A DNA stretch of 64,000 nucleotides from Paraglaciecola sp. MB-3u-78. Lineage in GTDB: Bacteria; Pseudomonadota; Gammaproteobacteria; Enterobacterales; Alteromonadaceae. Shown here in pieces: positions 1-64,000 of the stretch. Under the pieces are notes generated by a model, which worked only from the letters and a program-made list of their open reading frames with translations, searched no databases and was not told the DNA's origin. The translations under genes and the position numbers were made by a program. The stretch spans positions 1 through 64,000 of the forward strand of contig NZ_PJCF01000087.1 of the NCBI RefSeq assembly GCF_002835935.1, given 5' to 3'. Within the stretch, counting starts at the first letter, position 1; every line of letters starts with the position of its first letter.

Positions 1-180
1 ACCTCAGATGAGATGGCTTTAGCCTTAGGTCAGTATGTAAAACGTTGGCAGCGTTGGGCTGTCGCCGGTTTAGCGGGCATTACGATTGAATTCGCCATAG
101 TTTGTGATGACAAACATAATCGCATGATATTCACTCTCACAAATCCCGATACACCGGCAAATCCTAATATAGCGTCATAA
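1..180 (+). CDS. C-terminal end of an unidentified protein (partial at left edge)
   Basis: An open frame enters from the left edge and stops with TAA at 178-180, leaving the last 59 residues. It contains a basic aromatic stretch (VKRWQRWAVAGLAG) followed by a short strand-rich tail ending in NPNIAS. The gene start lies outside the window, so family and function cannot be decided. It runs towards the 3' end of the interrupted ice-binding protein gene on the other strand, with a 47-base gap. I see no motif that names it. Confidence 0.55.
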   Translation, partial: TSDEMALALGQYVKRWQRWAVAGLAGITIEFAIVCDDKHNRMIFTLTNPDTPANPNIAS

Positions 181-227
181 AAATCGACCGCTCCGCGGTA
201 AAAGAAAAGGGTTAAAGGGATAAATAG

Positions 228-1901
228 TTAAAAAGCCCGAACAGCACGCACTCTAAGAACCCTGCTCTTGTACCAGTTGCCGTATTGTCCTCTCGCGGGA
301 TTGAATTGTTGGGGCCACGCGAAGCTATTGTGCCCACCGTGCGACGAACTCCAATAGCCGTCATGAGAAAAACCGCCGACAGCATCTTTTTGCATATATA
401 ACAGGGTTGCTTCATCTATGGAGGGCAAGTACCAACCCGGTCCGTAGGCCGATGCGACCGACGCGGCTGTAGTTTCGTCGCAACCAGCAATGATATCCGC
501 CGTGTTCTGTTCACCCGTGCCGACCGCGGTACCGTTTGCGCCTGAGATTGACGTGCCATAACATCCCCACTGAGTTGCTACTTGGTCAGCCGGCGCCGCT
601 TCTAGCCCATTTAAACCCTCATTCGAGACATAAAAAACGATACCCCCTGCTGGGCCCTGGTCGCCTATTTCATAGTACACGGGGCATCCCCCCTGGGTCC
701 AGGTGGGCTGACCATCGCAGAATGACAGACTACCGGCATTTTCAGTCGGAGCCGTTATCATCATCCAAGCATTACCGTTCCAGTACTGCATGTCGCCCTC
801 AAACGCGCCATCATACATGATGCCATCTGCGCCATCTGCACCATTTTTGCCATCTGGGCCATCTTTGCCAGTTGCGCCCACTGCGCCATCAGCGCCATCA
901 GCACCATCAGCACCATTTTTGCCCACTGGGCCATCTTTGCCAGTTGCGCCCACTGCGCCATCAGCACCATCAGCACCATTTTTGCCCACTGGGCCATCTT
1001 TGCCATCTTTGCCAGTTGCGCCCACTGCACCATTTGTGCCATTTGTACCATCATTGCCATCTGCGCCCACTGCGCCATCAGCACCATCAGCACCATCAGC
1101 ACCATTTTTGCCCACTGGGCCATCTTTGCCAGTTGCGCCCACTGCGCCATCAGCACCATCAGCACCATCAGCACCATTTTTGCCCACTGGGCCATCTTTG
1201 CCATCTTTGCCAGTTGCGCCCACTGCACCATTTGTGCCATTTGTACCATCATTGCCATCTGCGCCAGTTGCGCCCACTGCGCCATCAGCACCATCAGCAC
1301 CATCAGCACCATTTTTGCCCACTGGGCCATCTTTGCCAGTTGCGCCCACTGCGCCATCAGCACCATCAGCACCATCAGCACCATTTTTGCCCACTGGGCC
1401 ATCTTTGCCAGTTGCGCCCACTGCGCCATCAGCACCATTTTTGCCCAGTGTACCATTTGTGCCATTTGTACCATTTGTACCATCATTACCATCTGCGCCG
1501 GCAATTCCAGGCTCACCTTGTGCGCCAATAACATTTTCACCATTAGGGCCAATGACATCATCTACCACATTGGTTACTACCGCTAATAATGCTGCCGCTT
1601 CTGCTGCTTCTGCGGCCAGCTTTGCCGCTAACGCTGCGGCGATGGCTTCTTCGGTTCTTGCGGCAGCTTCTGCTACGCAACCCAAGACGTCTGCGTTAGT
1701 CATGGCTATCATGCCGTTGGCCATCACCCGACCTTTAACTGGCGAGTTTGATGCCACACCCGTGACCGTGACCGCTTTGCCTGCCAGAATATCGCCCTTA
1801 AAGTCACCTCGCGTCAGCGTCACTGCGTCCGCTACCCACCAAGTGACATTACAAGCTTCTGCACCGCCGCTCATATTCACCACGAAGTCGGTACCTGTCA
1901 A
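228..1901 (-). pseudogene. C-terminal fragment of an ice-binding / collagen-like / Lcl-type surface protein
   Basis: This is the 3' part of a secreted protein gene split by an insertion sequence. The first 75 or so residues (TGTDFVVNMSGGAEACNVTWWV, then FKGDILAGKAVTVTG) are the second half of a DUF3494 ice-binding domain. Next come an Ala-rich, coiled-coil-like stretch (about residues 80-110) and about 230 residues of collagen-type Gly-X-Y triplets such as GADGADGAVGATGKDGPVGK. The last 150 residues (GDQGPAGGIVFYV, GWYLPSIDEATLLY, YWSSS, RAVRAF) resemble the DUF1566/Lcl C-terminal domain. The TTG that appears to start this fragment is an internal Leu codon of the original gene, so the fragment has no signal peptide and should not be exported. 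Domain calls are by eye. Confidence 0.85.
821..1500 (-). repeat. Collagen-like Gly-X-Y coding repeat
   Basis: Near-identical repeats of 9, 18 and 36 bases encode triplets GAD, GAV, GAT, GKD and GPV. Longer super-repeats recur, for example the block around KNGADGADGADGAVGATGKDGPVG, several times with very few substitutions. Such DNA changes copy number easily, so length is probably polymorphic between strains. On the opposite strand the same repeats give long spurious open frames rich in Pro-Ser-Ala. Confidence 0.9.
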
Positions 1902-1906
1902 CGCCC

Positions 1907-3293
1907 AGCCTTGTCCAATATGAAATGAGTCTTAACTAATTGCGTGTTTCCAAAATGAAATGCGTCTAAAGACTTAAATTCTGTTCATGATCATAAGATG
2001 CAAGCGATCATGAATATAGAAAACCTCACCACTATTGAAGAGCTTGAACGCTTTATTCAAGGTAACCAAGCCGTCGCCTTTACCGTTTTAGGTGATAAAA
2101 ATCAGCGATATCAATTCATTCAAAAAACATTGATAAAATTTCGCTATATCACGTTAAAAAAAACCGACAAAGGGATCGTCAATCAATACCTTAAAAAGGT
2201 GACAGGCTACTCGCGGCAGCAACTCACTCGATTGATAAAACAATACAAGGACGTCGGCAGAATTAACTGGCAACCTTGCCGAACTAACGGCTTTTCAACC
2301 ATTTACAGTACAAAGGATATTAAGCTACTGGCTGAAATGGACGCAAGGCATGATGATATCTGTGGTCATGCCACTAAAAAGCTGTTGGAGCGTGCCTACA
2401 ATACGTTTGAGCAATCAGAATACCAAATGCTTGCCACTATCTCTGTTTCACATTTATATAACTTGAGGCACTCTCAAGGCTACCAAAAACAACGCAGACA
2501 CTTCACAAAAACACAATCAAGACAAGTGCCTATTGGCGAACGGCGTAAACCTCAACCCAACGGCGAGCCTGGCTATATTCGTATTGATACCGTGCACCAA
2601 GGAGACCTAGATAAACAAAAAGGCGTGTATCATATTAATGCAGTTGATGAGGTGACACAGTTTGAGGTTGTTTGCTCAGTTGAACGTATTAGTGAGCGTT
2701 ACCTCATTCCAGTACTAACGCAAATGATGGCCGCATTTCCTTTTATTATCAAAGGGTTTCATTCAGATAATGGCTCTGAATACATCAACAAACACGTGTG
2801 TAAATTACTCACCAAACTTGAAATAGAGCTCACTAAATCACGCTCAAGACACTCAAACGATAATGCCTTAGCAGAAAGTAAAAATGCATCAATTGTAAGA
2901 AAACAGTTTGGTTACACACATATTCCACAGAAATGGGCACCGTTAATCAATACGTTTAATTTAAAATATCTTTACCCGTATATCAATTATCATAGACCTT
3001 GTTTCTTTCCTGAAGTCACCACTGATGATAAAGGGAAACAACGTAAAACTTACCCTTACAAAAGTATGATGACGCCCTATGAAAAACTAAAATCTTTACC
3101 CAATGCCAAAACATATTTGAAAGCAGACTTTCATTTTGAAATACTAGATGAGCAAGCTATGGAAATGACAGATAATGCTTGTGCTGAATTACTTCAAAAA
3201 GAACGTAATGAATTATTTAACCAGATCTTTGAACAGAATAAACGAGCCTAAAAATTTACTTACTTAAGACTCATTTGTTAATTGGAATATACT
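1907..3293 (+). mobile_element. Intact insertion sequence inside the ice-binding protein gene
   Basis: A 1387-bp element carries one transposase. Its ends are imperfect inverted repeats of about 26 bp. The left end starts AGCCTTGTCCAATATGAAAT; the right end, read inwards, starts AGTATATTCCAATTAACAAA; both then share TGAGTC. It is bounded by a 5-bp direct repeat CGCCC (1902-1906 and 3294-3298). Removing the element and one CGCCC joins GASGAGA to LTGTDF in frame on the minus strand, which is the expected sequence at this point of a DUF3494 domain. That in-frame repair is independent support for the boundaries. Confidence 0.88.
1998..3251 (+). CDS. DDE/rve integrase-type transposase
   Basis: A 417-residue transposase and the only gene of the element. 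An N-terminal helix-turn-helix-like region (about residues 40-90, KKVTGYSRQQLTRLIKQYKD) precedes an integrase core. The presumed catalytic triad lies in IRIDTVHQGD (D about 196), HSDNGSEYIN (D about 257) and NDNALAESKN (E about 293). The core resembles IS3/IS481-type transposases, but the long N-terminus and 5-bp target duplication keep me from naming a family. A second ATG four codons downstream is an equally possible start. The gene fills the element and ends 42 bp from its right terminus. Confidence 0.85.
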   Translation: MQAIMNIENLTTIEELERFIQGNQAVAFTVLGDKNQRYQFIQKTLIKFRYITLKKTDKGIVNQYLKKVTGYSRQQLTRLIKQYKDVGRINWQPCRTNGFSTIYSTKDIKLLAEMDARHDDICGHATKKLLERAYNTFEQSEYQMLATISVSHLYNLRHSQGYQKQRRHFTKTQSRQVPIGERRKPQPNGEPGYIRIDTVHQGDLDKQKGVYHINAVDEVTQFEVVCSVERISERYLIPVLTQMMAAFPFIIKGFHSDNGSEYINKHVCKLLTKLEIELTKSRSRHSNDNALAESKNASIVRKQFGYTHIPQKWAPLINTFNLKYLYPYINYHRPCFFPEVTTDDKGKQRKTYPYKSMMTPYEKLKSLPNAKTYLKADFHFEILDEQAMEMTDNACAELLQKERNELFNQIFEQNKRA

Positions 3294-3737
3294 CGCCCCG
3301 GCGCCTGACGCGCCAATTTTGAACAGCCAGGTGTCGCTTGCATCGCCATCAAGGGTTAGAACTCCACCGGTGTTGGTTGATGCGTTATCGACACAGTAAG
3401 TGCCAGGCTGGAGAACTTGGCCTGCCAGCGTTGTCAGAGTGTTATCGCACTGCTCAACGGCTAAAGCCGAGTACGCGGTGCTAAAATCTGTCTGTATATC
3501 TTGCGAAACAGGTGTCACGTCTTCCCCACTTTGCATGCAACCGGTTTTCGTACCCGCTACCGCAGAGCCCACATCTCCCTCGATAGTTGAATTAGTACAG
3601 TTGACAGCGCCTGAAGCGCTTAACACGGTGAATTCTGAAGCCGAGCCCAGTGATACCGGGTTTGCATTGGCTAAACCAGCGACAGACAAAGCCAAAGCGG
3701 TTAAGCAGGTTTTTAACACTATATCTTTATTTTTCAT
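3264..3737 (-). pseudogene. N-terminal fragment of the DUF3494 ice-binding protein
   Basis: This is the 5' part of the split gene. It begins with a signal peptide (MKNKDIVLKTCLTALALSVAGLANA, cleavage probably after ANA). The first half of a DUF3494 domain follows (SLGSASEFTVLSASGAV, STIEGDVG, LAGQVLQPGTYCVD, DTWLFKIGASGAGA). From the residue after GAGA the frame runs into the insertion sequence, adding nine foreign residues (SIFQLTNES) before a stop. The reconstructed gene would encode 148 + 557 = 705 residues: signal peptide, DUF3494, Ala-rich stretch, collagen-like stalk, Lcl-like cap. Without the C-terminal half the ice-binding beta-helix cannot close, so I expect no function. Confidence 0.87.
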
Positions 3738-4298
3738 TATCTACTTCCATTTAATGTTACGTGATAACCCCATTGAGGGGTGACCAAGGTGTGAGGTAAC
3801 AACTACCTATTAATCAACGCTCATGATATGAAGTGAATGAGCGTTGTTTTTCTGAAGAAGCAACAGCCTGTACCTTCATATTAGGTGCAATATATTGATG
3901 CTGAGCTTTCCGAAGCAATATACAATAATCACGCCAGAAATATTTATTCAATATAAAACAACGTGTTAGATAAATTTCACATTACCAATATATGGGAGTG
4001 TAAAAAAACATGACTCATCCATTTGGATTAAATTGTCATGAGATTGCGCGTACCATCCAAGGGCACTGCCATCACTTGATTTGCCGTTGTTTGCTAATAA
4101 GGCGGTGAAAGGGTGGCGTTTGATGGCATGTCAGTCATGATGTTGACTGCCCGGTATTTGCTCGGTTGAGTCAGATATCATCGAACAAAATTATAAACGA
4201 AAATTATAAAGACACCCATCGTAATAAACCCGAAACTATTTTTTGGGGTTGCTCACTATGATGACAGTCCTGCTAATTCACTTTCCAACTTCTACTTT
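3738..4298. other. Non-coding interval between ice-binding fragment and hipBA
   Basis: This stretch holds the upstream region of the ice-binding gene on one strand. An imperfect inverted repeat around 3815-3845 (aacgctcat ... atgagcgttg) may be a terminator or operator. There are short scraps with no coding pattern. The octamer-like string gacagtcctgctaattca (4264-4281) recurs in variant form near 6175, 12317, 16266 and 29780, each time at a junction between modules. No RNA gene was recognised. Confidence 0.4.
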
Positions 4299-4436
4299 AT
4301 GAGCTATATATAACCCATTAGAATCCATATTGGGTTATATATAAACCATTTCAAGCTTGACTAGCTCCATACAACCATCTAACTTATGAGTTACATATAA
4401 GCCAATAACACACCTATTGTATTATATATAACTCAT
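4299..4436 (+). promoter_or_regulatory. Four-site operator/promoter region of hipBA
   Basis: Four copies of a 20-bp quasi-palindrome precede hipB, at 4299-4318, 4330-4349, 4386-4405 and 4417-4436. The consensus is close to ATGGGTTATATATAACCCAT; each half-site is ATGRGTTA or its complement. The sites form two pairs, each with 31-bp spacing between starts (three helical turns), and the pairs are 56 bp apart. In E. coli, HipB dimers bind several spaced palindromes upstream of hipBA and repress it. The same logic is inferred here, with a different operator sequence. The last site ends 50 bp before the hipB start. Confidence 0.75.
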
Positions 4437-4486
4437 TTTATAGTGAAGCGATAAGTTTTGTAGAAACCGAACAATCGGAGAATACC

Positions 4487-4831
4487 ATGCCAAAGTCAGT
4501 CACGCGTTCTTACTCGCGTTACACCGAAGAAGCGATAGCACTGTTATCAGGACTCATTCGCGCAGCAAGACTTGAGCGCAAGTTAAGCGCTCAGGAGGTG
4601 GCTGAGCGTGCCGGCATATCCAGAAGCATGCTTCAGCGGATTGAAAAGTCCGATCTCAAATGCGAAATTGGCGCTGTATTTGAAGTAGCCACAATTGTTG
4701 GCGTTAACTTGTTCAACGCCCAGCCCTCTTCCCTCACATTGGCACGTCACATTAAACAAACTGATGAAAAACTTGCATTACTGCCACAAAGGGCGCGTAA
4801 AAAGAACAAGGTGGTAGATGATGACTTCTAA
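4487..4831 (+). CDS. hipB: HipB-type antitoxin and repressor (XRE family)
   Basis: A 114-residue helix-turn-helix protein. The XRE fold spans roughly residues 15-70 (LIRAARLERKLSAQEVAERAGISRSMLQRIE), and a basic tail (PQRARKKNKVVDDDF) follows. In HipBA systems HipB binds operator palindromes as a dimer and holds the HipA kinase inactive. The start is preceded by GGAG at a suitable distance (cggagaataccATG). Its 3' end overlaps the hipA start by 14 bases, implying coupled translation. The operator array immediately upstream supports autoregulation. Confidence 0.88.
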   Translation: MPKSVTRSYSRYTEEAIALLSGLIRAARLERKLSAQEVAERAGISRSMLQRIEKSDLKCEIGAVFEVATIVGVNLFNAQPSSLTLARHIKQTDEKLALLPQRARKKNKVVDDDF

Positions 4832-6083
4832 AAGCCAATACAAAGAAGGGTACGTGTGGATATGGCTGCCCAACGAAACCAAGCCTGTTGTTGCTGGAAA
4901 GCTTGAATCTGAAGGCGATACCCTTGCATTTAACTACGGTAAGAGTTATTTAGAACGCATTGAAGATACGCCACCAGCCATGTCAATTTACCAGCCCGAG
5001 CTGCCGCTAAAATCTGGCATACTGCCTAACCTAGATGGATTGAAGATGCCCAGCTGTATTCGTGATAGCGCACCCGATGCATGGGGACGCCGGGTTATTA
5101 TTAATAAAAAGCTAGGTTTAAAAGGGGCTGACACCGATACGGCATCACTTGATGAACTCACCTATCTATTAGAATCCGGTTCTGACCGGATTGGAGCGCT
5201 AGATTTCCAGCAATCCCCCACTGAGTATGTAGCACGTTCGGCCAAAAACGTCAGTATGGAAGAGTTGATACAATCAGCCGAACGTGTAGAAAAAGGCGTA
5301 CCGCTTACACCAGAATTAGATCAAGCCCTCTATCATGGCAGCTCTATTGGCGGTGCGCGCCCCAAGGCATTAATCGAAGAAGATGGCACAAAATACATTG
5401 CTAAGTTTTCAGCCACTAATGACCTATACAGTGTAGTTAAAGCCGAATTCATCGCCATGCGGCTAGCTAAGATGGCCGGAATTGATGTTGCACCAGTGAA
5501 AATGGTAAAAGCGGCCAATAAGGATGTTGTGCTTATTGAGCGTTTTGACAGAATGCATAAAGGCAAAAACTGGACACGTAAATCCATGGTCTCTGCCCTC
5601 ACCTTATTTGGCCTCGATGACATGATGGCACGCTACGCCAGCTACGAAACCTTAGCCGAAATTATTCGCCACCGTTTTACTGAGCCCAAAAATACGCTCA
5701 AAGAACTATTCTCACGTTTGTTATTCAATATCCTATGCGGCAATACTGATGATCATGCCAGAAACCATGCCGCTTTTTGGGATGGTAAACTGTTAAGCCT
5801 AACACCAGCCTATGACATATGCCCTCAAGGGCGAGCAGGAAATGAGGCTGGGCAAGCCATGCGTATTATTGGAAATAATAATTTAAGCCAGTTCAAAACC
5901 TGCTTAAGCGCAGCGCACAACTTCTTACTCAGTCAAGATGAAGCCTTTGGGATTTTTGAACATCAGAAAACAGTGATTGAACAGAATTGGCAAGCTGTTT
6001 GTGATGCAGCAGAACTGAGTGAAGTTGAACGTAACTTGTTTTGGCGACGCCAGTTTTTGAATCCGTTTTCGGTGGAGGAGTAA
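4818..6083 (+). CDS. hipA: HipA-type serine/threonine kinase toxin
   Basis: A 421-residue kinase of the normal HipA length. In E. coli HipA phosphorylates glutamyl-tRNA synthetase and causes growth arrest and persistence. The N-terminal subdomain (about residues 10-80) is followed by the mobile P-loop SSIGGARPKAL (175-185) with its autophosphorylation serine. Next come the ATP lysine in KYIAKF, ERFDR (241-245), the catalytic NTDDHARNHAFW-like segment (309-320) and the metal-binding PAYDICP (D about 333). All key residues I can check are present, so it looks active. It forms an operon with hipB. The 3' end is followed by a short AT-rich gap, without a clear terminator. Confidence 0.9.
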   Translation: MMTSKSQYKEGYVWIWLPNETKPVVAGKLESEGDTLAFNYGKSYLERIEDTPPAMSIYQPELPLKSGILPNLDGLKMPSCIRDSAPDAWGRRVIINKKLGLKGADTDTASLDELTYLLESGSDRIGALDFQQSPTEYVARSAKNVSMEELIQSAERVEKGVPLTPELDQALYHGSSIGGARPKALIEEDGTKYIAKFSATNDLYSVVKAEFIAMRLAKMAGIDVAPVKMVKAANKDVVLIERFDRMHKGKNWTRKSMVSALTLFGLDDMMARYASYETLAEIIRHRFTEPKNTLKELFSRLLFNILCGNTDDHARNHAAFWDGKLLSLTPAYDICPQGRAGNEAGQAMRIIGNNNLSQFKTCLSAAHNFLLSQDEAFGIFEHQKTVIEQNWQAVCDAAELSEVERNLFWRRQFLNPFSVEE

Positions 6084-6222
6084 TTGGCTATTTTATGGCC
6101 ATGATATTGGAGATGTGACTTATAGTATGTGGATTATTAATCGTAGCTAATCAATACTATTAAGAATTATCGTGACTGTCCTGTTTTTTCAATTGAATCG
6201 AAGAACCCAATGGAAGTAATAA

Positions 6223-6900
6223 ATGCCTACAGAAACACGCAGCTTTTTAATCACTAAGTCTGATCGTTGCCTTAAAGATAAAACCGGCAAGGTTTTTTCA
6301 GTGCCAACAGGTTGGGAAAATTTACCTGCCGGAGATGCCTCGGTTACACGCAAGGTGAAATCCCTAGGGCCGACTTGGACAGTTCAGGAAAAAAAAGGGC
6401 GTAAGGCATTTTCTCACGGCGTTTGGGCTGCAAAAGAACAGATTGAAGAAGCGATGTCTCTTGTCGAAGCGCAACGAGCCGATCCCAAACATCAAAAGAA
6501 ATTAGCCCAGGTCAAAGTTCGCCGCGAAGAAAAGGAAACGGTTTTCGGCGAAGACTTTCAACAAGAGATCATTCAATTTCTCAACTTCGACCAAAAACAT
6601 CACCTTTTAATTGAGCAATTATCAAAGCTTGTAAAAGAACACGCGGTGCCCGTTGGTAGCGGTACAGTAGCCCGTAGCTCATCGGTAACCTTGGAAGAAA
6701 AAGCAGCCTTGGCAGTCATGGCCTGGATGCGACATCAAACCAGTGCTTATGATTCAACATCTGTTGCGCGTGTTAAGGGCGCTAGGCGCGAGCTAAGGCG
6801 ACAGATAGCGCGTCAGTCTGAACGAATTTTAGCAAAATACCGCAGTGGGGATGATGTCGATTTTAAGGTGTGCCCACTTTATAAGGCTTTGCATACCTAA
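6223..6900 (+). CDS. DUF2293 domain protein
   Basis: A 225-residue protein of unknown function. A lysine-rich N-terminal half (residues 1-120) leads to the DUF2293 domain in the C-terminal 90 residues, marked by MRHQTSAYDSTSVARVKG and RRELRRQIARQS. The start ATG follows GGAAG by nine bases. The C-terminal 60 codons and about 20 bases beyond the stop recur as diverged, headless copies at 8479-8670 and about 14770-14850. This gene may therefore be the parent or target of a repeated insertion or recombination event. Role unknown; the basic domain suggests nucleic-acid binding, which is inference only. Confidence 0.75.
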   Translation: MPTETRSFLITKSDRCLKDKTGKVFSVPTGWENLPAGDASVTRKVKSLGPTWTVQEKKGRKAFSHGVWAAKEQIEEAMSLVEAQRADPKHQKKLAQVKVRREEKETVFGEDFQQEIIQFLNFDQKHHLLIEQLSKLVKEHAVPVGSGTVARSSSVTLEEKAALAVMAWMRHQTSAYDSTSVARVKGARRELRRQIARQSERILAKYRSGDDVDFKVCPLYKALHT

Positions 6901-6920
6901 AATGATTTCAAGGTCTGTGC

Positions 6921-8258
6921 CTAGCAATCTACAAACTGCTCTACCTTACTTGCATAATACAGTGGTAGCACTAAAGCATCAGGGTTTTCTATTGAGCCTT
7001 GGGAACCAATTAATTTTATTGTCTTTTCAGGTTGATAACGCTGAACATAAACATCAAGAGACTTAGCTCTAGTTCGTTTACCACTTTTCACTTCTATTGG
7101 AAAAATGCTTCCAGAATCATGCTTATATAAAAATTCAATTTCACTTCGAGCATATTCCCATGAATAAGTTGGATTACCATATTTTGCCACAAGCTCATTT
7201 TGTACAAAATTTTCAGCAATGTATCCTTTATAATTGAAGCCCTGATCTCTGTGCTCTTTATATGAAAGCCCGAGCATATTGCCCAGCAAGCCTATATCAA
7301 ATAAAAATAGCTTAAATATATTTTCCTTTGCTAATGCTGGTAATGGTGAGCTCGGTTGGCAATCGATAGGTTGGCATTTAGACAGCAATTTACATTTATC
7401 TAACCAATTAATTGGCCCTGCTAGCTGCTGATATCTCGTTTTTTTCTGAATAACATCTTTGAATTTAAAGCGCTTTACCGAATCATCAATGTTTTGTGAC
7501 AGCTGAATCCCAATGTTATGAAATATGGCTTGAATATGTTGTGCCGATACCTTGTCTGAGTACTTGCCAAAATCACGCTCATAACCAGCAATCAAAGCCG
7601 TATGAATTTGATTAACGATTTGAGTTCTTTCTAAGATACCTGTGGTGTTTTCAGTTTCAAACCATGCTTTGACAGCTTCAGGCATTCCGCCAACATAGTA
7701 ATAATCAAGTAATAGGCTAAACAACTTATCGTGAGCAACTGTTGTCATTTTACTTTGTTCGAATGCTTTAATAAGAGGTGCTTGTTTTGACGCTAATAAA
7801 AACTCTTCGAACGTGAGCGGATAAAGCTCAAGGAGCTCTACTTTTCCAACGGGGAATGAGCCTAATAGGCCAATGTTAGAGCCTGATGCACACACATACA
7901 TACCAGCACATTTTTCAGAAAAAAACTTTAACGAGTTGATAGCAGCTTGGCACTCTCCAATTTCATCGAAAATAATCAGCGCCTTGTCTCGTTTAATGCT
8001 GACATTCAGTTCAAGCTCTATGTTGTCGAGTATATCTTGTGGATCTAAAGAATCCTCAAACAGCTTGGATAATGCAGGTTGCTCTAAAAAATCTAAGCGG
8101 ATAACTTGCTCGAAGTGCACCCCAAATAACTCTTCTAATAAAAATGACTTACCCGTTTGTCGCGCTCCATCGAGGAGAATAGGCTTACGCTGTATTTTAT
8201 TTTTCCAGGCAATTAGTTTTTCAAGTAGTAATCGTTCCACTAGATACCCATTAAGCAA
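6921..8258 (-). CDS. AAA_14/DUF4143-type ATP-binding protein
   Basis: A 445-residue ATPase. Walker A is DGARQTGKS (about residues 30-38) and Walker B is ALIIFDEIGE (about 92-101). The C-terminal third (YIAENFVQNELVAKYG, SWEYARSEIEFLY, PIEVKSGKRTRAKSL) fits the DUF4143 domain, with an E-V-K arrangement like a PD-(D/E)XK nuclease fold. Proteins of this kind occur widely in prokaryotic accessory regions and their role is not settled. It is convergent with the DUF2293 gene (20-base gap). It lies between a full DUF2293 gene and a headless DUF2293 copy, as if it arrived as cargo. Confidence 0.8.
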   Translation of the reverse strand: MLNGYLVERLLLEKLIAWKNKIQRKPILLDGARQTGKSFLLEELFGVHFEQVIRLDFLEQPALSKLFEDSLDPQDILDNIELELNVSIKRDKALIIFDEIGECQAAINSLKFFSEKCAGMYVCASGSNIGLLGSFPVGKVELLELYPLTFEEFLLASKQAPLIKAFEQSKMTTVAHDKLFSLLLDYYYVGGMPEAVKAWFETENTTGILERTQIVNQIHTALIAGYERDFGKYSDKVSAQHIQAIFHNIGIQLSQNIDDSVKRFKFKDVIQKKTRYQQLAGPINWLDKCKLLSKCQPIDCQPSSPLPALAKENIFKLFLFDIGLLGNMLGLSYKEHRDQGFNYKGYIAENFVQNELVAKYGNPTYSWEYARSEIEFLYKHDSGSIFPIEVKSGKRTRAKSLDVYVQRYQPEKTIKLIGSQGSIENPDALVLPLYYASKVEQFVDC

Positions 8259-8478
8259 ATGTATATTTGATTATCGAGTATATTCCAAAACTATTTCATG
8301 CGCAATAAAGTGTGCTTTATCCACATTTTTACGCGCATAAAAGTGTAATTAAACCACGCTTAACGTGCATAAAATTGTACGATGCATCCTAATTTATCCG
8401 CATTAAAATGTTTATATGTATATTTTACGTATCCACTATTGCACGTCAGTTACCGCCAACTTAGGTTATTAGCGGTTA

Positions 8479-8670
8479 ATGGTAATGACTTGGATGCGAC
8501 ATCAAACCGGTGCTTATGATTCGACATCTGTTCCGCGGGTTAAGGGCGCAAGGCGCGAACTAAGGCGACAGATAGCGCGACAATCTGAACAAATTTTAGC
8601 AAAATACCGCAGTGGAGATAATGTGGATTTTAAGGTTTGCCCACTTTATAAAGCTTTGCATATAAAATAG
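8479..8670 (+). pseudogene. Headless copy of the DUF2293 gene 3' end
   Basis: The 63-residue frame (MTWMRHQTGAYDSTSVPRVK, then ARRELRRQIARQSE) repeats the last 60 residues of the gene at 6223-6900 with several substitutions. The similarity continues past the stop (aatgatttcaag). No N-terminal half is present, so this is not a functional DUF2293 gene. It marks the right side of the block carrying the ATPase gene. Immediately downstream (8687 on) begins repeat DNA. Confidence 0.8.
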
Positions 8671-8689
8671 AATGATTTCAAGGGCGCTG

Positions 8690-9370
8690 ATCCTGCAGGT
8701 CACTGGCTGATGATTTAATTTAGTTTTGAGGAGAGATTTATGCCCTGAAGGGCACAGGCGTCCTTGCTGGTTTTTGACTCGAATCCAGCGCGGCGGCGGC
8801 CTTCAAGCCAGTCACTTTATGTTATGAATGACATCCATGTCATTCCCCCTTCGGGCCTCACTTCGTACGTTTTAAATTTATCCCTTAAATTTAGTCTGCA
8901 GCTAATAATAAAGTAACCACAAATTCGTCTGGAGCGAATTGACTCGCTACATCCTTGTAGCTCACCTGCAGAGCAGGCCAGCTTAAGCTGTTGTGATTTG
9001 TTCTAACAAATCTTGGTGAACATCCTGGGGATGGCCCGAAGGGTGAAATACAGCGGACGTATTTCATAAAAATAAGCCGCTCGCCACTATGTTCTTCATC
9101 CAATTATTTGTGATATTTTATATGCGCTCTTCCCAAACCAATGTAACCACTTCGAATTAGTCAATCACACATCCCTGATGATCGGCACTCGGTTACCGCG
9201 TAACAATCTCGACTTCCTTGTCGAGCTGTTCAACTGGGCGAAGCGGTGCTTCTAAAGAAACCAGTTTCACCCTTGCCATTTGCCCCAAGAACAAGCCATT
9301 TTCAGCTGAAACTTAAAAGGCGAAAACAGCAGTGGCGAAGCCACCAAAGCCACTATAATGACTGGCCTGT
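8690..9370. repeat. Hairpin-mosaic repeat block between DUF2293 copy and higBA-2
   Basis: This non-coding block is built of consecutive short perfect hairpins. Between 8922 and 9066 the arms are AATTCG/CGAATT, GCTAC/GTAGC, CCTGC/GCAGG, CAGC/GCTG, GATTTGTT/AACAAATC, CATCC/GGATG and TGAAATAC/GTATTTCA. Other hairpins lie at 8826-8845 (GAATGACA/TGTCATTC) and 9208-9225 (CTCGAC/GTCGAG). Much of the series recurs in inverse order at 39230-39370. Its end (9290-9360) is an inverted copy of the repeat seen at 28138-28210. Open frames here are short and unconvincing. Confidence 0.75.
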
Positions 9371-9391
9371 GCATTTCCTGATTGCGAGTAA

Positions 9392-9706
9392 TTACAACGC
9401 AGCAATATGCGATAAGGTTTCAGGATGAGATTGTACTAATTTCAATAAGGTCACAGCTTGGCCATTGGGCGCACTGCGCCCTTGCTCCCAATTTTCTAGT
9501 GTTCGCACTGATGTGTGCAGGTAATTAGCAAATACCCCACGAGACATATTAAACTTTTCACGAATAGACAAAATTTCATGTGGTGAAATCACCAATTCAT
9601 CAGCAATTTTCACCTCGTGGGTTTTTAAGGTTAACTTCCCTTCACTATGTTCTTTTGCCTCATTAAGAGAAGTTGTTAGCTCTGCAAATAAATCACGTTT
9701 GCTCAT
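9392..9706 (-). CDS. higA2: HigA2-type antitoxin (XRE family)
   Basis: A 104-residue antitoxin. An N-terminal toxin-neutralising segment (MSKRDLFAELTTSLNEAKEH) is followed by an XRE helix-turn-helix (ILSIREKFNMSRGVFANYLHTSVRTLENWEQG, about residues 45-75). It closely resembles, from memory, the antitoxin of Vibrio cholerae higBA2. The toxin gene lies upstream and overlaps it by 14 bases, giving the toxin-first order typical of hig systems. It is expected to bind the operator upstream of the toxin gene and repress the pair. Confidence 0.88.
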   Translation of the reverse strand: MSKRDLFAELTTSLNEAKEHSEGKLTLKTHEVKIADELVISPHEILSIREKFNMSRGVFANYLHTSVRTLENWEQGRSAPNGQAVTLLKLVQSHPETLSHIAAL

Positions 9707-10025
9707 GTTTCCACACCTCCATAAAGTCTTTCAATTGTTTCTTTTGAGCACTGGTTAAATCTGTTGTTTCGTTTTTGGCATATATGGTGAGCAAATAGAA
9801 ACGATTGTATTGGTCAAAGTGGTAATAAATCACTCGAGCACCACCACGCTTACCCTTCCCTTTTGCCGCTACTCGAACGTTTCGTAACCCACCAGCACCT
9901 TGTATTACATCGCCTTTGTTCGGCTCTGCTAACAACGCACATTGAAATAATTGATAATCATCGTCTGATAGATACTCACTACGATGCTTTTCAAAAATAC
10001 TTGATTCAACAAATACTGATTCCAT
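9693..10025 (-). CDS. higB2: HigB2-type mRNA-cleaving toxin (RelE/ParE superfamily)
   Basis: A RelE-fold toxin of about 110 residues. I chose the ATG at 10023-10025 (MESVFVESSIFEKHR); a TTG two codons upstream is possible. The segments GDVIQGAGGLRNVRVA, GKGKRGGARVIYY and FYLLTIYAKNE match, from memory, Vibrio cholerae HigB2, a ribosome-dependent mRNA interferase. The basic GKGKRGGAR loop and the C-terminal KNE are typical. It is the first gene of a two-gene operon with higA2, whose start overlaps its end. A perfect inverted repeat sits just upstream. Confidence 0.88.
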   Translation of the reverse strand: MESVFVESSIFEKHRSEYLSDDDYQLFQCALLAEPNKGDVIQGAGGLRNVRVAAKGKGKRGGARVIYYHFDQYNRFYLLTIYAKNETTDLTSAQKKQLKDFMEVWKHEQT

Positions 10026-10035
10026 AGACAAAGTA

Positions 10036-10050
10036 TACGCAGGTTGCGTA
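10036..10050 (-). promoter_or_regulatory. Candidate HigA2 operator
   Basis: An inverted repeat TACGCA-GGT-TGCGTA lies 11 bases upstream of the higB2 start, flanked by GTA on one side and CAC on the other. Its position over the translation start region fits autorepression by HigA2. This is inferred from location and symmetry only. Confidence 0.5.
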
Positions 10051-10246
10051 CACCTTACAAATTATCTTTCGCTGAATTAACAGGAATATCAATAACTGGA
10101 ACGCCAGTTCGATGCTCTTCAAGAAGTTAAAAGCATGGGATGTGCACACTGGGATCCATTCCAGATTTCAAAGAGTGGGGTCTTGTATTTTGTGCAAAAC
10201 TCAAGACCTGAACCCTTCTGCCGTATTCGCTGTTTATTTCTCGCGA

Positions 10247-10645
10247 CTAATATTGATCCCTAAATAATTCAGCCATTTGTCCTAACTTATACATTATGTT
10301 TCGAGATTTAGCCTGCTCATGGCCGTCAGGAGCGAGTATTGTCATAAGTAAGTAGTCGTCGTCGCTTGATGCACCTTGGCAATAAATAAGGTGAATATCG
10401 CTGGTTCTGTGAAATTGAATTTTCTTTAATGGAAGTGGTTTATCTTCATTGCCCAAGTGGATATGTTGGACCTCTTCTGATTTTACGATGGGTAATGTAT
10501 TCGGGTGATCATAAGGTACATCTCGACCAAAGTTATCAGGCACAATACCTGTACTCTTATATGATACAAAATCGTTGACTAAATCATTTAACTCATCAGT
10601 TGATAATAAGTTTCGTATTAGCCGACTTTTAAAGACTCGTATCAC
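10247..10645 (-). CDS. yafO: YafO-type mRNA interferase toxin
   Basis: A 132-residue toxin closely resembling E. coli YafO along its length: MIRVFKSRLIRNLLSTDEL, FGRDVPYDHPNT, VQHIHLGNEDKPLP, HLIYCQGASSDDDYLLMTIL, KLGQMAELFRDQY. YafO is a ribosome-dependent endoribonuclease that cleaves mRNA downstream of start codons. It overlaps the yafN stop by one base. Unlike in E. coli, no dinB or yafP is present and I see no LexA box, so SOS control is not supported here. Confidence 0.92.
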   Translation of the reverse strand: MIRVFKSRLIRNLLSTDELNDLVNDFVSYKSTGIVPDNFGRDVPYDHPNTLPIVKSEEVQHIHLGNEDKPLPLKKIQFHRTSDIHLIYCQGASSDDDYLLMTILAPDGHEQAKSRNIMYKLGQMAELFRDQY

Positions 10646-10929
10646 TATTCAAAGTCAGCTAATTCTTTTTCAGAAGCGGTTAGCAATTGCTCGGCCCCTA
10701 AAGACGCAATGGATGCCAGACGGGCACTTGATGGACGAAATTGCGAACATTGAGACTTAGACTCTATCAGCCTAACCATCTGTTCATAGAGAGCAGCGCT
10801 AACCATATACCCAGCAGTCTTGTTATTAGATAAAACAGCTACTGGCTCATCTATAAAATAATCCATCGGTTTTTTTCTTAACTCAGAAACTGAAACCGTT
10901 TTTTCGGCCAAAATTAATTGCACTGACAT
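10645..10929 (-). CDS. yafN: YafN-type antitoxin (Phd/YefM family)
   Basis: I start this 94-residue antitoxin at the ATG at 10929 (MSVQLILAEKTVSVSELRKK) because E. coli YafN begins at the corresponding point; an upstream in-frame ATG would add eight residues. The N-terminal DNA-binding half (VSELRKKPMDYFIDEPVAVLSNNKTAGYMVSAALYE) is Phd/YefM-like. The C-terminal tail (FRPSSARLASIASLGAEQLL) should wrap the YafO toxin. Two TGTACT motifs 12 bp apart lie 37-54 bp upstream. Confidence 0.9.
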   Translation of the reverse strand: MSVQLILAEKTVSVSELRKKPMDYFIDEPVAVLSNNKTAGYMVSAALYEQMVRLIESKSQCSQFRPSSARLASIASLGAEQLLTASEKELADFE

Positions 10930-10965
10930 ATACGCACCCAAGAAACACAACATTAGACTTTATTA

Positions 10966-10983
10966 TGTACTAAATTTTGTACT
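10966..10983 (-). promoter_or_regulatory. Candidate YafN operator: paired TGTACT motifs
   Basis: Two TGTACT motifs (10966-10971 and 10978-10983) are exactly 12 bp apart. The known E. coli yefM-yoeB operator uses TGTACA cores at the same 12-bp spacing, and YafN belongs to the same antitoxin fold family. The site lies just upstream of yafN. The yefM-yoeB module at 31.7 kb has a matching arrangement with CGTACG cores. Confidence 0.6.
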
Positions 10984-11028
10984 TTTCAACTTAAGTTTAA
11001 TTGTTAATCACTCTAATGCCATTAATTG

Positions 11029-11170
11029 GACTGCGAACATACATGCGAGGGTAAATCAAAATACAAGAGCATAGGCTTTGCCGACAAACGGCAAAACTAT
11101 GGTGACTGTAATGTTGATTCGTTTCAACGAACCTGCCCCACAGGTTCCTGCTTGCTACCCCGCCTCTTTA
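11029..11170 (-). repeat. Inverted copy of the GCGAACATAAATGCGAGGGTA repeat plus palindrome
   Basis: The string gcgaacatacatgcgagggt (11032-11051) is the reverse of a repeat end that recurs at 28060, 28305, 30125, 30470, 38965 and 42975, and in this orientation at 13667. It is followed by cgaacctgccccacaggttc (11127-11146), a near-palindrome also found at 13758, 16702 and 40281. The block separates yafNO from the GST gene. Confidence 0.65.
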
Positions 11171-11172
11171 TG

Positions 11173-11850
11173 CTAAATCCCGTAGAGTTCCTTCAAATGT
11201 GCCATAAAACCCGGCCTGTCAGCTGCGGCATCGGCGCGGATGGTTTTGACGTGGGGCCGCTCTTCCATGCGTGCGCAGTAGTCGCTCAGGCCCGGCACTG
11301 CAGCCAAGGGATCTTTGTTAAAGAATCGGTTGCCCACGCCGCGGACGACGGGCAAGTTCAGGATCGCGGCGATATCGGCCAGCGTAAACTGATCGCCATA
11401 AGCAAAGTTTTCAAAGCTGGATAATGCCGGCAGCGCAGCGGCTGCTTTAGTAAGACCTGATTCTACTTCCTTAAGCACCACCGGATCCGCTTGTCTGCCG
11501 CTTAGCAGGTTCGGAATCAATCGGCGTGCCACCAGCTCAAAATACAGCTCTATGAACTGCGAGAACTCCTGTACTTTGGCAACACCAAACGGCGTGTCGG
11601 GTAACAGGGAAGGTTCTGGATGCGCCCGCTCGATGTATTCAAGGATCGCCCGGGACTCGCTGATAAAGCCTTCCGGTGTCTCAAGGCAAGGTACTTTGCC
11701 CAAGGGGCTCTTCTGCAGATACTCAGGCCTGTATTTCGGACCGACGCCGGTATAGGACACGACCTCTTCAAACGGCAGGCCTTTTTCAAGCAGGGCGAGC
11801 TTGGGTACGTTGTAGTAATTACTGGAAGAAAATCCGTGGAGTTTTAGCAT
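11173..11850 (-). CDS. Glutathione S-transferase family protein
   Basis: A 225-residue protein with an N-terminal thioredoxin-like domain (MLKLHGFSSSNYYNVPKLAL, then the conserved cis-Pro GKVPCLE and ESRAILEYIE, residues 1-75). A helical GST C-terminal domain follows (ALSSFENFAYGDQFTLADIA about 140-160). It probably conjugates or reduces small electrophiles in the cytoplasm; the substrate is unknown. The DNA is visibly richer in G and C than the surrounding TA modules, and the gene has no partner, which suggests separate acquisition. Start is the ATG with AGGAAAC just upstream. Confidence 0.85.
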   Translation of the reverse strand: MLKLHGFSSSNYYNVPKLALLEKGLPFEEVVSYTGVGPKYRPEYLQKSPLGKVPCLETPEGFISESRAILEYIERAHPEPSLLPDTPFGVAKVQEFSQFIELYFELVARRLIPNLLSGRQADPVVLKEVESGLTKAAAALPALSSFENFAYGDQFTLADIAAILNLPVVRGVGNRFFNKDPLAAVPGLSDYCARMEERPHVKTIRADAAADRPGFMAHLKELYGI

Positions 11851-12415
11851 CTTTGTTTCCTGTCAAAAAGACACAGTGTAACAAATTTCTCAGAAATTTC
11901 AGGGGCAGTTTACCTATTTAACCCCGTAGCGCTGAGGATATCAGTCCCTGTATATTTGAAGTCTTTTACGTTGCAATATTCCCAGCAACCTCCTGCGAAA
12001 AAAACCAACAAGAGAGCAGTTTGTGAACCGAATCCCAAGAATCGCCTGCGAAACTGCTTTCGTGGGGATACCTCAGACTGACCCCGATAGTTTATAGTTT
12101 ATAGTTTATAGTTTATATCATTGCTCCCTAAGACTTGGCCAAAGTTTGGGTCAAACCACCATCGTTTTTTACTTTCACGATTTCCTTTCTCTGTTATTTA
12201 TCGAATTCAATCAAAACATATTTACATAGTCGCGGTTATGCATAACAGCAAACGGCCAGGATATTGGCTGAAACGTACTTAGATGGAGGGAAGTGAATAC
12301 TTTAAATGAGAATTTAAATTGACTGTCCTATTAATTCCATAAATCAAAGACCCCGCAGGTTCGCTAATTACTTTTTTAGTTGCCCTAGTCCCATTTTGGG
12401 ACTATTGTGGAACTT
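11851..12415. other. Non-coding interval with a 7-bp tandem repeat
   Basis: No credible gene is seen. Four tandem TAGTTTA units lie at 12088-12115, directly after the string ctgaccccga (12078-12087), which recurs at many junctions in the island. Near 12350 the string gaccccgcaggttcgc is another member. The remainder is AT-rich with no obvious hairpin or promoter. Confidence 0.45.
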
Positions 12416-12718
12416 ATGAGAATCATCGCCTTATCGACACTGAAATCTTTCTGGGAAGAACACCCAGAATACCTAGACGCTAAAGAGCCAACGTTGGCTT
12501 GGTATCGTCATGCATTAGCTGCCGACTGGAGTGCACCTGCAGCTGTTAAGCAGGATTACAGGCATGCCAGCATTCTTAAAGACGGACGCGTGGTATTCAA
12601 TATTGCAGGGAATAAGTTTCGACTGATCGTATGGATCAACTATGTCTATCGAGTGGTCTACATCCGATTCATCGGAACCCATGCGCATTATGACAAGATT
12701 GATGTACAAACTATTTAA
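12416..12718 (+). CDS. higB: HigB-type toxin
   Basis: A 100-residue toxin of the classical HigB family (ribosome-dependent mRNA interferase). I start at the ATG at 12416 (MRIIALSTLKSFWEEHPEY); a GTG three codons earlier is less likely. Family marks are the central VVFNIAGNKFRLIVWINY and the C-terminal YIRFIGTHAHYDKIDV, whose His-Asp-Lys-Ile pattern is typical. The antitoxin gene follows after 17 bases, the usual toxin-first order. Confidence 0.9.
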   Translation: MRIIALSTLKSFWEEHPEYLDAKEPTLAWYRHALAADWSAPAAVKQDYRHASILKDGRVVFNIAGNKFRLIVWINYVYRVVYIRFIGTHAHYDKIDVQTI

Positions 12719-12735
12719 TTGCCGGAGTAAACACT

Positions 12736-13116
12736 ATGGATATCAAACCAATTAAAACTGATGGCGACTACCGTGCGGCATTAAAAGAAATTGAAAGCCT
12801 AATGATGGCGGACTCTGATACGCCAGAAGGCGAAAAACTGGATGTGTTGGTCACGCTCGTCGAAGCCTACGAGGCGAGACATTTTCCGATGGAGTTGCCC
12901 GACCCAGTTGAAGCCATTAAGTTTGAAATGGAAAGAAAGGGTCTAACAGTAAAAGACCTCGAACCAATGATTGGTAAAAGTAATCGTGTTTATGAAATTC
13001 TCAACCATAAACGCTCGCTGACATTAAAAATGATCAGGAAATTGCATGATGGTTTAGGTATTCCAGCGGAGTGTCTAATTAAGCCTTCACAAGTTAATGT
13101 TGAAGCAAAGTTATAA
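12736..13116 (+). CDS. higA: HigA-type antitoxin
   Basis: A 126-residue antitoxin. The N-terminal region (MDIKPIKTDGDYRAALKEIESLM, GEKLDVLVTLVEAYEARHFPM) is the conserved HigA toxin-binding part. An XRE helix-turn-helix at about residues 60-110 (MERKGLTVKDLEPMIGKSNRVYEILNHKR) should bind DNA. It is preceded by CGGAGTAA, a good ribosome binding site, and pairs with the HigB-type toxin just upstream. Confidence 0.9.
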   Translation: MDIKPIKTDGDYRAALKEIESLMMADSDTPEGEKLDVLVTLVEAYEARHFPMELPDPVEAIKFEMERKGLTVKDLEPMIGKSNRVYEILNHKRSLTLKMIRKLHDGLGIPAECLIKPSQVNVEAKL

Positions 13117-13902
13117 CGATTCAAAATTTCAAAGTGCAGCTTATGATATGAAATTGACAACTTTGACGCGCTTCGCATCTACTTTGGGCATAGAAGTAGC
13201 ATTACGACGAGTATATGAGGTGATGCGCTTGGTCATTATTCGCCCATTAGATATTTAATTTGACTACGTCCCTTTATTTCTAGATCTATTTTGAAAAAAA
13301 GCATGTGCTGTGCACACTGGAATCCATTCCAGATTTCAAACAGCATCCTTGCTGTCTGACTTATTTTCTTGCTACAGCTCTAGAAAGTAAGCAAAGAAAG
13401 CCGCTCGCCAACTATGTTCTTCATCCAATTATTTTTGATATTGAGTCCTTCTTTCGCTCCCAGATTCAAACACTTTAAATTGGTCAATCACACTTCCCTG
13501 ATGATCAGCACTCGGTTACCGCGTAACAATCTCGACTTCTCGACAATTGCTCCTGCATTGTTCTACCTTCCGCCTTCCATGGCGGTCGCTTGTCGAGCTG
13601 TTCAACTGGGCGAAGCCGTGCTTCTAAAGAATCCAGTTTCACCCTACAAAATATCAAAAATAATTGGCGAACATATATGCGAGGGTAAATCAAAAGATAA
13701 GAGCATCGGCGGATGCCGACTTTAGTCACTATGATGACTGTCATGTTTATTAGTTTTCAACGAACCTGCCCCCGCAGGTCCCAGTTAATTGTAAGTGACC
13801 AGAGTATTTTCTAGCGCCATCAGAACAGGCAATGCATTTGCATTACCTGTTCATTCATACTAAAATCAAAACTCTTAATAGAAGTAAAAGATAGAGGTTG
13901 TT
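13117..13902. repeat. Repeat block between higBA and prlF-yhaV
   Basis: About 790 bases of repeat DNA. It includes CTGGAA/TTCCAG (13317-13332) and CAGC/GCTG (13341-13354) hairpins with loops containing TCC. An inverted copy of the GCGAACATAYATGCGAGGGT end lies near 13667-13686, and the cgaacctgcccccgcaggtc palindrome near 13758. A 36-codon open frame at about 13148-13258 (MKLTTLTRFASTLGIEVALRR) could be the remnant of a regulator. The prlF promoter should lie at the right end, near 13830-13890. Confidence 0.6.
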
Positions 13903-14232
13903 ATGGCTCAAGTTGCTTTAGAAACTGAATCAACACTCACAGACCGTTTTCAAACTACAGTGCCTAGCTCTGTTCGTCAGGCGTTACACTTAGGAAAGAA
14001 AGACAAAATAAAATATGCAATTCAGTCTGATGGCAGCGTTGTTATCTCGCGTGCAGTAGCACAACAAAACGACCCGATTATTGGTGAATTTTTAGCATTT
14101 ATAGCGCGTGATATACAGGCTAATCCTGGAAAGGTTGCACCGTTATCAGCAAGTATGCGCGAAAGTGTCGATGCATTGGTTCAAGGTGTTGATATAGATT
14201 TAGATGCTCTGTTATTGGATGAGGACGAGTAA
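13903..14232 (+). CDS. prlF: PrlF-type antitoxin (SpoVT/AbrB fold)
   Basis: A 109-residue antitoxin. The N-terminal swapped-hairpin DNA-binding domain (STLTDRFQTTVPSSVRQALHLGKKDKIKYAI, residues 8-40) is typical of AbrB/PrlF. The acidic C-terminus (DIDLDALLLDEDE) probably binds the basic toxin. PrlF neutralises YhaV in E. coli and represses the operon. AGAGG precedes the start. The yhaV frame begins two bases after its stop. Confidence 0.9.
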   Translation: MAQVALETESTLTDRFQTTVPSSVRQALHLGKKDKIKYAIQSDGSVVISRAVAQQNDPIIGEFLAFIARDIQANPGKVAPLSASMRESVDALVQGVDIDLDALLLDEDE

Positions 14233-14234
14233 GT

Positions 14235-14708
14235 TTGCAAAAAGCGATACCAATGGTGGTAAATGGTTGGACACTTTACACTCATCCATTGTTTAAAGAG
14301 CAGTATTTGAGTCTTAAAACACAAGTTGAGGCTCTACGTAAAAATGACCCTAAAGGTTACATTAAGAAAAATGCCACTAAACGATTAGCCGCTATTCAAA
14401 GGTTAATCTTCGAATTAATACCACACGACCCTACCAGTTCTGAATTTCGTCAAGGAAGTACATTAGGTTATGCTAACAAGCATTGGTTTAGGGCAAAGTT
14501 CTTCCAACAATACCGTTTGTTTTTCCGCTTCCACTTAGAGTCGAAAGTGATCGTTTATGCTTGGGTAAATGACGATAAAAATAAACGAGCTTATGGTAGT
14601 AAGACCGATGCTTACAAAGTATTCGAAAAGATGCTGAAGTCTGGTACTCCACCTGAAAAATGGGATGATCTTTTAAAAGCAGTCAAGGACAAAATACTCT
14701 CCCCATAA
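14235..14708 (+). CDS. yhaV: YhaV-type ribonuclease toxin
   Basis: A 157-residue toxin aligning with E. coli YhaV: VNGWTLYTHPLFKEQYLSLK, EFRQGSTLGYANKHWFRAKF, YRLFFRFHLESKVIVYAWVNDDKNKRAYG, KTDAYKVFEKMLKSGTPPEKW. I keep the TTG start at 14235 because GAGGACGAG just upstream is the best ribosome binding site; the ATG at 14253 lacks one. YhaV is a RelE-superfamily RNase. It is translationally coupled to prlF. Confidence 0.9.
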   Translation: MQKAIPMVVNGWTLYTHPLFKEQYLSLKTQVEALRKNDPKGYIKKNATKRLAAIQRLIFELIPHDPTSSEFRQGSTLGYANKHWFRAKFFQQYRLFFRFHLESKVIVYAWVNDDKNKRAYGSKTDAYKVFEKMLKSGTPPEKWDDLLKAVKDKILSP

Positions 14709-14740
14709 GCACAGCGCTCGCTTTTCCGCAAGGAAGTCCT

Positions 14741-14903
14741 ATGGATCGTATTTCAGATAATTTTGTATTCAGGCACGAACTAAGACGACTGATAGTGCGT
14801 CAGTCTGCACGCATTTTAGCGAAGTATCGTAGTGGGGATGATGTTGATTTTTTGGGGGTGCATTTTATAGGGTTTTGCATGGGTAGTGGGATTGTTTCAA
14901 GGG
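14741..14903 (+). pseudogene. Second headless remnant of the DUF2293 gene end
   Basis: From about 14776 the sequence encodes HELRRLIVRQSARILAKYRSGDDVDF, matching the end of the DUF2293 protein at 6223-6900. The reading frame then shifts relative to the parent (GVHFIG for the conserved tail). Similarity at the DNA level continues to gtttcaaggg (14892 on). The first 11 codons are unrelated. This is a third junction carrying the same gene tail. Confidence 0.7.
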
Positions 14904-15032
14904 ATCTGGCCCAGCAGATCTTTAAGAAATTAAAAGCATGTGCTGTGCACACTGGAATCCATTCCAGATTTCAAACAGCGTCCTTGCTGTCTGACTTACT
15001 TTCTTGCTACAGCTCAAGAAAGTAAGCAAAGA

Positions 15033-15207
15033 AAGCCGCGCGCTACTAAAGTTTTTAACCGCACAAAAAAGCTTATTTTAGGGTCGCTACTAATGTGTTC
15101 CCTCCAACTTCCGCTCAAATGACTTCCCTGTCATTTGCCCCTAAAATAAGCTTTTTTGTGCTGAAACTTTAAATGCGGAGAAGGCAGTGGCGGAGCCACC
15201 AAAGATT
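15033..15207 (-). repeat. Inverted copy of the long-stem repeat
   Basis: This repeat contains a perfect 23-bp inverted pair, 15061-15083 against 15139-15161, built around GCTTATTTTA and TAAAATAAGC. A second hairpin (CAAATGAC/GTCATTTG) lies inside the loop. Other copies occur in the opposite orientation at 28138, 30150, 36187, 37580 and 43013. The outer end carries GTGGCGGAGCCACC (15185-15200), itself a palindrome. Confidence 0.75.
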
Positions 15208-15345
15208 AAAACTAAAGAGTTACAATAGCTCTTTTTTTGATGAGAAATTATTATTGTATGCCTGTTAATTCGTATTGTTGTTGGTAATTTTTTTCCATTT
15301 CTGATTTACTGATATTCTCCTTACTATATACAATACAAGTTTGAA

Positions 15346-16113
15346 ATGGCCCAATCCATAGGATGGACAAGACAGCAATTGCTGGTAGCACTAAATATTT
15401 ACTGCCGCACGCCATTTGGTAAACTTCATGCTAAGAATCCCGAAATAATTAGATTCGCTGAATGGATTGGGCGCAGTCCAAGTGCACTGGCGATGAAATG
15501 CTGTAACTTTGCCAGCCTTGATCCCCGAATAACCGAAACCGGTCGCGTAGGTCTAAAAGGGGCATCCAAAACCGACCGAGCAATTTGGCAAGAAGCGAAT
15601 AAAAATTGGAGCCTATTACTAGATGAATCTATTGATGTTATCGAAACACTTAACGCCAAACTGATTGATATCAAAAACGTAGCCGATTTCGAATCCCCAG
15701 ATTATAGCGTCGACGATCACTTCGTTACCGCAAAAGCACGTAAAGGCCAACAACTATTCCGGCAGACTGTACTTACCAGTTATGACAACCAATGCTGCAT
15801 TACTGGTTTAAAAGAAACTAAACTAATTGTAGCTAGTCACATAATCCCGTGGCAAAAAGATAAGACCCATCGCCTTAATCCACACAACGGATTGGCCCTA
15901 AACTCATTACATGACAAAGCATTTGATCAGGGTTTAATTACTGTCGATGACGATATGACAGTGAGAATTTCCAACAGGTTAAAACAACACGATGAGTTCA
16001 CCCAAAAGGCAATCGTAAAATTTCATGGTCAAGGATTGATACTGCCAAAGAGGTTTATGCCAAATACTGAGTTTTTACAATTTCACAGAGAAAATGTATT
16101 TACACTAAATTAA
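15346..16113 (+). CDS. HNH endonuclease family protein
   Basis: A 255-residue protein. The C-terminal half carries an HNH nuclease fold: QLFRQTVLTSYDNQCCITGL, ASHIIPW with the catalytic His region, then NPHNGLALNSLHDKAFDQGLI (about residues 140-210). The N-terminal half (SIGWTRQQLLVALNIYCRTPFGKL, IIRFAEWIGRSPSALAMKCCNFASLDP) is a helical region often found with such nucleases in restriction loci. No methyltransferase is adjacent; the nearest is 10 kb away. It may be an orphan or phage-defence nuclease. Start is supported by position only; the ribosome binding site is weak. Confidence 0.82.
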   Translation: MAQSIGWTRQQLLVALNIYCRTPFGKLHAKNPEIIRFAEWIGRSPSALAMKCCNFASLDPRITETGRVGLKGASKTDRAIWQEANKNWSLLLDESIDVIETLNAKLIDIKNVADFESPDYSVDDHFVTAKARKGQQLFRQTVLTSYDNQCCITGLKETKLIVASHIIPWQKDKTHRLNPHNGLALNSLHDKAFDQGLITVDDDMTVRISNRLKQHDEFTQKAIVKFHGQGLILPKRFMPNTEFLQFHRENVFTLN

Positions 16114-16199
16114 GCTTACAAGACAGGCATGAAAATTATTTACCGACTGAAAAACTAAACGTTGTTATGACTACGATTCAATCCACTTCCCGTTAAAAA

Positions 16200-16266
16200 A
16201 ACCACTAGTCAATTATCCAACCTATTGTTTTTAAGACCTTTATCTAAAATTTATATTATAGTGGTT
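16200..16266. repeat. 67-bp miniature inverted-repeat element, copy 1
   Basis: A 67-bp AT-rich unit bounded by AACCACTA and TAGTGGTT. An almost identical copy lies at 16619-16685, and similarity extends a few bases on both sides (aaaaaa before, gtcctgttaatt after). The two copies flank an IS66-family remnant. Confidence 0.6.
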
Positions 16267-16280
16267 GTCCTGTTAATTCG

Positions 16281-16539
16281 GTTCGAAAATGCCATTCGTC
16301 CCTTTGCTGTTGGTAGGCGCGCCTGGTTATTTGCCGATACCCCAGCAGGCGCTAATGCCAGTGCAATCCATTATAGCCTGATTGAGTCAGCCAAAATTCA
16401 TGAGCTTGAACCTTACGCTTATCTCAATGCCGTGTTCAAGGCGTTACCCTATGCTGACACGGTTGAAAAGATCGAAGACCTCCTGCCATGGAATTTCAAA
16501 AATTCAAAACCCAGTTGGCTACCCCCGCACGTTCAATAG
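16281..16539 (+). pseudogene. C-terminal remnant of an IS66-family transposase
   Basis: About 85 residues (ENAIRPFAVGRRAWLFADTP, SAIHYSLIESAKIHELEPYAYLNAVF, KIEDLLPWN) match the conserved end of IS66-family transposases. No upstream part or partner genes exist, so it is a dead fragment. It is bounded by two copies of a 67-bp miniature repeat. Confidence 0.8.
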
Positions 16540-16618
16540 CGCTTACTGTGAACTGTTAGATTATGACAAGGATATTTATACTTGGAAAGTACGTCGGTTT
16601 ATTAAGCGCTTACAAAAA

Positions 16619-16685
16619 AACCACTAGTCAATTATCCAACCTATTTTTTTTAAGACCTTTATCTAAAATTTATATTATAGTGGTT
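16619..16685. repeat. 67-bp miniature inverted-repeat element, copy 2
   Basis: The second copy of the AACCACTA...TAGTGGTT unit, differing from the first by about one base. It is followed by gtcctgttaatttctacgaa and the junction palindrome cgaacctgaccccgcaggtc. Confidence 0.6.
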
Positions 16686-16719
16686 GTCCTGTTAATTTCT
16701 ACGAACCTGACCCCGCAGG

Positions 16720-16994
16720 TCACCGGGCTCAACCCAAGCATTGATCAATCTGGGACCAGTCTTAACCGTTCCAGCTTGTCAAAGACGGGCAGTACTAGAT
16801 TACGAAAATCATTGTATATGCCAGCCATGGTTGCCGTCAGATATAACCCATTAATGCTCGCTTTTTATAATAAACTTTTAACCAAAGATAAGCCTAAAAA
16901 AGTAGCTTTAATCGCGGTGATGCGAAAATTACTGGTACTGGCTTTCGGTGTATTGAAATCAGGAAAGCCGTTTGATGTAAATTATCAACATTAA
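16720..16994 (+). pseudogene. C-terminal remnant of an IS110-family transposase
   Basis: About 90 residues (GLNPSIDQSGTSLNRSSLSK, TRLRKSLYMPAMVAVRYNP, MRKLLVLAFGVLKSGKPFD) match the Transposase_20 end of IS110-family proteins. The catalytic N-terminal RuvC-like domain is absent. The fragment joins directly to the junction palindrome at 16702-16721. Confidence 0.8.
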
Positions 16995-17165
16995 TCAGAT
17001 TTGGGCTTGATCCTCAAGACAGTATCTGACCCCGATAGTTCAAAGAATAAGCCATTTTTAGCTGAAACTTTAAAGGCGGGAAAAGCAGTGGCGGAGCCAC
17101 CAGAGATTGGAATTAGTGCGTTAAAACGGCTCTTTTGAATAAATTTTTATCATGGCTGTGCTGTA

Positions 17166-17273
17166 TATGGATTTAACTTTGTTCTGACCCCGATAGTTCA
17201 TATGGATTTAACTTTGTTCTGACCCCGATAGTTCACTCTATGGATTTAACTTTGTTCTGACCCCGATAGTTCA
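17166..17273. repeat. Three copies of a 35-bp repeat ending in TGACCCCGATAGTTCA
   Basis: Identical 35-bp units lie at 17166-17200, 17201-17235 and 17239-17273. Each starts TATGGATTTAACTTTGTTC and ends TGACCCCGATAGTTCA. Read on the other strand each unit contains GGGGTCAGA followed by AAATTAA-like sequence, the same word pattern that heads several other repeats in this island. Confidence 0.8.
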
Positions 17274-17289
17274 CTCCTTTAATTCTTAA

Positions 17290-17373
17290 TTATTTCATTA
17301 GCGATGTATACCGTTGTGGCAAATCGTCCCATTTAGCAACCGTCGAAAGATCGTCTCTCCCCACAAAATTTAA
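17290..17373 (-). pseudogene. 3' tail of the DUF2357 (LlaJI-like) nuclease gene
   Basis: Beyond the IS1595 element the nuclease frame resumes: VGRDDLSTVAKWDDLPQRYT SLMK then TAA at 17290-17292. Removing the element and one copy of its 8-bp target duplication AAATTTAA joins it in frame to ...DIHFKLNF of the main fragment. Without this piece the C-terminal 24 residues would be unassigned DNA. Confidence 0.8.
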
Positions 17374-17830
17374 CATGCTTCTCCACTTTGCTCAGGCATG
17401 AACTAAACTGTATATGAAAATAAACAGTTTAAGGGAGTTCGAACATGAACACGCCAGAAGCCAGTTTTTTAACGTGGCAACAGCAATTCAGAACGAATAA
17501 AGATTGTCTCCAGTATCTGAAGGAAATGAAGTGGCCTAATGGGTTTATGTGTCCTCAATGTGGTCACGACAATGGGATTGACCTTCACTGCCGAGAATTA
17601 ACCGAATGCAGCCTGCATATTAACATCCAACCCGATCACCTAATAACATTGATGCCGATCACCTAATAACATCCATCCCGATCACTCAATAACATCGAAG
17701 CCGATCACTTTTTGGTTAAAATGTTATTCAGTGACCGGCTTAATGTTATTGCCCAACTTTTACTCTTTTTTGTCTGTCCAGTAGGTGTTTTTAACCGTTA
17801 TTCTTTTCATTTTTGATGGTGAGAATAACT

Positions 17831-19375
17831 ATGCCAATGGCACCTATTTCAATGCGTAAGTTAAAAGAGATTTTAAGACTCAAATACGGCTGTTTGCTCA
17901 GCCATCGAAAAATAGCCAAAAGCTTATCTGTTTCAGCGTCAATCGTGTCTATTTATGCCATTCGTGCCACCTCTCTTGGGATCACTAGTTGGCCGCTTGA
18001 TGAAAAATGGAATGATGAGACGCTTCAACGAGCATTCTTCAAAACCAAACCTAAGAGCAAGGGCTACATCATCCCTAATTGGTCTGTCGTCCAGCAAGAG
18101 CTGAGGCCGAAAACGATGACATTGCAGTTATTGTGGGAAGAATATGGTGAGCGGTATCCAGAAGGTTTTTACAGCTACAACCACTTCTGTCGTCTATATA
18201 AAACATGGCTAACATGTCAAAAACCGTCCATGCGTCAAAACCATAAAGCAGGTGAAAAACTGTTTGTTGATTATTGTGGACCCACTATGAATATTGTGGA
18301 CTCAACAACGGGTGAATGCCGCACAGCACAGGTTTTTGTGGCAGTCATGGGCGCATCTAACTACACCTTTGCAGAGGCTACGTTTAGCCAAAAACTCGAA
18401 GACTGGGTGATGAGTCATGCACGATGCTTTGAATTTCTGGGTGGCGTACCTGAATTGGTCATCCCAGATAACTTAAAAAGTGCCGTGACAAAAGCGTGTC
18501 GTTACGAGCCGGATCTGAACCCAACCTACCAACAACTCGCCGCCCATTACGATACCGTTATCGTGCCTGCCAGACCTTATAAACCCAAGGATAAATCGAA
18601 AGCTGAGGTGGGTGTTCAAATCGTTGAACGTTGGATAATGGCGCGACTTCGCAAGGAAAGCTTTTTTAGCTTGCGACAGTTAAATCTAAAAATACAGACA
18701 CTTTTAACCGATTTGAATCAAAGGCAAATGAAAAAGCATCCAGGCTCAAGGCTATCCCAATTTGAAGCGATAGATAAACCCGCACTGAAACCTTTGCCGT
18801 CACAACCTTATCGCTACACCTTAGTGAAACAGGTCAAAGTGCATATTGATTATCACATCGAGATTGAAAAACATTACTACTCGGTGCCACACGCCTTGAT
18901 CAAGAAAAAGCTAGAAGCACATGCTACGGGGCAACTGGTCACACTTTATCATCAAGGGGTACAAGTGGCCGTTCATCCAAGATCATACCGCGTGGGAGGT
19001 CACAGCACCCTGGATATCCATATGCCCATCGCCCATCAAAAACAGCAGCAATGGACCCCCGAACGATTTGAAAGTTGGGCCAGAAAATTCGGAAAATCAA
19101 CCGAGCAATTTGTCATTCAACTCATGCAAACCAAAAAACACCCCGAGCAAAGTTACCGTGCCTGTATGGGCATATTGAGTTTAGGAAAAAAGTTCACAGA
19201 CAAACGACTTGAAGCCGCCTGCTACCGAGCGTTAGCAACAGGTGTTACGCGAGTAAACCAAGTGAAAGCTATCTTAGAGAAAGGGTTAGATAGCCAACCT
19301 CTACCGGAAAAACAGCTGGATCTTTTAAGTGAGATAGACCATCAAAATATCCGTGGCAATCATTATTACCACTAA
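17831..19375 (+). CDS. istA: IS21-family transposase IstA
   Basis: A 514-residue transposase from the ATG at 17831, chosen because GGTGAG lies eight bases upstream; an in-frame start 18 bases earlier exists. Features in order: a helix-turn-helix (HRKIAKSLSVSASIVSIYAI), a DDE core with KLFVDYCGPTMNIVD, ELVIPDNLKSAV and DKSKAEVGVQIVERW, and a C-terminal Mu-like barrel (EKHYYSVPHALI). It acts with IstB to paste the element. The gene looks intact. Confidence 0.92.
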   Translation: MPMAPISMRKLKEILRLKYGCLLSHRKIAKSLSVSASIVSIYAIRATSLGITSWPLDEKWNDETLQRAFFKTKPKSKGYIIPNWSVVQQELRPKTMTLQLLWEEYGERYPEGFYSYNHFCRLYKTWLTCQKPSMRQNHKAGEKLFVDYCGPTMNIVDSTTGECRTAQVFVAVMGASNYTFAEATFSQKLEDWVMSHARCFEFLGGVPELVIPDNLKSAVTKACRYEPDLNPTYQQLAAHYDTVIVPARPYKPKDKSKAEVGVQIVERWIMARLRKESFFSLRQLNLKIQTLLTDLNQRQMKKHPGSRLSQFEAIDKPALKPLPSQPYRYTLVKQVKVHIDYHIEIEKHYYSVPHALIKKKLEAHATGQLVTLYHQGVQVAVHPRSYRVGGHSTLDIHMPIAHQKQQQWTPERFESWARKFGKSTEQFVIQLMQTKKHPEQSYRACMGILSLGKKFTDKRLEAACYRALATGVTRVNQVKAILEKGLDSQPLPEKQLDLLSEIDHQNIRGNHYYH

Positions 19376-19394
19376 TAAAACCTAAGGAAACAAC

Positions 19395-20159
19395 ATGCAA
19401 TCAGTGACGCAACAAATCAATACTCAATTAGTCATGCTAAAGCTAAGCGGCATACGTGATGCGTTATCACAACAAAGTGAACAACCCAATCTATACGTCG
19501 AACAAAGCTTCGAAGAGCGGTTATGTTTATTGCTTGACCATGAAATAACCCAGCGAGATCAACGTAAAATTGACCGACTGACCCGCCAAGCCAAATTTAG
19601 AGTGAACGGGACATTAGCACAGTTGGATTATGGTGCGTCGAGGCAGTTAAACAAAACGCAGATCCGCTCATTAGCGCAAGGTGAATGGCTTCGTCTTCAC
19701 CAAAACATACTGATCACAGGAGCAACAGGTTGCGGTAAAACCTACCTTGCTTGTGCGTTGGGCCATAACCACTGCCAGCAGGGAGAAAACGTTTACTACT
19801 TTAGGCTCAAAGAATTGCTTGAAAAGATGTTTATGGCACAAGCGGATGGCAGTTATCGAAAGTTTATTAACAAACTCACATCAGCGAACTTACTGATCTT
19901 AGACGATTGGGGATTAGAGCCATTAACGGGGCAACAACGCAGTGATTTACTTGAGTTAATAGATGCGAGGTATGACACAAAATCGACACTGATTGCGAGT
20001 CAATTACCGATAGAAAATTGGTACGATATGATCGGGGAATCCACGCATGCAGATGCGATCCTAGATCGGCTTGTTCACGGGGCAATTAAGTTAGAATTAA
20101 AAGGCGAATCCATGCGAAAAAAACTAAATTCCTTGACTGAAGCCGATCACACAAGTTAG
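19395..20159 (+). CDS. istB: IS21-family helper ATPase IstB
   Basis: A 254-residue AAA+ ATPase with Walker A ITGATGCGKTYLACALG (about residues 112-128) and Walker B LLILDDWGLEPL (about 168-179). IstB selects target DNA and activates IstA. It follows istA by 19 bases with AAGGAAA as ribosome binding site and ends 79 bases from the element's right terminus. It looks intact. Confidence 0.92.
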   Translation: MQSVTQQINTQLVMLKLSGIRDALSQQSEQPNLYVEQSFEERLCLLLDHEITQRDQRKIDRLTRQAKFRVNGTLAQLDYGASRQLNKTQIRSLAQGEWLRLHQNILITGATGCGKTYLACALGHNHCQQGENVYYFRLKELLEKMFMAQADGSYRKFINKLTSANLLILDDWGLEPLTGQQRSDLLELIDARYDTKSTLIASQLPIENWYDMIGESTHADAILDRLVHGAIKLELKGESMRKKLNSLTEADHTS

Positions 20160-20936
20160 ATTTTACTGAGTTCTACTGGAAGACAAAAAAGTGATCGTCT
20201 TCAATGTTATTGACCGATCGGTTTCATGTTATTACGCATGCAGCCATTGTCATAAGCAAACATCGGTGATGTCAGGTACTTTATTTCATGGTAGTCATCT
20301 ACCGTTACTCAAATGGTTTTGGGCACTGTATTTTATAGGCTCAGACAAAGGCAGTATTTCAGCGTTAAGGCTAAGCAAGCTTATTGAAGTGAATTGGAAG
20401 ACTGCTCGGCTTATGTTAACGAAAGTGAGAGCGGCTATGGGACACAGGGATAGCCTCTACCGATTGTCGGGCACAATAGAGTTAGATGATGCCTTTGTTG
20501 GCGGTAAGCACAAAGGCAAGCGTGGTCGTGGAGCAGAAGGGAAAACCCCCATTATCATAGCATGTGAAAACAAGCATAAAAAGGCAGGGTTTATCGCAAT
20601 GAAAGCGGTTAAAAATGTGAATTTTAAAACAGTAAAAGAATTTGTATCACATCACCTTTTAGCTAATCAGCATGTCAGAACGGATGCTTATCCTGCGTTA
20701 AATATTATAGATAAAACACAGCAACATGAGCCAAGAGTCACGCCAAGTGAAAAGGTAGACGAATGGTTGCCTTGGGTTCATATCGCGATAGGTAATTTGA
20801 AAACGTTTTTGTTGGGCACGTTTCATGGCGTTACGGGTAATTACTTACAAGAATACTTGAATGAGTTTTGTTATCGGTATAATCGCCGTTTTGTGGAAAA
20901 ACAAATACCTAATCGATTGTTAAACTTGGCAATTAT

Positions 20937-22926
20937 TCATACTCCTTTAAAATCAACCTGAGTTAAATGGAGAAGCATGAAATTTAATTTAAAATGTATG
21001 TCCCAATCTTGTGTCATAACATTTTTTAAAATCAACGATTCACCTAAAGTAAATAGCCAATACAACTCATCTCCATTAAAGCTTAGCTCGGCACCTGCTT
21101 GCGCTATGCTGATATCTCCTCTTTTTACTTTTTCAGCCTTAATAATAGGGTAAAGGTATTTAATTTCTCTTTTCTGTCCTTCTAATTGAGTTAATGCAAC
21201 AGCAAGATAACGTGCTTCAATTACAATGTGCTGCTCAATTTTTTGTCTTTTAAAAGCGGCTACTCGCGTATGATAAAACTTAGCTTTACCCGCATTGAAT
21301 TGGTTAACGTACAACTCATTTCTGTTCGGTCCTAATTGATTGGCAGCAATAGTTAAATCTGTAAACCTTGAGATTGATGTCCCTCGATAAGAGATCCGAG
21401 GCGACTCTTCAACGAAATGTTTATCACTTGAAGCCTTATCATAAACTGTCTTTGCCCTACCTAATTTTTCTGCAAGAAACTCAGTCAACCAATAACTGCC
21501 TTCATTACTTTCACTGGGTAAAAGGCTGAATGCTCCAATGCCAATTTCGTTGATGGGGTCCTCATAGGGGTTTGGTTTGGATGTCTGTGCATGAAAACCT
21601 GGGTATAAAGCAAAGGCCCAAAAAACAGGCCTAGACTTCACAACTTGTTCGTAGTTTGACTGATTTTGATGTATCAACGCGTCTCTATATCGGTGCATCT
21701 GATTTATTGCATCGTCTGGCGCTAGGTCGCCTTGGTCAATTGGACTTCTTTCTTTATTTGAATCTTTCTTAATTCGGTATTTTGCATCAAAAATCCAAAC
21801 AAACTGCTGACCATCGACAAAAGTGACTTCCAATAAAATATCGGGAATTTGAGTAGTGGTCCACGATTTTATTGGTGAACCATTTTTATTGAATTTTGGT
21901 TCGTGTGCCAACCTGATTTCAACTCCATCGTCACGTTTAAAGCTAAATGCCCCTTTCATACCATCTTGCATTGACACTTCAATGCCATTATTAACCATTG
22001 CCACTCTGGCACTTTCAGATTGTTCAAAACCTAACTCAAGCAATATGCGCCGCACTTCTAAAAAACACCATATTTCATAGAGCTCAGAAATACTGCGGAG
22101 TGACAGGTTATTTTGACCTTGTAGTAGTTCCAAATACCATTTCAGTTGTTGCCAAATTTTATAGACTCGCGCATATCCTGGTTTTTGTTGCAGTACTAGC
22201 GATTCACTCGACAAACCCGTGAAATTACCCACTTCCTTGAACATAGGTTGGCGCTGAAAAAAACGCATTGAAGCTTGCCATTTACCTAATTGATTAAAGA
22301 AGCTTTCAGAAATTCTCTGCTTGTCAGGCTCTAGTTGGTTTTCTTGTAATTGGTTTACAATTTTTGTGAGTTTACTTATGGAGCTCGAAACAACAGATTT
22401 GATAAATCGATTTTCGGGAGTATCTACACTCAATACTTTTTTATCTAAACGAAATCGTTTATCCCATTGACGATTTTCCTTTGCTTGATTGACTGCTTGC
22501 TCTAATTTAGGCGTTAACCTACCTTTAAGCCGATCCATATTTACAAATCTATGTGTAGCAACCAATCTACTGTGTGGGGCGTTTACAACCTGTTTTAACC
22601 CCTTTTCGAGATCAAGCCAAAGTGACTCAAATTGTGCTAACCAAAGAAGTAAAAACTGAGAATGAGGCTGCTTCACAGCTTTCATTTGGTGCTGGGTCTT
22701 TTCTGCTAACGAAAATCGCCATAAAGGATACTCTTCATCAATAGACTGATTCATCTTTTGAAAATCAGATGCTAAGTCGATTTTTGTAGGTAAAACCTCA
22801 AATGAAAATGACTGTCTGTAGGTTTCATTTTCAAATTGATATACAAGCTCTAGTCGAAACCAACCAATGTTATTAGCTGTATCAATGCTAGCCCTTAAAG
22901 AGTGAGTTCGTTCGCTATAATGAAAT
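20937..22926 (-). pseudogene. Main fragment of the DUF2357 / LlaJI-like restriction nuclease subunit
   Basis: About 660 residues of a DUF2357 protein. A long helical N-terminal region is followed by a PD-(D/E)XK-type nuclease core (IPDILLEV, then VWIFDAKYRIKK, about residues 304-330 of the part starting MNQSIDEE). Such proteins are the McrC-like partners of McrB-like GTPases in LlaJI and BsuMI restriction systems. The frame is open upstream of MNQS to the IS3 end (YSERTHSLRASIDTANNIGW), so MNQS is not the true start. The last 13 residues before its present stop come from the IS1595 terminus. Restoring both breaks gives one 781-residue protein spanning 24516 to 17290. Confidence 0.88.
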
Positions 22927-22993
22927 GAGTGACGTGGTTAACTAGATCCGACTACCTCAGTTAAGACATAATAAGCTTAACTGGAGATAGATA

Positions 22994-23287
22994 ATGACAG
23001 CACGTAAGAAATACTCAAAAGAATTTAAATTGGATGCCATCGCATTGGTGGTAGAGCAAAAATACAGTCGAGTCGAGGCCGCTAGGAATTTAGGCCTCAG
23101 TCCTCAGATACTCGGTCGTTGGCTCAAAGAGGCCGAAGACGATGATGGTCATGCTTTTCGAGGTAACGGCACCCTGACACCCGAACAAGCCGAAATCCGC
23201 AGCTTGAAGGGGCAAGTCAAGCGTCTCGAAATGGAGCGTGAAATATTAAAAAAAGCGACGGTCTTCTTTGCCAAAGAAACGAAGTGA
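22994..23287 (+). CDS. IS3-family OrfA
   Basis: A 97-residue DNA-binding protein with a helix-turn-helix (KEFKLDAIALVVEQKYSRVEAARNLGLSPQILGRWLKE) and a leucine-rich coil (RSLKGQVKRLEMEREILKKA) for multimerisation. A run of seven A (around 23247-23253) in ATTAAAAAAAGCG near its end is a likely -1 frameshift signal making the OrfAB transposase. Its stop overlaps the orfB start (GTGA). Confidence 0.92.
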   Translation: MTARKKYSKEFKLDAIALVVEQKYSRVEAARNLGLSPQILGRWLKEAEDDDGHAFRGNGTLTPEQAEIRSLKGQVKRLEMEREILKKATVFFAKETK

Positions 23288-24162
23288 AGTATTCGTTTAT
23301 TACCCGATATAAGAAGACCTGGCCTGTGCGCTTAATGTGCAGGCTGCTCGGTGTACAAAGTAACAATTATTACAGTTATCAGAAGCGTCAAACGAATAAA
23401 CCTGATGATCTAACGCATCAAGAGATGCTGGAATGGGTAAAGGATATCGCCAAGTTCAGCGATAATACCTATGGCGAACGACGCATTCAAAAAGTATTGA
23501 ATGCGCTGAGCTTTCCTGTGAGTCGCAGGAAAACAGCCCAATTGATGAAAGAAGCAGGCGTGTGGGTGCGGTATAAAAAGAAATATAAAGCCACCACCAA
23601 CAGTGACCATAAAAAGCCTATTTATGACAATGTACTTAAGCAAGACTTTGTAGCACAAAAGCCTGACCAAGCTTATGTGCAAGATATCACCTACGTTTGG
23701 ACATCAGAAGGCTGGTTGTATTTAGCTGTGGTGATTGATTTATATTCACGCAAAGTCGTGGGTTGGAGTATGAGTTCAAGAATGAAGGCCAGTTTAGTCT
23801 GTGACGCATTAACCATGGCGATATGGCAACGACAACCGAAAGCAGGATTGATTGTGCATTCAGATCAAGGCGTACAGTACGCCAGCAAAGCTTATCGACG
23901 CCTTATAAAGACATATGGTTTTGTAGGGAGCATGAGTAAAAAAGGATGTTGCTGGGACAATGCTGTAGCAGAAAGTTTCTTTGGAAGCCTAAAACAAGAG
24001 CGGGTGCATTGGCGCAATTACTCAACACGATTTAGCGCCCAACAAGATATATTGAATTACATGACCATGTGGTACAACAGCCATAGACTTCATTCGTACT
24101 TGGATTACCAAAGTCCTAATGACTTTGAAAGAGAAAACAATGAATTACAAAAAGTAGCTTAA
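23284..24162 (+). CDS. IS3-family OrfB, integrase core
   Basis: A 292-residue catalytic part with the DDE motif in YVQDITYVWTSEGW, VHSDQGVQYAS and NAVAESFFGSLKQE. HTH_21-like sequence (YGERRIQKVLNALSFPVSRRKTAQLMKEAGV) precedes it. It is normally made as a fusion with OrfA by frameshifting. The gene appears complete, so the element may still be mobile. Confidence 0.93.
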   Translation: MKYSFITRYKKTWPVRLMCRLLGVQSNNYYSYQKRQTNKPDDLTHQEMLEWVKDIAKFSDNTYGERRIQKVLNALSFPVSRRKTAQLMKEAGVWVRYKKKYKATTNSDHKKPIYDNVLKQDFVAQKPDQAYVQDITYVWTSEGWLYLAVVIDLYSRKVVGWSMSSRMKASLVCDALTMAIWQRQPKAGLIVHSDQGVQYASKAYRRLIKTYGFVGSMSKKGCCWDNAVAESFFGSLKQERVHWRNYSTRFSAQQDILNYMTMWYNSHRLHSYLDYQSPNDFERENNELQKVA

Positions 24163-24516
24163 CTAAGGTGGTCGTATTAGGTTGACCACGTCAGAGTCCT
24201 CAATCGCTTTTAAGCGATGTTCTATAGTCGGTGCTTTCTCTTTAAACTCCTTTTTTAACCTTTCGTCAAATGTAAACTCAATATCATAGAGTTTGTTTTC
24301 AAAAAATACGGGATGTAATTGGTCGACTATATACTCATCACATAACTGCAATTCGTCATTTACACTTAACACTGGTGATAAGAGTATCCGCGATTTTTCA
24401 GGATATTTTCCTCTCGCAACTAGAGTCTTTTCTAGACGTTGTTGACTGCCCTCTACATTTTTTGACCATATAGCAAAAGTGTAATGTTCAGTTTTGAGCG
24501 CAACGAGCTCTGGCAT
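24163..24516 (-). pseudogene. N-terminal fragment of the DUF2357 nuclease subunit
   Basis: The first 108 residues of the nuclease gene (MPELVALKTEHYTFAIWSKN ... HRLKAIEDS) run into the IS3 end, adding DVVNLIRPP. It starts 14 bases after the stop of the McrB-like gene on the same strand, confirming the operon order methyltransferase, GTPase, nuclease. Joined to the main fragment across the GAG duplication it continues ...AIEDSFHYSERTHS in frame. Confidence 0.85.
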
Positions 24517-24530
24517 AGGTATTCCTTAAC

Positions 24531-26174
24531 TCAAGGCCAGAAACTAGTGAAGGTATTGGCTTCGAGTCGATTCTTCATCCACTCTATTTTTTTGCGTGAA
24601 CGACACTCAATATTATCTATTTGTTTATCGTCATGGGTATTTCTGAAAAAATCCTTTCTTGTCTTTCCCTCAGCCCATATTTTAGACATATTTGACTTCA
24701 GAACCTCAGCAAGTGTATCCAATAAATTAACCGGTCCACTTGGGCGCACCAGCCGCAACTTATCTTCGTCTCCGTCAATTCTGGGTAATACTTTCGTCAT
24801 CAGGAAGTCGTCCCAAACAGCATGTAATTCTTTATCATCTTGCGGATTAAAGCAGGCAACATGAAGTAATAATTCATTAAGGGCACGATATGCTAATTCA
24901 AAAGGAGTATGTTTAAGCACGTCATTAATTGACTCGAGAAATGCCACAGTTTTAGAGCCATCAACATCACCTGTGTTACTTAGGTCATTCTTAGTTGCAT
25001 GAGTGAGTTGACTGTAAGTAAATACTTTAGGTTCATCTTGTTCTGTGAAGAACTTCTGATAGTCATTTGGAAAGAACTCACCAAAATCAAGTGTAAAGGC
25101 GCGGTCGATAACTTTGCGGGAAAAGCCATGGGTGGTTTCGTCCATATTTACCGTACCCGCCACAATTAAATTTGGCGGTAATGGAATTCCGTGATGACTA
25201 AAATATTCCCACAATCCATCTTCATCGTCACTAATACCCAGATCAGTTCGAAGACTGTTAATATCCATTTGGAAATTAGACTGAGTTAATAAAGGTTCGC
25301 AAGTGTACTTACCATTTTCGAATTTACGACTTTCTAAAACTGACAAGTAGTCTGCAAAATATTGCTCTACTGGCGCTAAATTCATCTCATCAAGACACAA
25401 CCAATAAGGCGCGACAGACAAATCCAACTCACCCATACCTTCTTTGTCTGCATTTGGGGCCACTACACGCCAAGCATCAATAATAAATTTAAGGGCTTTA
25501 GTCGCGATATATTTGGTACCTGAAATTCGTGAAATATAACCAAGTAAATCAGAGGGCTCATGCCAATCAGGCCTGACAGGTATTTGGCAGAAATTGATAT
25601 CACCGACGTTATGTTTAGCGGCCTGCTTTCGAACAAAGCGGGTTTTACCTGTGCCTGATATTCCAGCTAAGAGTAGAAAGGGTTTGGGGAGTTGGATTGC
25701 TTTTGATAAATCGAAAGGAATTATTTTAATAGTTTTATCCAAAACAAATTGGACAAAGCTATCGTCGCTTATATCTCGTGTCTCACCCAATTCATGTACA
25801 TCTTTACTTAATAATTGAAGCACTTTATTTGGGGTGTCATTCCTACCACTACTTCCTTTCATGTATCCAATGGGAGGGAGACTCGCTAAGATTGTTTCAA
25901 TGATAGTACGATCATTACTCCCAGAATGTAAAAAGGTATCAATATGAACAGGATTACCTAATAGTAATTTATCAATCACAAGGTTTATTCTTGTAAATTT
26001 TATACTTATTAACTTAATTCCTCTGCGGACTTCAACTTTTGGATCATCACTAGATAAATCTACACTTTCGATTATTACGTTATTACGTCCAGTAATATAA
26101 TTTAACTTTTTATTTATTAAAGATTTAAGCCATATTTTTGTTTTTTCTAAGAACTCAATTTCATTTGCATTCAC
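24531..26174 (-). CDS. McrB-like AAA+ GTPase, restriction subunit (LlaJI.R1/BsuMI-like)
   Basis: A 547-residue motor subunit. The N-terminal 150 residues are probably the DNA-recognition part. Walker A is GISGTGKT (171-178), Walker B is YWLCLDEMNLAP (258-268) and the McrB-type sensor is TVNMDETTHGFSRKVIDRAF (341-360). In LlaJI and McrBC-type systems this GTP-driven ring translocates DNA and activates the nuclease partner. The GTG start lies one base after the methyltransferase stop, with AAGGAA in front, so translation is coupled. The gene looks intact while its partner gene is interrupted. Confidence 0.88.
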   Translation of the reverse strand: MNANEIEFLEKTKIWLKSLINKKLNYITGRNNVIIESVDLSSDDPKVEVRRGIKLISIKFTRINLVIDKLLLGNPVHIDTFLHSGSNDRTIIETILASLPPIGYMKGSSGRNDTPNKVLQLLSKDVHELGETRDISDDSFVQFVLDKTIKIIPFDLSKAIQLPKPFLLLAGISGTGKTRFVRKQAAKHNVGDINFCQIPVRPDWHEPSDLLGYISRISGTKYIATKALKFIIDAWRVVAPNADKEGMGELDLSVAPYWLCLDEMNLAPVEQYFADYLSVLESRKFENGKYTCEPLLTQSNFQMDINSLRTDLGISDDEDGLWEYFSHHGIPLPPNLIVAGTVNMDETTHGFSRKVIDRAFTLDFGEFFPNDYQKFFTEQDEPKVFTYSQLTHATKNDLSNTGDVDGSKTVAFLESINDVLKHTPFELAYRALNELLLHVACFNPQDDKELHAVWDDFLMTKVLPRIDGDEDKLRLVRPSGPVNLLDTLAEVLKSNMSKIWAEGKTRKDFFRNTHDDKQIDNIECRSRKKIEWMKNRLEANTFTSFWP

Positions 26175-26175
26175 T

Positions 26176-27300
26176 TCAGTTTCCTTCTAAAAAGCTTTTT
26201 ATAGTGCTCGCTATTCCTTCAGATGCCGAGAATGGTACACCATTACCGATTGTTTTAAACATGTTAGATAAAGTCATCGTTGGTGGCAAAGAAAACTCCC
26301 TTGGAAGTGATTGGATAGAAAGGGCTTCAGCTGCACTCAATCTGCGGTCCTTATAAGGATGAAGATGTACCTCATTGTTCCCGTAGGCAGCTGTGGGTGA
26401 ATACCTCCAACGATGAAGTCGTTTAAATGACTTTTTGCTATCATCTCCCTCTAGTATTGATTGGAACTTAGGCAGCGCCTGCCTAGGTATAAAATGATGA
26501 TTTGCGTTAGGGTGATTATAAACATCATTTTTTTCAAACCAGTACTGTACTGTTAATTCTTTAAAATCCACCAAATGTGCAGGCAATGCTTTTACAGACT
26601 CAGCCTTATATGCATCTTCTTTGGGCCACAACTGTTTATCGAGAACAATTTTTTTATCGAATTTTATATATTTTTCCCAATTGAAAGTTTCGACTAGTTT
26701 ACTTTGGCTCATTGATGGGAAAGATTTATTTCTTATACCAAACATTAATATTCGATCACGATCCTGAGGTGCACCAAACTCAATACAATTTGTTAGCCTA
26801 TCTGTTAAGAGATAACCATTTGCTCTTAGACGAACTTTCATTTCTTCGTAAAACGTGCGGTGTTTTGCTGTTCTCCATAACCCTTTTACATTTTCAAAAA
26901 GAAAAAAATCAGGTTGATTGTTAATTATACAATCAACATAAACTCTTGTTAATTTGCCGTTATCGCCTTCAGAACCTCTATTTTTCCCGGCAATAGAAAA
27001 ATCGGGACAAGGTGGCCCACCAATAAAACCTACTAGTGAGTCTTCTTTCGATTCGTTTACATATTGCAATAATTCAAGCTTGTCAGGACCAGTCAGATAG
27101 TCTTCAATACTCAAATTTGAATGCCCATATTTTGGATAGGAAAGTTTCATTTGTTTTCTGGAATATTGGTAAGCTTCATTAAATGGTTTGTGAAATTCAT
27201 TTACAAACCTGACATCAAAACCAGATTTTTCAAAGCCTAGATCTAAAAAACCACTACCAGCAAAAAATGAGAAAATAATTGGGTTATTACTACCTAACAA
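26176..27300 (-). CDS. DNA cytosine-5 methyltransferase
   Basis: A 374-residue m5C methyltransferase. Motif I is SFFAGSGFLDLGFE (11-24), motif IV GGPPCPDFS with catalytic Cys98, motif VI FENVKG (135-140), motif VIII QDRDRILMFGIR (179-190) and motif X TIGNGVPFSAS (350-360). All catalytic motifs are present. It is the first gene of the restriction operon and should protect host DNA. Recognition sequence cannot be read from here. LlaJI uses two methyltransferases; only one is seen. Confidence 0.93.
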   Translation of the reverse strand: MLGSNNPIIFSFFAGSGFLDLGFEKSGFDVRFVNEFHKPFNEAYQYSRKQMKLSYPKYGHSNLSIEDYLTGPDKLELLQYVNESKEDSLVGFIGGPPCPDFSIAGKNRGSEGDNGKLTRVYVDCIINNQPDFFLFENVKGLWRTAKHRTFYEEMKVRLRANGYLLTDRLTNCIEFGAPQDRDRILMFGIRNKSFPSMSQSKLVETFNWEKYIKFDKKIVLDKQLWPKEDAYKAESVKALPAHLVDFKELTVQYWFEKNDVYNHPNANHHFIPRQALPKFQSILEGDDSKKSFKRLHRWRYSPTAAYGNNEVHLHPYKDRRLSAAEALSIQSLPREFSLPPTMTLSNMFKTIGNGVPFSASEGIASTIKSFLEGN

Positions 27301-28656
27301 TGTTGAGCCTTTATCTTTTTACAAGAGTTAATAATTTACGTCTCTATCAAATTAATAGAATAAAATTGATGATACAGCATTAGTCAGGGTGAATGCAGCA
27401 CGACTCTATTCAAATTAATAAGATTTATTTGAGCAATTCTTAAAAATAGCTCTCTCATAGGCCAAGCTGGAGATTTTAACTTACCAAAATAGGCATAATT
27501 AAAAATCCGACATAAAAATTAATCCATTCAATTCAAGAATAAAAGGGTCGTAATCAATTTAGCTGAATAAAACGGCTCTGATACTTAGACAATTCCTTTA
27601 CCCGATTAAACGCAAGGTGTACTCACTGCAAATCACTTGCCACAAAAAGCAAAGTAGTTATTTTTTGAGCGTTTTTGATGCTAGTGAGCACACCTCACCA
27701 TAACTTCTCAAAATTAAGGTTTTTTTATTAAAATCGTGACAAGCTTCTCAAAAAAGGAAATTATTGAGAAGTTGATATTTAAGGAATAAAAGGGGTCGTA
27801 GTCAATTTAGTTAAATAATACGACTCTGACACTTAGACAATTCCCTTACCCTATTAAACGCAAGGTGTACTAACTCCAAATCACTTGCCATACCCATTCA
27901 TATCCATCGAACGTAAATTATTGTTTTTAATAGTTTTTTACTACCGTCGAGCCTACTATTTTTACCAAGCAAACGCAAAGTGGTTATTTTCAAGCGTTTG
28001 TAATTCCAATGTGCACAGCACATGCATTGGCGGCAAAGCCGCTGTTTTTTGCCCTACCCTCGCATTTATGTTCGCCAATTAAATAACATAAATCCCCATC
28101 GTAACAGGCAAGATAGTCGGCTTCGCCGACAACCGCTTTGGTGGCTCCGCCACTGCTTTTCCGCATGTAAAGTTTCAGCAAAAAATGGCTTATTCTTTGG
28201 GCAAATGACAAGCGGACGCCGCGCGGGATGTCATTTGAGTGGAGCTTGTTATTCCAGTGTGCACCGCACATGCTTTGGCGGCAAAGCCGTTGCTTTTGCC
28301 CTACCCTCGCATTTATGTTCGCCGATTATTTTTGAGATTTAGTGGGTCAATTTACATGGATGTAAATTGAGTCGTAGAGTGCTGGGAGCACATTACGACG
28401 ACCGGCTAAATCTCAAAAATAATTGGATGAAGAACATAGTTTGGCGAGCGGCTTCTTTTTGGTTACTTTATTCTTAGCTGAAGAAGAAAAAGTGACTGGC
28501 TAGCCATGGATGGCAGTCAAAAACGCAATGGATTGCGGTGTGCACAGCACATGCTTTGGCGGCAAAGCCATCACCTTTCGAATATTTCGAATACTTGACA
28601 AATTTCGAATATTGCGAATAATAACGCTAAGTCCAAACGATGGATACCTAGAGAAT
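27301..28656. repeat. Repeat block upstream of the restriction operon and the PIN module
   Basis: About 1.3 kb without a gene. It has two copies of the roughly 230-bp repeat headed GGGGTCGTAGTCAATTTAG (27545-27710 partial; 27792-28026). Next are two copies of the GGCGGCAAAGCCGCTG...CCCTACCCTCGCATTTATGT unit (28025-28080 and 28273-28322), and one copy of the GTGGCTCCGCCAC long-stem unit (28138-28250). A 10-bp-arm hairpin TCAATTTACA/TGTAAATTGA with loop TGGA lies at 28347-28370. The promoter of the methyltransferase should lie in 27301-27400. Confidence 0.7.
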
Positions 28657-29115
28657 ATGACAATGTTAAACGTACAGTCGTTACCAAGTGCCGAAGAGGT
28701 TGCACTAGCAAAACTGAGCAGCCAAGCGCTTTCAGCGGTAATGGAAACCAGTGGTGAGGTTCAACAATTTAACGTGGTAGGAAGGGATGGAGAAAATCAT
28801 CCACTTACACTTCCTGCCAGCGCAGTTAAACTTATGATTGAGTTACTAACACAACTTGGCCAAGGCAATAGTGTGAATATTACGCCGATCCATGCTGAAC
28901 TGACCACACAAGAAGCGGCTGACATTCTAAATATGTCTCGACCAACTTTAATCAAATTATTGGATGCAGGTAATATCCCCCATTCAAGAAAAGGTAATCG
29001 TCGTAAAGTAGCCTTTGTTGATGTGATGACGTTCAAGCAAAATATGGACAAAAAACGCCTTGCCTCTTTGGATGAATTGACTGCTCTAGATCAGGAACTC
29101 GATTTAGGATATTAA
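28657..29115 (+). CDS. Excisionase-type (MerR-like) antitoxin
   Basis: I start at the ATG at 28657 (MTMLNVQSLPSAEEVALAKL) because the longer upstream frame is repeat DNA. The 152-residue protein has a helical N-terminal part and a helix-turn-helix of excisionase type (LTTQEAADILNMSRPTLIKLLDAGNIPHSRKGNRRKVAFVDVMTF, about residues 85-130). Proteins of this kind pair with PIN-domain toxins. The PIN gene follows after four bases. Confidence 0.82.
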   Translation: MTMLNVQSLPSAEEVALAKLSSQALSAVMETSGEVQQFNVVGRDGENHPLTLPASAVKLMIELLTQLGQGNSVNITPIHAELTTQEAADILNMSRPTLIKLLDAGNIPHSRKGNRRKVAFVDVMTFKQNMDKKRLASLDELTALDQELDLGY

Positions 29116-29119
29116 TCAA

Positions 29120-29689
29120 ATGACAACTTACACCGTTATCTTGGATGCGTGTGTTATGTATCCAGCACCACTACGTAGTTATTTACTTTACCTAGCACAA
29201 ACTGGGTTATTTAGAGCCCGCTGGACAGCGCAAATCCATGATGAATGGATAAGAAATTTAATAAAAAACAACCCTAGCTTAGACAGGAATAAACTGCACA
29301 GAACTCGCCAACTTATGGACGCCCATATGCCTGATTGCTTGGTTGAGGGCTATGAATTCTTGGTGGAAAGTATTGAGTTACCAGATCTAGATGATAGGCA
29401 CGTTGTAGCTGCCGCAATTAAAGGGCAAGCTGAAGGTATCATCACATTCAACTTAAAAGACTTTCCCGATGAGAAATTGGCTACTTATGAATTGTCAGCG
29501 ATTCACCCTGATACATTTTTGGCTGATATGTTCGAACTAAGTCCCAGCGCGGCAATTGAAGCGGCACAGAAACAACGAGCAGCACTTAAAAATCCCCCAA
29601 TGACAGTTGATAATTACCTCGACTGTTTATTACGTCAAAAATTACCTGTATTTGTTTCAAAATTAAGAGCTTTTGAGAAAATAATCTAA
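29120..29689 (+). CDS. PIN-domain ribonuclease toxin
   Basis: A 189-residue PIN protein. The acidic residues that bind metal are in TVILDACVMYPAPLRSYLL (first Asp near residue 9), the Glu in IHDEWIRNL and ELPDLDDRHVVAAAIKGQAEGIITFNLKDFP (Asp-Asp then Asn-Leu-Lys-Asp). This is the long PIN type with a C-terminal helical extension, distinct from short VapC. It presumably cleaves RNA and is neutralised by the upstream protein. Confidence 0.87.
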   Translation: MTTYTVILDACVMYPAPLRSYLLYLAQTGLFRARWTAQIHDEWIRNLIKNNPSLDRNKLHRTRQLMDAHMPDCLVEGYEFLVESIELPDLDDRHVVAAAIKGQAEGIITFNLKDFPDEKLATYELSAIHPDTFLADMFELSPSAAIEAAQKQRAALKNPPMTVDNYLDCLLRQKLPVFVSKLRAFEKII

Positions 29690-30611
29690 ATCATAAATTT
29701 ATGAGACCTGCTGTTTAGACAGCTGAAACAAACTCGACGTTATAAATCACGGATGCTCAGAATAAAATTAGCTATGGCGGCTGTCCTGCTAATTTATCCC
29801 AAATTATCCATCTGGATATTCTCCGGGGTCCTTAGATTTTCATAATACTCACTACAATCCACTGTAAGCCCTTACTAAATAAGTAGTTCAGTTCAAATAA
29901 AAACAATTTGAAACGCAATTAACCAACTTGCCAAGCCACTCTTATGTCAAATTAATGGCTAGTTTCCGATTTAACGGAAAAGTTAAATCGGAAACTCATG
30001 CATAGAATGCGAGAACAAACTGCAAAAACAAGGAAGATAAATAACAATTACTGAAACTTGACTTATTGAGTCAGAACGAACCTTCCTTGGCGACAAACTC
30101 GCTGCTTTTGACCTACCCTCGCATTTATGTTCACCAATTATTTGTGAGCTTTGGTGGCTCCACGACTGCATTTATGCTTTTAAAGTTTAAGCACAAAAAG
30201 GCATGTTTTAGGGGGAAATGGCAAGGATGCCATTTGAGTGAAGTTTGAAGGGACACATTCGTAACGACAACGCGGTTGGCGCCCATAAACCAAGTCTTTT
30301 TGTGCGGTTAAAAACTTTAGTAGTCGGCGGCATTTTTTGGTTACTTATTTTTTGCTGTTGAAAAAAAGTAACTGGCTAGAAGGGATTCGAGTCAAAAACC
30401 ATCAGGGATGATGGCGCGAAGCGTCCTTTGGCGGCACAGCCGCTGCTTTTGCCCTACCCTCGCATTTTTGTTCGCCTATTATCAGGGGAATTTGGTAGGG
30501 CAATTGGCAAGAACCGAATTACATGGACACCATCGTAACAAGCACTGAATTAATGTTGTTCAACACACTACTTTTTTTTGTAACACTAATGTAGCGTGCT
30601 ACACTACAAAT
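29690..30611. repeat. Repeat block between PIN module and dead higBA
   Basis: This block holds copies of the ...CCCTACCCTCGCATTTATGT unit (30108-30128 and 30454-30470) and of the long-stem unit (30150-30330). An arm-variant hairpin AAATGGC/GCCATTT with loop AAGGAT lies at 30216-30235. The junction word ggctgtcctgctaatttatc is at 29779-29798. At the right end a promoter for the next module is expected around 30560-30605 (AT-rich, tgtagcgtgctacac palindrome at 30590-30604). Confidence 0.65.
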
Positions 30612-30893
30612 ATGATTAGATCGTTTGCAGACAAAAAAACGAAAGATATCTTTGAAGGTCATTTGGTAAAAAATATCCAACCCGAGCTTCAAAAGAAGGC
30701 GCTTCGTCGCCTACGTTATATTGATGCAGCACAACGGATTGAGGATTTAATGGTTCCGCCCTCCAATCAATTGTAAAAGAAAAAAGGCGACCTAAAAGAA
30801 TTTTATGCCATTTGGGTCAATACTCAATTTCGCATTGTTTTTAGATGGGAAGATGGAAGTGCCCATGATGTAGAACTGGTGGATTACCATTAG
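30612..30893 (+). pseudogene. HigB/RelE-like toxin with an in-frame stop
   Basis: A single frame of 94 codons begins ATG ATTAGA (MIRSFADKKTKDIFEGHLVK) and continues to FYAIWVNTQFRIVFRWEDG and VELVDYH. This is a HigB-type toxin of the short (about 93-residue) RelE-like group. Codon 55 is TAA at 30774-30776, where the family usually has Glu (LEKLKGD; here L-stop-KKKGD). No other lesion is seen. The HigA gene follows after 13 bases and is intact. Confidence 0.85.
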
Positions 30894-30906
30894 AAAGGAT
30901 AAAAAC

Positions 30907-31200
30907 ATGATTGATATAGAACACCCAGGTGTCATGCTCAAAGAAGATTTTCTAGATGACCTTGAAGTTAAGCCTGGTGCGCTGGCGAAGTCAATTGGCG
31001 TTGATAGAACAGCTATTAAAAACATTATCGATGGGAAACGCGGTATTAGTGCGGAAATGTCCATTCGCTTAGGCTTGTTTTTTGGAATGAGCGACACGTT
31101 TTGGCTCAATTTACAGCGCGATTATGACTTGCGTTTAGCGAGGCGAAAACGTCTTATTGAATTCAAGGCTAATATCACCCCCCTGACGGAATTGAGTTAA
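30907..31200 (+). CDS. higA: HigA/VapI-type antitoxin
   Basis: A 97-residue XRE protein: HPGVMLKEDFLDDLEVKPGALAKSIGVDRTAIKNIIDGKRGIS, FFGMSDTFWLNLQRDYDL. This is the compact HigA type that follows a RelE-like toxin. AAAGGATAAAA precedes the start. Because the toxin has an internal stop, it may now act only as a repressor or as a decoy against other toxins; that is inference. Confidence 0.9.
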   Translation: MIDIEHPGVMLKEDFLDDLEVKPGALAKSIGVDRTAIKNIIDGKRGISAEMSIRLGLFFGMSDTFWLNLQRDYDLRLARRKRLIEFKANITPLTELS

Positions 31201-31271
31201 CTCGAATAATGCGGGGTCAGCTTCGTTGAAAAATAGAAATCAGATGAGGAATTGAATCACCATATTTAAGC

Positions 31272-31458
31272 GACAATTCCTTTACCCGATTAAACGCAGG
31301 TGCTCTAACTCCAAATCACTTGCCATATTAATTCATATCCATCGAACTTAAATTATTGTTTTTAAAATTTTTTACTACCGTCGAGCCTACTATTTTTACC
31401 AAGCAAACGCAAAGTGGTTATTTTCAAGCGTTTGTAATTCCAATGTGCACAGCACATG
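31272..31458 (+). repeat. Copy of the 230-bp repeat (3' part)
   Basis: From gacaattcctttacccgatt to tttgtaattccaatgtgcac this matches the repeats at 27830-28020 and 37385-37560 with small differences. The GGGGTCGTAGTC head is missing; instead gcggggtcagcttcgttg (31209-31226) lies 45 bp upstream. Confidence 0.75.
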
Positions 31459-31488
31459 AGTTTTTATCGGGACAGCCATAATAGTGGC

Positions 31489-31647
31489 ATGACCAACAAC
31501 CGCCTACTTTTTCAAGTACGAGGTGCATTAGTGCAATACGGGCTACAAAAAATGTGCATCGACGCCAACGTGATCAGCGCCGAACCACGCGCTCAGCAAA
31601 TCGTGATTGAAAATATGGATGGGATTAAGAGGTGGTTGTTTGGGTGA
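31489..31647 (+). other. Short unidentified coding remnant
   Basis: An open frame of about 50 residues (MTNNRLLFQVRGALVQYGLQ, then KMCIDANVISAEPRAQQIVIENMD) has a protein-like composition. It begins directly at a repeat end (gtgcacagcacatg). It may be the tail of a larger lost gene. I do not recognise it. Confidence 0.3.
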
Positions 31648-31668
31648 TGAGTCTGTTTTTCCATTGGA

Positions 31669-31697
31669 TTGACATTACGTACGTTTAGTCGTACGCT
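31669..31697 (+). promoter_or_regulatory. yefM-yoeB promoter with paired CGTACG operator
   Basis: TTGACA at 31669-31674 is followed after 17 bases by TACGCT (31692-31697), a plausible sigma-70 promoter. Between and over these lie CGTACG at 31678-31683 and 31690-31695, 12 bp apart. E. coli YefM binds TGTACA cores at the same spacing, so this looks like a diverged YefM operator overlapping the promoter. Confidence 0.65.
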
Positions 31698-31717
31698 AGT
31701 CTGTAAGGAGAAATTCA

Positions 31718-31960
31718 ATGACAACACTTAATGCTACAGAAGCACGTTCTAAACTTTATGCCCTTATTGATGAGACATCAGCAAGTCACCAACCCATAGT
31801 CATTACGGGGAAAAGAGGCAATGCTGTGCTTTTGTCTGAAGGAGATTGGAACGCTATTAATGAAACTTTGCATCTTGTATCCATACCCGGCATGCGCGAG
31901 TCAATTCAAGAAGGTATGCAAGAAGAATTAACGGATTGCGAAAAGGAGCTTGATTGGTGA
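31718..31960 (+). CDS. yefM: YefM-type antitoxin
   Basis: An 80-residue Phd/YefM antitoxin: TTLNATEARSKLYALIDETSAS, PIVITGKRGNAVLLSEGDWNAINETLHL, then an acidic C-terminal tail. AAGGAG lies nine bases before the start. It should repress its own promoter through the paired CGTACG sites and neutralise YoeB. The stop overlaps the toxin start (GTGA). Confidence 0.92.
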   Translation: MTTLNATEARSKLYALIDETSASHQPIVITGKRGNAVLLSEGDWNAINETLHLVSIPGMRESIQEGMQEELTDCEKELDW

Positions 31961-32220
31961 GCTGGACGCTTTATTACACCAAGCAAGCGCAAAAAGACGC
32001 CAAAAAGTTAGCTTCGTCTGGTTTGAAAGCTAAAGCCCAAGAATTGTTGAATATTATTAAAAATGATCCTTATCAAAATCCCCCACCATTCGAAAAACTT
32101 GTTGGTGACTTAACGGGCGCGTACTCACGTAGGATCAACATTCAACACAGACTTGTCTACCAAGTATTAGAGCAACAACAATCAATAAAAGTGCTTAGGT
32201 TATGGACTCATTATGCATAG
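31957..32220 (+). CDS. yoeB: YoeB-type mRNA interferase toxin
   Basis: An 87-residue RelE-superfamily toxin (VSWTLYYTKQAQKDAKKLAS, PPPFEKLVGDLTGAYSRRINIQHRLVYQV, VLRLWTHYA). I choose the GTG at 31957 since it forms the classic GTGA overlap with yefM and has AGGAG eight bases upstream; a TTG one codon earlier is possible. The catalytic region of YoeB (Glu in FEKL, Arg in SRRI, His-Tyr at the end) is preserved, so it is likely active. Confidence 0.92.
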   Translation: MSWTLYYTKQAQKDAKKLASSGLKAKAQELLNIIKNDPYQNPPPFEKLVGDLTGAYSRRINIQHRLVYQVLEQQQSIKVLRLWTHYA

Positions 32221-32812
32221 ACCAATTACCTCCATAATAAATTTTGCGCCAATGCTCATTCAAACGAATAAAAGAGGTCGAACGAATATAAAGGGGTCGT
32301 AGTCAATTTAGTTGAATAAAACGGCGCTTACACTTAGATAATTCCTTTACTCGGATAAACGCAAGGTGTACTAACTCTAAATCACTTGCCATAAATATTT
32401 ATATCCATCGAACGTAAACAATTTTTTTTAGTGTTTTTATTAAGCACTCGAACCTACTATTTTTACCAAGAAAACGCAAAGTGGTTATTTTTTTGACTAT
32501 TTTTAATTCCAGTGAGCGCAGCTCATACTTTGACGGCACAGCCGTTACTCTCAAATCTCAAAAAACATCAGCGAACGCCGCGCAGGACGATGGCGCGAAG
32601 CGTGCTTTTGATTTTCAGTTTTAAAAAAAGAATAAACTCCGGTGTGCACAGCTCATGTTTTGGCGGCAAAGCACGCTGCAACTAGATCCCCATAAACAAC
32701 GCATCATAAGCATTAACAACATAAATCAAAGACCTTACCCCGCAGTCCCTGATTGAGTTGGTTGTTTTAAATGGATGATTTGAGTCTTTAGTGTGTGTGA
32801 TGCATATCTGAG
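32221..32812. repeat. Repeat block between yefM-yoeB and mshQ
   Basis: This contains a full copy of the repeat headed GGGGTCGTAGTCAATTTAG (32293-32520), ending in gtgagcgcagctcat instead of gtgcacagcacat: both arms of that small palindrome are changed. Next is the gaacgccgcgcaggacgatg block (32573-32600) and a partial gtgcacagctcatg unit (32642). A possible mshQ terminator was not identified. Confidence 0.7.
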
Positions 32813-35800
32813 CTAATGATATATTTCGCGTATATGAACGATTTTATCATTACCACGGAACAAGCCAAATGTGGCAGTAGACCTAGGGTTATCGTCCAAT
32901 ATTTTGGCATCAATGCCATTCCAGTTCCAGTCATACTTTAGCCACGGATACGTGTCATATTGAACATGTATTGTTCCCTGATTACCTGCTCCCGGTGCAG
33001 TTAATATTATCATTCTAGTTTTACCTTCCTCAAGTTTTCCTGTGACTGCATTAACCCCGGATAAATTTTTATTTAATGTACCTGAAGTGAGTGTGATATT
33101 ACCAGCATCATATTGTGTACAACTGTCTTGTTTATTCATCACATAACGGCCACTAGCATTTACATATTGTGCTGACAAATGCTGCCGAAAATCATCTGTT
33201 TCGGGGCCAAAGCTATTGTTGAGTGATGCACGACCAAAGCGAATGTTAATACCTGTTGTACTGGTTATATCTTCAGGATAGGTTATGTTAATACCATCAC
33301 TGTCCACAAAGTGTGCTTGATCGATTAAAAAATCAATATCATTGTCTTGTGCGAACACTTCTGAATTTTCATTGCGCGGATAAAAAAAGTTATCATCATC
33401 AGCTAGCTCATAATGCAATATTCCTGCTCCGAGGGGCAAATCAAAGCTTGGTTCGCTTGTGACAAGTCCATTATGGCTCACAGTTCCAGGGAGTAAATGG
33501 GCGGTTAAAGGCAGAAGTTGAGAGTCGTTGCCTAAAATAGAAGAGTCTGTTGTAGGCGCAATAATAAAATTAGCACTAGCAATCAGTTTATTATAGCCCG
33601 TTTCTGTATAATTTTGCACTGTGACCCCCTGGACATTTTTCGCTGTTAGCTCAACAACAGGTATGACAAAGTAAGTAATAGCGCCTTTTTCAGCATCATT
33701 CACCAAAACTTGGCCTGTGTAAGCAAAAGTGCTGTTTTGAAAACAAACCGCATCTAGGCTGCCATGTTCAACCACCGTTTGCTCAAAATGATCAGGAGTA
33801 AAACGCCCCATATTAATAGCGTCAGCTGAAATGGTATTACCTAAAAAACCATAGTTTTCATCTTGAAGGTCGAGATTTAATAATCCCACCTCAGAATAAG
33901 ATGCACTTTGAGAAGCAGACACTCCTGAGTTAAACGTAGTTAATGAAACGCTTTGATAACTTGGCATAAGGCGACTTGTCAAAGTGCCACTGCCATAGTT
34001 AAAACCACCATCAACGCCACCTACAGTTGGACCTGTTCGCGCTAATAACAGCTTAATATCATTAGGAACATAATTTGCTGTAACGTTGCCAGCCTCAGTG
34101 CCAAGAGAATTGTATGCTGTAACGGTAAAATCAAAAGCTTGCCCTGCTTTATGTTTGATAGTTGAGCTGTCCGAATTGCCGCTGATATTACTGCCATCAG
34201 ATGATGCCGTAACAATTAATTTGGCAGGACTCACCCAAAAATCGGTACTATTACCCTCTAAGCTAACCCCAGCAACATTATATTTAGCATGCAAACGAAT
34301 GTGACCTGCGTCTAAATACACTGGCGTTGGAATAATGGCTTTGCTATCCCCATCAAAAACAAGTGTGATATTAGGTGTAAAAGTGGGATATTTAGCAATG
34401 CTTGTACCTGAAGTGCCATTTACTTTTAAACTTAATTCAGCTGCGCCGCTAGGGGTTATATTTTGTTGCGACAATTCAACATCCACTTGACCAGCAAACA
34501 GGCCTGTACACACCCCATTTACATTTTCGACGGCTTGCAGTTTTATTATGTCCGCAAAGTTATTGCCACTTATTTGATGACCAATAGACGTGGTTTCAGT
34601 TGCGCCATATAAAAACCTGAAACCTGCATCAGCGAAAACCACATCACAACTGACTGAGTTACCATTTTTACATTCATATGTTTGGTCTACACTTAAGTTT
34701 GCCAATTCTGAATTAGTATAAGAAAAGTCAACAATAGTACTACCACCAGAAATAGTGACCGTTTGATCAAGAATGCTATTTATGGATAACTGCACGTCAA
34801 TAGCATCAGTATATAAAGTGGAGCACGTCGCATCAGCACAAGCCTTCAAAGTTAGGCTCTCAGCAGAACAAGTTAAGCCTTTGCCATCATGTTCGATTTG
34901 AATGTATTCCAACGAAGGTGGTACTGCACAGCCGGGGGGGGCTGGTACAACTAACGTACTGTCGTTAGTTGTACTGTCCGTTAGTGTAACAACTCCTGCA
35001 CCTGAAGAGGATACAGTGCCAGCAACTCGTGAGCTTGTTAACGTTATGGCGCCAGAGCTAGTGGCTACATTGCCGCCTATATTGACACTTGTTAGCGTCA
35101 CAACACCAGCACCCGAAGGGCTAACGTTGCCTCCAACCCTACTTCCAGGACCAATAGTGATGGCGCCTGGAACGGTGTTGACATTGTTGCCGATTAGTAC
35201 ATTTGTTGCTATTGAGATAACACCTGCACCAGTGGTAAATACGCTTCCACACGCTGAGCTTCCATCTCCAATGGTAATGCCGCCTGCGTCGGTGCCTATG
35301 TCACCACCAACTTGTATGTTAGTTAGTAATGTTACAACTCCAGCTTGTGTGGAAAGCCCTCCCCCGACCGTGCTTAAACTAGCGATATTGATTGCACCGG
35401 CATCAGTCTGAATAAAACCACCTACCACGCTCTCGGCACCGAGGGTGACAACGCCTGTGGTAGTGCTTGCCGAGATATTGCCGCCAATGGAACTTCTAGC
35501 CCCCATGTTAATGGCGGCAGTGCCTGTTACATTTGCATTTAAAATGGTGTCAGCACCCAGTGTAAGTGTGCCTTTAGTGATGAGATTCAAGTCAGAGGTA
35601 GCACCTGCGGTATTAATTAAATTACCGGCGGCTGTTGTGAATGCACCGGTAAAAGTAACAGTAACTGGCGTAAACAGCGGTATCACTCCGACCATAACTG
35701 TGTCTCCTACTTCGAGAGAGACAACACCACAGGTATAGGAAGTACTGCTGAGTAAATCTAGACTACAGCCAACAGGCAGTGTTCCATCTGGGGTAAAACT

Positions 35801-35977
35801 ATAATCGGTCGCCGCATATGCTGGCAGCCCAGCAAACGCAGGCAATAGAGTAACTAAAGCTAATAGCCACCTAAAGGTGATATTAGCGTTGGACAAAATG
35901 CCATCGAAGTGCTCTATTTTACGTTGTTTCACTTTTTTGATACCCGCCAGAAAACTAAAATGATCCTTGAAATGCAC
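32813..35977 (-). CDS. mshQ: MshQ-like secreted protein with beta-solenoid repeats and DUF6701 end
   Basis: A 1054-residue protein. A long basic N-terminus leads to a hydrophobic export segment (WLLALVTLLPAFAGLPAYAA, about residues 35-57). Residues about 110-345 are repeats of roughly 20 residues (GGNVSPSGAGVVTLTSVNIG, GGDIGTDAGGITIGDGS), a likely beta-solenoid. The C-terminal half (FRFLYGATETTSIGHQISG ... KYDWNWNGIDAKILDDNPRSTATFGLFRGNDKIVHIREIY) matches the DUF6701 end of MSHA biogenesis protein MshQ, whose role is unknown. MshQ normally closes an msh pilus operon; here no msh gene is adjacent, so it is an orphan in a TA-rich island. Confidence 0.82.
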   Translation of the reverse strand: MHFKDHFSFLAGIKKVKQRKIEHFDGILSNANITFRWLLALVTLLPAFAGLPAYAATDYSFTPDGTLPVGCSLDLLSSTSYTCGVVSLEVGDTVMVGVIPLFTPVTVTFTGAFTTAAGNLINTAGATSDLNLITKGTLTLGADTILNANVTGTAAINMGARSSIGGNISASTTTGVVTLGAESVVGGFIQTDAGAINIASLSTVGGGLSTQAGVVTLLTNIQVGGDIGTDAGGITIGDGSSACGSVFTTGAGVISIATNVLIGNNVNTVPGAITIGPGSRVGGNVSPSGAGVVTLTSVNIGGNVATSSGAITLTSSRVAGTVSSSGAGVVTLTDSTTNDSTLVVPAPPGCAVPPSLEYIQIEHDGKGLTCSAESLTLKACADATCSTLYTDAIDVQLSINSILDQTVTISGGSTIVDFSYTNSELANLSVDQTYECKNGNSVSCDVVFADAGFRFLYGATETTSIGHQISGNNFADIIKLQAVENVNGVCTGLFAGQVDVELSQQNITPSGAAELSLKVNGTSGTSIAKYPTFTPNITLVFDGDSKAIIPTPVYLDAGHIRLHAKYNVAGVSLEGNSTDFWVSPAKLIVTASSDGSNISGNSDSSTIKHKAGQAFDFTVTAYNSLGTEAGNVTANYVPNDIKLLLARTGPTVGGVDGGFNYGSGTLTSRLMPSYQSVSLTTFNSGVSASQSASYSEVGLLNLDLQDENYGFLGNTISADAINMGRFTPDHFEQTVVEHGSLDAVCFQNSTFAYTGQVLVNDAEKGAITYFVIPVVELTAKNVQGVTVQNYTETGYNKLIASANFIIAPTTDSSILGNDSQLLPLTAHLLPGTVSHNGLVTSEPSFDLPLGAGILHYELADDDNFFYPRNENSEVFAQDNDIDFLIDQAHFVDSDGINITYPEDITSTTGINIRFGRASLNNSFGPETDDFRQHLSAQYVNASGRYVMNKQDSCTQYDAGNITLTSGTLNKNLSGVNAVTGKLEEGKTRMIILTAPGAGNQGTIHVQYDTYPWLKYDWNWNGIDAKILDDNPRSTATFGLFRGNDKIVHIREIYH

Positions 35978-36545
35978 GGGTCTGGCTATTGGTAAAAATA
36001 CCTAAACTTAAGGTTTATAGGGGTTAGAGGTTGAAACTATATTGAAAGAATAAAGGGAGAATAAAAGGGGGGGATAGATTCAAATTAACCGAAATAACCG
36101 AACATATATGGACGATCCCAAAATGTCAGTAATTAACATCAGCCATAGTAAGTAATCAAAACAATTGGCTTTTCCGATACCCGCTTTGGTGGCTCCACCA
36201 CTGTTTTTCCACCTTTAAAGTTTCAGCAAAAAATGGCTTATTCTTGGGGCAAATGGCATGGGTGAAACTGGTTTCTTTAGAAGCACTGCTTCGCCCAGTT
36301 GAACAGCTCGACACGGATGTCGAGATTGGGTGCGGATCATCATGGATGTGCGAGTGACTAAATTAAAGCGTTTACACCGGGAAGGAAAATAACATTCGTA
36401 ACGACAACGCGGTTGGCGCCCAAGAAAAAGTCATTTTTTGCGGTTAAAAACTTTAGCAGCGACGGCTTTCTTTGCTTACTTTCTTTAGCTGTAGCAAGAA
36501 AGTAAGTCATATAGCATGCGGCCGCGCGGGATGATGCCGCGAAGC
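35978..36545. repeat. Repeat block between mshQ and the fic remnant
   Basis: A long-stem unit (36187-36440) begins near gctttggtggctccaccact. Within it a segment from the hairpin mosaic has been inserted, with CTCGAC/GTCGAG and loop ACGGAT at 36307-36324. The end (36510-36545) is the gcggccgcgcgggatgatgc block. The word gggggatagattcaaattaa (36067 on) is a variant of the repeat head. Confidence 0.65.
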
Positions 36546-37249
36546 CTACTTTTCTACCAGTAGGAAATAATGTCGACTACGCCCTTCGCCAACTGGCACT
36601 AATATTTTTTTCTTTAAAAGATCAGCTATATCTCTTGCTGCGGTGGCGTCGGTTGTTTTGGTTAGTGCCTTATATTAATAAGTGTTTGTTGGTGTCTTTG
36701 CCAAAAGTGAGTGGTTTGCATCACCCGTTCAAATTCTTTTTTAGCATCGAGAGCGGCTATTTCTACCATAGATAAAAACCAGACTATCCAAGCGGTTAAA
36801 TCAAGACCGTCACTATTTTCGGTCGTGCTTTTCAAGCTTTCCATCTGACAACCTTGATGGTTCTGTAACTGTTGATAATATTCATTACGGTGAGTTTCAA
36901 GGGCTGACGATAAAAGCTCAACCATCGCATCACTTTGTTTGTTAAATTTACTTCCTTTTCCTATGCCTAGTTTATTGACGATACTAGAACGCACTGAATC
37001 GCGATCATATAACTCACCTTCAATTTTGGCTGAGGCTAATGTTTCATCGAGTAATATAGCGGCTTCCCAATCTAGCCTTTGTTCATCACTCAGTACTGCA
37101 CTTAGTTGCTTTAACGGGGAGACGGCCTGAATACAAGACTCTAACCTCGTCATAACGGTTGCCTGATCATAAGTAAAATTAGGCCAATTTTTGTTCTGCC
37201 AAATGTACAAAGGCGAGGAGAGCATAATTTTCCTGAGTCGGTTACGCAT
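36546..37249 (-). pseudogene. fic gene lacking its catalytic core
   Basis: The N-terminal part (PLYIWQNKNWPNFTYDQATV, LLDETLASAKIEGELYDRDSVRSSI) is the DUF4172 domain of Fic proteins. After LLSSALETH the sequence jumps to RNEYYQQLQ, which in full-length relatives follows the Fic core. The HPFxxGNGR motif is therefore missing by an apparently in-frame deletion. A second deletion after QQTLINIR shifts the frame. The winged-helix end (KALTKTTDATAARDIADLLK, VPVGEGRSRHYFLLVEK) resumes in another frame and stops at 36546-36548. No AMP-transferase activity is possible. Confidence 0.82.
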
Positions 37250-38061
37250 TAATCATATCAAATTATGAGTCGATTAAATGTATTAATCAACTCAATTAGA
37301 TATTTATCTCTGAACGATAAAGTGTGGGAAAAAGCGGGAAAAAGGGGTCGTAGTCAATTTAGTTGAATAAAACGGCTCTGACACTTAGACAATTCCTTTA
37401 CCCGATTAAACGCAAGGTGTACTCACGCCAAATCACTTGCCATACCTATTCATATCCATCGAACGTAAATTATTGTTTTTAATAATTTTTTACTACCGTC
37501 GAGCCCACTATTTTTACCTAATAAAGCAAAGTAAATATTTTACTCCCGTTTTTAATCCCTGTGAGCGCAGCTCATGCTTTGGTGGCCCCGCCACTGCATT
37601 TCCCGCCTTTAAAGTTTCAGCACAAAAAGGCTTATTTTAGGGGCAAATGACAAGGATGTCATTTGAGCGAAAGTTGGAGGGACACATTTGTAGCGACAAC
37701 GCGGTTGGCGCCCATAAAATAAGCTTTTTTGTGCGGTTAAGAACTTTAGCAGCGACGGCTTTCTTTATGAAATACGTCCTTGTATTTCACCCTACGGGCC
37801 ATCTTTCAGATGTTCAAAATGGTTCCCGACCATTTTGTCTGGTTACTATTTTTTGCTGTTGACCATATTTACGGGATAAATATGGAACAGCTTCAGCTGG
37901 CCTTTAGGTAAAGTACAGCGGACGCCGCGCGGGACGATGGCGCGAAGCGTGCCTTTGATCTTCAGTTTTAAAAAAAGAATAAACTCCGATGTGCACAGCA
38001 AATGCTTTTGTACCTCATGAAAATCGACAAAGTCAGCCCTATTAGATACCTAAGCAATTTG
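37250..38061. repeat. Repeat block between fic remnant and parDE
   Basis: A full copy of the 230-bp repeat (37344-37575) joins the long-stem unit (37580-37745) with CAAATGAC/GTCATTTG at 37644-37665. Then come TGAAATAC/GTATTTCA at 37768-37789, CAAAATGGT/ACCATTTTG at 37815-37837 and CCATATTTA/TAAATATGG at 37863-37885. The gcggacgccgcgcgggacga block follows at 37918-37950. This is the cleanest example of the hairpin mosaic. Confidence 0.8.
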
Positions 38062-38355
38062 TTATAAATGCCTATCTGGCTCCATGCTTTGATGCAAGAT
38101 ATCGATGATATCAATATGCGTATCTCTGATACGGTAATAGATTGTGTGCCTGCGTTCGTAGTAGCTGTAATAGCCCGTCTTAATTTCGCTTCTGGGCTTA
38201 CCATCTAAGGGGGACTTAGCTAATTGCTGCATTCTTTTGCGCAACCCATTTAAATACAAACTTGTTTGCTGTTTACCGTAGTTTTCGAAGGTATAGCGCT
38301 GGATTTGTGTAAGGCTTTTTTGTGCTTGTGGTGAAAGAACGAATTTAGCCATCAA
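38062..38355 (-). CDS. parE: ParE-type toxin
   Basis: A 97-residue RelE/ParE toxin (MMAKFVLSPQAQKSLTQIQRY, KSPLDGKPRSEIKTGYYSYYERRHTIYYRI, IDIIDILHQSMEP). ParE toxins poison DNA gyrase. It overlaps the parD end by 11 bases. The HTIYYRI-to-DILHQ C-terminal half is characteristic. A second Met directly after the first could be the start. Confidence 0.9.
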   Translation of the reverse strand: MMAKFVLSPQAQKSLTQIQRYTFENYGKQQTSLYLNGLRKRMQQLAKSPLDGKPRSEIKTGYYSYYERRHTIYYRIRDTHIDIIDILHQSMEPDRHL

Positions 38356-38584
38356 TTAATTCTTTCATAAATGCATCACCATCAATACCTTGCCCTTGGT
38401 CGAGCTGGGCTTCCCCTGCGGCCAAAACAGCTTTTAATCTATCCAGCTTTGTTTCTTGCTCTTCAAGTAGGCGCAACCCAGCGCGTATAGCTTCGCTTGT
38501 GGAGCCGTAGCGGCCTTCTTGAACTTTGCTTTCTATGAAGCCATCAAAATGCTTGCCGAGCGTGACGCTAGTATTTCTAGGCAT
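38345..38584 (-). CDS. parD: ParD-type antitoxin
   Basis: A 79-residue ribbon-helix-helix antitoxin (RNTSVTLGKHFDGFIESKVQEGRYGSTSEAIRAGLRLLEE, residues 3-42) with a toxin-binding acidic tail. AGGATATTGCC precedes the start. A 33-bp palindrome 16 bases upstream is a strong operator candidate. It forms an operon with parE. Confidence 0.92.
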   Translation of the reverse strand: MPRNTSVTLGKHFDGFIESKVQEGRYGSTSEAIRAGLRLLEEQETKLDRLKAVLAAGEAQLDQGQGIDGDAFMKELIDG

Positions 38585-38599
38585 GGCAATATCCTTTAT

Positions 38600-38632
38600 A
38601 AAATAGTGTATTACTTATTAATACACTATTTT
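38600..38632 (-). promoter_or_regulatory. Long palindrome upstream of parD
   Basis: Perfect 14-bp arms AAAATAGTGTATTA and TAATACACTATTTT are separated by CTTAT. The palindrome lies just before parD, where ParD dimers would be expected to bind, and its AT-rich arms could include the -10 region. Function is inferred. Confidence 0.7.
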
Positions 38633-39402
38633 AGGGATAGTTTCCAATGAACCTGCGGCTTCTTTTTATGAAATACGTCCTGTATTTCACGCTACGCGCC
38701 ATCTTTCAGATGTTCAAATTCATTCCAGATGAATTTGTGCTTACTTTTTGCGGCTGTAGGTAAAAAGTAAGTTGAACCCAAGGGACTGGGTTTAAGAAAC
38801 GCAATGGATTGCGGTGTGCACAGCACATGCTTTATCGGCAAAGCCATCACCTTTCGAATATTTCGAATGCTTGAAAAAACTACTAACATTGCGAATACAT
38901 CAAATCACTGGACTCAAAACAAAATTAAACTTCCCTAGGCGGCTCAGCCGCTGATTTTCCCTACCCTCGCATGTATGTTCGCTAGTTATCAGGTGAATTT
39001 AGTACTTACTCCTTTCCTGCCAGATGTGAACGCAACTTAGAAAAGTGAAACATTTGAGGTAGTCAAATACACATCCTTGATGATTTTCACCCAAACCCAA
39101 CATCCATGTTGTGTTGTTAAGTCGGATGGAGCAGTGCTCCAGAGAGCCCCGACTTAACCCTTGATGATCCGCACCCAATCTCGACGTCCATATCGAGATG
39201 TTCAACTGGGCGAAGCCGTGCTTCTAATGAATCCAGTTTCACCCTTCGGGCCATCCCGAGGATATTCACCAAGATTTGTTAGAACAAATCACAACAGCTT
39301 CAGCTGGCCTGCACGGCAAGTGAGCTACAAGGATGTAGCGAGTCAATTCGTTCCAGACGAATTTGTGGGCAACATAGATAATTGGTACCAGCATGAAATT
39401 AA
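38633..39402. repeat. Hairpin-mosaic block between parDE and the lipoprotein gene
   Basis: Hairpins in order include TGAAATAC/GTATTTCA (about 38668-38688), CAAATTCAT/ATGAATTTG (38715-38737), CTTACTTTTT/AAAAAGTAAG (38740-38772) and CGCAAT/ATTGCG (38799 on). Then come CAACA/TGTTG near 39098, GATTTGTT/AACAAATC near 39274, GCTAC/GTAGC (39324-39339) and AATTCGT/ACGAATT (39345-39363). The last part is an inverted relative of 8920-9100. No gene is seen. Confidence 0.75.
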
Positions 39403-40179
39403 TTAGCTGTCGTCTTTATCGTAGCCAAATAATCTTTTTAATTGTTTACGGACTAAAAACAATATTAAGCCAAAGAATAGCGCTAACAAGGCTGCCCAGA
39501 ATTCAGTTGTTTTAGCCCAAAATATATCCACAAAACTTTGGCGTCGCTGTTCATCTAATAAGGTTTGGTTTACTGCCACATTAACCTTGAGAGTATTTGC
39601 TGTTTTGGGAATGGCAGGGCCTGAACAATCTTGGGTATTAAATAAATTCACTGTGGCGCTGACCACAAAATTCCCTGCCTTTAGCGCGGTCAGATAAAAT
39701 TTTGCATCAACTCCTGACGGGTGAAGTAATAAACATTTTGATGTGACGGGCGATACCTCAAAATCAGGTGCGTTGGCTTCTACTAGAGCATATTCACCTA
39801 CGGCGATAATGTTAGAATCGGCTATATTCATGGTTTCGTCTGCGGCAGGTTGAAAGTATTCATCGCCAATCCAAACGTTGAGTAAACCTTTGCTACCGGG
39901 CAGTTGCAGGTGTTTAGAGCCTGAGACCACTACACGATAATATTCAAGGGTCGGCATGGATGCTCCAGCATCTGGTGGTAAAGAGGCAATCCATTCTTCA
40001 AGTGCTTTTGGGTCATTAGGTTCTGGTTGTGTACTTTTTTCAATAGGTTCTGGGGTGGGTGGTTGACCATTTGCGATGGGATTATCTGATTTTTTTTGCC
40101 CACATGAAGTGAGAATTAACAACAATAATAGGCCACCAATAATGCCTAGGCTACCTCGATATAATTGAGCTAGGTGCAT
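39403..40179 (-). CDS. Lipoprotein with a C-terminal membrane helix, unknown function
   Basis: A 258-residue protein. A lipoprotein signal (LGIIGGLLLLLILTSC) gives Cys26 as lipidation site. A Pro-rich linker (about 35-55) and a beta-rich domain (60-205) follow. A transmembrane helix near the end (FWAALLALFFGLILFLV, about 229-245) leads to a basic tail. Both a lipid anchor and a C-terminal helix is unusual and suggests a protein fixed at both ends to the inner membrane. It is divergent from a von Willebrand A (VWA)-domain gene 616 bases away. I do not recognise the family. Confidence 0.7.
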   Translation of the reverse strand: MHLAQLYRGSLGIIGGLLLLLILTSCGQKKSDNPIANGQPPTPEPIEKSTQPEPNDPKALEEWIASLPPDAGASMPTLEYYRVVVSGSKHLQLPGSKGLLNVWIGDEYFQPAADETMNIADSNIIAVGEYALVEANAPDFEVSPVTSKCLLLHPSGVDAKFYLTALKAGNFVVSATVNLFNTQDCSGPAIPKTANTLKVNVAVNQTLLDEQRRQSFVDIFWAKTTEFWAALLALFFGLILFLVRKQLKRLFGYDKDDS

Positions 40180-40795
40180 GTCAACTCCCTATGATTTTTA
40201 TAACCAGTGTTTTGATATTAATTCAACCATTGGGCTTAAACAAGCGTTAGCATCATGTGACTCGTGTCATCATTCTTTCTAACCTGCAGGTCAGGTTCGT
40301 TGAAAAAGATAAAAGGGGTCAAGATCCAAATTAACAAGATTTATCTTCTTTTCGCCATCCGACTGGCATGCCCCTACCCCCTAACTTAACCTAGGTATTC
40401 ACAGAGACCGCACTCTTTCTTGCCATTCTTTATTGCAACTCTTTCTTGCCACTTAGATTTCTTGCAGTCATTGATCGCTTGGCATTTTTATATTGAACAA
40501 CAAGCTTAAAAAATCAACAATAATCTACGCCAGCTATAAGGCCGTTTTTGCCTGCAACCAATACTATTCAACGGCGGCTATGAGCGATCAACGTTTGTTC
40601 AAGCAATCTCTGAATTTTTAGATTTGTTGATATACTAATGGCAACAGATCCGACAGAGCAGGCATACTGTAGTTATCATATGTGGTATTAATGTTGTGGT
40701 ATTAATGTTGTCATCTTATAAATTATCTATTATGTCTTTAGCCAATTATTGAATTGTTTTTTTTACTTTAGGTTTAATAAAAACAGGGGAATTAC
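40180..40795. other. Divergent intergenic region
   Basis: This 616-base gap probably carries two outward promoters. It includes cctgcaggtcaggttcgttg (40285-40304), an inverted form of the junction palindrome, and ggggtcaagatccaaattaa (40315-40334), a variant of the repeat head. A near-tandem tgtggtattaatgttg occurs twice at 40681-40710. No RNA gene was recognised. Confidence 0.45.
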
Positions 40796-41494
40796 ATGAC
40801 CTCAAAGCTTCCTGCTAAAAAGTCGAGCGCCCAAGATATCCAAGCATTTATTGGTAAAGTCAAAAATACTCCGCTGGTCACTGGTGTAGCCAAGGGCAGA
40901 TTAATATTTGCAATGGATGCCACGGCAAGTCGTGAGCATTGCTGGGATATGGCGAGTCAAAATCATGCGGCTATGTTTGTCGAAGCATATAAGGTGAGCA
41001 CACTGAATGTGCAGCTTTGTTATTACCGGGGAATGGGAGACTTTACAGCGCTTCCTTGGACACGCTGCGCGGATGACATTAAACAAGCCTTACTTTCGGT
41101 GCGATGCCTAGCTGGACAAACCCAGATTGCCAAAGTACTAGCACATGCATTGCGTGAGGCTCGCACAAGCAAAGTAAACGCGCTGGTATTTGTGGGTGAT
41201 TGTGTCGAAGAAAACCCGGATTCACTTGGCGCCTTAGCAGGGCAGTTGGGAATACTCAATCTACCTTTATTTGTTTTTCAGGAAGGAAAAAATCCAAAGG
41301 TTGGCAGTATCTTTTCACAGCTAGCGACATTGAGTGGCGGCGCACATTGCCAGTTTGATCAAGGCAGTGCCAAACAATTAGGTCAGCTGTTAGCAGCGGT
41401 TGCGGTGTATGCAGCGGGCGGTAAACCTGCCCTAGAAAGTCATTTATTGAGTAAGGATACGAGCGTGCGCCGATTATTGCAGCAGCTAAAATAA
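40796..41494 (+). CDS. VWA-domain protein
   Basis: A 232-residue protein with a von Willebrand A fold. The metal site is RLIFAMDATASREHCWDMAS (Asp-Ala-Thr-Ala-Ser near residue 41), a later Thr in GQTQIAKVLAHAL and an Asp in LVFVGDCVEEN. No signal peptide, so it acts in the cytoplasm. The DnaJ-domain gene that follows on the same strand suggests a joint role, perhaps in protein assembly or quality control, but this is guesswork. GGGGAATTAC before the start is a fair ribosome binding site. Confidence 0.75.
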   Translation: MTSKLPAKKSSAQDIQAFIGKVKNTPLVTGVAKGRLIFAMDATASREHCWDMASQNHAAMFVEAYKVSTLNVQLCYYRGMGDFTALPWTRCADDIKQALLSVRCLAGQTQIAKVLAHALREARTSKVNALVFVGDCVEENPDSLGALAGQLGILNLPLFVFQEGKNPKVGSIFSQLATLSGGAHCQFDQGSAKQLGQLLAAVAVYAAGGKPALESHLLSKDTSVRRLLQQLK

Positions 41495-41502
41495 TCATGA
41501 TG

Positions 41503-41765
41503 ATACCCATGCCACCTCAAAATGCGTGTTTCAGAACGACTGGGGCGCTTCAACTCAAGGCGCGTCAATGACTGAATGTCGATCACCTTCTGAATTGGCG
41601 CAACGAAGAAGTGGAGTGCCCCAGCCGTTCCCTTCGGGCGGGTTTTAAAGCGATTTATCCGTTGTTGGCCATTTTTGACTTAGATAGCTAAGCCTGCAAA
41701 TAGCCGCCTAGTCTAAATCGCTTTAAACTCCCACTGAATCCGTCATTTTGAGGTGGTATGGGTAT
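41503..41765. mobile_element. 263-bp miniature inverted-repeat element (MITE)
   Basis: The ends ATACCCATGCCACCTCAAAA and, on the other strand, ATACCCATACCACCTCAAAA are near-perfect inverted repeats of about 22 bp. An inner inverted pair TTTAAAGCGATTTA / TAAATCGCTTTAAA (41643-41657 and 41716-41730) is also present. There is no coding capacity, and no transposase with these ends is in the window. A target duplication is not clear. It sits between the VWA and DnaJ genes and may separate or terminate transcription. Confidence 0.8.
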
Positions 41766-41871
41766 AGATAGCCGCCAATAATTCAACTGTTTCCACGGAA
41801 ATAACCACACCGTAAATGAAAGCATGATTGGCTTTGCGGCTTAACGGGTAACTCAAATAAGTGAAAACTCT

Positions 41872-42633
41872 ATGTTAGTATTTGTCGCTTTAATAGCGGT
41901 TGTCATCATCGGCTATATCACAGTGGGATATATTCAAACCCTGAAACAGGAACAAAGAAAAAAAGCCGGTGCGAAAGCCGGCGTACTGGCTTTTATCGCG
42001 GGGCTGATCTTGCTAACGGTCACTGGAAAGCTTTATATTTTGGCAGCACTGGGAACAGGTTTAGTTGTATTTGCTAAGCGCTTGTTTCCTTTTTTACGTT
42101 ACTTTCCGCTTTTTAAAGGCCTTTTCCAGAAAGCTAAAGCTAAACAGAGTGCGGGTTCGTCTAAGCATTCTACCGTTGAAACCAGTTTACTCAAAATGAC
42201 CCTCGATCACGAAAGTGGTGAAATAGATGGTGAATTATTGGACACGGTTAGCGAGGGTAAATATCTGTCTGAATTTGAGCTGCCAGATTTAATTTCTCTG
42301 TATATTCTTGCTGGTAAGCAATATCCGGATTCTATTGAGATTTTGGCTACCTATCTTGATCGCAAGTATGGTGCTGACTGGCGCGAAGCGGCTAATGCAG
42401 GAAAGGGCTCTCAAGAGAGCGGGCAAAACGCTCGCACAAGCGATAGCAGTGAGATGACTGTCATTGAAGCTTATGCTGTACTGGGCCTTGATAATAACGC
42501 AACACAGGAAGAGATTATTGCCGCCCACCGCAAACTGATGCTGAAGCTCCACCCCGATAAGGGTGGAAGCAATTATCTGGCAACAAAAATAAACCAGGCG
42601 AAAGATTTACTAGTGAGCAGTAAAGACAAGTAA
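41872..42633 (+). CDS. Membrane-anchored J-domain protein
   Basis: A 253-residue protein. One N-terminal membrane helix (FVALIAVVIIGYITVGYI, 3-20) is followed by a second hydrophobic pair (about 35-65). A C-terminal J domain (AYAVLGLDNNATQEEIIAAHRKLMLKLHPDKGG, about 198-236) carries the HPD motif needed to stimulate DnaK. The J domain at the extreme C-terminus with a membrane anchor recalls Tim14-type and DjlA-like co-chaperones. It should recruit DnaK to the inner membrane. The partner is not known. Confidence 0.85.
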   Translation: MLVFVALIAVVIIGYITVGYIQTLKQEQRKKAGAKAGVLAFIAGLILLTVTGKLYILAALGTGLVVFAKRLFPFLRYFPLFKGLFQKAKAKQSAGSSKHSTVETSLLKMTLDHESGEIDGELLDTVSEGKYLSEFELPDLISLYILAGKQYPDSIEILATYLDRKYGADWREAANAGKGSQESGQNARTSDSSEMTVIEAYAVLGLDNNATQEEIIAAHRKLMLKLHPDKGGSNYLATKINQAKDLLVSSKDK

Positions 42634-43189
42634 GCGAAGATAAAAGGGGATCAGATCCAAATTAAGCAGATTAATTTTCTTTACGCCATCCGACTGGCCT
42701 GCCCTTCTTTCCTTCCTTTAACCTTTTTCCTGTAAGGGCTTCAACCTCTTCAACATATCGTTTACTTCCTAAAACCAAATCTTTATTCGCCGCTTGACTG
42801 ATATGAAAATTAACAAGAAAACATTAAATGCACTTTCCATCAACTATTGTTCACCACGACTAATGTTAAGTTTAGTGGCAATTTGCAGCCAAATTTATCA
42901 GGGCAGCCAAAATAGTGAATCCTTTAGATTCAACAAAAATTCCTTTGGCGGCAAAGCCGCTGCTTTTGCCCTACCCTCGCATGTATATTCGCCGATTATT
43001 TTTTGAGATTTAGTGGCTTTGGTGGCTCCGCCACTACTTTTCCGCCTTTAAAGTTTCAGCACAAGAAGGCTTATTTTAGGGGAAAATGACATGCGGACGC
43101 CGCGCGGGATGATGGCGCGAAGCGTGCTTTTGTTTTTTATAAAGAGTTAAAGCAGCGAGTTCCGAAGAACGACGACGTAAAACGTCCTT
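42634..43189. repeat. Repeat block between DnaJ-domain gene and ccdAB
   Basis: This block contains ggggatcagatccaaattaa (42656-42675), a head variant. It also has tttggcggcaaagccgctgc...ccctaccctcgcatgtatat (42944-42990), the long-stem unit start (43013-43080) and the gcggacgccgcgcgggatga block (43092-43125). No gene is seen. Confidence 0.65.
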
Positions 43190-43498
43190 CTAAATTCCCA
43201 TCAACAACGCATCATAAGCATTAACAATACCATCTCGTGAATCTATAACATTACAAACAAGGTCACTTAATCTATTACTTTCAATGGTTGCCATAACATT
43301 CATGCAAAGGTGAAATTCAGTGTCGTTTATGGATATAGGCACACTGACTTTATCAAAAGCCACTGTTGCATCGCCAGTGACAAAGCACACAACTCTAGTC
43401 GATAAACCATACAACAATTCACTTTGTAGGCAGCATACATAGGGATATAAGACACGCCCTTTGGCAATGGGGTTGATATACACATCGAATTGATTCAT
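43190..43498 (-). CDS. ccdB: CcdB-type gyrase toxin
   Basis: A 102-residue toxin resembling CcdB: MNQFDVYINPIAKGRVLYPYVCCLQSELL, TRVVCFVTGDA, and the C-terminal SRDGIVNAYDALLMGI that inserts into gyrase (F-plasmid CcdB ends in a Trp-Gly-Ile; here Met-Gly-Ile, as in many chromosomal forms). It lies six bases after ccdA. Confidence 0.9.
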   Translation of the reverse strand: MNQFDVYINPIAKGRVLYPYVCCLQSELLYGLSTRVVCFVTGDATVAFDKVSVPISINDTEFHLCMNVMATIESNRLSDLVCNVIDSRDGIVNAYDALLMGI

Positions 43499-43504
43499 AT
43501 CTGA

Positions 43505-43729
43505 CTAGATCGCCATATCTTCATCATCAAACGGCAAGCCATTATCGGCAACATGCTGGTTGTAACGCTCTATTTTACCTTTATTGACCTCTTGCCATTT
43601 CTTAGCAATATCAGCGCGTAACGTGCGTTCAAGGGTCTGGCTCATATTAATGCCGAGCTTTTTAGCATCATCAGATAATGATTTCGAAATATACAAATTC
43701 ACTCTGGATTTATCTTGCGTGGTTTGCAT
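43505..43729 (-). CDS. ccdA: CcdA-type antitoxin
   Basis: I start at the ATG at 43729 (MQTTQDKSRVNLYISKSLSD), giving 74 residues as usual; a longer upstream frame is probably non-coding. The ribbon-helix-helix N-terminus (SRVNLYISKSLSDDAKKLGINMSQTLERTLRADI) binds DNA. The tail (RYNQHVADNGLPFDDEDMAI) binds CcdB. Confidence 0.9.
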   Translation of the reverse strand: MQTTQDKSRVNLYISKSLSDDAKKLGINMSQTLERTLRADIAKKWQEVNKGKIERYNQHVADNGLPFDDEDMAI

Positions 43730-44192
43730 TGAATATATCCTCACACTCATTTTTATACACACTAAACCATACGCACAAATTAAACCAATGAATAATTTTT
43801 CAGTACTAATCTGTGGGAATCTTTTCAAGTACTAAACAAAAAATGTCGCTAATTTTTAGTAAGCAGCATTTTCAATCTATTACCCTTCGTAACAGGCATT
43901 TACAGTTGTTCCAGTATTAATAGACTAGGAGCCAATATCGACGGCAATTTTTAAACCGTGTTTTATGATTGAGGCTAGAATCAAATTTTAACGTTAACAC
44001 CAATCCAATATCTATTGAATTATCAACTGCCAAGACAATCTTGGGATCGCCGTCTTACGTACAAATTCCATGATGCACTTCAAACTAAATTCAACGTAGT
44101 CATTGTTTATGGACAAAAATTGTTTTGGCGCAAGATTAGAGTCATCAATATAATTATAGTGGGCACAATTAATCACTTTCAAATGGACAAAA
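43730..44192. other. Intergenic region, nothing recognised
   Basis: About 460 AT-rich bases hold the presumed ccdAB promoter at the left and the promoter of the following gene at the right. No repeat unit from the island occurs here, so this is where the repeat-rich section ends. Confidence 0.4.
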
Positions 44193-45263
44193 ATGCCTAC
44201 ACTGACTCAACACCGCGTATATATTCCTACGAATGCACGCGCTAGCCACTATCTTTTAGCAGAAATAATTCCCAACGATGATTTTTATAAAAGCTTTAGT
44301 GATATTAATTGTTGTTATGAGGATATTGCGAAGGAGTTATTTACTTGTTGCGATGAGTACGAGCTTCATAACGTACATGTCTTAGCAAACGACAAGTTAC
44401 CTGTAGTGAGATTTAATCATGAGTCTTATCAACTAGAAACCGATAAACAAATGTTGTTTTTTTACAACCCAAGCTACCACGAAGCGCATAACATATATTA
44501 CACACCAGACACAGCAAGTAAAAAAATCAGGCTATTATTTTTAGCCACTGGCGATGATTTACGTGCTAACTCAGCGCAGTTTCATAATAAAGTTCAAAAG
44601 GTGTTAAACAACTTACAAAAGCAACTATTTCTAAACCAACCTCCTTTTAAACTGCGCGATCACCAACATTTAACCTATGATTTATTTGCCAAGGAAAAAG
44701 GCAATAAAGAAAGCTATGGTTATAAATTCAGAAGCCTCTACCCTCGTTATGAATCAAGACAATGCCATATTCCTAGTAATCATGCTGAAATGACTTATGC
44801 AACCTTTGCTATTCCTGTATCACGTGCCATTAAAACCCAGTTTCAATCACTGATACACAATAACGATTACACTCAGTTTTATGATTTTTTTGCAGATGTT
44901 TTTAAAGGTGCATGCCAATCAAACAAGTTAACTCACGGTGCTCTGGTAGCTAATGGCACGACGCCGATTGTCCGAAACAGTAAAATTGACATTAATGACG
45001 GAAATGCTGAATTACAAAAACTAAGTTTTGATGTTGAGTCAAATAAACCTCAAATAAAATGTATTTATCAAGCAACTAAACTAGTAGAGACACTGCATTT
45101 TGTAATTGTAGCAACTGAACAAAATAAACATCCAGTTGGTTACGGTCGTTTTATGAATCAAGTCGAAAAAACCATTCGCGTGCTATGTGATGAGTTTCCT
45201 ATAAATAAGCAACGTCAGGATTTGTCAGTACGATTTTTTCAGCATATAAGCTACCTGTTATAA
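44193..45263 (+). CDS. DUF3083-like conserved protein
   Basis: A 356-residue cytoplasmic protein. From memory its opening (HRVYIPTNARASHYLLAEII), FFYNPSYHEAHN, IRLLFLATGDDLRAN and KLRDHQHLTYDLFAKEKG resemble the DUF3083 family, restricted to Alteromonadales-type gammaproteobacteria. Function is unknown. It stands alone, followed by a clear terminator. It marks the return to core genome. Confidence 0.65.
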   Translation: MPTLTQHRVYIPTNARASHYLLAEIIPNDDFYKSFSDINCCYEDIAKELFTCCDEYELHNVHVLANDKLPVVRFNHESYQLETDKQMLFFYNPSYHEAHNIYYTPDTASKKIRLLFLATGDDLRANSAQFHNKVQKVLNNLQKQLFLNQPPFKLRDHQHLTYDLFAKEKGNKESYGYKFRSLYPRYESRQCHIPSNHAEMTYATFAIPVSRAIKTQFQSLIHNNDYTQFYDFFADVFKGACQSNKLTHGALVANGTTPIVRNSKIDINDGNAELQKLSFDVESNKPQIKCIYQATKLVETLHFVIVATEQNKHPVGYGRFMNQVEKTIRVLCDEFPINKQRQDLSVRFFQHISYLL

Positions 45264-45272
45264 AAAAGCGGC

Positions 45273-45325
45273 CCAACTGATTGGCGTTTTGTTCTTTGAT
45301 ATCAAGCTCAATCAGTTGGTTTTTA
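45273..45325 (+). terminator. Rho-independent terminator after the DUF3083-like gene
   Basis: Stem CCAACTGATTG / CAATCAGTTGG (45273-45283 and 45309-45319) is followed by TTTTTA. It lies 10 bases after the stop. Confidence 0.75.
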
Positions 45326-45608
45326 ACATGTTTTTTTATGCTTTAATCACTTGCATAACATGGCTAGTTACTAACTTTGGCTCTCCCCTAATAACCATGT
45401 GATTGTGATTTTTGGGGATCTCTAACTCTTGAATATCAAAGTCCTAGTCAATCTAAAAATTGGATAAATGGGCTCAGATCCGTTTTATGTGAAAAAATAG
45501 CATCGACAAAATCAATATTTACATAATCACCCCATCATAATAAAATGCAAAAAACAGTTGCTTGAAGAACCATTATTTCTATATACCTTTAGAGTTTTGG
45601 AGTTAATT

Positions 45609-45743
45609 ATGGATATTGATAAAGATAAAATAGACGATGCAGCACTGGCTTTAATGTATCTCACATTGCACGATAACTTCCGAGTATGGAAACAAATTGA
45701 TTGGGAAGTCACTAATCGGTTATATCAAATACGCTTACCCTAG
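45609..45743 (+). pseudogene. DUF6429-like fragment
   Basis: The frame MDIDKDKIDDAALALMYLTL then HDNFRVWKQIDWEVTNRLYQ matches, from memory, the start of small DUF6429 proteins, which are usually about 70-80 residues. Here it stops after 44 residues and the rest is not found downstream, so it appears truncated. Function unknown. Confidence 0.5.
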
Positions 45744-45829
45744 GTTTATTTGCGGGGCGATTCAATTTAATGGCTACATCTTGATTGTCTAATGGCAGGA
45801 ATTCAGGTAAGACTTTTAATTGCGTTTAT

Positions 45830-46390
45830 TTAACTCATCCTTATTGCAGGTAAAAGTGCTTCTATTCTTTCATTAAACTTTTTGACCAAGTCGATCAGGG
45901 TTGTAATATTCTCAATCGCGTTTATGGGCTCATCAATTGAATCACCTAATTCATCCCACAATGCTTGTAACCCGTCTAAATCACTTTTAATGGTTGTAGC
46001 ACTATGTTTTTGTATCGCCGAGGCGAGGTTGTCAGCATCAATACCTGACTCGGTAGAATACAAATCATAAATGAAGTTAAGGCCAATCTCGATGAGCTAA
46101 ATAACCCGTTAAATCATGGGTGTTAACTTGGGTTATGACACTAGGATGGTAAAAACGACCATTGGTTGGTTCCCGCCTATAACGTTTCACAAGCATAAAG
46201 GGGTCATATTTGTGCGAAGCAACGGTCATTTTTTTAATACAATCGTCTATATCATCGGTGACGACATTCGTTTTGGGATCAGCACCATTGATGTCATTTA
46301 CCTCGTGGATGATCCGGCTAACATTGGCAATAGACCAATATTTTTCAATCTTCTCGTGGACTGTACTAAAATGATCAAGTTCTTAGCCAT
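45830..46390 (-). pseudogene. Decayed gene with two frameshifts
   Basis: Three collinear frames on the minus strand read as one protein of about 190 residues. They are MAKN at 46390, then DHFSTVHEKIEKYWSIANVS ... YDPFMLVKRYRREPTNGRFY to GYLAH. The third is LIEIGLNFIYDLYSTESGID ... NITTLIDLVKKFNERIEALLPAIRMS, stopping at 45830. Frame changes lie near 46375 and 46090. The family is not recognised; the composition is protein-like throughout. Confidence 0.65.
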
Positions 46391-46539
46391 TATTATTCAC
46401 TCTTTAAGTATTCAGTATTAGCAAATAAGATTGGAAAAACAGTGCGGTATGAACACCTCCATATGCTTTCTTGCGTCGATTGATGTACATCCAATATCAT
46501 CAGTGTTCAGTCTGTACTTCTGTACGTTTTTAGCTAGCC

Positions 46540-46599
46540 TTATGATTTATTAGAATAAAAATAGAAAATAAATAAGATTTTCATTCTAATAAATCATAA
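46540..46599. repeat. 17-bp perfect inverted repeat near the fabB terminator
   Basis: TTATGATTTATTAGAAT (46540-46556) and its exact complement (46583-46599) are separated by 26 AT-rich bases. There is no T-run, so this is not a standard terminator. It may be a processing hairpin or a relic of a small element. Confidence 0.55.
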
Positions 46600-46603
46600 C
46601 TTA

Positions 46604-46640
46604 AAAAAAATGCCGCTCATTTTACTGAGTGGCATTTTTA
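46604..46640 (-). terminator. Rho-independent terminator of fabB
   Basis: Stem TGCCGCTCA / TGAGTGGCA (46611-46619 and 46626-46634) is flanked by A8 on one side and T5 on the other, so it may work in both directions. It lies 42 bases after the fabB stop. Confidence 0.85.
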
Positions 46641-46681
46641 TCAAACATAAATTTCGTCGAAACGAAGATTAGGGTGTGTAG

Positions 46682-47896
46682 TTACCCCTGATACTTCTGC
46701 ATCACCAAAGTGGCGTTGGTGCCACCAAAACCAAAGCTATTTGACATAACTGTGGTTAATTTACTTGCACGGGTTTCAGTGACTACGTCCATGCCTGCGG
46801 CTTTTTCGTCCAAGTTATCAATATTGATTGATGGTGCGATAAAATCATTTTCCATCATCAAAATACTGTAAATCGCTTCGTTTACACCGGCAGCCCCTAA
46901 TGCATGACCCGTCATGGCTTTAGTGGCACTCAGTGGTGGCGTGGTATCACCAAACACTTCACGAATTGCCCACAACTCTTTCACGTCGCCCACTGGGGTC
47001 GAAGTGCCGTGAGTATTGATATAATCAATGGGTTTATCTAAACCTTGCATGGCTTGTTGCATACAACGTACTGCACCTTCACCAGAAGGAGCAACCATGT
47101 CGGCACCGTCTGATGTGGCACCATAACCCACAATTTCAGCGTAAATTTTGGCACCACGAGCTAACGCATGTTCAAGTTCTTCGACTACCACAATTCCGCC
47201 ACCACCAGCACCAACAAATCCATCGCGATCGTTGTCGTAGGTACGAGAGGCTTTGGTTGGGTTGTCGTTATACTTAGTTGACATGGCACCCATAGCATCA
47301 AATTCTGCAGACAAGGTGTAATGTAATTCTTCACCACCACCAGCAAAAACAATATCTTGTTTGCCTAATTGAATTTGTTCTAACGCGTTACCAATACAGT
47401 GAGCACTGGTGGAACAAGCAGAACTAATCGAGTAGTTCACCCCTTTGATTTTAAAAGGAGTAGCCAAACAAGCTGATACGGTACTGCCCATACAACGGGT
47501 TACCATGTATGGCCCAATACGTTTTACGCCTTTTTCACGCAAAATATCGATAGCTTCAACTTGGTTTTTAGACGATGCCCCACCAGAACCAGCAATAATG
47601 CCCGTTCTTACGTTAGACACCATGTCATCAGGCAAACCTGAATCTTCAATCGCTTGTTGCATGGCAATATAGGCATAACCAGCAGCTTCGCCCATAAAAC
47701 GTAATATTTTACGATCAATGTGCTCTTTAATATCTATATTAACTTTTCCCCAAACTTGGCTGCGCATACCCGCTTGTTCAAATTCTTCGGAAAAAGTAAT
47801 ACCCGAACGACCTTCTCTAAGAGAGGTTGTTACTTCATCTTTATTGTTACCTATGCTGGATACTATGCCCAGCCCAGTAATTACCGCTCTTCTCAT
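46682..47896 (-). CDS. fabB: 3-oxoacyl-ACP synthase I (KAS I)
   Basis: A 404-residue thiolase-fold condensing enzyme that extends acyl-ACP with malonyl-ACP and is required for unsaturated fatty acid synthesis. The catalytic Cys161 is in [10 protein letters not shown], His296 in [12 protein letters not shown], Lys326 in SATKAMTGH and His331. The length and [11 protein letters not shown] end match FabB. It is divergent from mnmC as in E. coli. A palindrome 67 bp upstream resembles the FabR site, fitting control by membrane unsaturation, which would matter in a cold habitat. Confidence 0.97.
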
Positions 47897-47962
47897 GATT
47901 AACCCTTCAGGAAAAATTTGTCCATATTCTAATGAATTTACTCAGCCAACTGGTCTGCTTTG

Positions 47963-47980
47963 AGCGCACACGTGTTAGCT
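47963..47980 (-). promoter_or_regulatory. FabR-like operator upstream of fabB
   Basis: AGCGCACACGTGTTAGCT is a near-palindrome (AGC...GCT with CACGTG core). It resembles the FabR-binding site in E. coli fabA and fabB promoters (AGCGTACANNTGTNCGCT type). Distance to the fabB start is 67 bp. Assignment is by memory of the motif. Confidence 0.55.
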
Positions 47981-48102
47981 TAATTTGAAAATCAAAGCCA
48001 TGCAAATGATTACTGTGATTGTTGTGACCTGACGCATACCTTAAACTGTACAATTATATAATATCCTGCTTTGTATGCATGACTATCTAGAGTTTAATTA
48101 AT

Positions 48103-50094
48103 TTGACTATTGCCAACGCCAAGATTCGGTTTAATGAAAATGGCACCCCTTATGCCACACAGTTTGAAGACCTATACTTTTCTGATAATCAGGGTCTCGA
48201 TGAAACTAACCACGTGTTTGTTAAACACAACAAACTACTACAACGTTGGGAAAATTGGCAAAATCAACAGTTTGTCATAGCTGAAACTGGGTTTGGCACT
48301 GGACTGAATGTATTGGTGACTATGTTGCACTTCGACATATTTAGACAACAAAGCGACAACCCAACGTTTAGATTACATTTTATTTCTATCGAAAAATTTC
48401 CTATTAGTCATGAGGATTTAGCCAAAGCTCTCTCCCTTTACCCCGAGTTAGCACCCTACTCTCACGCTCTGCTTGAGCAATACCCGATACCCGTGGCAGG
48501 TTGTCACCGCCTGACGTTTCTTGGCGGTAAGGTCATTTTGGACTTGTGGCTAGGTGATGTGCATGAGGTTTTACCTAAAATGGAAAACAAACCCCAAGGT
48601 CTAATCGATACCTGGTTTCTTGATGGCTTTGCGCCCAGTAAAAACCCTGAGATGTGGACCCAAGGGTTATTTGAGCACATGGCGTTACTTGCTAAAGATC
48701 AATGCCACTTTGCCACTTTCACTGCTGCAGGACATGTGAAACGTGGCCTTAGAGAAGCTGGGTTTGATGTACAGAAACAACCAGGTCATGGTCGCAAACG
48801 GGATATGTTGGCGGGATCAATTGATAAACCAGCAGATAACCTTAGTCGATTACCTTATTTTGCTCGAAAACCCGCAACGATGAACAAAACACCCAAGATT
48901 GCCATCATTGGAGGGGGCTTAGCAGCAGCAAACTGTGCCTACGCCCTGAGTAAAAGAGGTTTACAAGCCACACTTTATTGCCAAGATAATGCTTTAGCGG
49001 CAGGGGCTTCAGGTAATGCCCAAGGTGGATTTTACCCGCAACTCAATGCACAAGCTGGTCACGCCAGTCAAATCCATGCCTTGTCATTCAATTATGCTAG
49101 CAAGTTATATCAACAGTTACTCAATCAAGGTATTCACTATAGTCATCAGTGGTGCGGTACTTTTCAGGTAGCCTTTAATGACAAGGTGGCCGCTCGATAT
49201 CGTAAATTAGTTGATAACCAAACATGGCCAGACGCTTTGATACATTGGATTGACGCACAACAAGCAACAAACATTGCTAAAGTGGATTTACCCTATCCGG
49301 GCTTATTTATTCCACAAGGAGGATGGATTAATCTGCCGGAGTTGGTGGCAGGGCTTGTCAAAGCCGCTGACTCAACTGTGGTTATTAATCAACAACTAAC
49401 CTCCTTAGCCCGCACCAATGGCCCATGGCAACTTAATTGGCAAGATGGTAGCCAATGTGATGCGGATATTGTGATTATGGCAACGGGCAGCGATAGCGCC
49501 GCTTTTCAGCAGATGTCACCACTGCCATTTCGCTTGGTCAGAGGCCAAGTAGAAGCGATCAACAGTCAAAACGCGCTAGCTAATCTATCCACAGTATTGT
49601 GCCATAAAGGGTATTTAACCCCAGCTTGGCAAGGCTCTCACGCTATGGGATCAACCTATGTCAAAGATGATACAAACCGTGATTATCGACTATCCGAACA
49701 ACAAACCAATCTCACTATGCATCAGCAAGCCCTGGAAAAATGTGACTGGATTAATGATATTCAGCCCACTACGAGTGGCCGAGCAGCAATAAGATGCAGT
49801 ACACCAGATCATTTACCCATGGTAGGAGCGGTGCCCGATACCAAGATACAATCAGAACAATATCATGACTTGTATAAGGCGTTGCCTGCCAAACACTACC
49901 CGCCACCTATTAACCACACTGACTTATTTATGCTATGTGGTTTAGGCTCAAGAGGATTAAGCACTGCGCCTCTTTGCGCAGAAATATTAGTCAGTCAGAT
50001 ATTAAACGAGCCCTTGCCGCTGTCGAGCAATTTATTGGATGCTTTAAACCCCAATCGTTTTTTAATTAGGGGGCTGATCCGCCGGCAGGGATGA
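48103..50094 (+). CDS. mnmC: Bifunctional tRNA mnm5s2U34 methyltransferase / oxidoreductase
   Basis: A 663-residue two-domain enzyme that finishes the 5-methylaminomethyl group at U34 of tRNA. The N-terminal SAM domain has ETGFGTGLNV (61-70) and TWFLDGFAPSKNPEMW (about 169-184). The C-terminal FAD domain begins IAIIGGGLAAANCAYAL (about 265-281) and holds GASGNAQGGFYPQLN, with a conserved end CGLGSRGLSTAPL. I accept the TTG start at 48103: the frame is closed upstream and the N-terminus aligns with E. coli MnmC. Order with fabB is conserved. Confidence 0.95.
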   Translation: MTIANAKIRFNENGTPYATQFEDLYFSDNQGLDETNHVFVKHNKLLQRWENWQNQQFVIAETGFGTGLNVLVTMLHFDIFRQQSDNPTFRLHFISIEKFPISHEDLAKALSLYPELAPYSHALLEQYPIPVAGCHRLTFLGGKVILDLWLGDVHEVLPKMENKPQGLIDTWFLDGFAPSKNPEMWTQGLFEHMALLAKDQCHFATFTAAGHVKRGLREAGFDVQKQPGHGRKRDMLAGSIDKPADNLSRLPYFARKPATMNKTPKIAIIGGGLAAANCAYALSKRGLQATLYCQDNALAAGASGNAQGGFYPQLNAQAGHASQIHALSFNYASKLYQQLLNQGIHYSHQWCGTFQVAFNDKVAARYRKLVDNQTWPDALIHWIDAQQATNIAKVDLPYPGLFIPQGGWINLPELVAGLVKAADSTVVINQQLTSLARTNGPWQLNWQDGSQCDADIVIMATGSDSAAFQQMSPLPFRLVRGQVEAINSQNALANLSTVLCHKGYLTPAWQGSHAMGSTYVKDDTNRDYRLSEQQTNLTMHQQALEKCDWINDIQPTTSGRAAIRCSTPDHLPMVGAVPDTKIQSEQYHDLYKALPAKHYPPPINHTDLFMLCGLGSRGLSTAPLCAEILVSQILNEPLPLSSNLLDALNPNRFLIRGLIRRQG

Positions 50095-50189
50095 TATTTG
50101 CAGCAGACATTTTCAGTTTTCAAACTTGGGGCTATACTTTTTAATCAGAGGTTAATGATAAACCCACTTTGCTAATGGACTGACATGTT

Positions 50190-50843
50190 ATGAGCGAACC
50201 CCATAAGTCGTTTTTTCACACATTTACTGGCGTGATAACTGCCATCACTTCATTGATCATTGCCCTTACTGGTTTATATGCGGCAACGGGGGGATTTAAT
50301 TTCAACACACTAGCCGCCCCTCCATCTAGCAACACCGAGAAATCGGTGGTCAGCACATCAGAGCAAGATCACCAAAAGCAGCTTGAAGCATTAAAACGAC
50401 AAAAACAAATTGATGATTTACGTATTACCCAACAAAAACAAACCCTCTTAGCGGAACAAGAACTGGCGGCCCTGAGGGCGAAAAATGCCAAATTAAATCA
50501 AAATATAACCGTCATTCCGGATCAGTCTTCCCAATACCATGTTACTAACAACCTTTCTGGTCGCTGGCATTATGCTAATGCAGCAGGTACCTACGTTTTT
50601 GTGCTTGAACAAAATGGCAGTGAACTATTATTACAAGAATTTGACAGTTACGGTAACAACGTGGGCAACGGCAGTGGCGTAATCCAAGGGACACAGGTGT
50701 TCCTAAATTGGGTTGAACCATATTTGTTTATCATGAGCTTAGAAATAGAAGCACAGTTACAGATAAACTCACAAGGCAACGCGTTAATCGGCAATATGTT
50801 CGCCCAGGGCAATACCGTCCCAATCGCACTTTACCGACAATAA
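50190..50843 (+). CDS. Membrane-anchored coiled-coil protein, unknown
   Basis: A 217-residue protein. One membrane helix (FTGVITAITSLIIALTGLYAA, 12-32) is followed by a coiled coil (HQKQLEALKRQKQIDDLRITQQKQTLLAEQELAALRAKNAKLNQ, about 60-105). A beta-rich C-terminal domain (LSGRWHYANAAGTYVFVLEQNG to GNTVPIALYR) is reminiscent of small lipocalin-like folds. The C-terminal domain is probably periplasmic. The family is not recognised. It follows mnmC by 95 bases. Confidence 0.7.
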   Translation: MSEPHKSFFHTFTGVITAITSLIIALTGLYAATGGFNFNTLAAPPSSNTEKSVVSTSEQDHQKQLEALKRQKQIDDLRITQQKQTLLAEQELAALRAKNAKLNQNITVIPDQSSQYHVTNNLSGRWHYANAAGTYVFVLEQNGSELLLQEFDSYGNNVGNGSGVIQGTQVFLNWVEPYLFIMSLEIEAQLQINSQGNALIGNMFAQGNTVPIALYRQ

Positions 50844-50875
50844 ACCTTAATGTGCGTTTTTAACTATGAATATTT

Positions 50876-51064
50876 TTATGCTTTTTGAAAACTATCAACA
50901 AGAATGTGAAATTCACTAATAGACAACCCTTGAACTAGACTGACATTGTTTTGACGAACATGGCGCTTATACCCGTCGACGTGCATGAACACGACTAACT
51001 TATCCTGTGTATCTACTTTGAATGTCTTATTTCCATGGAGAAGTATTAGTCCGTTAATCTCCAT
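50876..51064 (-). CDS. Small hypothetical protein
   Basis: From the ATG at 51064 the frame gives 62 residues (MEINGLILLHGNKTFKVDTQ ... SISEFHILVDSFQKA), preceded by AAAAAGGAACG. A longer start 14 codons upstream is possible. The composition is protein-like; no family is recognised. It may be a surface-strand regulatory protein, but nothing supports a function. Confidence 0.45.
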   Translation of the reverse strand: MEINGLILLHGNKTFKVDTQDKLVVFMHVDGYKRHVRQNNVSLVQGLSISEFHILVDSFQKA

Positions 51065-51179
51065 GTAGGTCCGTTCCTTTTTCAATTGATGCTGGCGTGC
51101 ATCCAATCAAAAAGTAGAACAGTGCAAATTTTGTATTTTTTGAAGTGTTATACCGCTCGCCATTGGTTATTATACTGGG

Positions 51180-51473
51180 CTAACCCTCTAACAATATCTG
51201 CCATAAACCTAACACTTGTTGCTGATCATCAGCGATGAGTTCGTTGTGACTAAAAGCAGCGGTTAAACTGGTGTCCATCAGCTCAGCTAATTGTTTAACT
51301 TGTGTCATTTTTTGCACTTGGCTTTGCCCAGCTTGCACGGCAAAGTGCCCTTGCAAATAGCTGGCAATAAACAACTCTTGATCGTTTCCATGCTGTACCA
51401 CTTGGTCTAAGTAACGTTCGGTTTTATGAATAAAAGAAGTAAGCTCATTTTGTTGCTGCTTGGATGATGTCAA
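51180..51473 (-). CDS. yfcL: YfcL family protein
   Basis: A 97-residue helical protein. IHKTERYLDQVVQHGNDQELFIASYLQGHFAVQAGQ and DDQQQVLGLWQILLEG match E. coli YfcL in pattern. Its function is unknown. It overlaps the preceding gene by four bases. In E. coli yfcL also lies beside mnmC and epmC, which supports the call. Confidence 0.82.
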   Translation of the reverse strand: MTSSKQQQNELTSFIHKTERYLDQVVQHGNDQELFIASYLQGHFAVQAGQSQVQKMTQVKQLAELMDTSLTAAFSHNELIADDQQQVLGLWQILLEG

Positions 51474-52645
51474 ACCGTGTCCTTAATAGGTAAATTTAAA
51501 TTGGCTATGGGGTATAACACTTGGTCGTGATATCCGGTAATGATACTGATTAGCCCTGACAGTTGTTGATCGACATGTGTATCACCAGAGTCAACAATCA
51601 GTGGACGTCCAGACAAATTAGACAGCTTGCTTTTGGTCGCAACCAACAAGATGTTATCTTTATCTAAAGATCTTAAAAAATCCGCGCTCAATTGCTGGTT
51701 TCCGCGGCCTATTATATGTCCTTGACCACCAATTAAGGTCAGCACCAACTTGCAGTTTTGATGGGTTGTCAGCGCGACTAATTCGCTGGCAGTCACATCA
51801 CTGGCCAGTAGGTGTTTGTGTTTAATCACATCAACACCTAACAAGGTATTTTTAATGCCCAGCTCTTGCATCACAAATTCAACGGTAGAGCCTGAGCCCA
51901 TTACAAATAAATGCTCAGGGTTGTCCTCGATGATCTCAATGATATGGGCGGCGATATCCGCCAAGACCAGTTCATCCGACTCTTTGCCGCCCATTTTAAC
52001 GGCTTGAATATATCTGAGTTCAGTGGGTACCTGCATTTCACCAAATTGACGGGCATTGACTTTACCATTTCTAAACAGCGCTTCATCAATATCCATGACC
52101 TGGGCGTCACTGACACTGACAATTTCACCCTGTATCACTTGTTTCAATACTCTACCGGCGGCCGCTGGCGTAATAGCATAAACAGCCGAGTGAATTTTGC
52201 AGCCTGCAGGCACACCCAAAACAGGTACTGAACTGCCCACTACATGACAAACATTACGGGCGGTGCCATCGCCACCAGCAAATAAAATCAAATCCACTTG
52301 ATGGGCAAGCAAAGCTTTTGCTGTAGCTTCAGAGTCTTGGCTTTCTGTTTGTGAGTTTTCAGGCTGATAGACCACGGAGTAGCTAAAGCCCATATCCTTA
52401 GCCAAAGTTTCGCCCATATCACCTGATGCAACATATAGCTGCACTTGGTCTTGTATAGGTACAATATGTGCAAGGGCTAAGCGGGTTTTATCTAAGGCTT
52501 TTTTTTCTGCCCCCATAGATAAGGCTTTTTCGCGGATTTCAATACCATCGCTACCTTTTAAGGCTAAGGCCCCACCAATGCCTGCATAAGGATTGATTAA
52601 CACACCTAACTTAAACAGTCTGTGAGGCTTAGGCTGATTCAACAT
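51470..52645 (-). CDS. ATP-NAD kinase-like (AcoX/DAGK-clan) protein
   Basis: I start at the ATG at 52645 (MLNQPKPHRLFKLGVLINPYAGIGG), since CGGGAG lies eight bases upstream and the longer frame reads through epmC. The 391-residue protein has the NAD kinase-type motifs NPYAGIGG (18-25) and LFAGGDGTARNV (121-132), then GVPAGCKIHSAVYA. Family members are annotated as ATP-NAD kinase or acetoin-catabolism AcoX-like; the substrate is unproven. It overlaps epmC by 17 bases and yfcL by four. Confidence 0.85.
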   Translation of the reverse strand: MLNQPKPHRLFKLGVLINPYAGIGGALALKGSDGIEIREKALSMGAEKKALDKTRLALAHIVPIQDQVQLYVASGDMGETLAKDMGFSYSVVYQPENSQTESQDSEATAKALLAHQVDLILFAGGDGTARNVCHVVGSSVPVLGVPAGCKIHSAVYAITPAAAGRVLKQVIQGEIVSVSDAQVMDIDEALFRNGKVNARQFGEMQVPTELRYIQAVKMGGKESDELVLADIAAHIIEIIEDNPEHLFVMGSGSTVEFVMQELGIKNTLLGVDVIKHKHLLASDVTASELVALTTHQNCKLVLTLIGGQGHIIGRGNQQLSADFLRSLDKDNILLVATKSKLSNLSGRPLIVDSGDTHVDQQLSGLISIITGYHDQVLYPIANLNLPIKDTV

Positions 52646-53225
52646 CGAACATCTCCCGGTGCAGATTGTCTGTTTGATAAAACCTTTGTAATATCCCCAT
52701 GAACTCTGCGGCACGAGGTGGAAAACCATGATCTAGATACAGCATAATTTGACGCTTTACTGCCTCTTGGAAACTTTGAGTATTAGCAACTGCACCATTT
52801 AAATTATCGGTACTGACCGTAAAGGGTTTGCCTGATGCACAAGAAAAAGCCCACTCGATAGCTTGGGGTTTCACTTCTACCTTTTCAAATTCAACCTGTT
52901 GTTTACTATTTCTACCATCAGGTTGATACCAATAACCATAGTCCTCTAACAAACGCCTTTGTTTGCCGGCAATACACCAGTGGGCTATTTCATGTAATGC
53001 ACTGGCAAAGTAGCCATGGGCAAATACAATCTGGTGATGTTGTGGTGAACGTCTAGCGGGAATATAGATAGGTTCATGGTCTCCCTTTGCCAAAACCGTA
53101 TTTTCAGTCTCGATAAAAGTAGCGTTGAATAACAGGATAAGATCCTGATAGTTGTGCAACCTTGTCCCGGCTGAAGACAGCGAGGCAGTGGTTTGTTTGA
53201 GAGGTAAGGCAATGTTCATATTCAT
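52629..53225 (-). CDS. epmC: Elongation factor P hydroxylase
   Basis: A 198-residue protein matching E. coli EpmC (YfcM), which hydroxylates the lysylated Lys of EF-P. The metal site is SALHEIAHWCIAGKQRRLLEDYGYWYQPDGR (HEIAH at 78-82), and FEKVEVKPQAIEWAFS is conserved. It is first gene of the epmC / kinase-like / yfcL operon. Its promoter region is bounded by an ISAs1-family insertion 95 bp upstream. Confidence 0.93.
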   Translation of the reverse strand: MNMNIALPLKQTTASLSSAGTRLHNYQDLILLFNATFIETENTVLAKGDHEPIYIPARRSPQHHQIVFAHGYFASALHEIAHWCIAGKQRRLLEDYGYWYQPDGRNSKQQVEFEKVEVKPQAIEWAFSCASGKPFTVSTDNLNGAVANTQSFQEAVKRQIMLYLDHGFPPRAAEFMGILQRFYQTDNLHREMFDVESA

Positions 53226-53319
53226 AAGGGCGGCATTCTATACATAAAGAGCATACATAAAAAGACTTCAGGTGCAGACTCAGTAAAACATTAGTCGAAT
53301 ATTTAGCCTCTGAGTTTGG

Positions 53320-54532
53320 CAGGGCAATCGCATTAAAATATTTGTAGCAGTTTCAGCAAGTAATCATTATCCCAACCTGCCATTTGCCGCTTAATCTTAA
53401 TACCTACCTTATTATCATTATCTGACGTTAATAAATTCAAAGATATGTGGCGTAATATTGCCATGTTTTGATCTGCATATCCTTGACGAATTCGACAATG
53501 ATCTTCGTCAAATGCCATATCTAATCTCCAGTGAAGATTATTCTCTACACCCCAATGAGCACGTACATAGTGAGCAAATTTCTCTGCATCGTTATGCTTA
53601 ACGCTACTAATAAAGTATCGCGTTTCTTCTGACCATTCGTTCGCAAGAAATCTTCTTGATTTGACGCTAACAATACTGGCAAGGTGTGGGTGAGTATGAT
53701 GCTCAGTAAGCCAGTCAATTCGGTTGCAGGAAGTCACTGTTCTTTCTTCAATACGGCCATGCCCTGAATCAATACTCTTATAAGTATTTAACGTGCCCTC
53801 ATAACTTTTAGGGGTATTTTCAAAGAATAAAATCACATCATCATGTAGGGTGCTTTGATTTCCTTTCAGTGCGGTTAAATAATCAGCGCCTTTACTCACG
53901 ATCAGTTCAGCCGATTTCTTTTGTGTGTTTAATGCATCGGTTGTGATGATACTGCCTGTGATGTCTAAGTTTTTGAGTAGGGAAGGTAAGGCGGTTATTT
54001 CATTCGATTTTTCATCAACTTTCACTTGTCCAAGTGCCAGCTGATTATCATGTGACCATGCGCTAACCATATAAATAGCTGATTTATTAGATGACTTATC
54101 ATGAGTGCGTCGAAGGCATTTACCGTCAATAGCGATCACATCGCCCGTGACATTTTTTACTATCTCTTTGATCCAGCTAGAAAAACAGGTTTGAAATTGC
54201 TCAGGATCAATTAAGGAAAAAATACGTCCCAAAGTATCATGAGACGGAATACCATTTTCTAGGGATAAATATTGTTCAAACCAAGTGCGTTTAATGTTGG
54301 CAAATTTTTCAATGGCAACCCAGCCATCACAGCCACAGATAACGGCACATAGGGTAATAAAAAAGATGTCATCTAATTTATGTAATTGTTTTCTTAGAAG
54401 ACGAGGATCTTCAATGTCTTTGAAATGTTCGATAAGTGTGGGCTTGTATTTGGTCATATTACGTCGCGTAAAGCGAAGTAATAGATCAAATTAGGGGATC
54501 TGTGTCAAGCCATTTTTAATGCGATTGCCCTG
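53320..54532 (-). mobile_element. ISAs1-family insertion sequence
   Basis: A 1213-bp element with ends CAGGGCAATCGCATTAAAA on both sides (perfect for 19 bp). A 10-bp direct repeat CTGAGTTTGG (53310-53319 and 54533-54542) flanks it, the expected length for this family. It sits between the epmC promoter and the CBM9-like gene and probably separated a shared upstream region. Confidence 0.93.
53333..54457 (-). CDS. ISAs1-family transposase
   Basis: A 374-residue DDE transposase of the H-repeat-associated type. Marks in order: LIEHFKDIEDPR, NGIPSHDTLGRIFSLIDPEQF, VIAIDGKCLRRT (first Asp), GSIITTDALNTQK (second Asp), ADYLTALKGNQ, AHWGVENNLHWRLDMAFDEDHCRIR (Glu region). The gene is intact, and with matched ends the element may be active. 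Confidence 0.94.
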   Translation of the reverse strand: MTKYKPTLIEHFKDIEDPRLLRKQLHKLDDIFFITLCAVICGCDGWVAIEKFANIKRTWFEQYLSLENGIPSHDTLGRIFSLIDPEQFQTCFSSWIKEIVKNVTGDVIAIDGKCLRRTHDKSSNKSAIYMVSAWSHDNQLALGQVKVDEKSNEITALPSLLKNLDITGSIITTDALNTQKKSAELIVSKGADYLTALKGNQSTLHDDVILFFENTPKSYEGTLNTYKSIDSGHGRIEERTVTSCNRIDWLTEHHTHPHLASIVSVKSRRFLANEWSEETRYFISSVKHNDAEKFAHYVRAHWGVENNLHWRLDMAFDEDHCRIRQGYADQNMAILRHISLNLLTSDNDNKVGIKIKRQMAGWDNDYLLKLLQIF

Positions 54533-54580
54533 CTGAGTTTGGCATCACCTATTGTTTTCGCTCAAAGATTACGCCAAGCT

Positions 54581-55330
54581 ATGAGAATAGTTTTCACTAA
54601 GGAAAGTATTTTGCTCAGAACGTTTCTATTTAGCAGTGTGTTCTGCTGTGCACAAATTAGTGCCACTGAAGTTAAACATACTGCCACCCCGATCAAAATA
54701 GACGGTGTAGCTGAGCAGGCATGGGATAATGCCCCATGGCAACCCATGCCCTATCTAATGGCAGACTCAGTGCCCAAAGTAGAAGACTTTTCTGGACGTT
54801 ATAAGTTGTTATGGGATAACCAATATCTCTATCTTCAAGCACAGATTACTGACGATATATTGTTTGATAAAACCGCAGATCCTAAAATAAAGTATTGGGA
54901 CGATGACTGTTTAGAAGTATTTATAGACAGCGATGCATCAGGTGGCAACCACCAATATAATCACAGCGCATTTGCTTACCATATCGCCTTAGATAACCAA
55001 ACCGTAGATATAGGCGACGATCAAAAAGCCCATATTTATAATGATCACGTCACCAGTCGCTGGCAGCGCGAGCACAAACAACCGAATACGATAATCTGGG
55101 AAGTGGCCATCAAACTCTTTCCTGATACATACACCGACAAGCAACCTTTAGCCCCCATCATATTAAAACCTGAGCAAAAGATCGGCTTTATGTTGGCCTA
55201 TTGTGATAACGACGGCAGTGCCACTCGGGAACATTTTATGGGTTCACATAAAATCGAACCGGTAAACGGTGACACTAATCGTGGTTGGATAGACGCCAGC
55301 GTGTTTGGCAACATTAACTTAAAAAAATGA
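54581..55330 (+). CDS. Secreted CBM9-like sugar-binding protein
   Basis: I start at the ATG at 54581, which gives a signal peptide (MRIVFTKESILLRTFLFSSV FCCAQISA). The mature 220 residues match the CBM9-like fold: IKIDGVAEQAWDNAPWQPM, GRYKLLWDNQYLYLQAQITDD, WDDDCLEVFIDSDASGGNH, WEVAIKLFPD, KIGFMLAYCDNDG. Such domains bind reducing ends of sugars or act in outer-membrane glycan systems. The ISAs1 element ends 48 bases upstream and may have displaced its promoter. Confidence 0.85.
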   Translation: MRIVFTKESILLRTFLFSSVFCCAQISATEVKHTATPIKIDGVAEQAWDNAPWQPMPYLMADSVPKVEDFSGRYKLLWDNQYLYLQAQITDDILFDKTADPKIKYWDDDCLEVFIDSDASGGNHQYNHSAFAYHIALDNQTVDIGDDQKAHIYNDHVTSRWQREHKQPNTIIWEVAIKLFPDTYTDKQPLAPIILKPEQKIGFMLAYCDNDGSATREHFMGSHKIEPVNGDTNRGWIDASVFGNINLKK

Positions 55331-55370
55331 GTTCTTTCTATTGAGTACCTTTATAATGAGCACCTTCTAA

Positions 55371-56066
55371 ATGAGTGACAGCACCAAGCAAATAATCCGC
55401 CATTTACACGGAATCATCACCATGCAAGAAATTGCAGACAAAGCTGGATTAATACCGACAATTAGGGCGGTGCAGGCTTGGCAGTGCAAACGTTTGTTAG
55501 TCAGTCATCAGCACATGTATCAACAAAAACGTTTTCAACCCGCGGTTGAGTTTTTTATTAACGAACTTTATGGGCCCAACGATTTTAGCCAGCGGGATCA
55601 AGACATCGCCCGTATTGTGCCTAAAATGTCAAAATTTCTGCCTGAAAAGGCACTCCAGTCACTGGCCTCAGCGTTACACTTAAATACCTTATCTTTTGAG
55701 CTAGATTTTGGTCTAGCCAACAAGTTAGTGGATACCGAGATTAATCGGGAGAGTTATGCCAAAGCGTATGTCAGTTGTGACAACCTTAACGTCAGACAAC
55801 AACAAATCGACTATATCCGTACCTTGGGAAACGACTTGGCTGAGGTGGTCAAAATGAAAGGCATTTCAAGCTTGTTATTTATTTCCCGAAAACCGGCAAA
55901 AATGGCAGGGGTTTTAGCCTTACATGAGTTTCTAGAAAAAGGCTTTAAAGCTTTTAAAAACATTGGCAATGTGGAAGACTTTATTATTCCTGTGGTGAAT
56001 AAAGAACATCAAATTATGCAACAACTCGTTAATCCAAATTCTCCTAATCCTTTACCAGATGTATAG
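55371..56066 (+). CDS. FFLEELY-motif (DUF8198-like) protein
   Basis: A 231-residue helical cytoplasmic protein. The segment QPAVEFFINELYGPNDFSQRDQDIARIVPKMSKFLP (about 55-90) is the hallmark of a conserved family of unknown function in gammaproteobacteria, named for a similar FFLEELY motif. It starts a run of three closely spaced genes on the same strand (8-base gap to the thioesterase). Confidence 0.75.
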   Translation: MSDSTKQIIRHLHGIITMQEIADKAGLIPTIRAVQAWQCKRLLVSHQHMYQQKRFQPAVEFFINELYGPNDFSQRDQDIARIVPKMSKFLPEKALQSLASALHLNTLSFELDFGLANKLVDTEINRESYAKAYVSCDNLNVRQQQIDYIRTLGNDLAEVVKMKGISSLLFISRKPAKMAGVLALHEFLEKGFKAFKNIGNVEDFIIPVVNKEHQIMQQLVNPNSPNPLPDV

Positions 56067-56073
56067 TTAACTT

Positions 56074-56544
56074 ATGCCTTGGCTGCTTCCTACCCCCTTT
56101 ATATGCACTTGGCAGGTCACACCTGAGCAAATTGATCATTATCAACATGCCAATAATGTGGCCTACGTCAGTCAACTAGAAGTGACCTCATGGACACACT
56201 CCAAACATTTGGGTTTAAATATTGAGCAATATCAGGCTTTAGATAGAGGCATGGCCATTAGTCGTCATGAAATCAACTATTTAGCCGCGGCCCATGTCAA
56301 TGACGTGATTGATTGTGCCACTTGGATAGTGCAGTGCGACAACAAGCTAAAATTGGCGCGACAATTTCAGTTTATTCGCCGTAGCGACCAACTCACACTG
56401 TTAACAGCACGCACCGAGTTTGTGTGTATTTCTCTTTCAACAGGTAAACCTAAACGTATGCCAAAAGAGTTTGCCAATGCTTATGGACCCGCCACCCTAC
56501 CCTCGCAGCCTCAAGCCACAATGTCAGCAATAGACACAAAATGA
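56074..56544 (+). CDS. Hotdog-fold acyl-CoA thioesterase
   Basis: A 156-residue 4HBT-type thioesterase. CTWQVTPEQIDHYQHANNVAYVSQLEVTSW holds the usual Asp/Asn near the active site (HYQHANNVAY), followed by a hotdog beta sheet (ISRHEINYLAAAHVNDVIDC, LTARTEFVCISLSTGKPKRMP). It should cleave acyl-CoA; chain length is unknown. The stop overlaps the next start (ATGA). Confidence 0.85.
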   Translation: MPWLLPTPFICTWQVTPEQIDHYQHANNVAYVSQLEVTSWTHSKHLGLNIEQYQALDRGMAISRHEINYLAAAHVNDVIDCATWIVQCDNKLKLARQFQFIRRSDQLTLLTARTEFVCISLSTGKPKRMPKEFANAYGPATLPSQPQATMSAIDTK

Positions 56545-57731
56545 ACAAGTGGATAAGCTTATTACTGTTATTGCTTAGCGTCTCTGTAGCGTTAAATTTT
56601 TATTTATTATCTACCACACCCAAGCAAAATGTGTTCTCCCAGTCAGAAGATAAACATGCCAAGGTCAAACAAACTAAGCCATATGGGCCATCTGAGCCAT
56701 TATTCAACTGGACTTTCACCGAGCAATCGGCGGATGGGACAAACCAAGCACCACAAGTTATAGATGCAAATAATCCAAGACCTAACACACCATTTAATCA
56801 ACCTGTGAGTAACAGAGTCGAGCTACTGGAACAGGCAAATTTGTGGTTAAAAGAGAGCCAGTTTTTAAGGTTGGGGGCATTTTTACAAAGCTATTTGAAA
56901 CAATACCCACAAGACATGGACTTTTTGTTATTAGAAGCAAAATTGAAGGTAGAAACCACACTGTTAAGTGATGCCATCACTCATTATTACTACTTGTTAA
57001 GAAACCCCATGACAGCCGCACAGCAAAGTGAGATTGAAGGACAAATCGAACAGTTGAGCAAAAACACCATTGAACAGTTAAAGCGTAACTACTCGTGGGA
57101 TATTTTAGCGATGTTTGTCGAACCATTGTTACAACTTGAGCCGAGCAACAGACTGTATATTTTGTCCCTCGCTATGGCTTACGCTGAACTACTTCAAGAA
57201 GGCTTAATGGAAAACGTGCTGGCTTCCCTAGACTTTAACGACCCTGACGCACAACGAATTAGAAACATCATAGTGGCGCAACAAATCTCACCCGTTAATG
57301 ATGAGAGTGATGAGATTGATGACTTAGATGCAGGCGAAACAACCGCCAACCTAGGGCAACCTATCCCTCTCAAACAATTTGGTAACCAATATGTGGTTGC
57401 GGCTAAACTAAGCAGCAACCCCGTAGCACTATTAATTGATACTGGCGCGTCGGTAACCGCCATCTCAAAACAATATTTTGATAATTTAAGTAATAGATAC
57501 AAAATCAATTATCTAGGTAGCTTTAGCATTGGTACTGCAGGTGGCAAAATTATGGCCCGTATGTATCAATTTCAAGAATTAACCATCAACCATGTCACAG
57601 TGAAAAACTTACCTGTGGTGATATTACCCATGCACGGCATTGAAAACGCCGATGGTCTATTAGGCATGAATTTTCTACGAGAATTTGACTTCAAAATAGA
57701 CCAACGTCAGTCAGTGATGTTTATTAAATAA
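56541..57731 (+). CDS. Membrane-anchored retropepsin-like aspartic protease
   Basis: A 396-residue protein. An N-terminal membrane anchor (WISLLLLLLSVSVALNFYLL, 4-23) is followed by a helical TPR-like region (about 90-235). A C-terminal single-lobe aspartic protease domain has LLIDTGASVTAIS (about 298-310) and ADGLLGMNFLREFDF. It should work as a dimer in the periplasm. The target is unknown. Confidence 0.85.
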   Translation: MNKWISLLLLLLSVSVALNFYLLSTTPKQNVFSQSEDKHAKVKQTKPYGPSEPLFNWTFTEQSADGTNQAPQVIDANNPRPNTPFNQPVSNRVELLEQANLWLKESQFLRLGAFLQSYLKQYPQDMDFLLLEAKLKVETTLLSDAITHYYYLLRNPMTAAQQSEIEGQIEQLSKNTIEQLKRNYSWDILAMFVEPLLQLEPSNRLYILSLAMAYAELLQEGLMENVLASLDFNDPDAQRIRNIIVAQQISPVNDESDEIDDLDAGETTANLGQPIPLKQFGNQYVVAAKLSSNPVALLIDTGASVTAISKQYFDNLSNRYKINYLGSFSIGTAGGKIMARMYQFQELTINHVTVKNLPVVILPMHGIENADGLLGMNFLREFDFKIDQRQSVMFIK

Positions 57732-57899
57732 TACCGAATAAATTGTAGTACCTATATTTGCACTAACATTTCAGATCAACAGGTAAAAACGAGTTGTGAC
57801 GGGCTGGTTTGGGGATCAACAGCCGTTCGCTGATTTTGATTTCATTGACTGTTTCAGCTCCAAAGGAAACATTTCATCGGCGCTGACCCCGCAGTTGCA

Positions 57900-59168
57900 T
57901 TATCTCAAAGGTTCACGGCTGCGATCCTTCATCCACAACATCACCGTCAATGCCATGAGAGATGCCACCACGAGCATTCCGGCGGGTGCAATGGAAAACC
58001 CAGAGAAATCAATCAGCCAAGTTGCGAACATCGGGGTAGCCCCCCCAATTACGCCTAAACCCAGATTATATGAGATTGAATAACCAGATAAACGGTCGCT
58101 TGCCGGGAACAGTTCAACAAACATGGCTGGTGCCGATCCCAGTGGTACCGCCAGAATAACCACCATTGTGGCCTGGACAAGGATAGCCCCCCACACACCA
58201 TCCTCCAACAGCCATGTGTACATGGGAATGGCTAACAATGCGAAACAGAGCATGGCTGCTGCGATAAGGTAGGTCCTTGGAATCAAGCGATCACCGAGCC
58301 ACCCCGATACGGGAATAAGGAACAGTAACAGCGCAGTCCCTCCGGCATTGATTTGTAGGGCCAGGTGTCTCGCCATGCCCGTCTGCTCATGCAGCCATTC
58401 AGGCAGATAAACGAGCGGAATGTAAAACAACACGCCATAGGCGGACGCAAAAAGAAAGGCCTGAGTCATTTCCAAACGATTGATGGTGAACGCTTGAATC
58501 AGCGGAGACGTCTGTGCACGCTCATGATGGTGACGCTTGAAATGCTCCGACTGCGGCAGCTTACGTCGCAAAAAAATTGCAACACCACCAATGATTCCGC
58601 CCAGCAAAAAGGGAATACGCCATCCCCAAGACGCTACCTCGTCAGCTGAAAGCAGTCCGGTTAACAAAGCCGCAGCTCCGGCACCCAACAACATACCCAC
58701 CATACTCCCCGTGTTAGCCCAACTTCCCGCGAAGCCACGCTGACCATCCTCAGCGGTTTCTACCAGATAGGTAACCGAACTGCTGAATTCACCGCCGACG
58801 GAAAGGCCTTGAACAAGACGAATTATGACCAGTAGCATTGGAGCCCAGATGCCGATTGTTTCATGTGTTGGCAGAACGCCCAGCAAAACCGTGGGCACCA
58901 CCATCATGATGACGGAAATCATCATAGTTCGGCTGCGGCCAATTGTATCACCTAGCCATCCAAAGACTGCCGAGCCGATAGGGCGCATTAAAAAACCGGC
59001 GGCAAAAATACCGTAAGTTGCAATCAAACCTGCCGTTGTGCTTTGCTCCGGAAAAAACAGAACAGCAATAATACCCGCCATATATCCGTACAATGCGAAG
59101 TCGTACCACTCTACGACATTACCAATAAATCCAGCCAATAATGCTGTCCTTTGTTTGCCAACTACCAC
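57900..59168 (-). CDS. MHS-type MFS transporter
   Basis: A 422-residue twelve-helix transporter of the metabolite:H+ symporter group (ProP/KgtP type): FIGNVVEWYDFALYGYMAG, GSAVFGWLGDTIGRSRTMM, RLVQGLSVGGEFSSSVTYLVE, GSMVGMLLG, ASWGWRIPFLLGG. The substrate is probably an organic acid or osmolyte. Its DNA is richer in G+C than the neighbours. Its 3' end adjoins ctgaccccgcagttgc (57883-57898), a junction word from the island, suggesting acquisition by the same kind of event. Confidence 0.88.
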   Translation of the reverse strand: MVVGKQRTALLAGFIGNVVEWYDFALYGYMAGIIAVLFFPEQSTTAGLIATYGIFAAGFLMRPIGSAVFGWLGDTIGRSRTMMISVIMMVVPTVLLGVLPTHETIGIWAPMLLVIIRLVQGLSVGGEFSSSVTYLVETAEDGQRGFAGSWANTGSMVGMLLGAGAAALLTGLLSADEVASWGWRIPFLLGGIIGGVAIFLRRKLPQSEHFKRHHHERAQTSPLIQAFTINRLEMTQAFLFASAYGVLFYIPLVYLPEWLHEQTGMARHLALQINAGGTALLLFLIPVSGWLGDRLIPRTYLIAAAMLCFALLAIPMYTWLLEDGVWGAILVQATMVVILAVPLGSAPAMFVELFPASDRLSGYSISYNLGLGVIGGATPMFATWLIDFSGFSIAPAGMLVVASLMALTVMLWMKDRSREPLR

Positions 59169-59812
59169 TAACTACTCAACCTTTTATCTTCAATGCATTT
59201 ATTAATAGCCCTACATATTTCAACAGCTTACCGTTAAATCCTACACGCTATTTTCTCGAGGGGACCTTAACATTTAAACTGACGACCACCGCCCATTGAT
59301 AGGATTTTTTAGAGGTATTGATGATCTAGCGCAATGATGGATAACTATCTAAAAGGGCTCAAAGAAGTTTTTACACGTTTTATTGACCGAGGTCAGAGAT
59401 TTGAAGTAATCACCCTTGCAGATGGTTTTATGATTAGCCGATAGCCGTTACTTGGGATTATTTATCTGAGAAGGCTGATATGTAGTTGAATCACTCCTAA
59501 CTGCCGCCCTAAACAGATAAACAGGATAAGAAAAACAATCTAATATCCAAACCATAAGTGAATCACCCGCCACATTGTGGCGGATAGTAGCGACTAGGCA
59601 TCCGCTTTTTGAACTGAATAGTCTTCCCCCCCCATTAGTCATCGTGAGTCTGGTTTCTTGAGCGCCAATTGCGGGGCCAGAGCCTTTGAAATTTTCGGGC
59701 TGAGATATAAATGACTGAACAGTCGCTTAAGGCATTCTCTTCCCAAGCAGATTTACGCATTCTCAGATTTAAGCCGTGGCAGGTTCAGAGATTGGTAAGG
59801 CACCGCAATGGA
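59169..59812. other. Intergenic region, nothing recognised
   Basis: About 640 bases, probably with the promoter of the transporter at its left end. Small frames such as one at 59448-59642 lack a ribosome binding site and family resemblance. No repeat of the island type is present. Confidence 0.4.
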
Positions 59813-60670
59813 TTAAAGGGGTTCGTTGGCTTCTTTGACTCTTTCTTGGCGTTCTTGTTCTTCGGCGAAGGCTGCTTTGATTTCTTCTAATACTGAGTCT
59901 ACGTCTGCGTCGTCATCAGGTAGTTCATAGTGACCTGTTAATTCGGTATCAACTGTGAGTTCACCCGCTTCAAATAATGCCCACATTTCTTCAGCATAAT
60001 ACGTGCGAGTAAGTTCAGGGGCATACTGCCCATAATATTCACTCATATTTCGCACATCACGCTGCAACATACTAAATGCATTGTTATTTGCCGCCGCATC
60101 CACAACTTGGGGTAAATCAATGATCACCGGACCGTAATCGTCTACCAACACATTAAATTCAGATAAGTCACCGTGTATTAAACCCACACATAACATACGC
60201 ATCACATAGACCATCACCAAAGCGTGATCTTCAATTGCTTGCTCTGCTGACATAGATACATCGTTGAGTCTGGGTGCAACGTCGCCTTGGTCATCTGTAA
60301 CCAATTCCATGAGTAACACGCCCTCATAACAACCGTAGGGCTCTGGTACTCTGACCCCAGCTTTGGCTAATTTAAATAACGCGTCGACTTCAGTATTTTG
60401 CCACGCATCTTCTTGTTGCTTACGGCCAAACTTTGAGCCTTTTTCCATAGCACGGGCACGACGCGTATTCCTGACTTTACGGCCTTCTTGATATTGCGCA
60501 GCCTTTTTAAAGCTGCGTTTCATTGCCTCTTTATACACTTTGGCACAGCGTACTTCAGTGCCGCATTGTACCGCATATACGGTGGCTTCTTTTCCACTCA
60601 TAAGCTGATATAGCACATCATCTATTAGACCATCGTCTACAAGTGGTTGTAATCTTTTTGGTATTTTCAT
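59813..60670 (-). CDS. RIO1-type serine kinase
   Basis: A 285-residue atypical protein kinase. The P-loop region GLIDDVLYQLMSGKEATVYAVQ with the ATP-binding Lys in CAKVYKE, the catalytic loop LIHGDLSEFNVLVDDYGPVIIDLPQ (about 163-187; Asp and Asn, then metal-binding Asp) and a basic stretch (RRARAMEKGSKFGRKQQ) are all present. Bacterial RIO proteins are poorly studied; some are ATPases linked to stress tolerance. It stands alone. Confidence 0.9.
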   Translation of the reverse strand: MKIPKRLQPLVDDGLIDDVLYQLMSGKEATVYAVQCGTEVRCAKVYKEAMKRSFKKAAQYQEGRKVRNTRRARAMEKGSKFGRKQQEDAWQNTEVDALFKLAKAGVRVPEPYGCYEGVLLMELVTDDQGDVAPRLNDVSMSAEQAIEDHALVMVYVMRMLCVGLIHGDLSEFNVLVDDYGPVIIDLPQVVDAAANNNAFSMLQRDVRNMSEYYGQYAPELTRTYYAEEMWALFEAGELTVDTELTGHYELPDDDADVDSVLEEIKAAFAEEQERQERVKEANEPL

Positions 60671-61055
60671 TAAAACCTAAGGCCAACAGGGTATTCTGTT
60701 GGTTCAATTATCACGTCACTCAAATCATTTCGATTTGAAACCTTTAAAAAACGAGGTGTATGATATCAAGTTTTTTCAGAACAATGATATCTAAGTAAGC
60801 AACAAATTTTACCACAGCGCTAGAATGTCTGAAAAATAAATAAATGATGCTTAGACCAAACAGGTATAGAAAGATTACACCTTACTTTATTGTTTACAGA
60901 CTTAGTCAAGAACAAAACACGGGAAGTCAGTGGCAATTTTAAAATACACCACTAGCAAAACACACTCCGATTTCAGAGCTAAATATATCTAAAAGCGAGA
61001 AGTGACGAATTGTATAAGGTAGAGTCTACACAACAATATTGAAGAAGAATCATCT
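60671..61055. other. Divergent intergenic region between RIO kinase and DUF885 genes
   Basis: AT-rich, probably with two outward promoters. Short TATCTAA and ATGATATC-like palindromes occur near 60760-60795 (atgatatcaagttttttcag ... aatgatatct). No gene is seen. Confidence 0.4.
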
Positions 61056-62372
61056 ATGATAACGACACAGTATCGACAATTTTCTATCTCTTTACTTTTG
61101 AGTCTAATGGCACTGCTATGGGGCTGTGCTGAAGTTGAAAAAAAGCCATCAGACACGGCTAATGTGCTAAATCAAGCCGCCGAACACTATGTAAAACTAG
61201 GATTAGAACTGGGCGAATATGATAAGGATTATATTGACGCTTATCTAGGCCCCGATAAATGGAAAAAACACGCAAAGGCTCAACTGCGCTCCAAACAACA
61301 ACTCGCCTCTGATATTAGTCAGTTGCTGCAAAAACTAGCAGCTATTGATGTAGCGAATCAAGACCTAAAATTGCGTCACAAAGCTTTATTTCGCAATGTA
61401 CGGGCTATGGATGTGCGAGCACGTATGTTGGTTGGAGAAACATTCACCTTTGCTGAAGAGGCACGACTTATTTACGACACTAGCATTCCTGAATATGACC
61501 TCACAAAATTTGATCAAACATTAAGTGAGATAAACAAGTTGGTGCCAGGCGAAGGTGATTTGGCGCAGCGCGTTGATGCTTTTCGCAAGCAGTTTGCAAT
61601 TACCGAAGGAAAAGTCAGTGAGGTGGTGGATCTCGCCATTGCAGAATGTAAAAAGCGCTCAGATAAATACATTTCTTTGCCAAAAAATGAAAGGTTTGAG
61701 TTGGAATATGTCACCGACAAAAGCTGGTCTGGGTATAATTGGTATCAAGGCGACAACAAAAGTTTGATGCAAATCAATCAAGATTTTCCGATGCAAATCG
61801 AACGAGCAATAGTGCTAGGGTGTCATGAAGGTTACCCAGGGCATCACGTTTGGAATGTACTGATTGAAAATAACTTGCTGAATAAAAAAGGCTGGGTTGA
61901 ATACTCCATTTTTCCGTTATTTAGTCCTTATGCATTGATTGCTGAGGGTAGCGCTAATTATGGGGTCGAGTTGGCTTTCCCTGATAATCAAAAAGTGCTG
62001 TACGAACGGAATGTGTTATTTCCTATTGCAGGATTGGATCCTACTACTGCAGACGTATTGGACAAACTAAACCAGTTAACCGAACAATTATCCCACTCCA
62101 TTACCGCCACTGCGCAGCTTTATTTAAATGGTGAAATCAGCCGTGACGAGGCCATTGAACAAAGACGTAAGTATGCTTTAGTGTCTCCAGAAAAAGCACA
62201 ACAAAGTGTGCGATTTATTGAACAATATCGCGCTTACGTTCTGAATTACAATTTAGGTAAAGACATCGTCTCTGCTTACATAAATAAACAAAGTCAGGAC
62301 GAAGACGGGAAATGGCAAGCCTTTGAGCGTATGTTAACTGAATTATCTACTGCGTCAGATATGACGCAGTAG
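61056..62372 (+). CDS. DUF885 lipoprotein, probable zinc peptidase
   Basis: A 438-residue protein. A lipobox gives Cys24 (SLLLSLMALLWGC). The DUF885 metal motif is CHEGYPGHHVWN (about 256-267) with a downstream EGSANYGVEL that supplies the third ligand. Relatives are often annotated as carboxypeptidase-like. The protein is probably anchored in the outer membrane and faces the periplasm. The last 11 codons form a perfect hairpin (CTACTGCGTCA / TGACGCAGTAG) that includes the stop. Confidence 0.88.
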   Translation: MITTQYRQFSISLLLSLMALLWGCAEVEKKPSDTANVLNQAAEHYVKLGLELGEYDKDYIDAYLGPDKWKKHAKAQLRSKQQLASDISQLLQKLAAIDVANQDLKLRHKALFRNVRAMDVRARMLVGETFTFAEEARLIYDTSIPEYDLTKFDQTLSEINKLVPGEGDLAQRVDAFRKQFAITEGKVSEVVDLAIAECKKRSDKYISLPKNERFELEYVTDKSWSGYNWYQGDNKSLMQINQDFPMQIERAIVLGCHEGYPGHHVWNVLIENNLLNKKGWVEYSIFPLFSPYALIAEGSANYGVELAFPDNQKVLYERNVLFPIAGLDPTTADVLDKLNQLTEQLSHSITATAQLYLNGEISRDEAIEQRRKYALVSPEKAQQSVRFIEQYRAYVLNYNLGKDIVSAYINKQSQDEDGKWQAFERMLTELSTASDMTQ

Positions 62373-62393
62373 TCTTGTCTAAAAACATTAATG

Positions 62394-62440
62394 TGCTTGA
62401 TAAAAAGGCTGGTAACATAACGCAGCCTTTTTATCAAGCA
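62394..62440. terminator. Bidirectional terminator
   Basis: Perfect 17-bp arms TGCTTGATAAAAAGGCT and AGCCTTTTTATCAAGCA with a 13-base loop. A-rich and T-rich segments inside the arms suit termination from both sides. It lies between convergent genes. Confidence 0.8.
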
Positions 62441-62520
62441 CAGCTGATTGCTTTGATTGTTTTTTTGATTGCTAGGATGCGCTTCGGCACAATGAAGTTT
62501 TTATACAGTAAGCGGAACCC

Positions 62521-64000
62521 TTAATTCGCTATCAACACAAGTACTCGTTTCAATAATTCAGGGCTATCTGCAGAACCGTGGTGTAACACCACGTCTGTTT
62601 TTCCGTCACCATTGAGGTCTTCAGTGGCGGCATCGTAGGGATTTTTAGGCATGGCTATTTTCTGACGTAATGAACGACCTGCATAAGGCTTTTTCTGATC
62701 TGGTGTCGCTAATACCGTTCGAATCAAATCATCGCCATCTGAATACACTATGTCTTTAACCGCATCGCCATTAATATCAATCATCTTAACCAAAGGTTGA
62801 CCTCGTGTGCCCGAAGATAAGCTAAAGGTAATTTCCACTTCTTGACTCACAAGGGGCTCTTTACCAAATTGATTATTTTCATTCATAGAAAAAATCAATA
62901 CATCTTGGTCGATACTACCGGATAACAAAGCACCTACGATCTGGGAGATACCAATATCAAAAGACGACACCGACACTTCTTGTTTGCCATCCATGTCTCT
63001 GTCTAAAAACGTTAGGTTAGATAAGGTGTCTTCAGAGGTGATATTGGTACTGGCTTGCTCGGAATAGCTTAACTTGCCTTCTTTTAACGCCCCATAGAAA
63101 AACTCAAAATCAATGGTTTTATCTAACACTCCAGAGCTTTTGGTAAACTGCAGGGCGATGTCTGGGATGCCATCACCATTAAAGTCATCAATGGCTCTTA
63201 CAACACGATGTTGAATATTACTTTGATCCATTTCTTGTCCATCTGGACCTTTCATGTCCCACCAATCGACAGCATAAATGGATTTATCAATTTTAATCTT
63301 TGTGGGAATAAGTGAAAATTGCATACTGTCGTTTTGTGCAAAAACACTCAATTGACCTTGTTCTACTGTCACCAAGTCTGTTTTACCGTCTTGATCCATA
63401 TCTTGAAAATACAGCTCTTGGTCGTCATAACTGACACTGCTTTGGTTGATTTCAATCCGTGCAGCAATAGGTAAGTTTTGTGGATGCCTAGCACCGCAGC
63501 AATCAGACAACCATAAATTAAGCTGTTCAAAGTGCGGCAGCACAATGTCATCAAGACCATCGTTATTTAAATCTTGGATAAAGTCCATCTCCCTAAACGA
63601 TTCGGCTTTATCGCTAAGATACATAGATGAAACCGTCTCGCCATTCACCCATGCTGATTCGTGTGATAAGTGGGCAGGCACATAACGATGTACCATGGAT
63701 TTGTCTAAAAGGTACAAACGCTGTAAACCGTCATGTTGAGGTTCACCCACATCATAGGCAAAAACATTGTCTGCAATATTGATCTTGTCTTGTTTAATAA
63801 AGGTATTGCTTTGGGTATCAAAGAAATAAATAGCTAACATACGTTGTTGCTTATCATCCACACCGACCACCACAAGTTCAGCACCGGCTTGCGGTAGAAT
63901 ATCAGCAATTAACACCGGTTGATTAACGTTAAAACTAAGATCAATCTGGTGCTGCGTGAAAATATCTGTGTATTTGGCATATGCAGGAAATGTCAGAAAG
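62521..64000 (-). CDS. FG-GAP/VCBS repeat protein (5' end beyond right edge)
   Basis: The frame stays open to the right edge: reading from the edge, FLTFPAYAKYTDIFTQHQID looks like the end of a signal peptide and the mature start. The true start therefore lies just outside, and the GTG at 63915 is internal. The remaining 490 residues hold FG-GAP-like repeats with calcium-type loops: DLNNDGLDDIVLP, DMDQDGKTDLVTV, DFNGDGIPDIALQ, DRDMDGKQEVSV, DINGDAVKDIVY, DLNGDGKTDVVL. A beta-propeller, exported. The partner is unknown. Confidence 0.88.
   Translation of the reverse strand, partial: FLTFPAYAKYTDIFTQHQIDLSFNVNQPVLIADILPQAGAELVVVGVDDKQQRMLAIYFFDTQSNTFIKQDKINIADNVFAYDVGEPQHDGLQRLYLLDKSMVHRYVPAHLSHESAWVNGETVSSMYLSDKAESFREMDFIQDLNNDGLDDIVLPHFEQLNLWLSDCCGARHPQNLPIAARIEINQSSVSYDDQELYFQDMDQDGKTDLVTVEQGQLSVFAQNDSMQFSLIPTKIKIDKSIYAVDWWDMKGPDGQEMDQSNIQHRVVRAIDDFNGDGIPDIALQFTKSSGVLDKTIDFEFFYGALKEGKLSYSEQASTNITSEDTLSNLTFLDRDMDGKQEVSVSSFDIGISQIVGALLSGSIDQDVLIFSMNENNQFGKEPLVSQEVEITFSLSSGTRGQPLVKMIDINGDAVKDIVYSDGDDLIRTVLATPDQKKPYAGRSLRQKIAMPKNPYDAATEDLNGDGKTDVVLHHGSADSPELLKRVLVLIAN

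Follow-up and report, generated by a model that had tools for sequence, protein, structure and literature searches.

A covarying four-hairpin repeat of Paraglaciecola with preferred sites: a probable insertion element and probable relative of RtT

Introduction

REP/BIME and REPIN sequences are short palindromic units that occur as inverted pairs or mosaics and are moved in trans by RAYTs, which are Y1 transposases. Rickettsia palindromic elements (RPE) are short structured repeats that enter reading frames, and the attC sites of integrons keep their structure while the sequence of their arms varies, with the terminal boxes GTTRRRY and RYYYAAC. The repeats of the E. coli tyrT/tyrV loci (RtT; RF00391; rttR) are annotated in E. 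coli as a small RNA, RttR. Passages on RtT deal with a tandem GA motif (PMC7657543) and with a 175-bp difference in repeat number (PMC2658671), and the parts of the open-access literature that were searched did not portray RtT as mobile. Nothing in the open-access literature searched was recognised as the element described below.

Here we analyse a stretch of 64,000 nucleotides from Paraglaciecola sp. MB-3u-78 (contig NZ_PJCF01000087.1, positions 1 to 64,000 of the forward strand), called the window throughout, in which two hairpins at matching positions differ in their arms and still pair. Both belong to a repeat that, by reading, resembles RtT in the order of its hairpins and in its loops (the GCA loop of H2, CCC-GAA-GGG and H1, read on the tRNA strand), as well as in the T-arm halves that flank it and in tandem units that end in a tRNA 3' end. 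Unlike RtT, the copies in the window are dispersed, standing singly or in inverted pairs, a search for tRNA genes within the window found none, and relatives of the element lie in protein genes. The covarying element is real and very probably related to RtT, and strong evidence indicates that it is present recurrently at specific sites. The unit behaves like an insertion element that favours certain sites, a point that the original prediction for this DNA had missed.

Results

Two reported hairpins are the final stems of a four-hairpin repeat

The arms and loops of the two reported hairpins lie exactly where the original prediction had placed them, at 37815-37837 and 38715-38737 on the plus strand. 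Its count of five changed arm positions is too high, since the nine-base arms CAAAATGGT and CAAATTCAT disagree only at positions 5, 7 and 8; its observation that the partners have changed as well is borne out at all three, which remain complementary. A fourth paired change is found in the neighbouring hairpin, CCC-TAC-GGG at 37790-37798 against CGC-TAC-GCG at 38690-38698. Homology extends over the whole 73 bp, so that an objection foreseen at the outset, that the two loci might not be homologous beyond a shared 14-base flank, does not apply.

Each reported hairpin is the last of four within a repeat copy, in the order H1, H1b, H2 (CATCT-TTC-AGATG) and H3, and by covariance model the copies are 73 or 72 bp long. 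Copy 1 (37766..37838, plus strand, 98.5 bits) has its H1 at 37768-37775/37782-37789 with loop GTCCTT, followed by H1b with the CCC-TAC-GGG form, H2 at 37800-37812 and the reported hairpin as H3. Copy 2 (38667..38738, plus strand, 92.6 bits) is built alike, with H1 at 38669-38676/38682-38689 (loop GTCCT), H1b in the CGC-TAC-GCG form, H2 at 38700-38712 and the second reported hairpin as H3. Between the two copies, small overlapping frames on the minus strand (38062-38355 and 38345-38584) may, judged by eye, resemble a toxin-antitoxin pair of the ParE/ParD kind.

Further copies were found elsewhere in the window. A truncated and diverged copy stands in inverted orientation just beyond copy 1 (37862..37917, minus strand, 31.9 bits), with its H3, CCATATTTA-CGGGA-TAAATATGG, at 37863-37885. 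Another diverged copy lies at 8823..8895 (plus strand, 59.9 bits), accompanied by a weak copy at 8941..9013 (plus strand, 30.0 bits) and an inverted one at 9006..9068 (minus strand, 47.9 bits). Two weak, opposed matches at 39226-39279 (plus) and 39272-39344 (minus) are borderline, with 23.9 and 24.5 bits and E values of 0.0014 and 0.001. The window as a whole is rich in such structures: perfect hairpins with arms of at least 7 and loops of 3-8 number 51, compared with 24-31 after dinucleotide shuffling (five shuffles). Two perfect inverted repeats, one of 15 bp and one of 20 bp and both with short loops, are also present at 38599-38633 and 62392-62442, and the element's covariance model gave no match at either.

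The element is dispersed in its genome and widespread in Gammaproteobacteria

The flank word, allowing up to two mismatches, occurs at 16 places in the source genome, which are not all true copies, compared with 6 for the same word read backwards. An exact-pattern scan of a contig collection returned five loci, three from Paraglaciecola and two from other genera. From stretches of 21 Paraglaciecola genomes we gathered 61 pattern rows and dropped four chance hits (L104, the minus-strand hit of L126, L149 and L151), leaving 57 rows and 54 distinct copies. Alignment A1 holds 53 of these, excludes the degenerate L044 and was made without use of the structure; A2, from which the covariance model was built, holds 51, with L041 and L159 also excluded. 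Alignments A4-A6 were fitted to that model, and the family (A5) and class (A6) alignments lean towards it.

At E up to 0.01, the model matches 22 of 22 Paraglaciecola genomes, with 61 matches in the source genome alone, and 188 of 295 genomes drawn from the family. At E up to 0.001, matches were obtained in 69/197 genomes of the order draw, 121/369 of the class draw and 51/299 of the phylum draw; the draws overlap, and each includes the source genome. The element is thus dispersed in the source genome and widespread in Gammaproteobacteria. BLAST with copy 1 gave no match in the plasmid collection or in the phage collection.

The stems covary in three alignments

Of 1323 stem cells in A1 (53 copies), 94.3% pair, compared with 80.1% when partners are shuffled, and 19 of the 25 pairs have changed on both sides. 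The covariation score of this alignment is 0.414, against 0.157 for shuffled and at most 0.103 for slid partners, and the scores of three alignments each lie above every one of 500 shuffles and six slides. Under a tree null, in which the substitutions of each column are placed at random, 8/25 pairs lie above all 400 simulations, spread over all four helices, and 14/25 have p below 0.05 without correction. A single tree is an approximation here, because copies may recombine.

Given no structure, RNAalifold recovered H1, H1b and H3 from A1 and missed H2. A cruder, model-free test on the 23 nt that follow H2 in 54 copies gave 7.74 Watson-Crick pairs of 9 for H3, falling to 6.07 (maximum 6.56) when right arms were swapped among copies. 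Both sides have changed at 24/25 pairs in A5 and at 19/25 in A6, and in A5 two-sided changes account for 357 cells, compared with 8 cells that changed on one side only and remain paired. The covariation test proposed in the original prediction, run in an equivalent form in place of R-scape, was passed, and the outcome that would have spoken against the prediction, a lack of covariation, does not apply.

Arms change mostly in single steps, loops are conserved and wobble pairs are scarce

The original prediction had offered two readings of the paired changes, selection on structure or a mechanism that rewrites whole palindromes as units. Selection on structure is supported, because loops and linkers are far more conserved than arms: mean entropy is 0.13 bits for the TCC loops, compared with 0.88 for the arms of H1 and 0.63 for those of H3, and TCC is present in 153/166 H1 loops and 156/166 H3 loops. 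Rewriting as units is disfavoured as the general pattern, since 17 of the 18 left-arm types of H3 are one letter away from another type, which indicates that arm change is mostly stepwise. For the jump between 37815 and 38715 it may still apply, as the H3 left-arm types sampled form four groups with no single-letter step between them, and the arms at these two loci come from different groups.

Wobble pairs bear on the level at which the fold is kept. Among 166 distinct copies, the stem cells read on the plus strand comprise 3840 Watson-Crick pairs, 45 G.T, 69 A.C and 138 others (58 without gaps), so that the minus strand, which is the strand of RtT RNA, has 69 G.T and 45 A.C. For comparison, 27 tRNAs of these loci have, in their acceptor and T stems, 306 Watson-Crick pairs, 17 G.T, one A.C and none of any other kind. 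The share of G.T among paired cells is thus 1.2% (plus strand) and 1.8% (minus strand), compared with 5.3% in the tRNAs (Fisher p 2e-6 and 2e-4), and the ratio of G.T to A.C differs from that of the tRNAs as well (p 1.1e-5 for plus, 0.006 for minus). The minus-strand excess of G.T over A.C is weak (binomial p 0.03), and the cells behind all these tests are not independent. Because G.U is scarce on both strands relative to tRNA stems, we lean towards a fold kept as hairpins at the DNA level or by arm-to-arm correction. Read on the minus strand, H1 has the form C-ANGGAY-G in many copies, and H3 is mostly CNGGA; C-ANGGAY-G resembles the CsrA/RsmA consensus.

The element interrupts integron-integrase genes at one codon junction

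Integron-integrase genes are interrupted by the element at a single codon junction, RHSF^ATHLL, in 10 loci of the genus and in five of other genera (L232, L234, L236, L239 and L244). Nine of the genus copies were found by pattern, each in a gene that, in its upstream part, can be read as an integron integrase, and the tenth is L137. Among the matches listed, at least 24 full-length TIGR02249 matches in at least 14 of 22 genomes run through the site; a stop is present in one of these. On a tree that joins 15 interrupted genes with 21 uninterrupted at this point, drawn without support values, at least seven changes are needed. Two loci of one genome, L130 and L131, are 46% alike in upstream gene sequence and 99% alike in the element; for L106 and L107 the figures are 67% and 100%. 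Together, the tree and these two contrasts show that the site was filled several times independently or that the element passed between genes. L126, L130 and L107 are each closest to an uninterrupted gene (93%, 92% and 86%). A single old insertion followed by vertical inheritance alone was rejected on this evidence.

When the element is excised in silico, RHS[FLI]^A is restored in one open frame in 12/13 contexts, the exception being L106, which has a changed letter at the junction. No target duplication is visible at the integrase sites, and, over the element's sites, ATT or TTT is common at the end of the left flank. Of the nine integrases translated, most lose their frame at the insert, through a break or a shift. 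L107, L130 and L139 carry additional frameshifts, the other six have no other break in the part translated, and at L150 the TIGR02249 match begins only at position 56. The interrupted genes look like pseudogenes in the making. Read-through or ribosome bypass was rejected as the rule, given the other frameshifts in three of the nine translated genes and the fact that L106 alone keeps one frame without stops through the element and through as much of the gene as was covered. The integron locus as the home of the repeats was likewise considered, over 30 loci, and set aside: matches lay in four interrupted-gene loci and in the uninterrupted L161.

Copies lie at tRNA T-arm sequence and probably connect the family to RtT

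Many matches in the family stand in arrays, each with a constant period (132-186 bp). ARAGORN placed tRNA genes beside eight arrays, L254-L261, the period of L261 being longer, and none in L253. These genes include Pro, Phe, Tyr, Glu, Lys and other tRNAs, an arrangement reminiscent of the E. coli tyrT locus. By reading, each unit of the L253 and L255 arrays contains a tRNA 3' end. At L027:1651-1863 (G000:C67:365150-365362), three tandem copies stand beside a tRNA-Gly gene by eye, with an H1 stem in the first that is unlike those of the other two.

Flanks were compared over 171 distinct contexts, in which identical 20-nt flanks count once and L107 is merged with L106 and L137 with L122. The joined flanks rebuild a T-arm, ...GGATT^CGAACC... 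or ...GGTTCGATT^CC..., in 32/171 contexts, compared with 149/20000 random junctions; since many loci were chosen for their arrays, this share is not a frequency. Joined flanks yield a complete tRNA in one context of the 171 (L287, tRNA-Ser), and with the element present there is none. Arrays of tRNA 3' ends make up most of the T-arm cases, and these could have spread by tandem duplication. By these tests, 127 contexts are neither T-arm nor integrase sites, and many of them lie within other palindromic repeats. The integrase codon junction, tRNA T-arm sequence and the inside of other palindromic repeats are thus the preferred places of the element.

The link with RtT runs through an intermediate, because E. 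coli copies score weakly and RF00391 misses the copies in the window. Rfam gave no match above threshold on the window, and RF00391 gave none on the copies in the window when E was relaxed to 10. At L257, a tRNA-Tyr array in a genome of the same family, RF00391 matches two of three copies with 47.3 and 46.5 bits (cut-off 45), on the strand opposite to that of the element model. Conversely, the element model ranks the four RtT copies first in the 2.2 kb searched of the E. coli MG1655 locus, with weak E values of 0.025, 0.031, 0.051 and 0.59 (filters off). Reading the E. coli repeats, we find halves of the T-arm on both sides of the hairpins. The RtT and window families are very probably related through such intermediates.

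A second repeat family varies in the same manner

The original prediction had cited two further examples of hairpins that differ and still pair. One, at 37645 and 30216, is real: the hairpins differ in one pair, A-T against G-C, and belong to a separate repeat family, here called F. The first F copy (37607..37757, plus strand) is a long imperfect palindrome with an inner hairpin, CAAATGACA-AGGA-TGTCATTTG, at 37644-37665; in the second (30179..30323, plus strand) the inner hairpin at 30216 is AAATGGCA-AGGA-TGCCATTT. Over 25 copies of the family, the variable pair is G-C in 15 and A-T in 10, without exception, 9/28 pairs have changed on both sides, and G.U accounts for about 3.4% of paired cells (23 cells). 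Just after the second F copy, at about 30325-30345, the sequence appears, by eye, to show the insertion site of copy 1 (37766-37838) in unoccupied form. The other cited example is likewise present, with gtgcacagcac at 28011, 28540, 31445 and 38816 and, on the minus strand, at 14950 and 13315; its variant gtgagcgcagctcat occurs at 32512 and 37561.

GGA or TCC loops are shared more widely. They occur in 13 of the 23 hairpins of the window with arms of at least 8 and loops of 3-8, and in 43/81 across 20 repeat-rich loci of the genome, compared with 5/96 in 400 kb from two contigs. A GC-rich insert of the type CGGACGCCGCGCGG lies within the hairpin loop of F repeats at L035, L030, L155, L121, L039 and L041, and inserts of this type are also present in loops of element copies at L025:2671-2756, L032:2107-2191 and L032:3174-3258. 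Since both repeat families carry them, hairpin loops seem to attract small inserts.

Discussion

We propose, with modest confidence, that both hairpins form the 3' stem of one and the same non-autonomous insertion element, which is about 72 bp long, stands here in two copies and is recognised as folded DNA. Mobility machinery supplied in trans would recognise the folded strand, reading loops and linkers by sequence and arms by pairing alone. Loops and linkers would then be conserved while arms could vary freely as long as they stay complementary, and arm mutations would persist when compensated or when copied from arm to arm within the folded strand. A putative enzyme acting in trans would move the element. 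A comparison of ten repeat segments of the window with the genome's 11 Y1 loci gave no similarity within about 1.5 kb of any of them. The window itself carries, at 45324-45485 on the minus strand, a degenerate piece of a Y1 transposase that has several stop codons.

Strong covariation in three alignments is also what a structured RNA would leave, one that is transcribed like RtT at E. coli tyrT and selected for a function of its folded form, such as that of a decoy for CsrA through the GGA that its loops carry on one strand. The annotation of RtT as RttR, the weak G.T excess on the RtT strand (69 against 45 A.C) and the C-ANGGAY-G form of many minus-strand H1 stems all fit such a role. We nevertheless regard it as unlikely. 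G.T is scarcer than in tRNA stems on both strands, composite repeats hold copies in both orientations and no GGA is read in the H1 loop of the E. coli RtT copies. The integrase copies lie within reading frames in a single orientation, which fits a choice of site instead. The low strand asymmetry of wobble pairs, together with the great preponderance of two-sided over one-sided changes in A5, could also be produced if mismatches were simply copied from arm to arm, by template switching or hairpin repair, in palindromes whose structure is not selected. Such neutral correction would not protect loops and linkers, which are far more conserved than arms, and it sits poorly with a four-hairpin order that is constant across a class; we consider it improbable.

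The distribution of copies could in turn be attributed to recombination, with the integrase and tRNA-array copies descending from a few old insertions that were later homogenised. Arrays in which tRNA 3' end, spacer and element follow one another in tandem resemble the products of unequal crossing over, and integrase copies within one genome are nearly identical, as gene conversion would also make them. The interleaving of interrupted and uninterrupted integrases on the tree, the nearness of L126, L130 and L107 each to an uninterrupted gene and the precise empty sites obtained from joined flanks all count against this account, which we judge highly improbable. An insertion element recognised as folded DNA remains our preferred reading.

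Comparison with the described systems sets this element apart in several respects. Unlike REP sequences and their RAYTs, it has no Y1 locus with recognisable adjacent copies in the source genome, and it combines conserved loops with varying arms, four hairpins and recurrent tRNA and integrase sites. RPE, by description, enter reading frames, as this element does, but its insertion leaves most of the nine integrases with a broken or shifted frame. Its tie to integron-integrase genes and its varying arms recall attC; however, the 51-copy consensus shows, by reading, neither of the attC terminal boxes, and the copies lie inside the integrase gene. With respect to elements derived from IS200/IS605, the integrase sites show no duplication, the left flank of copies in general commonly closes with ATT or TTT, and no parent element was identified. 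A wider reading, which we hold to be possible though doubtful, is that RtT and the window repeats form one large superfamily of minimal DNA-hairpin elements, which would home to two conserved landmarks, the tRNA T-loop and the catalytic RHSF^ATHLL site of integron integrases, and would move as folded single strands of DNA through a recombinase provided in trans.

A functional RNA is not proved by strong covariation on its own; the share of G.U must be examined as well. If the proposal is true, the RtT/tyrT repeats of E. coli would be insertions in a tRNA T-arm that have long been read as an RNA gene, and the family would provide a bacterial mobile element in which recognition of a fold, not of a sequence, could be measured across many natural variants.
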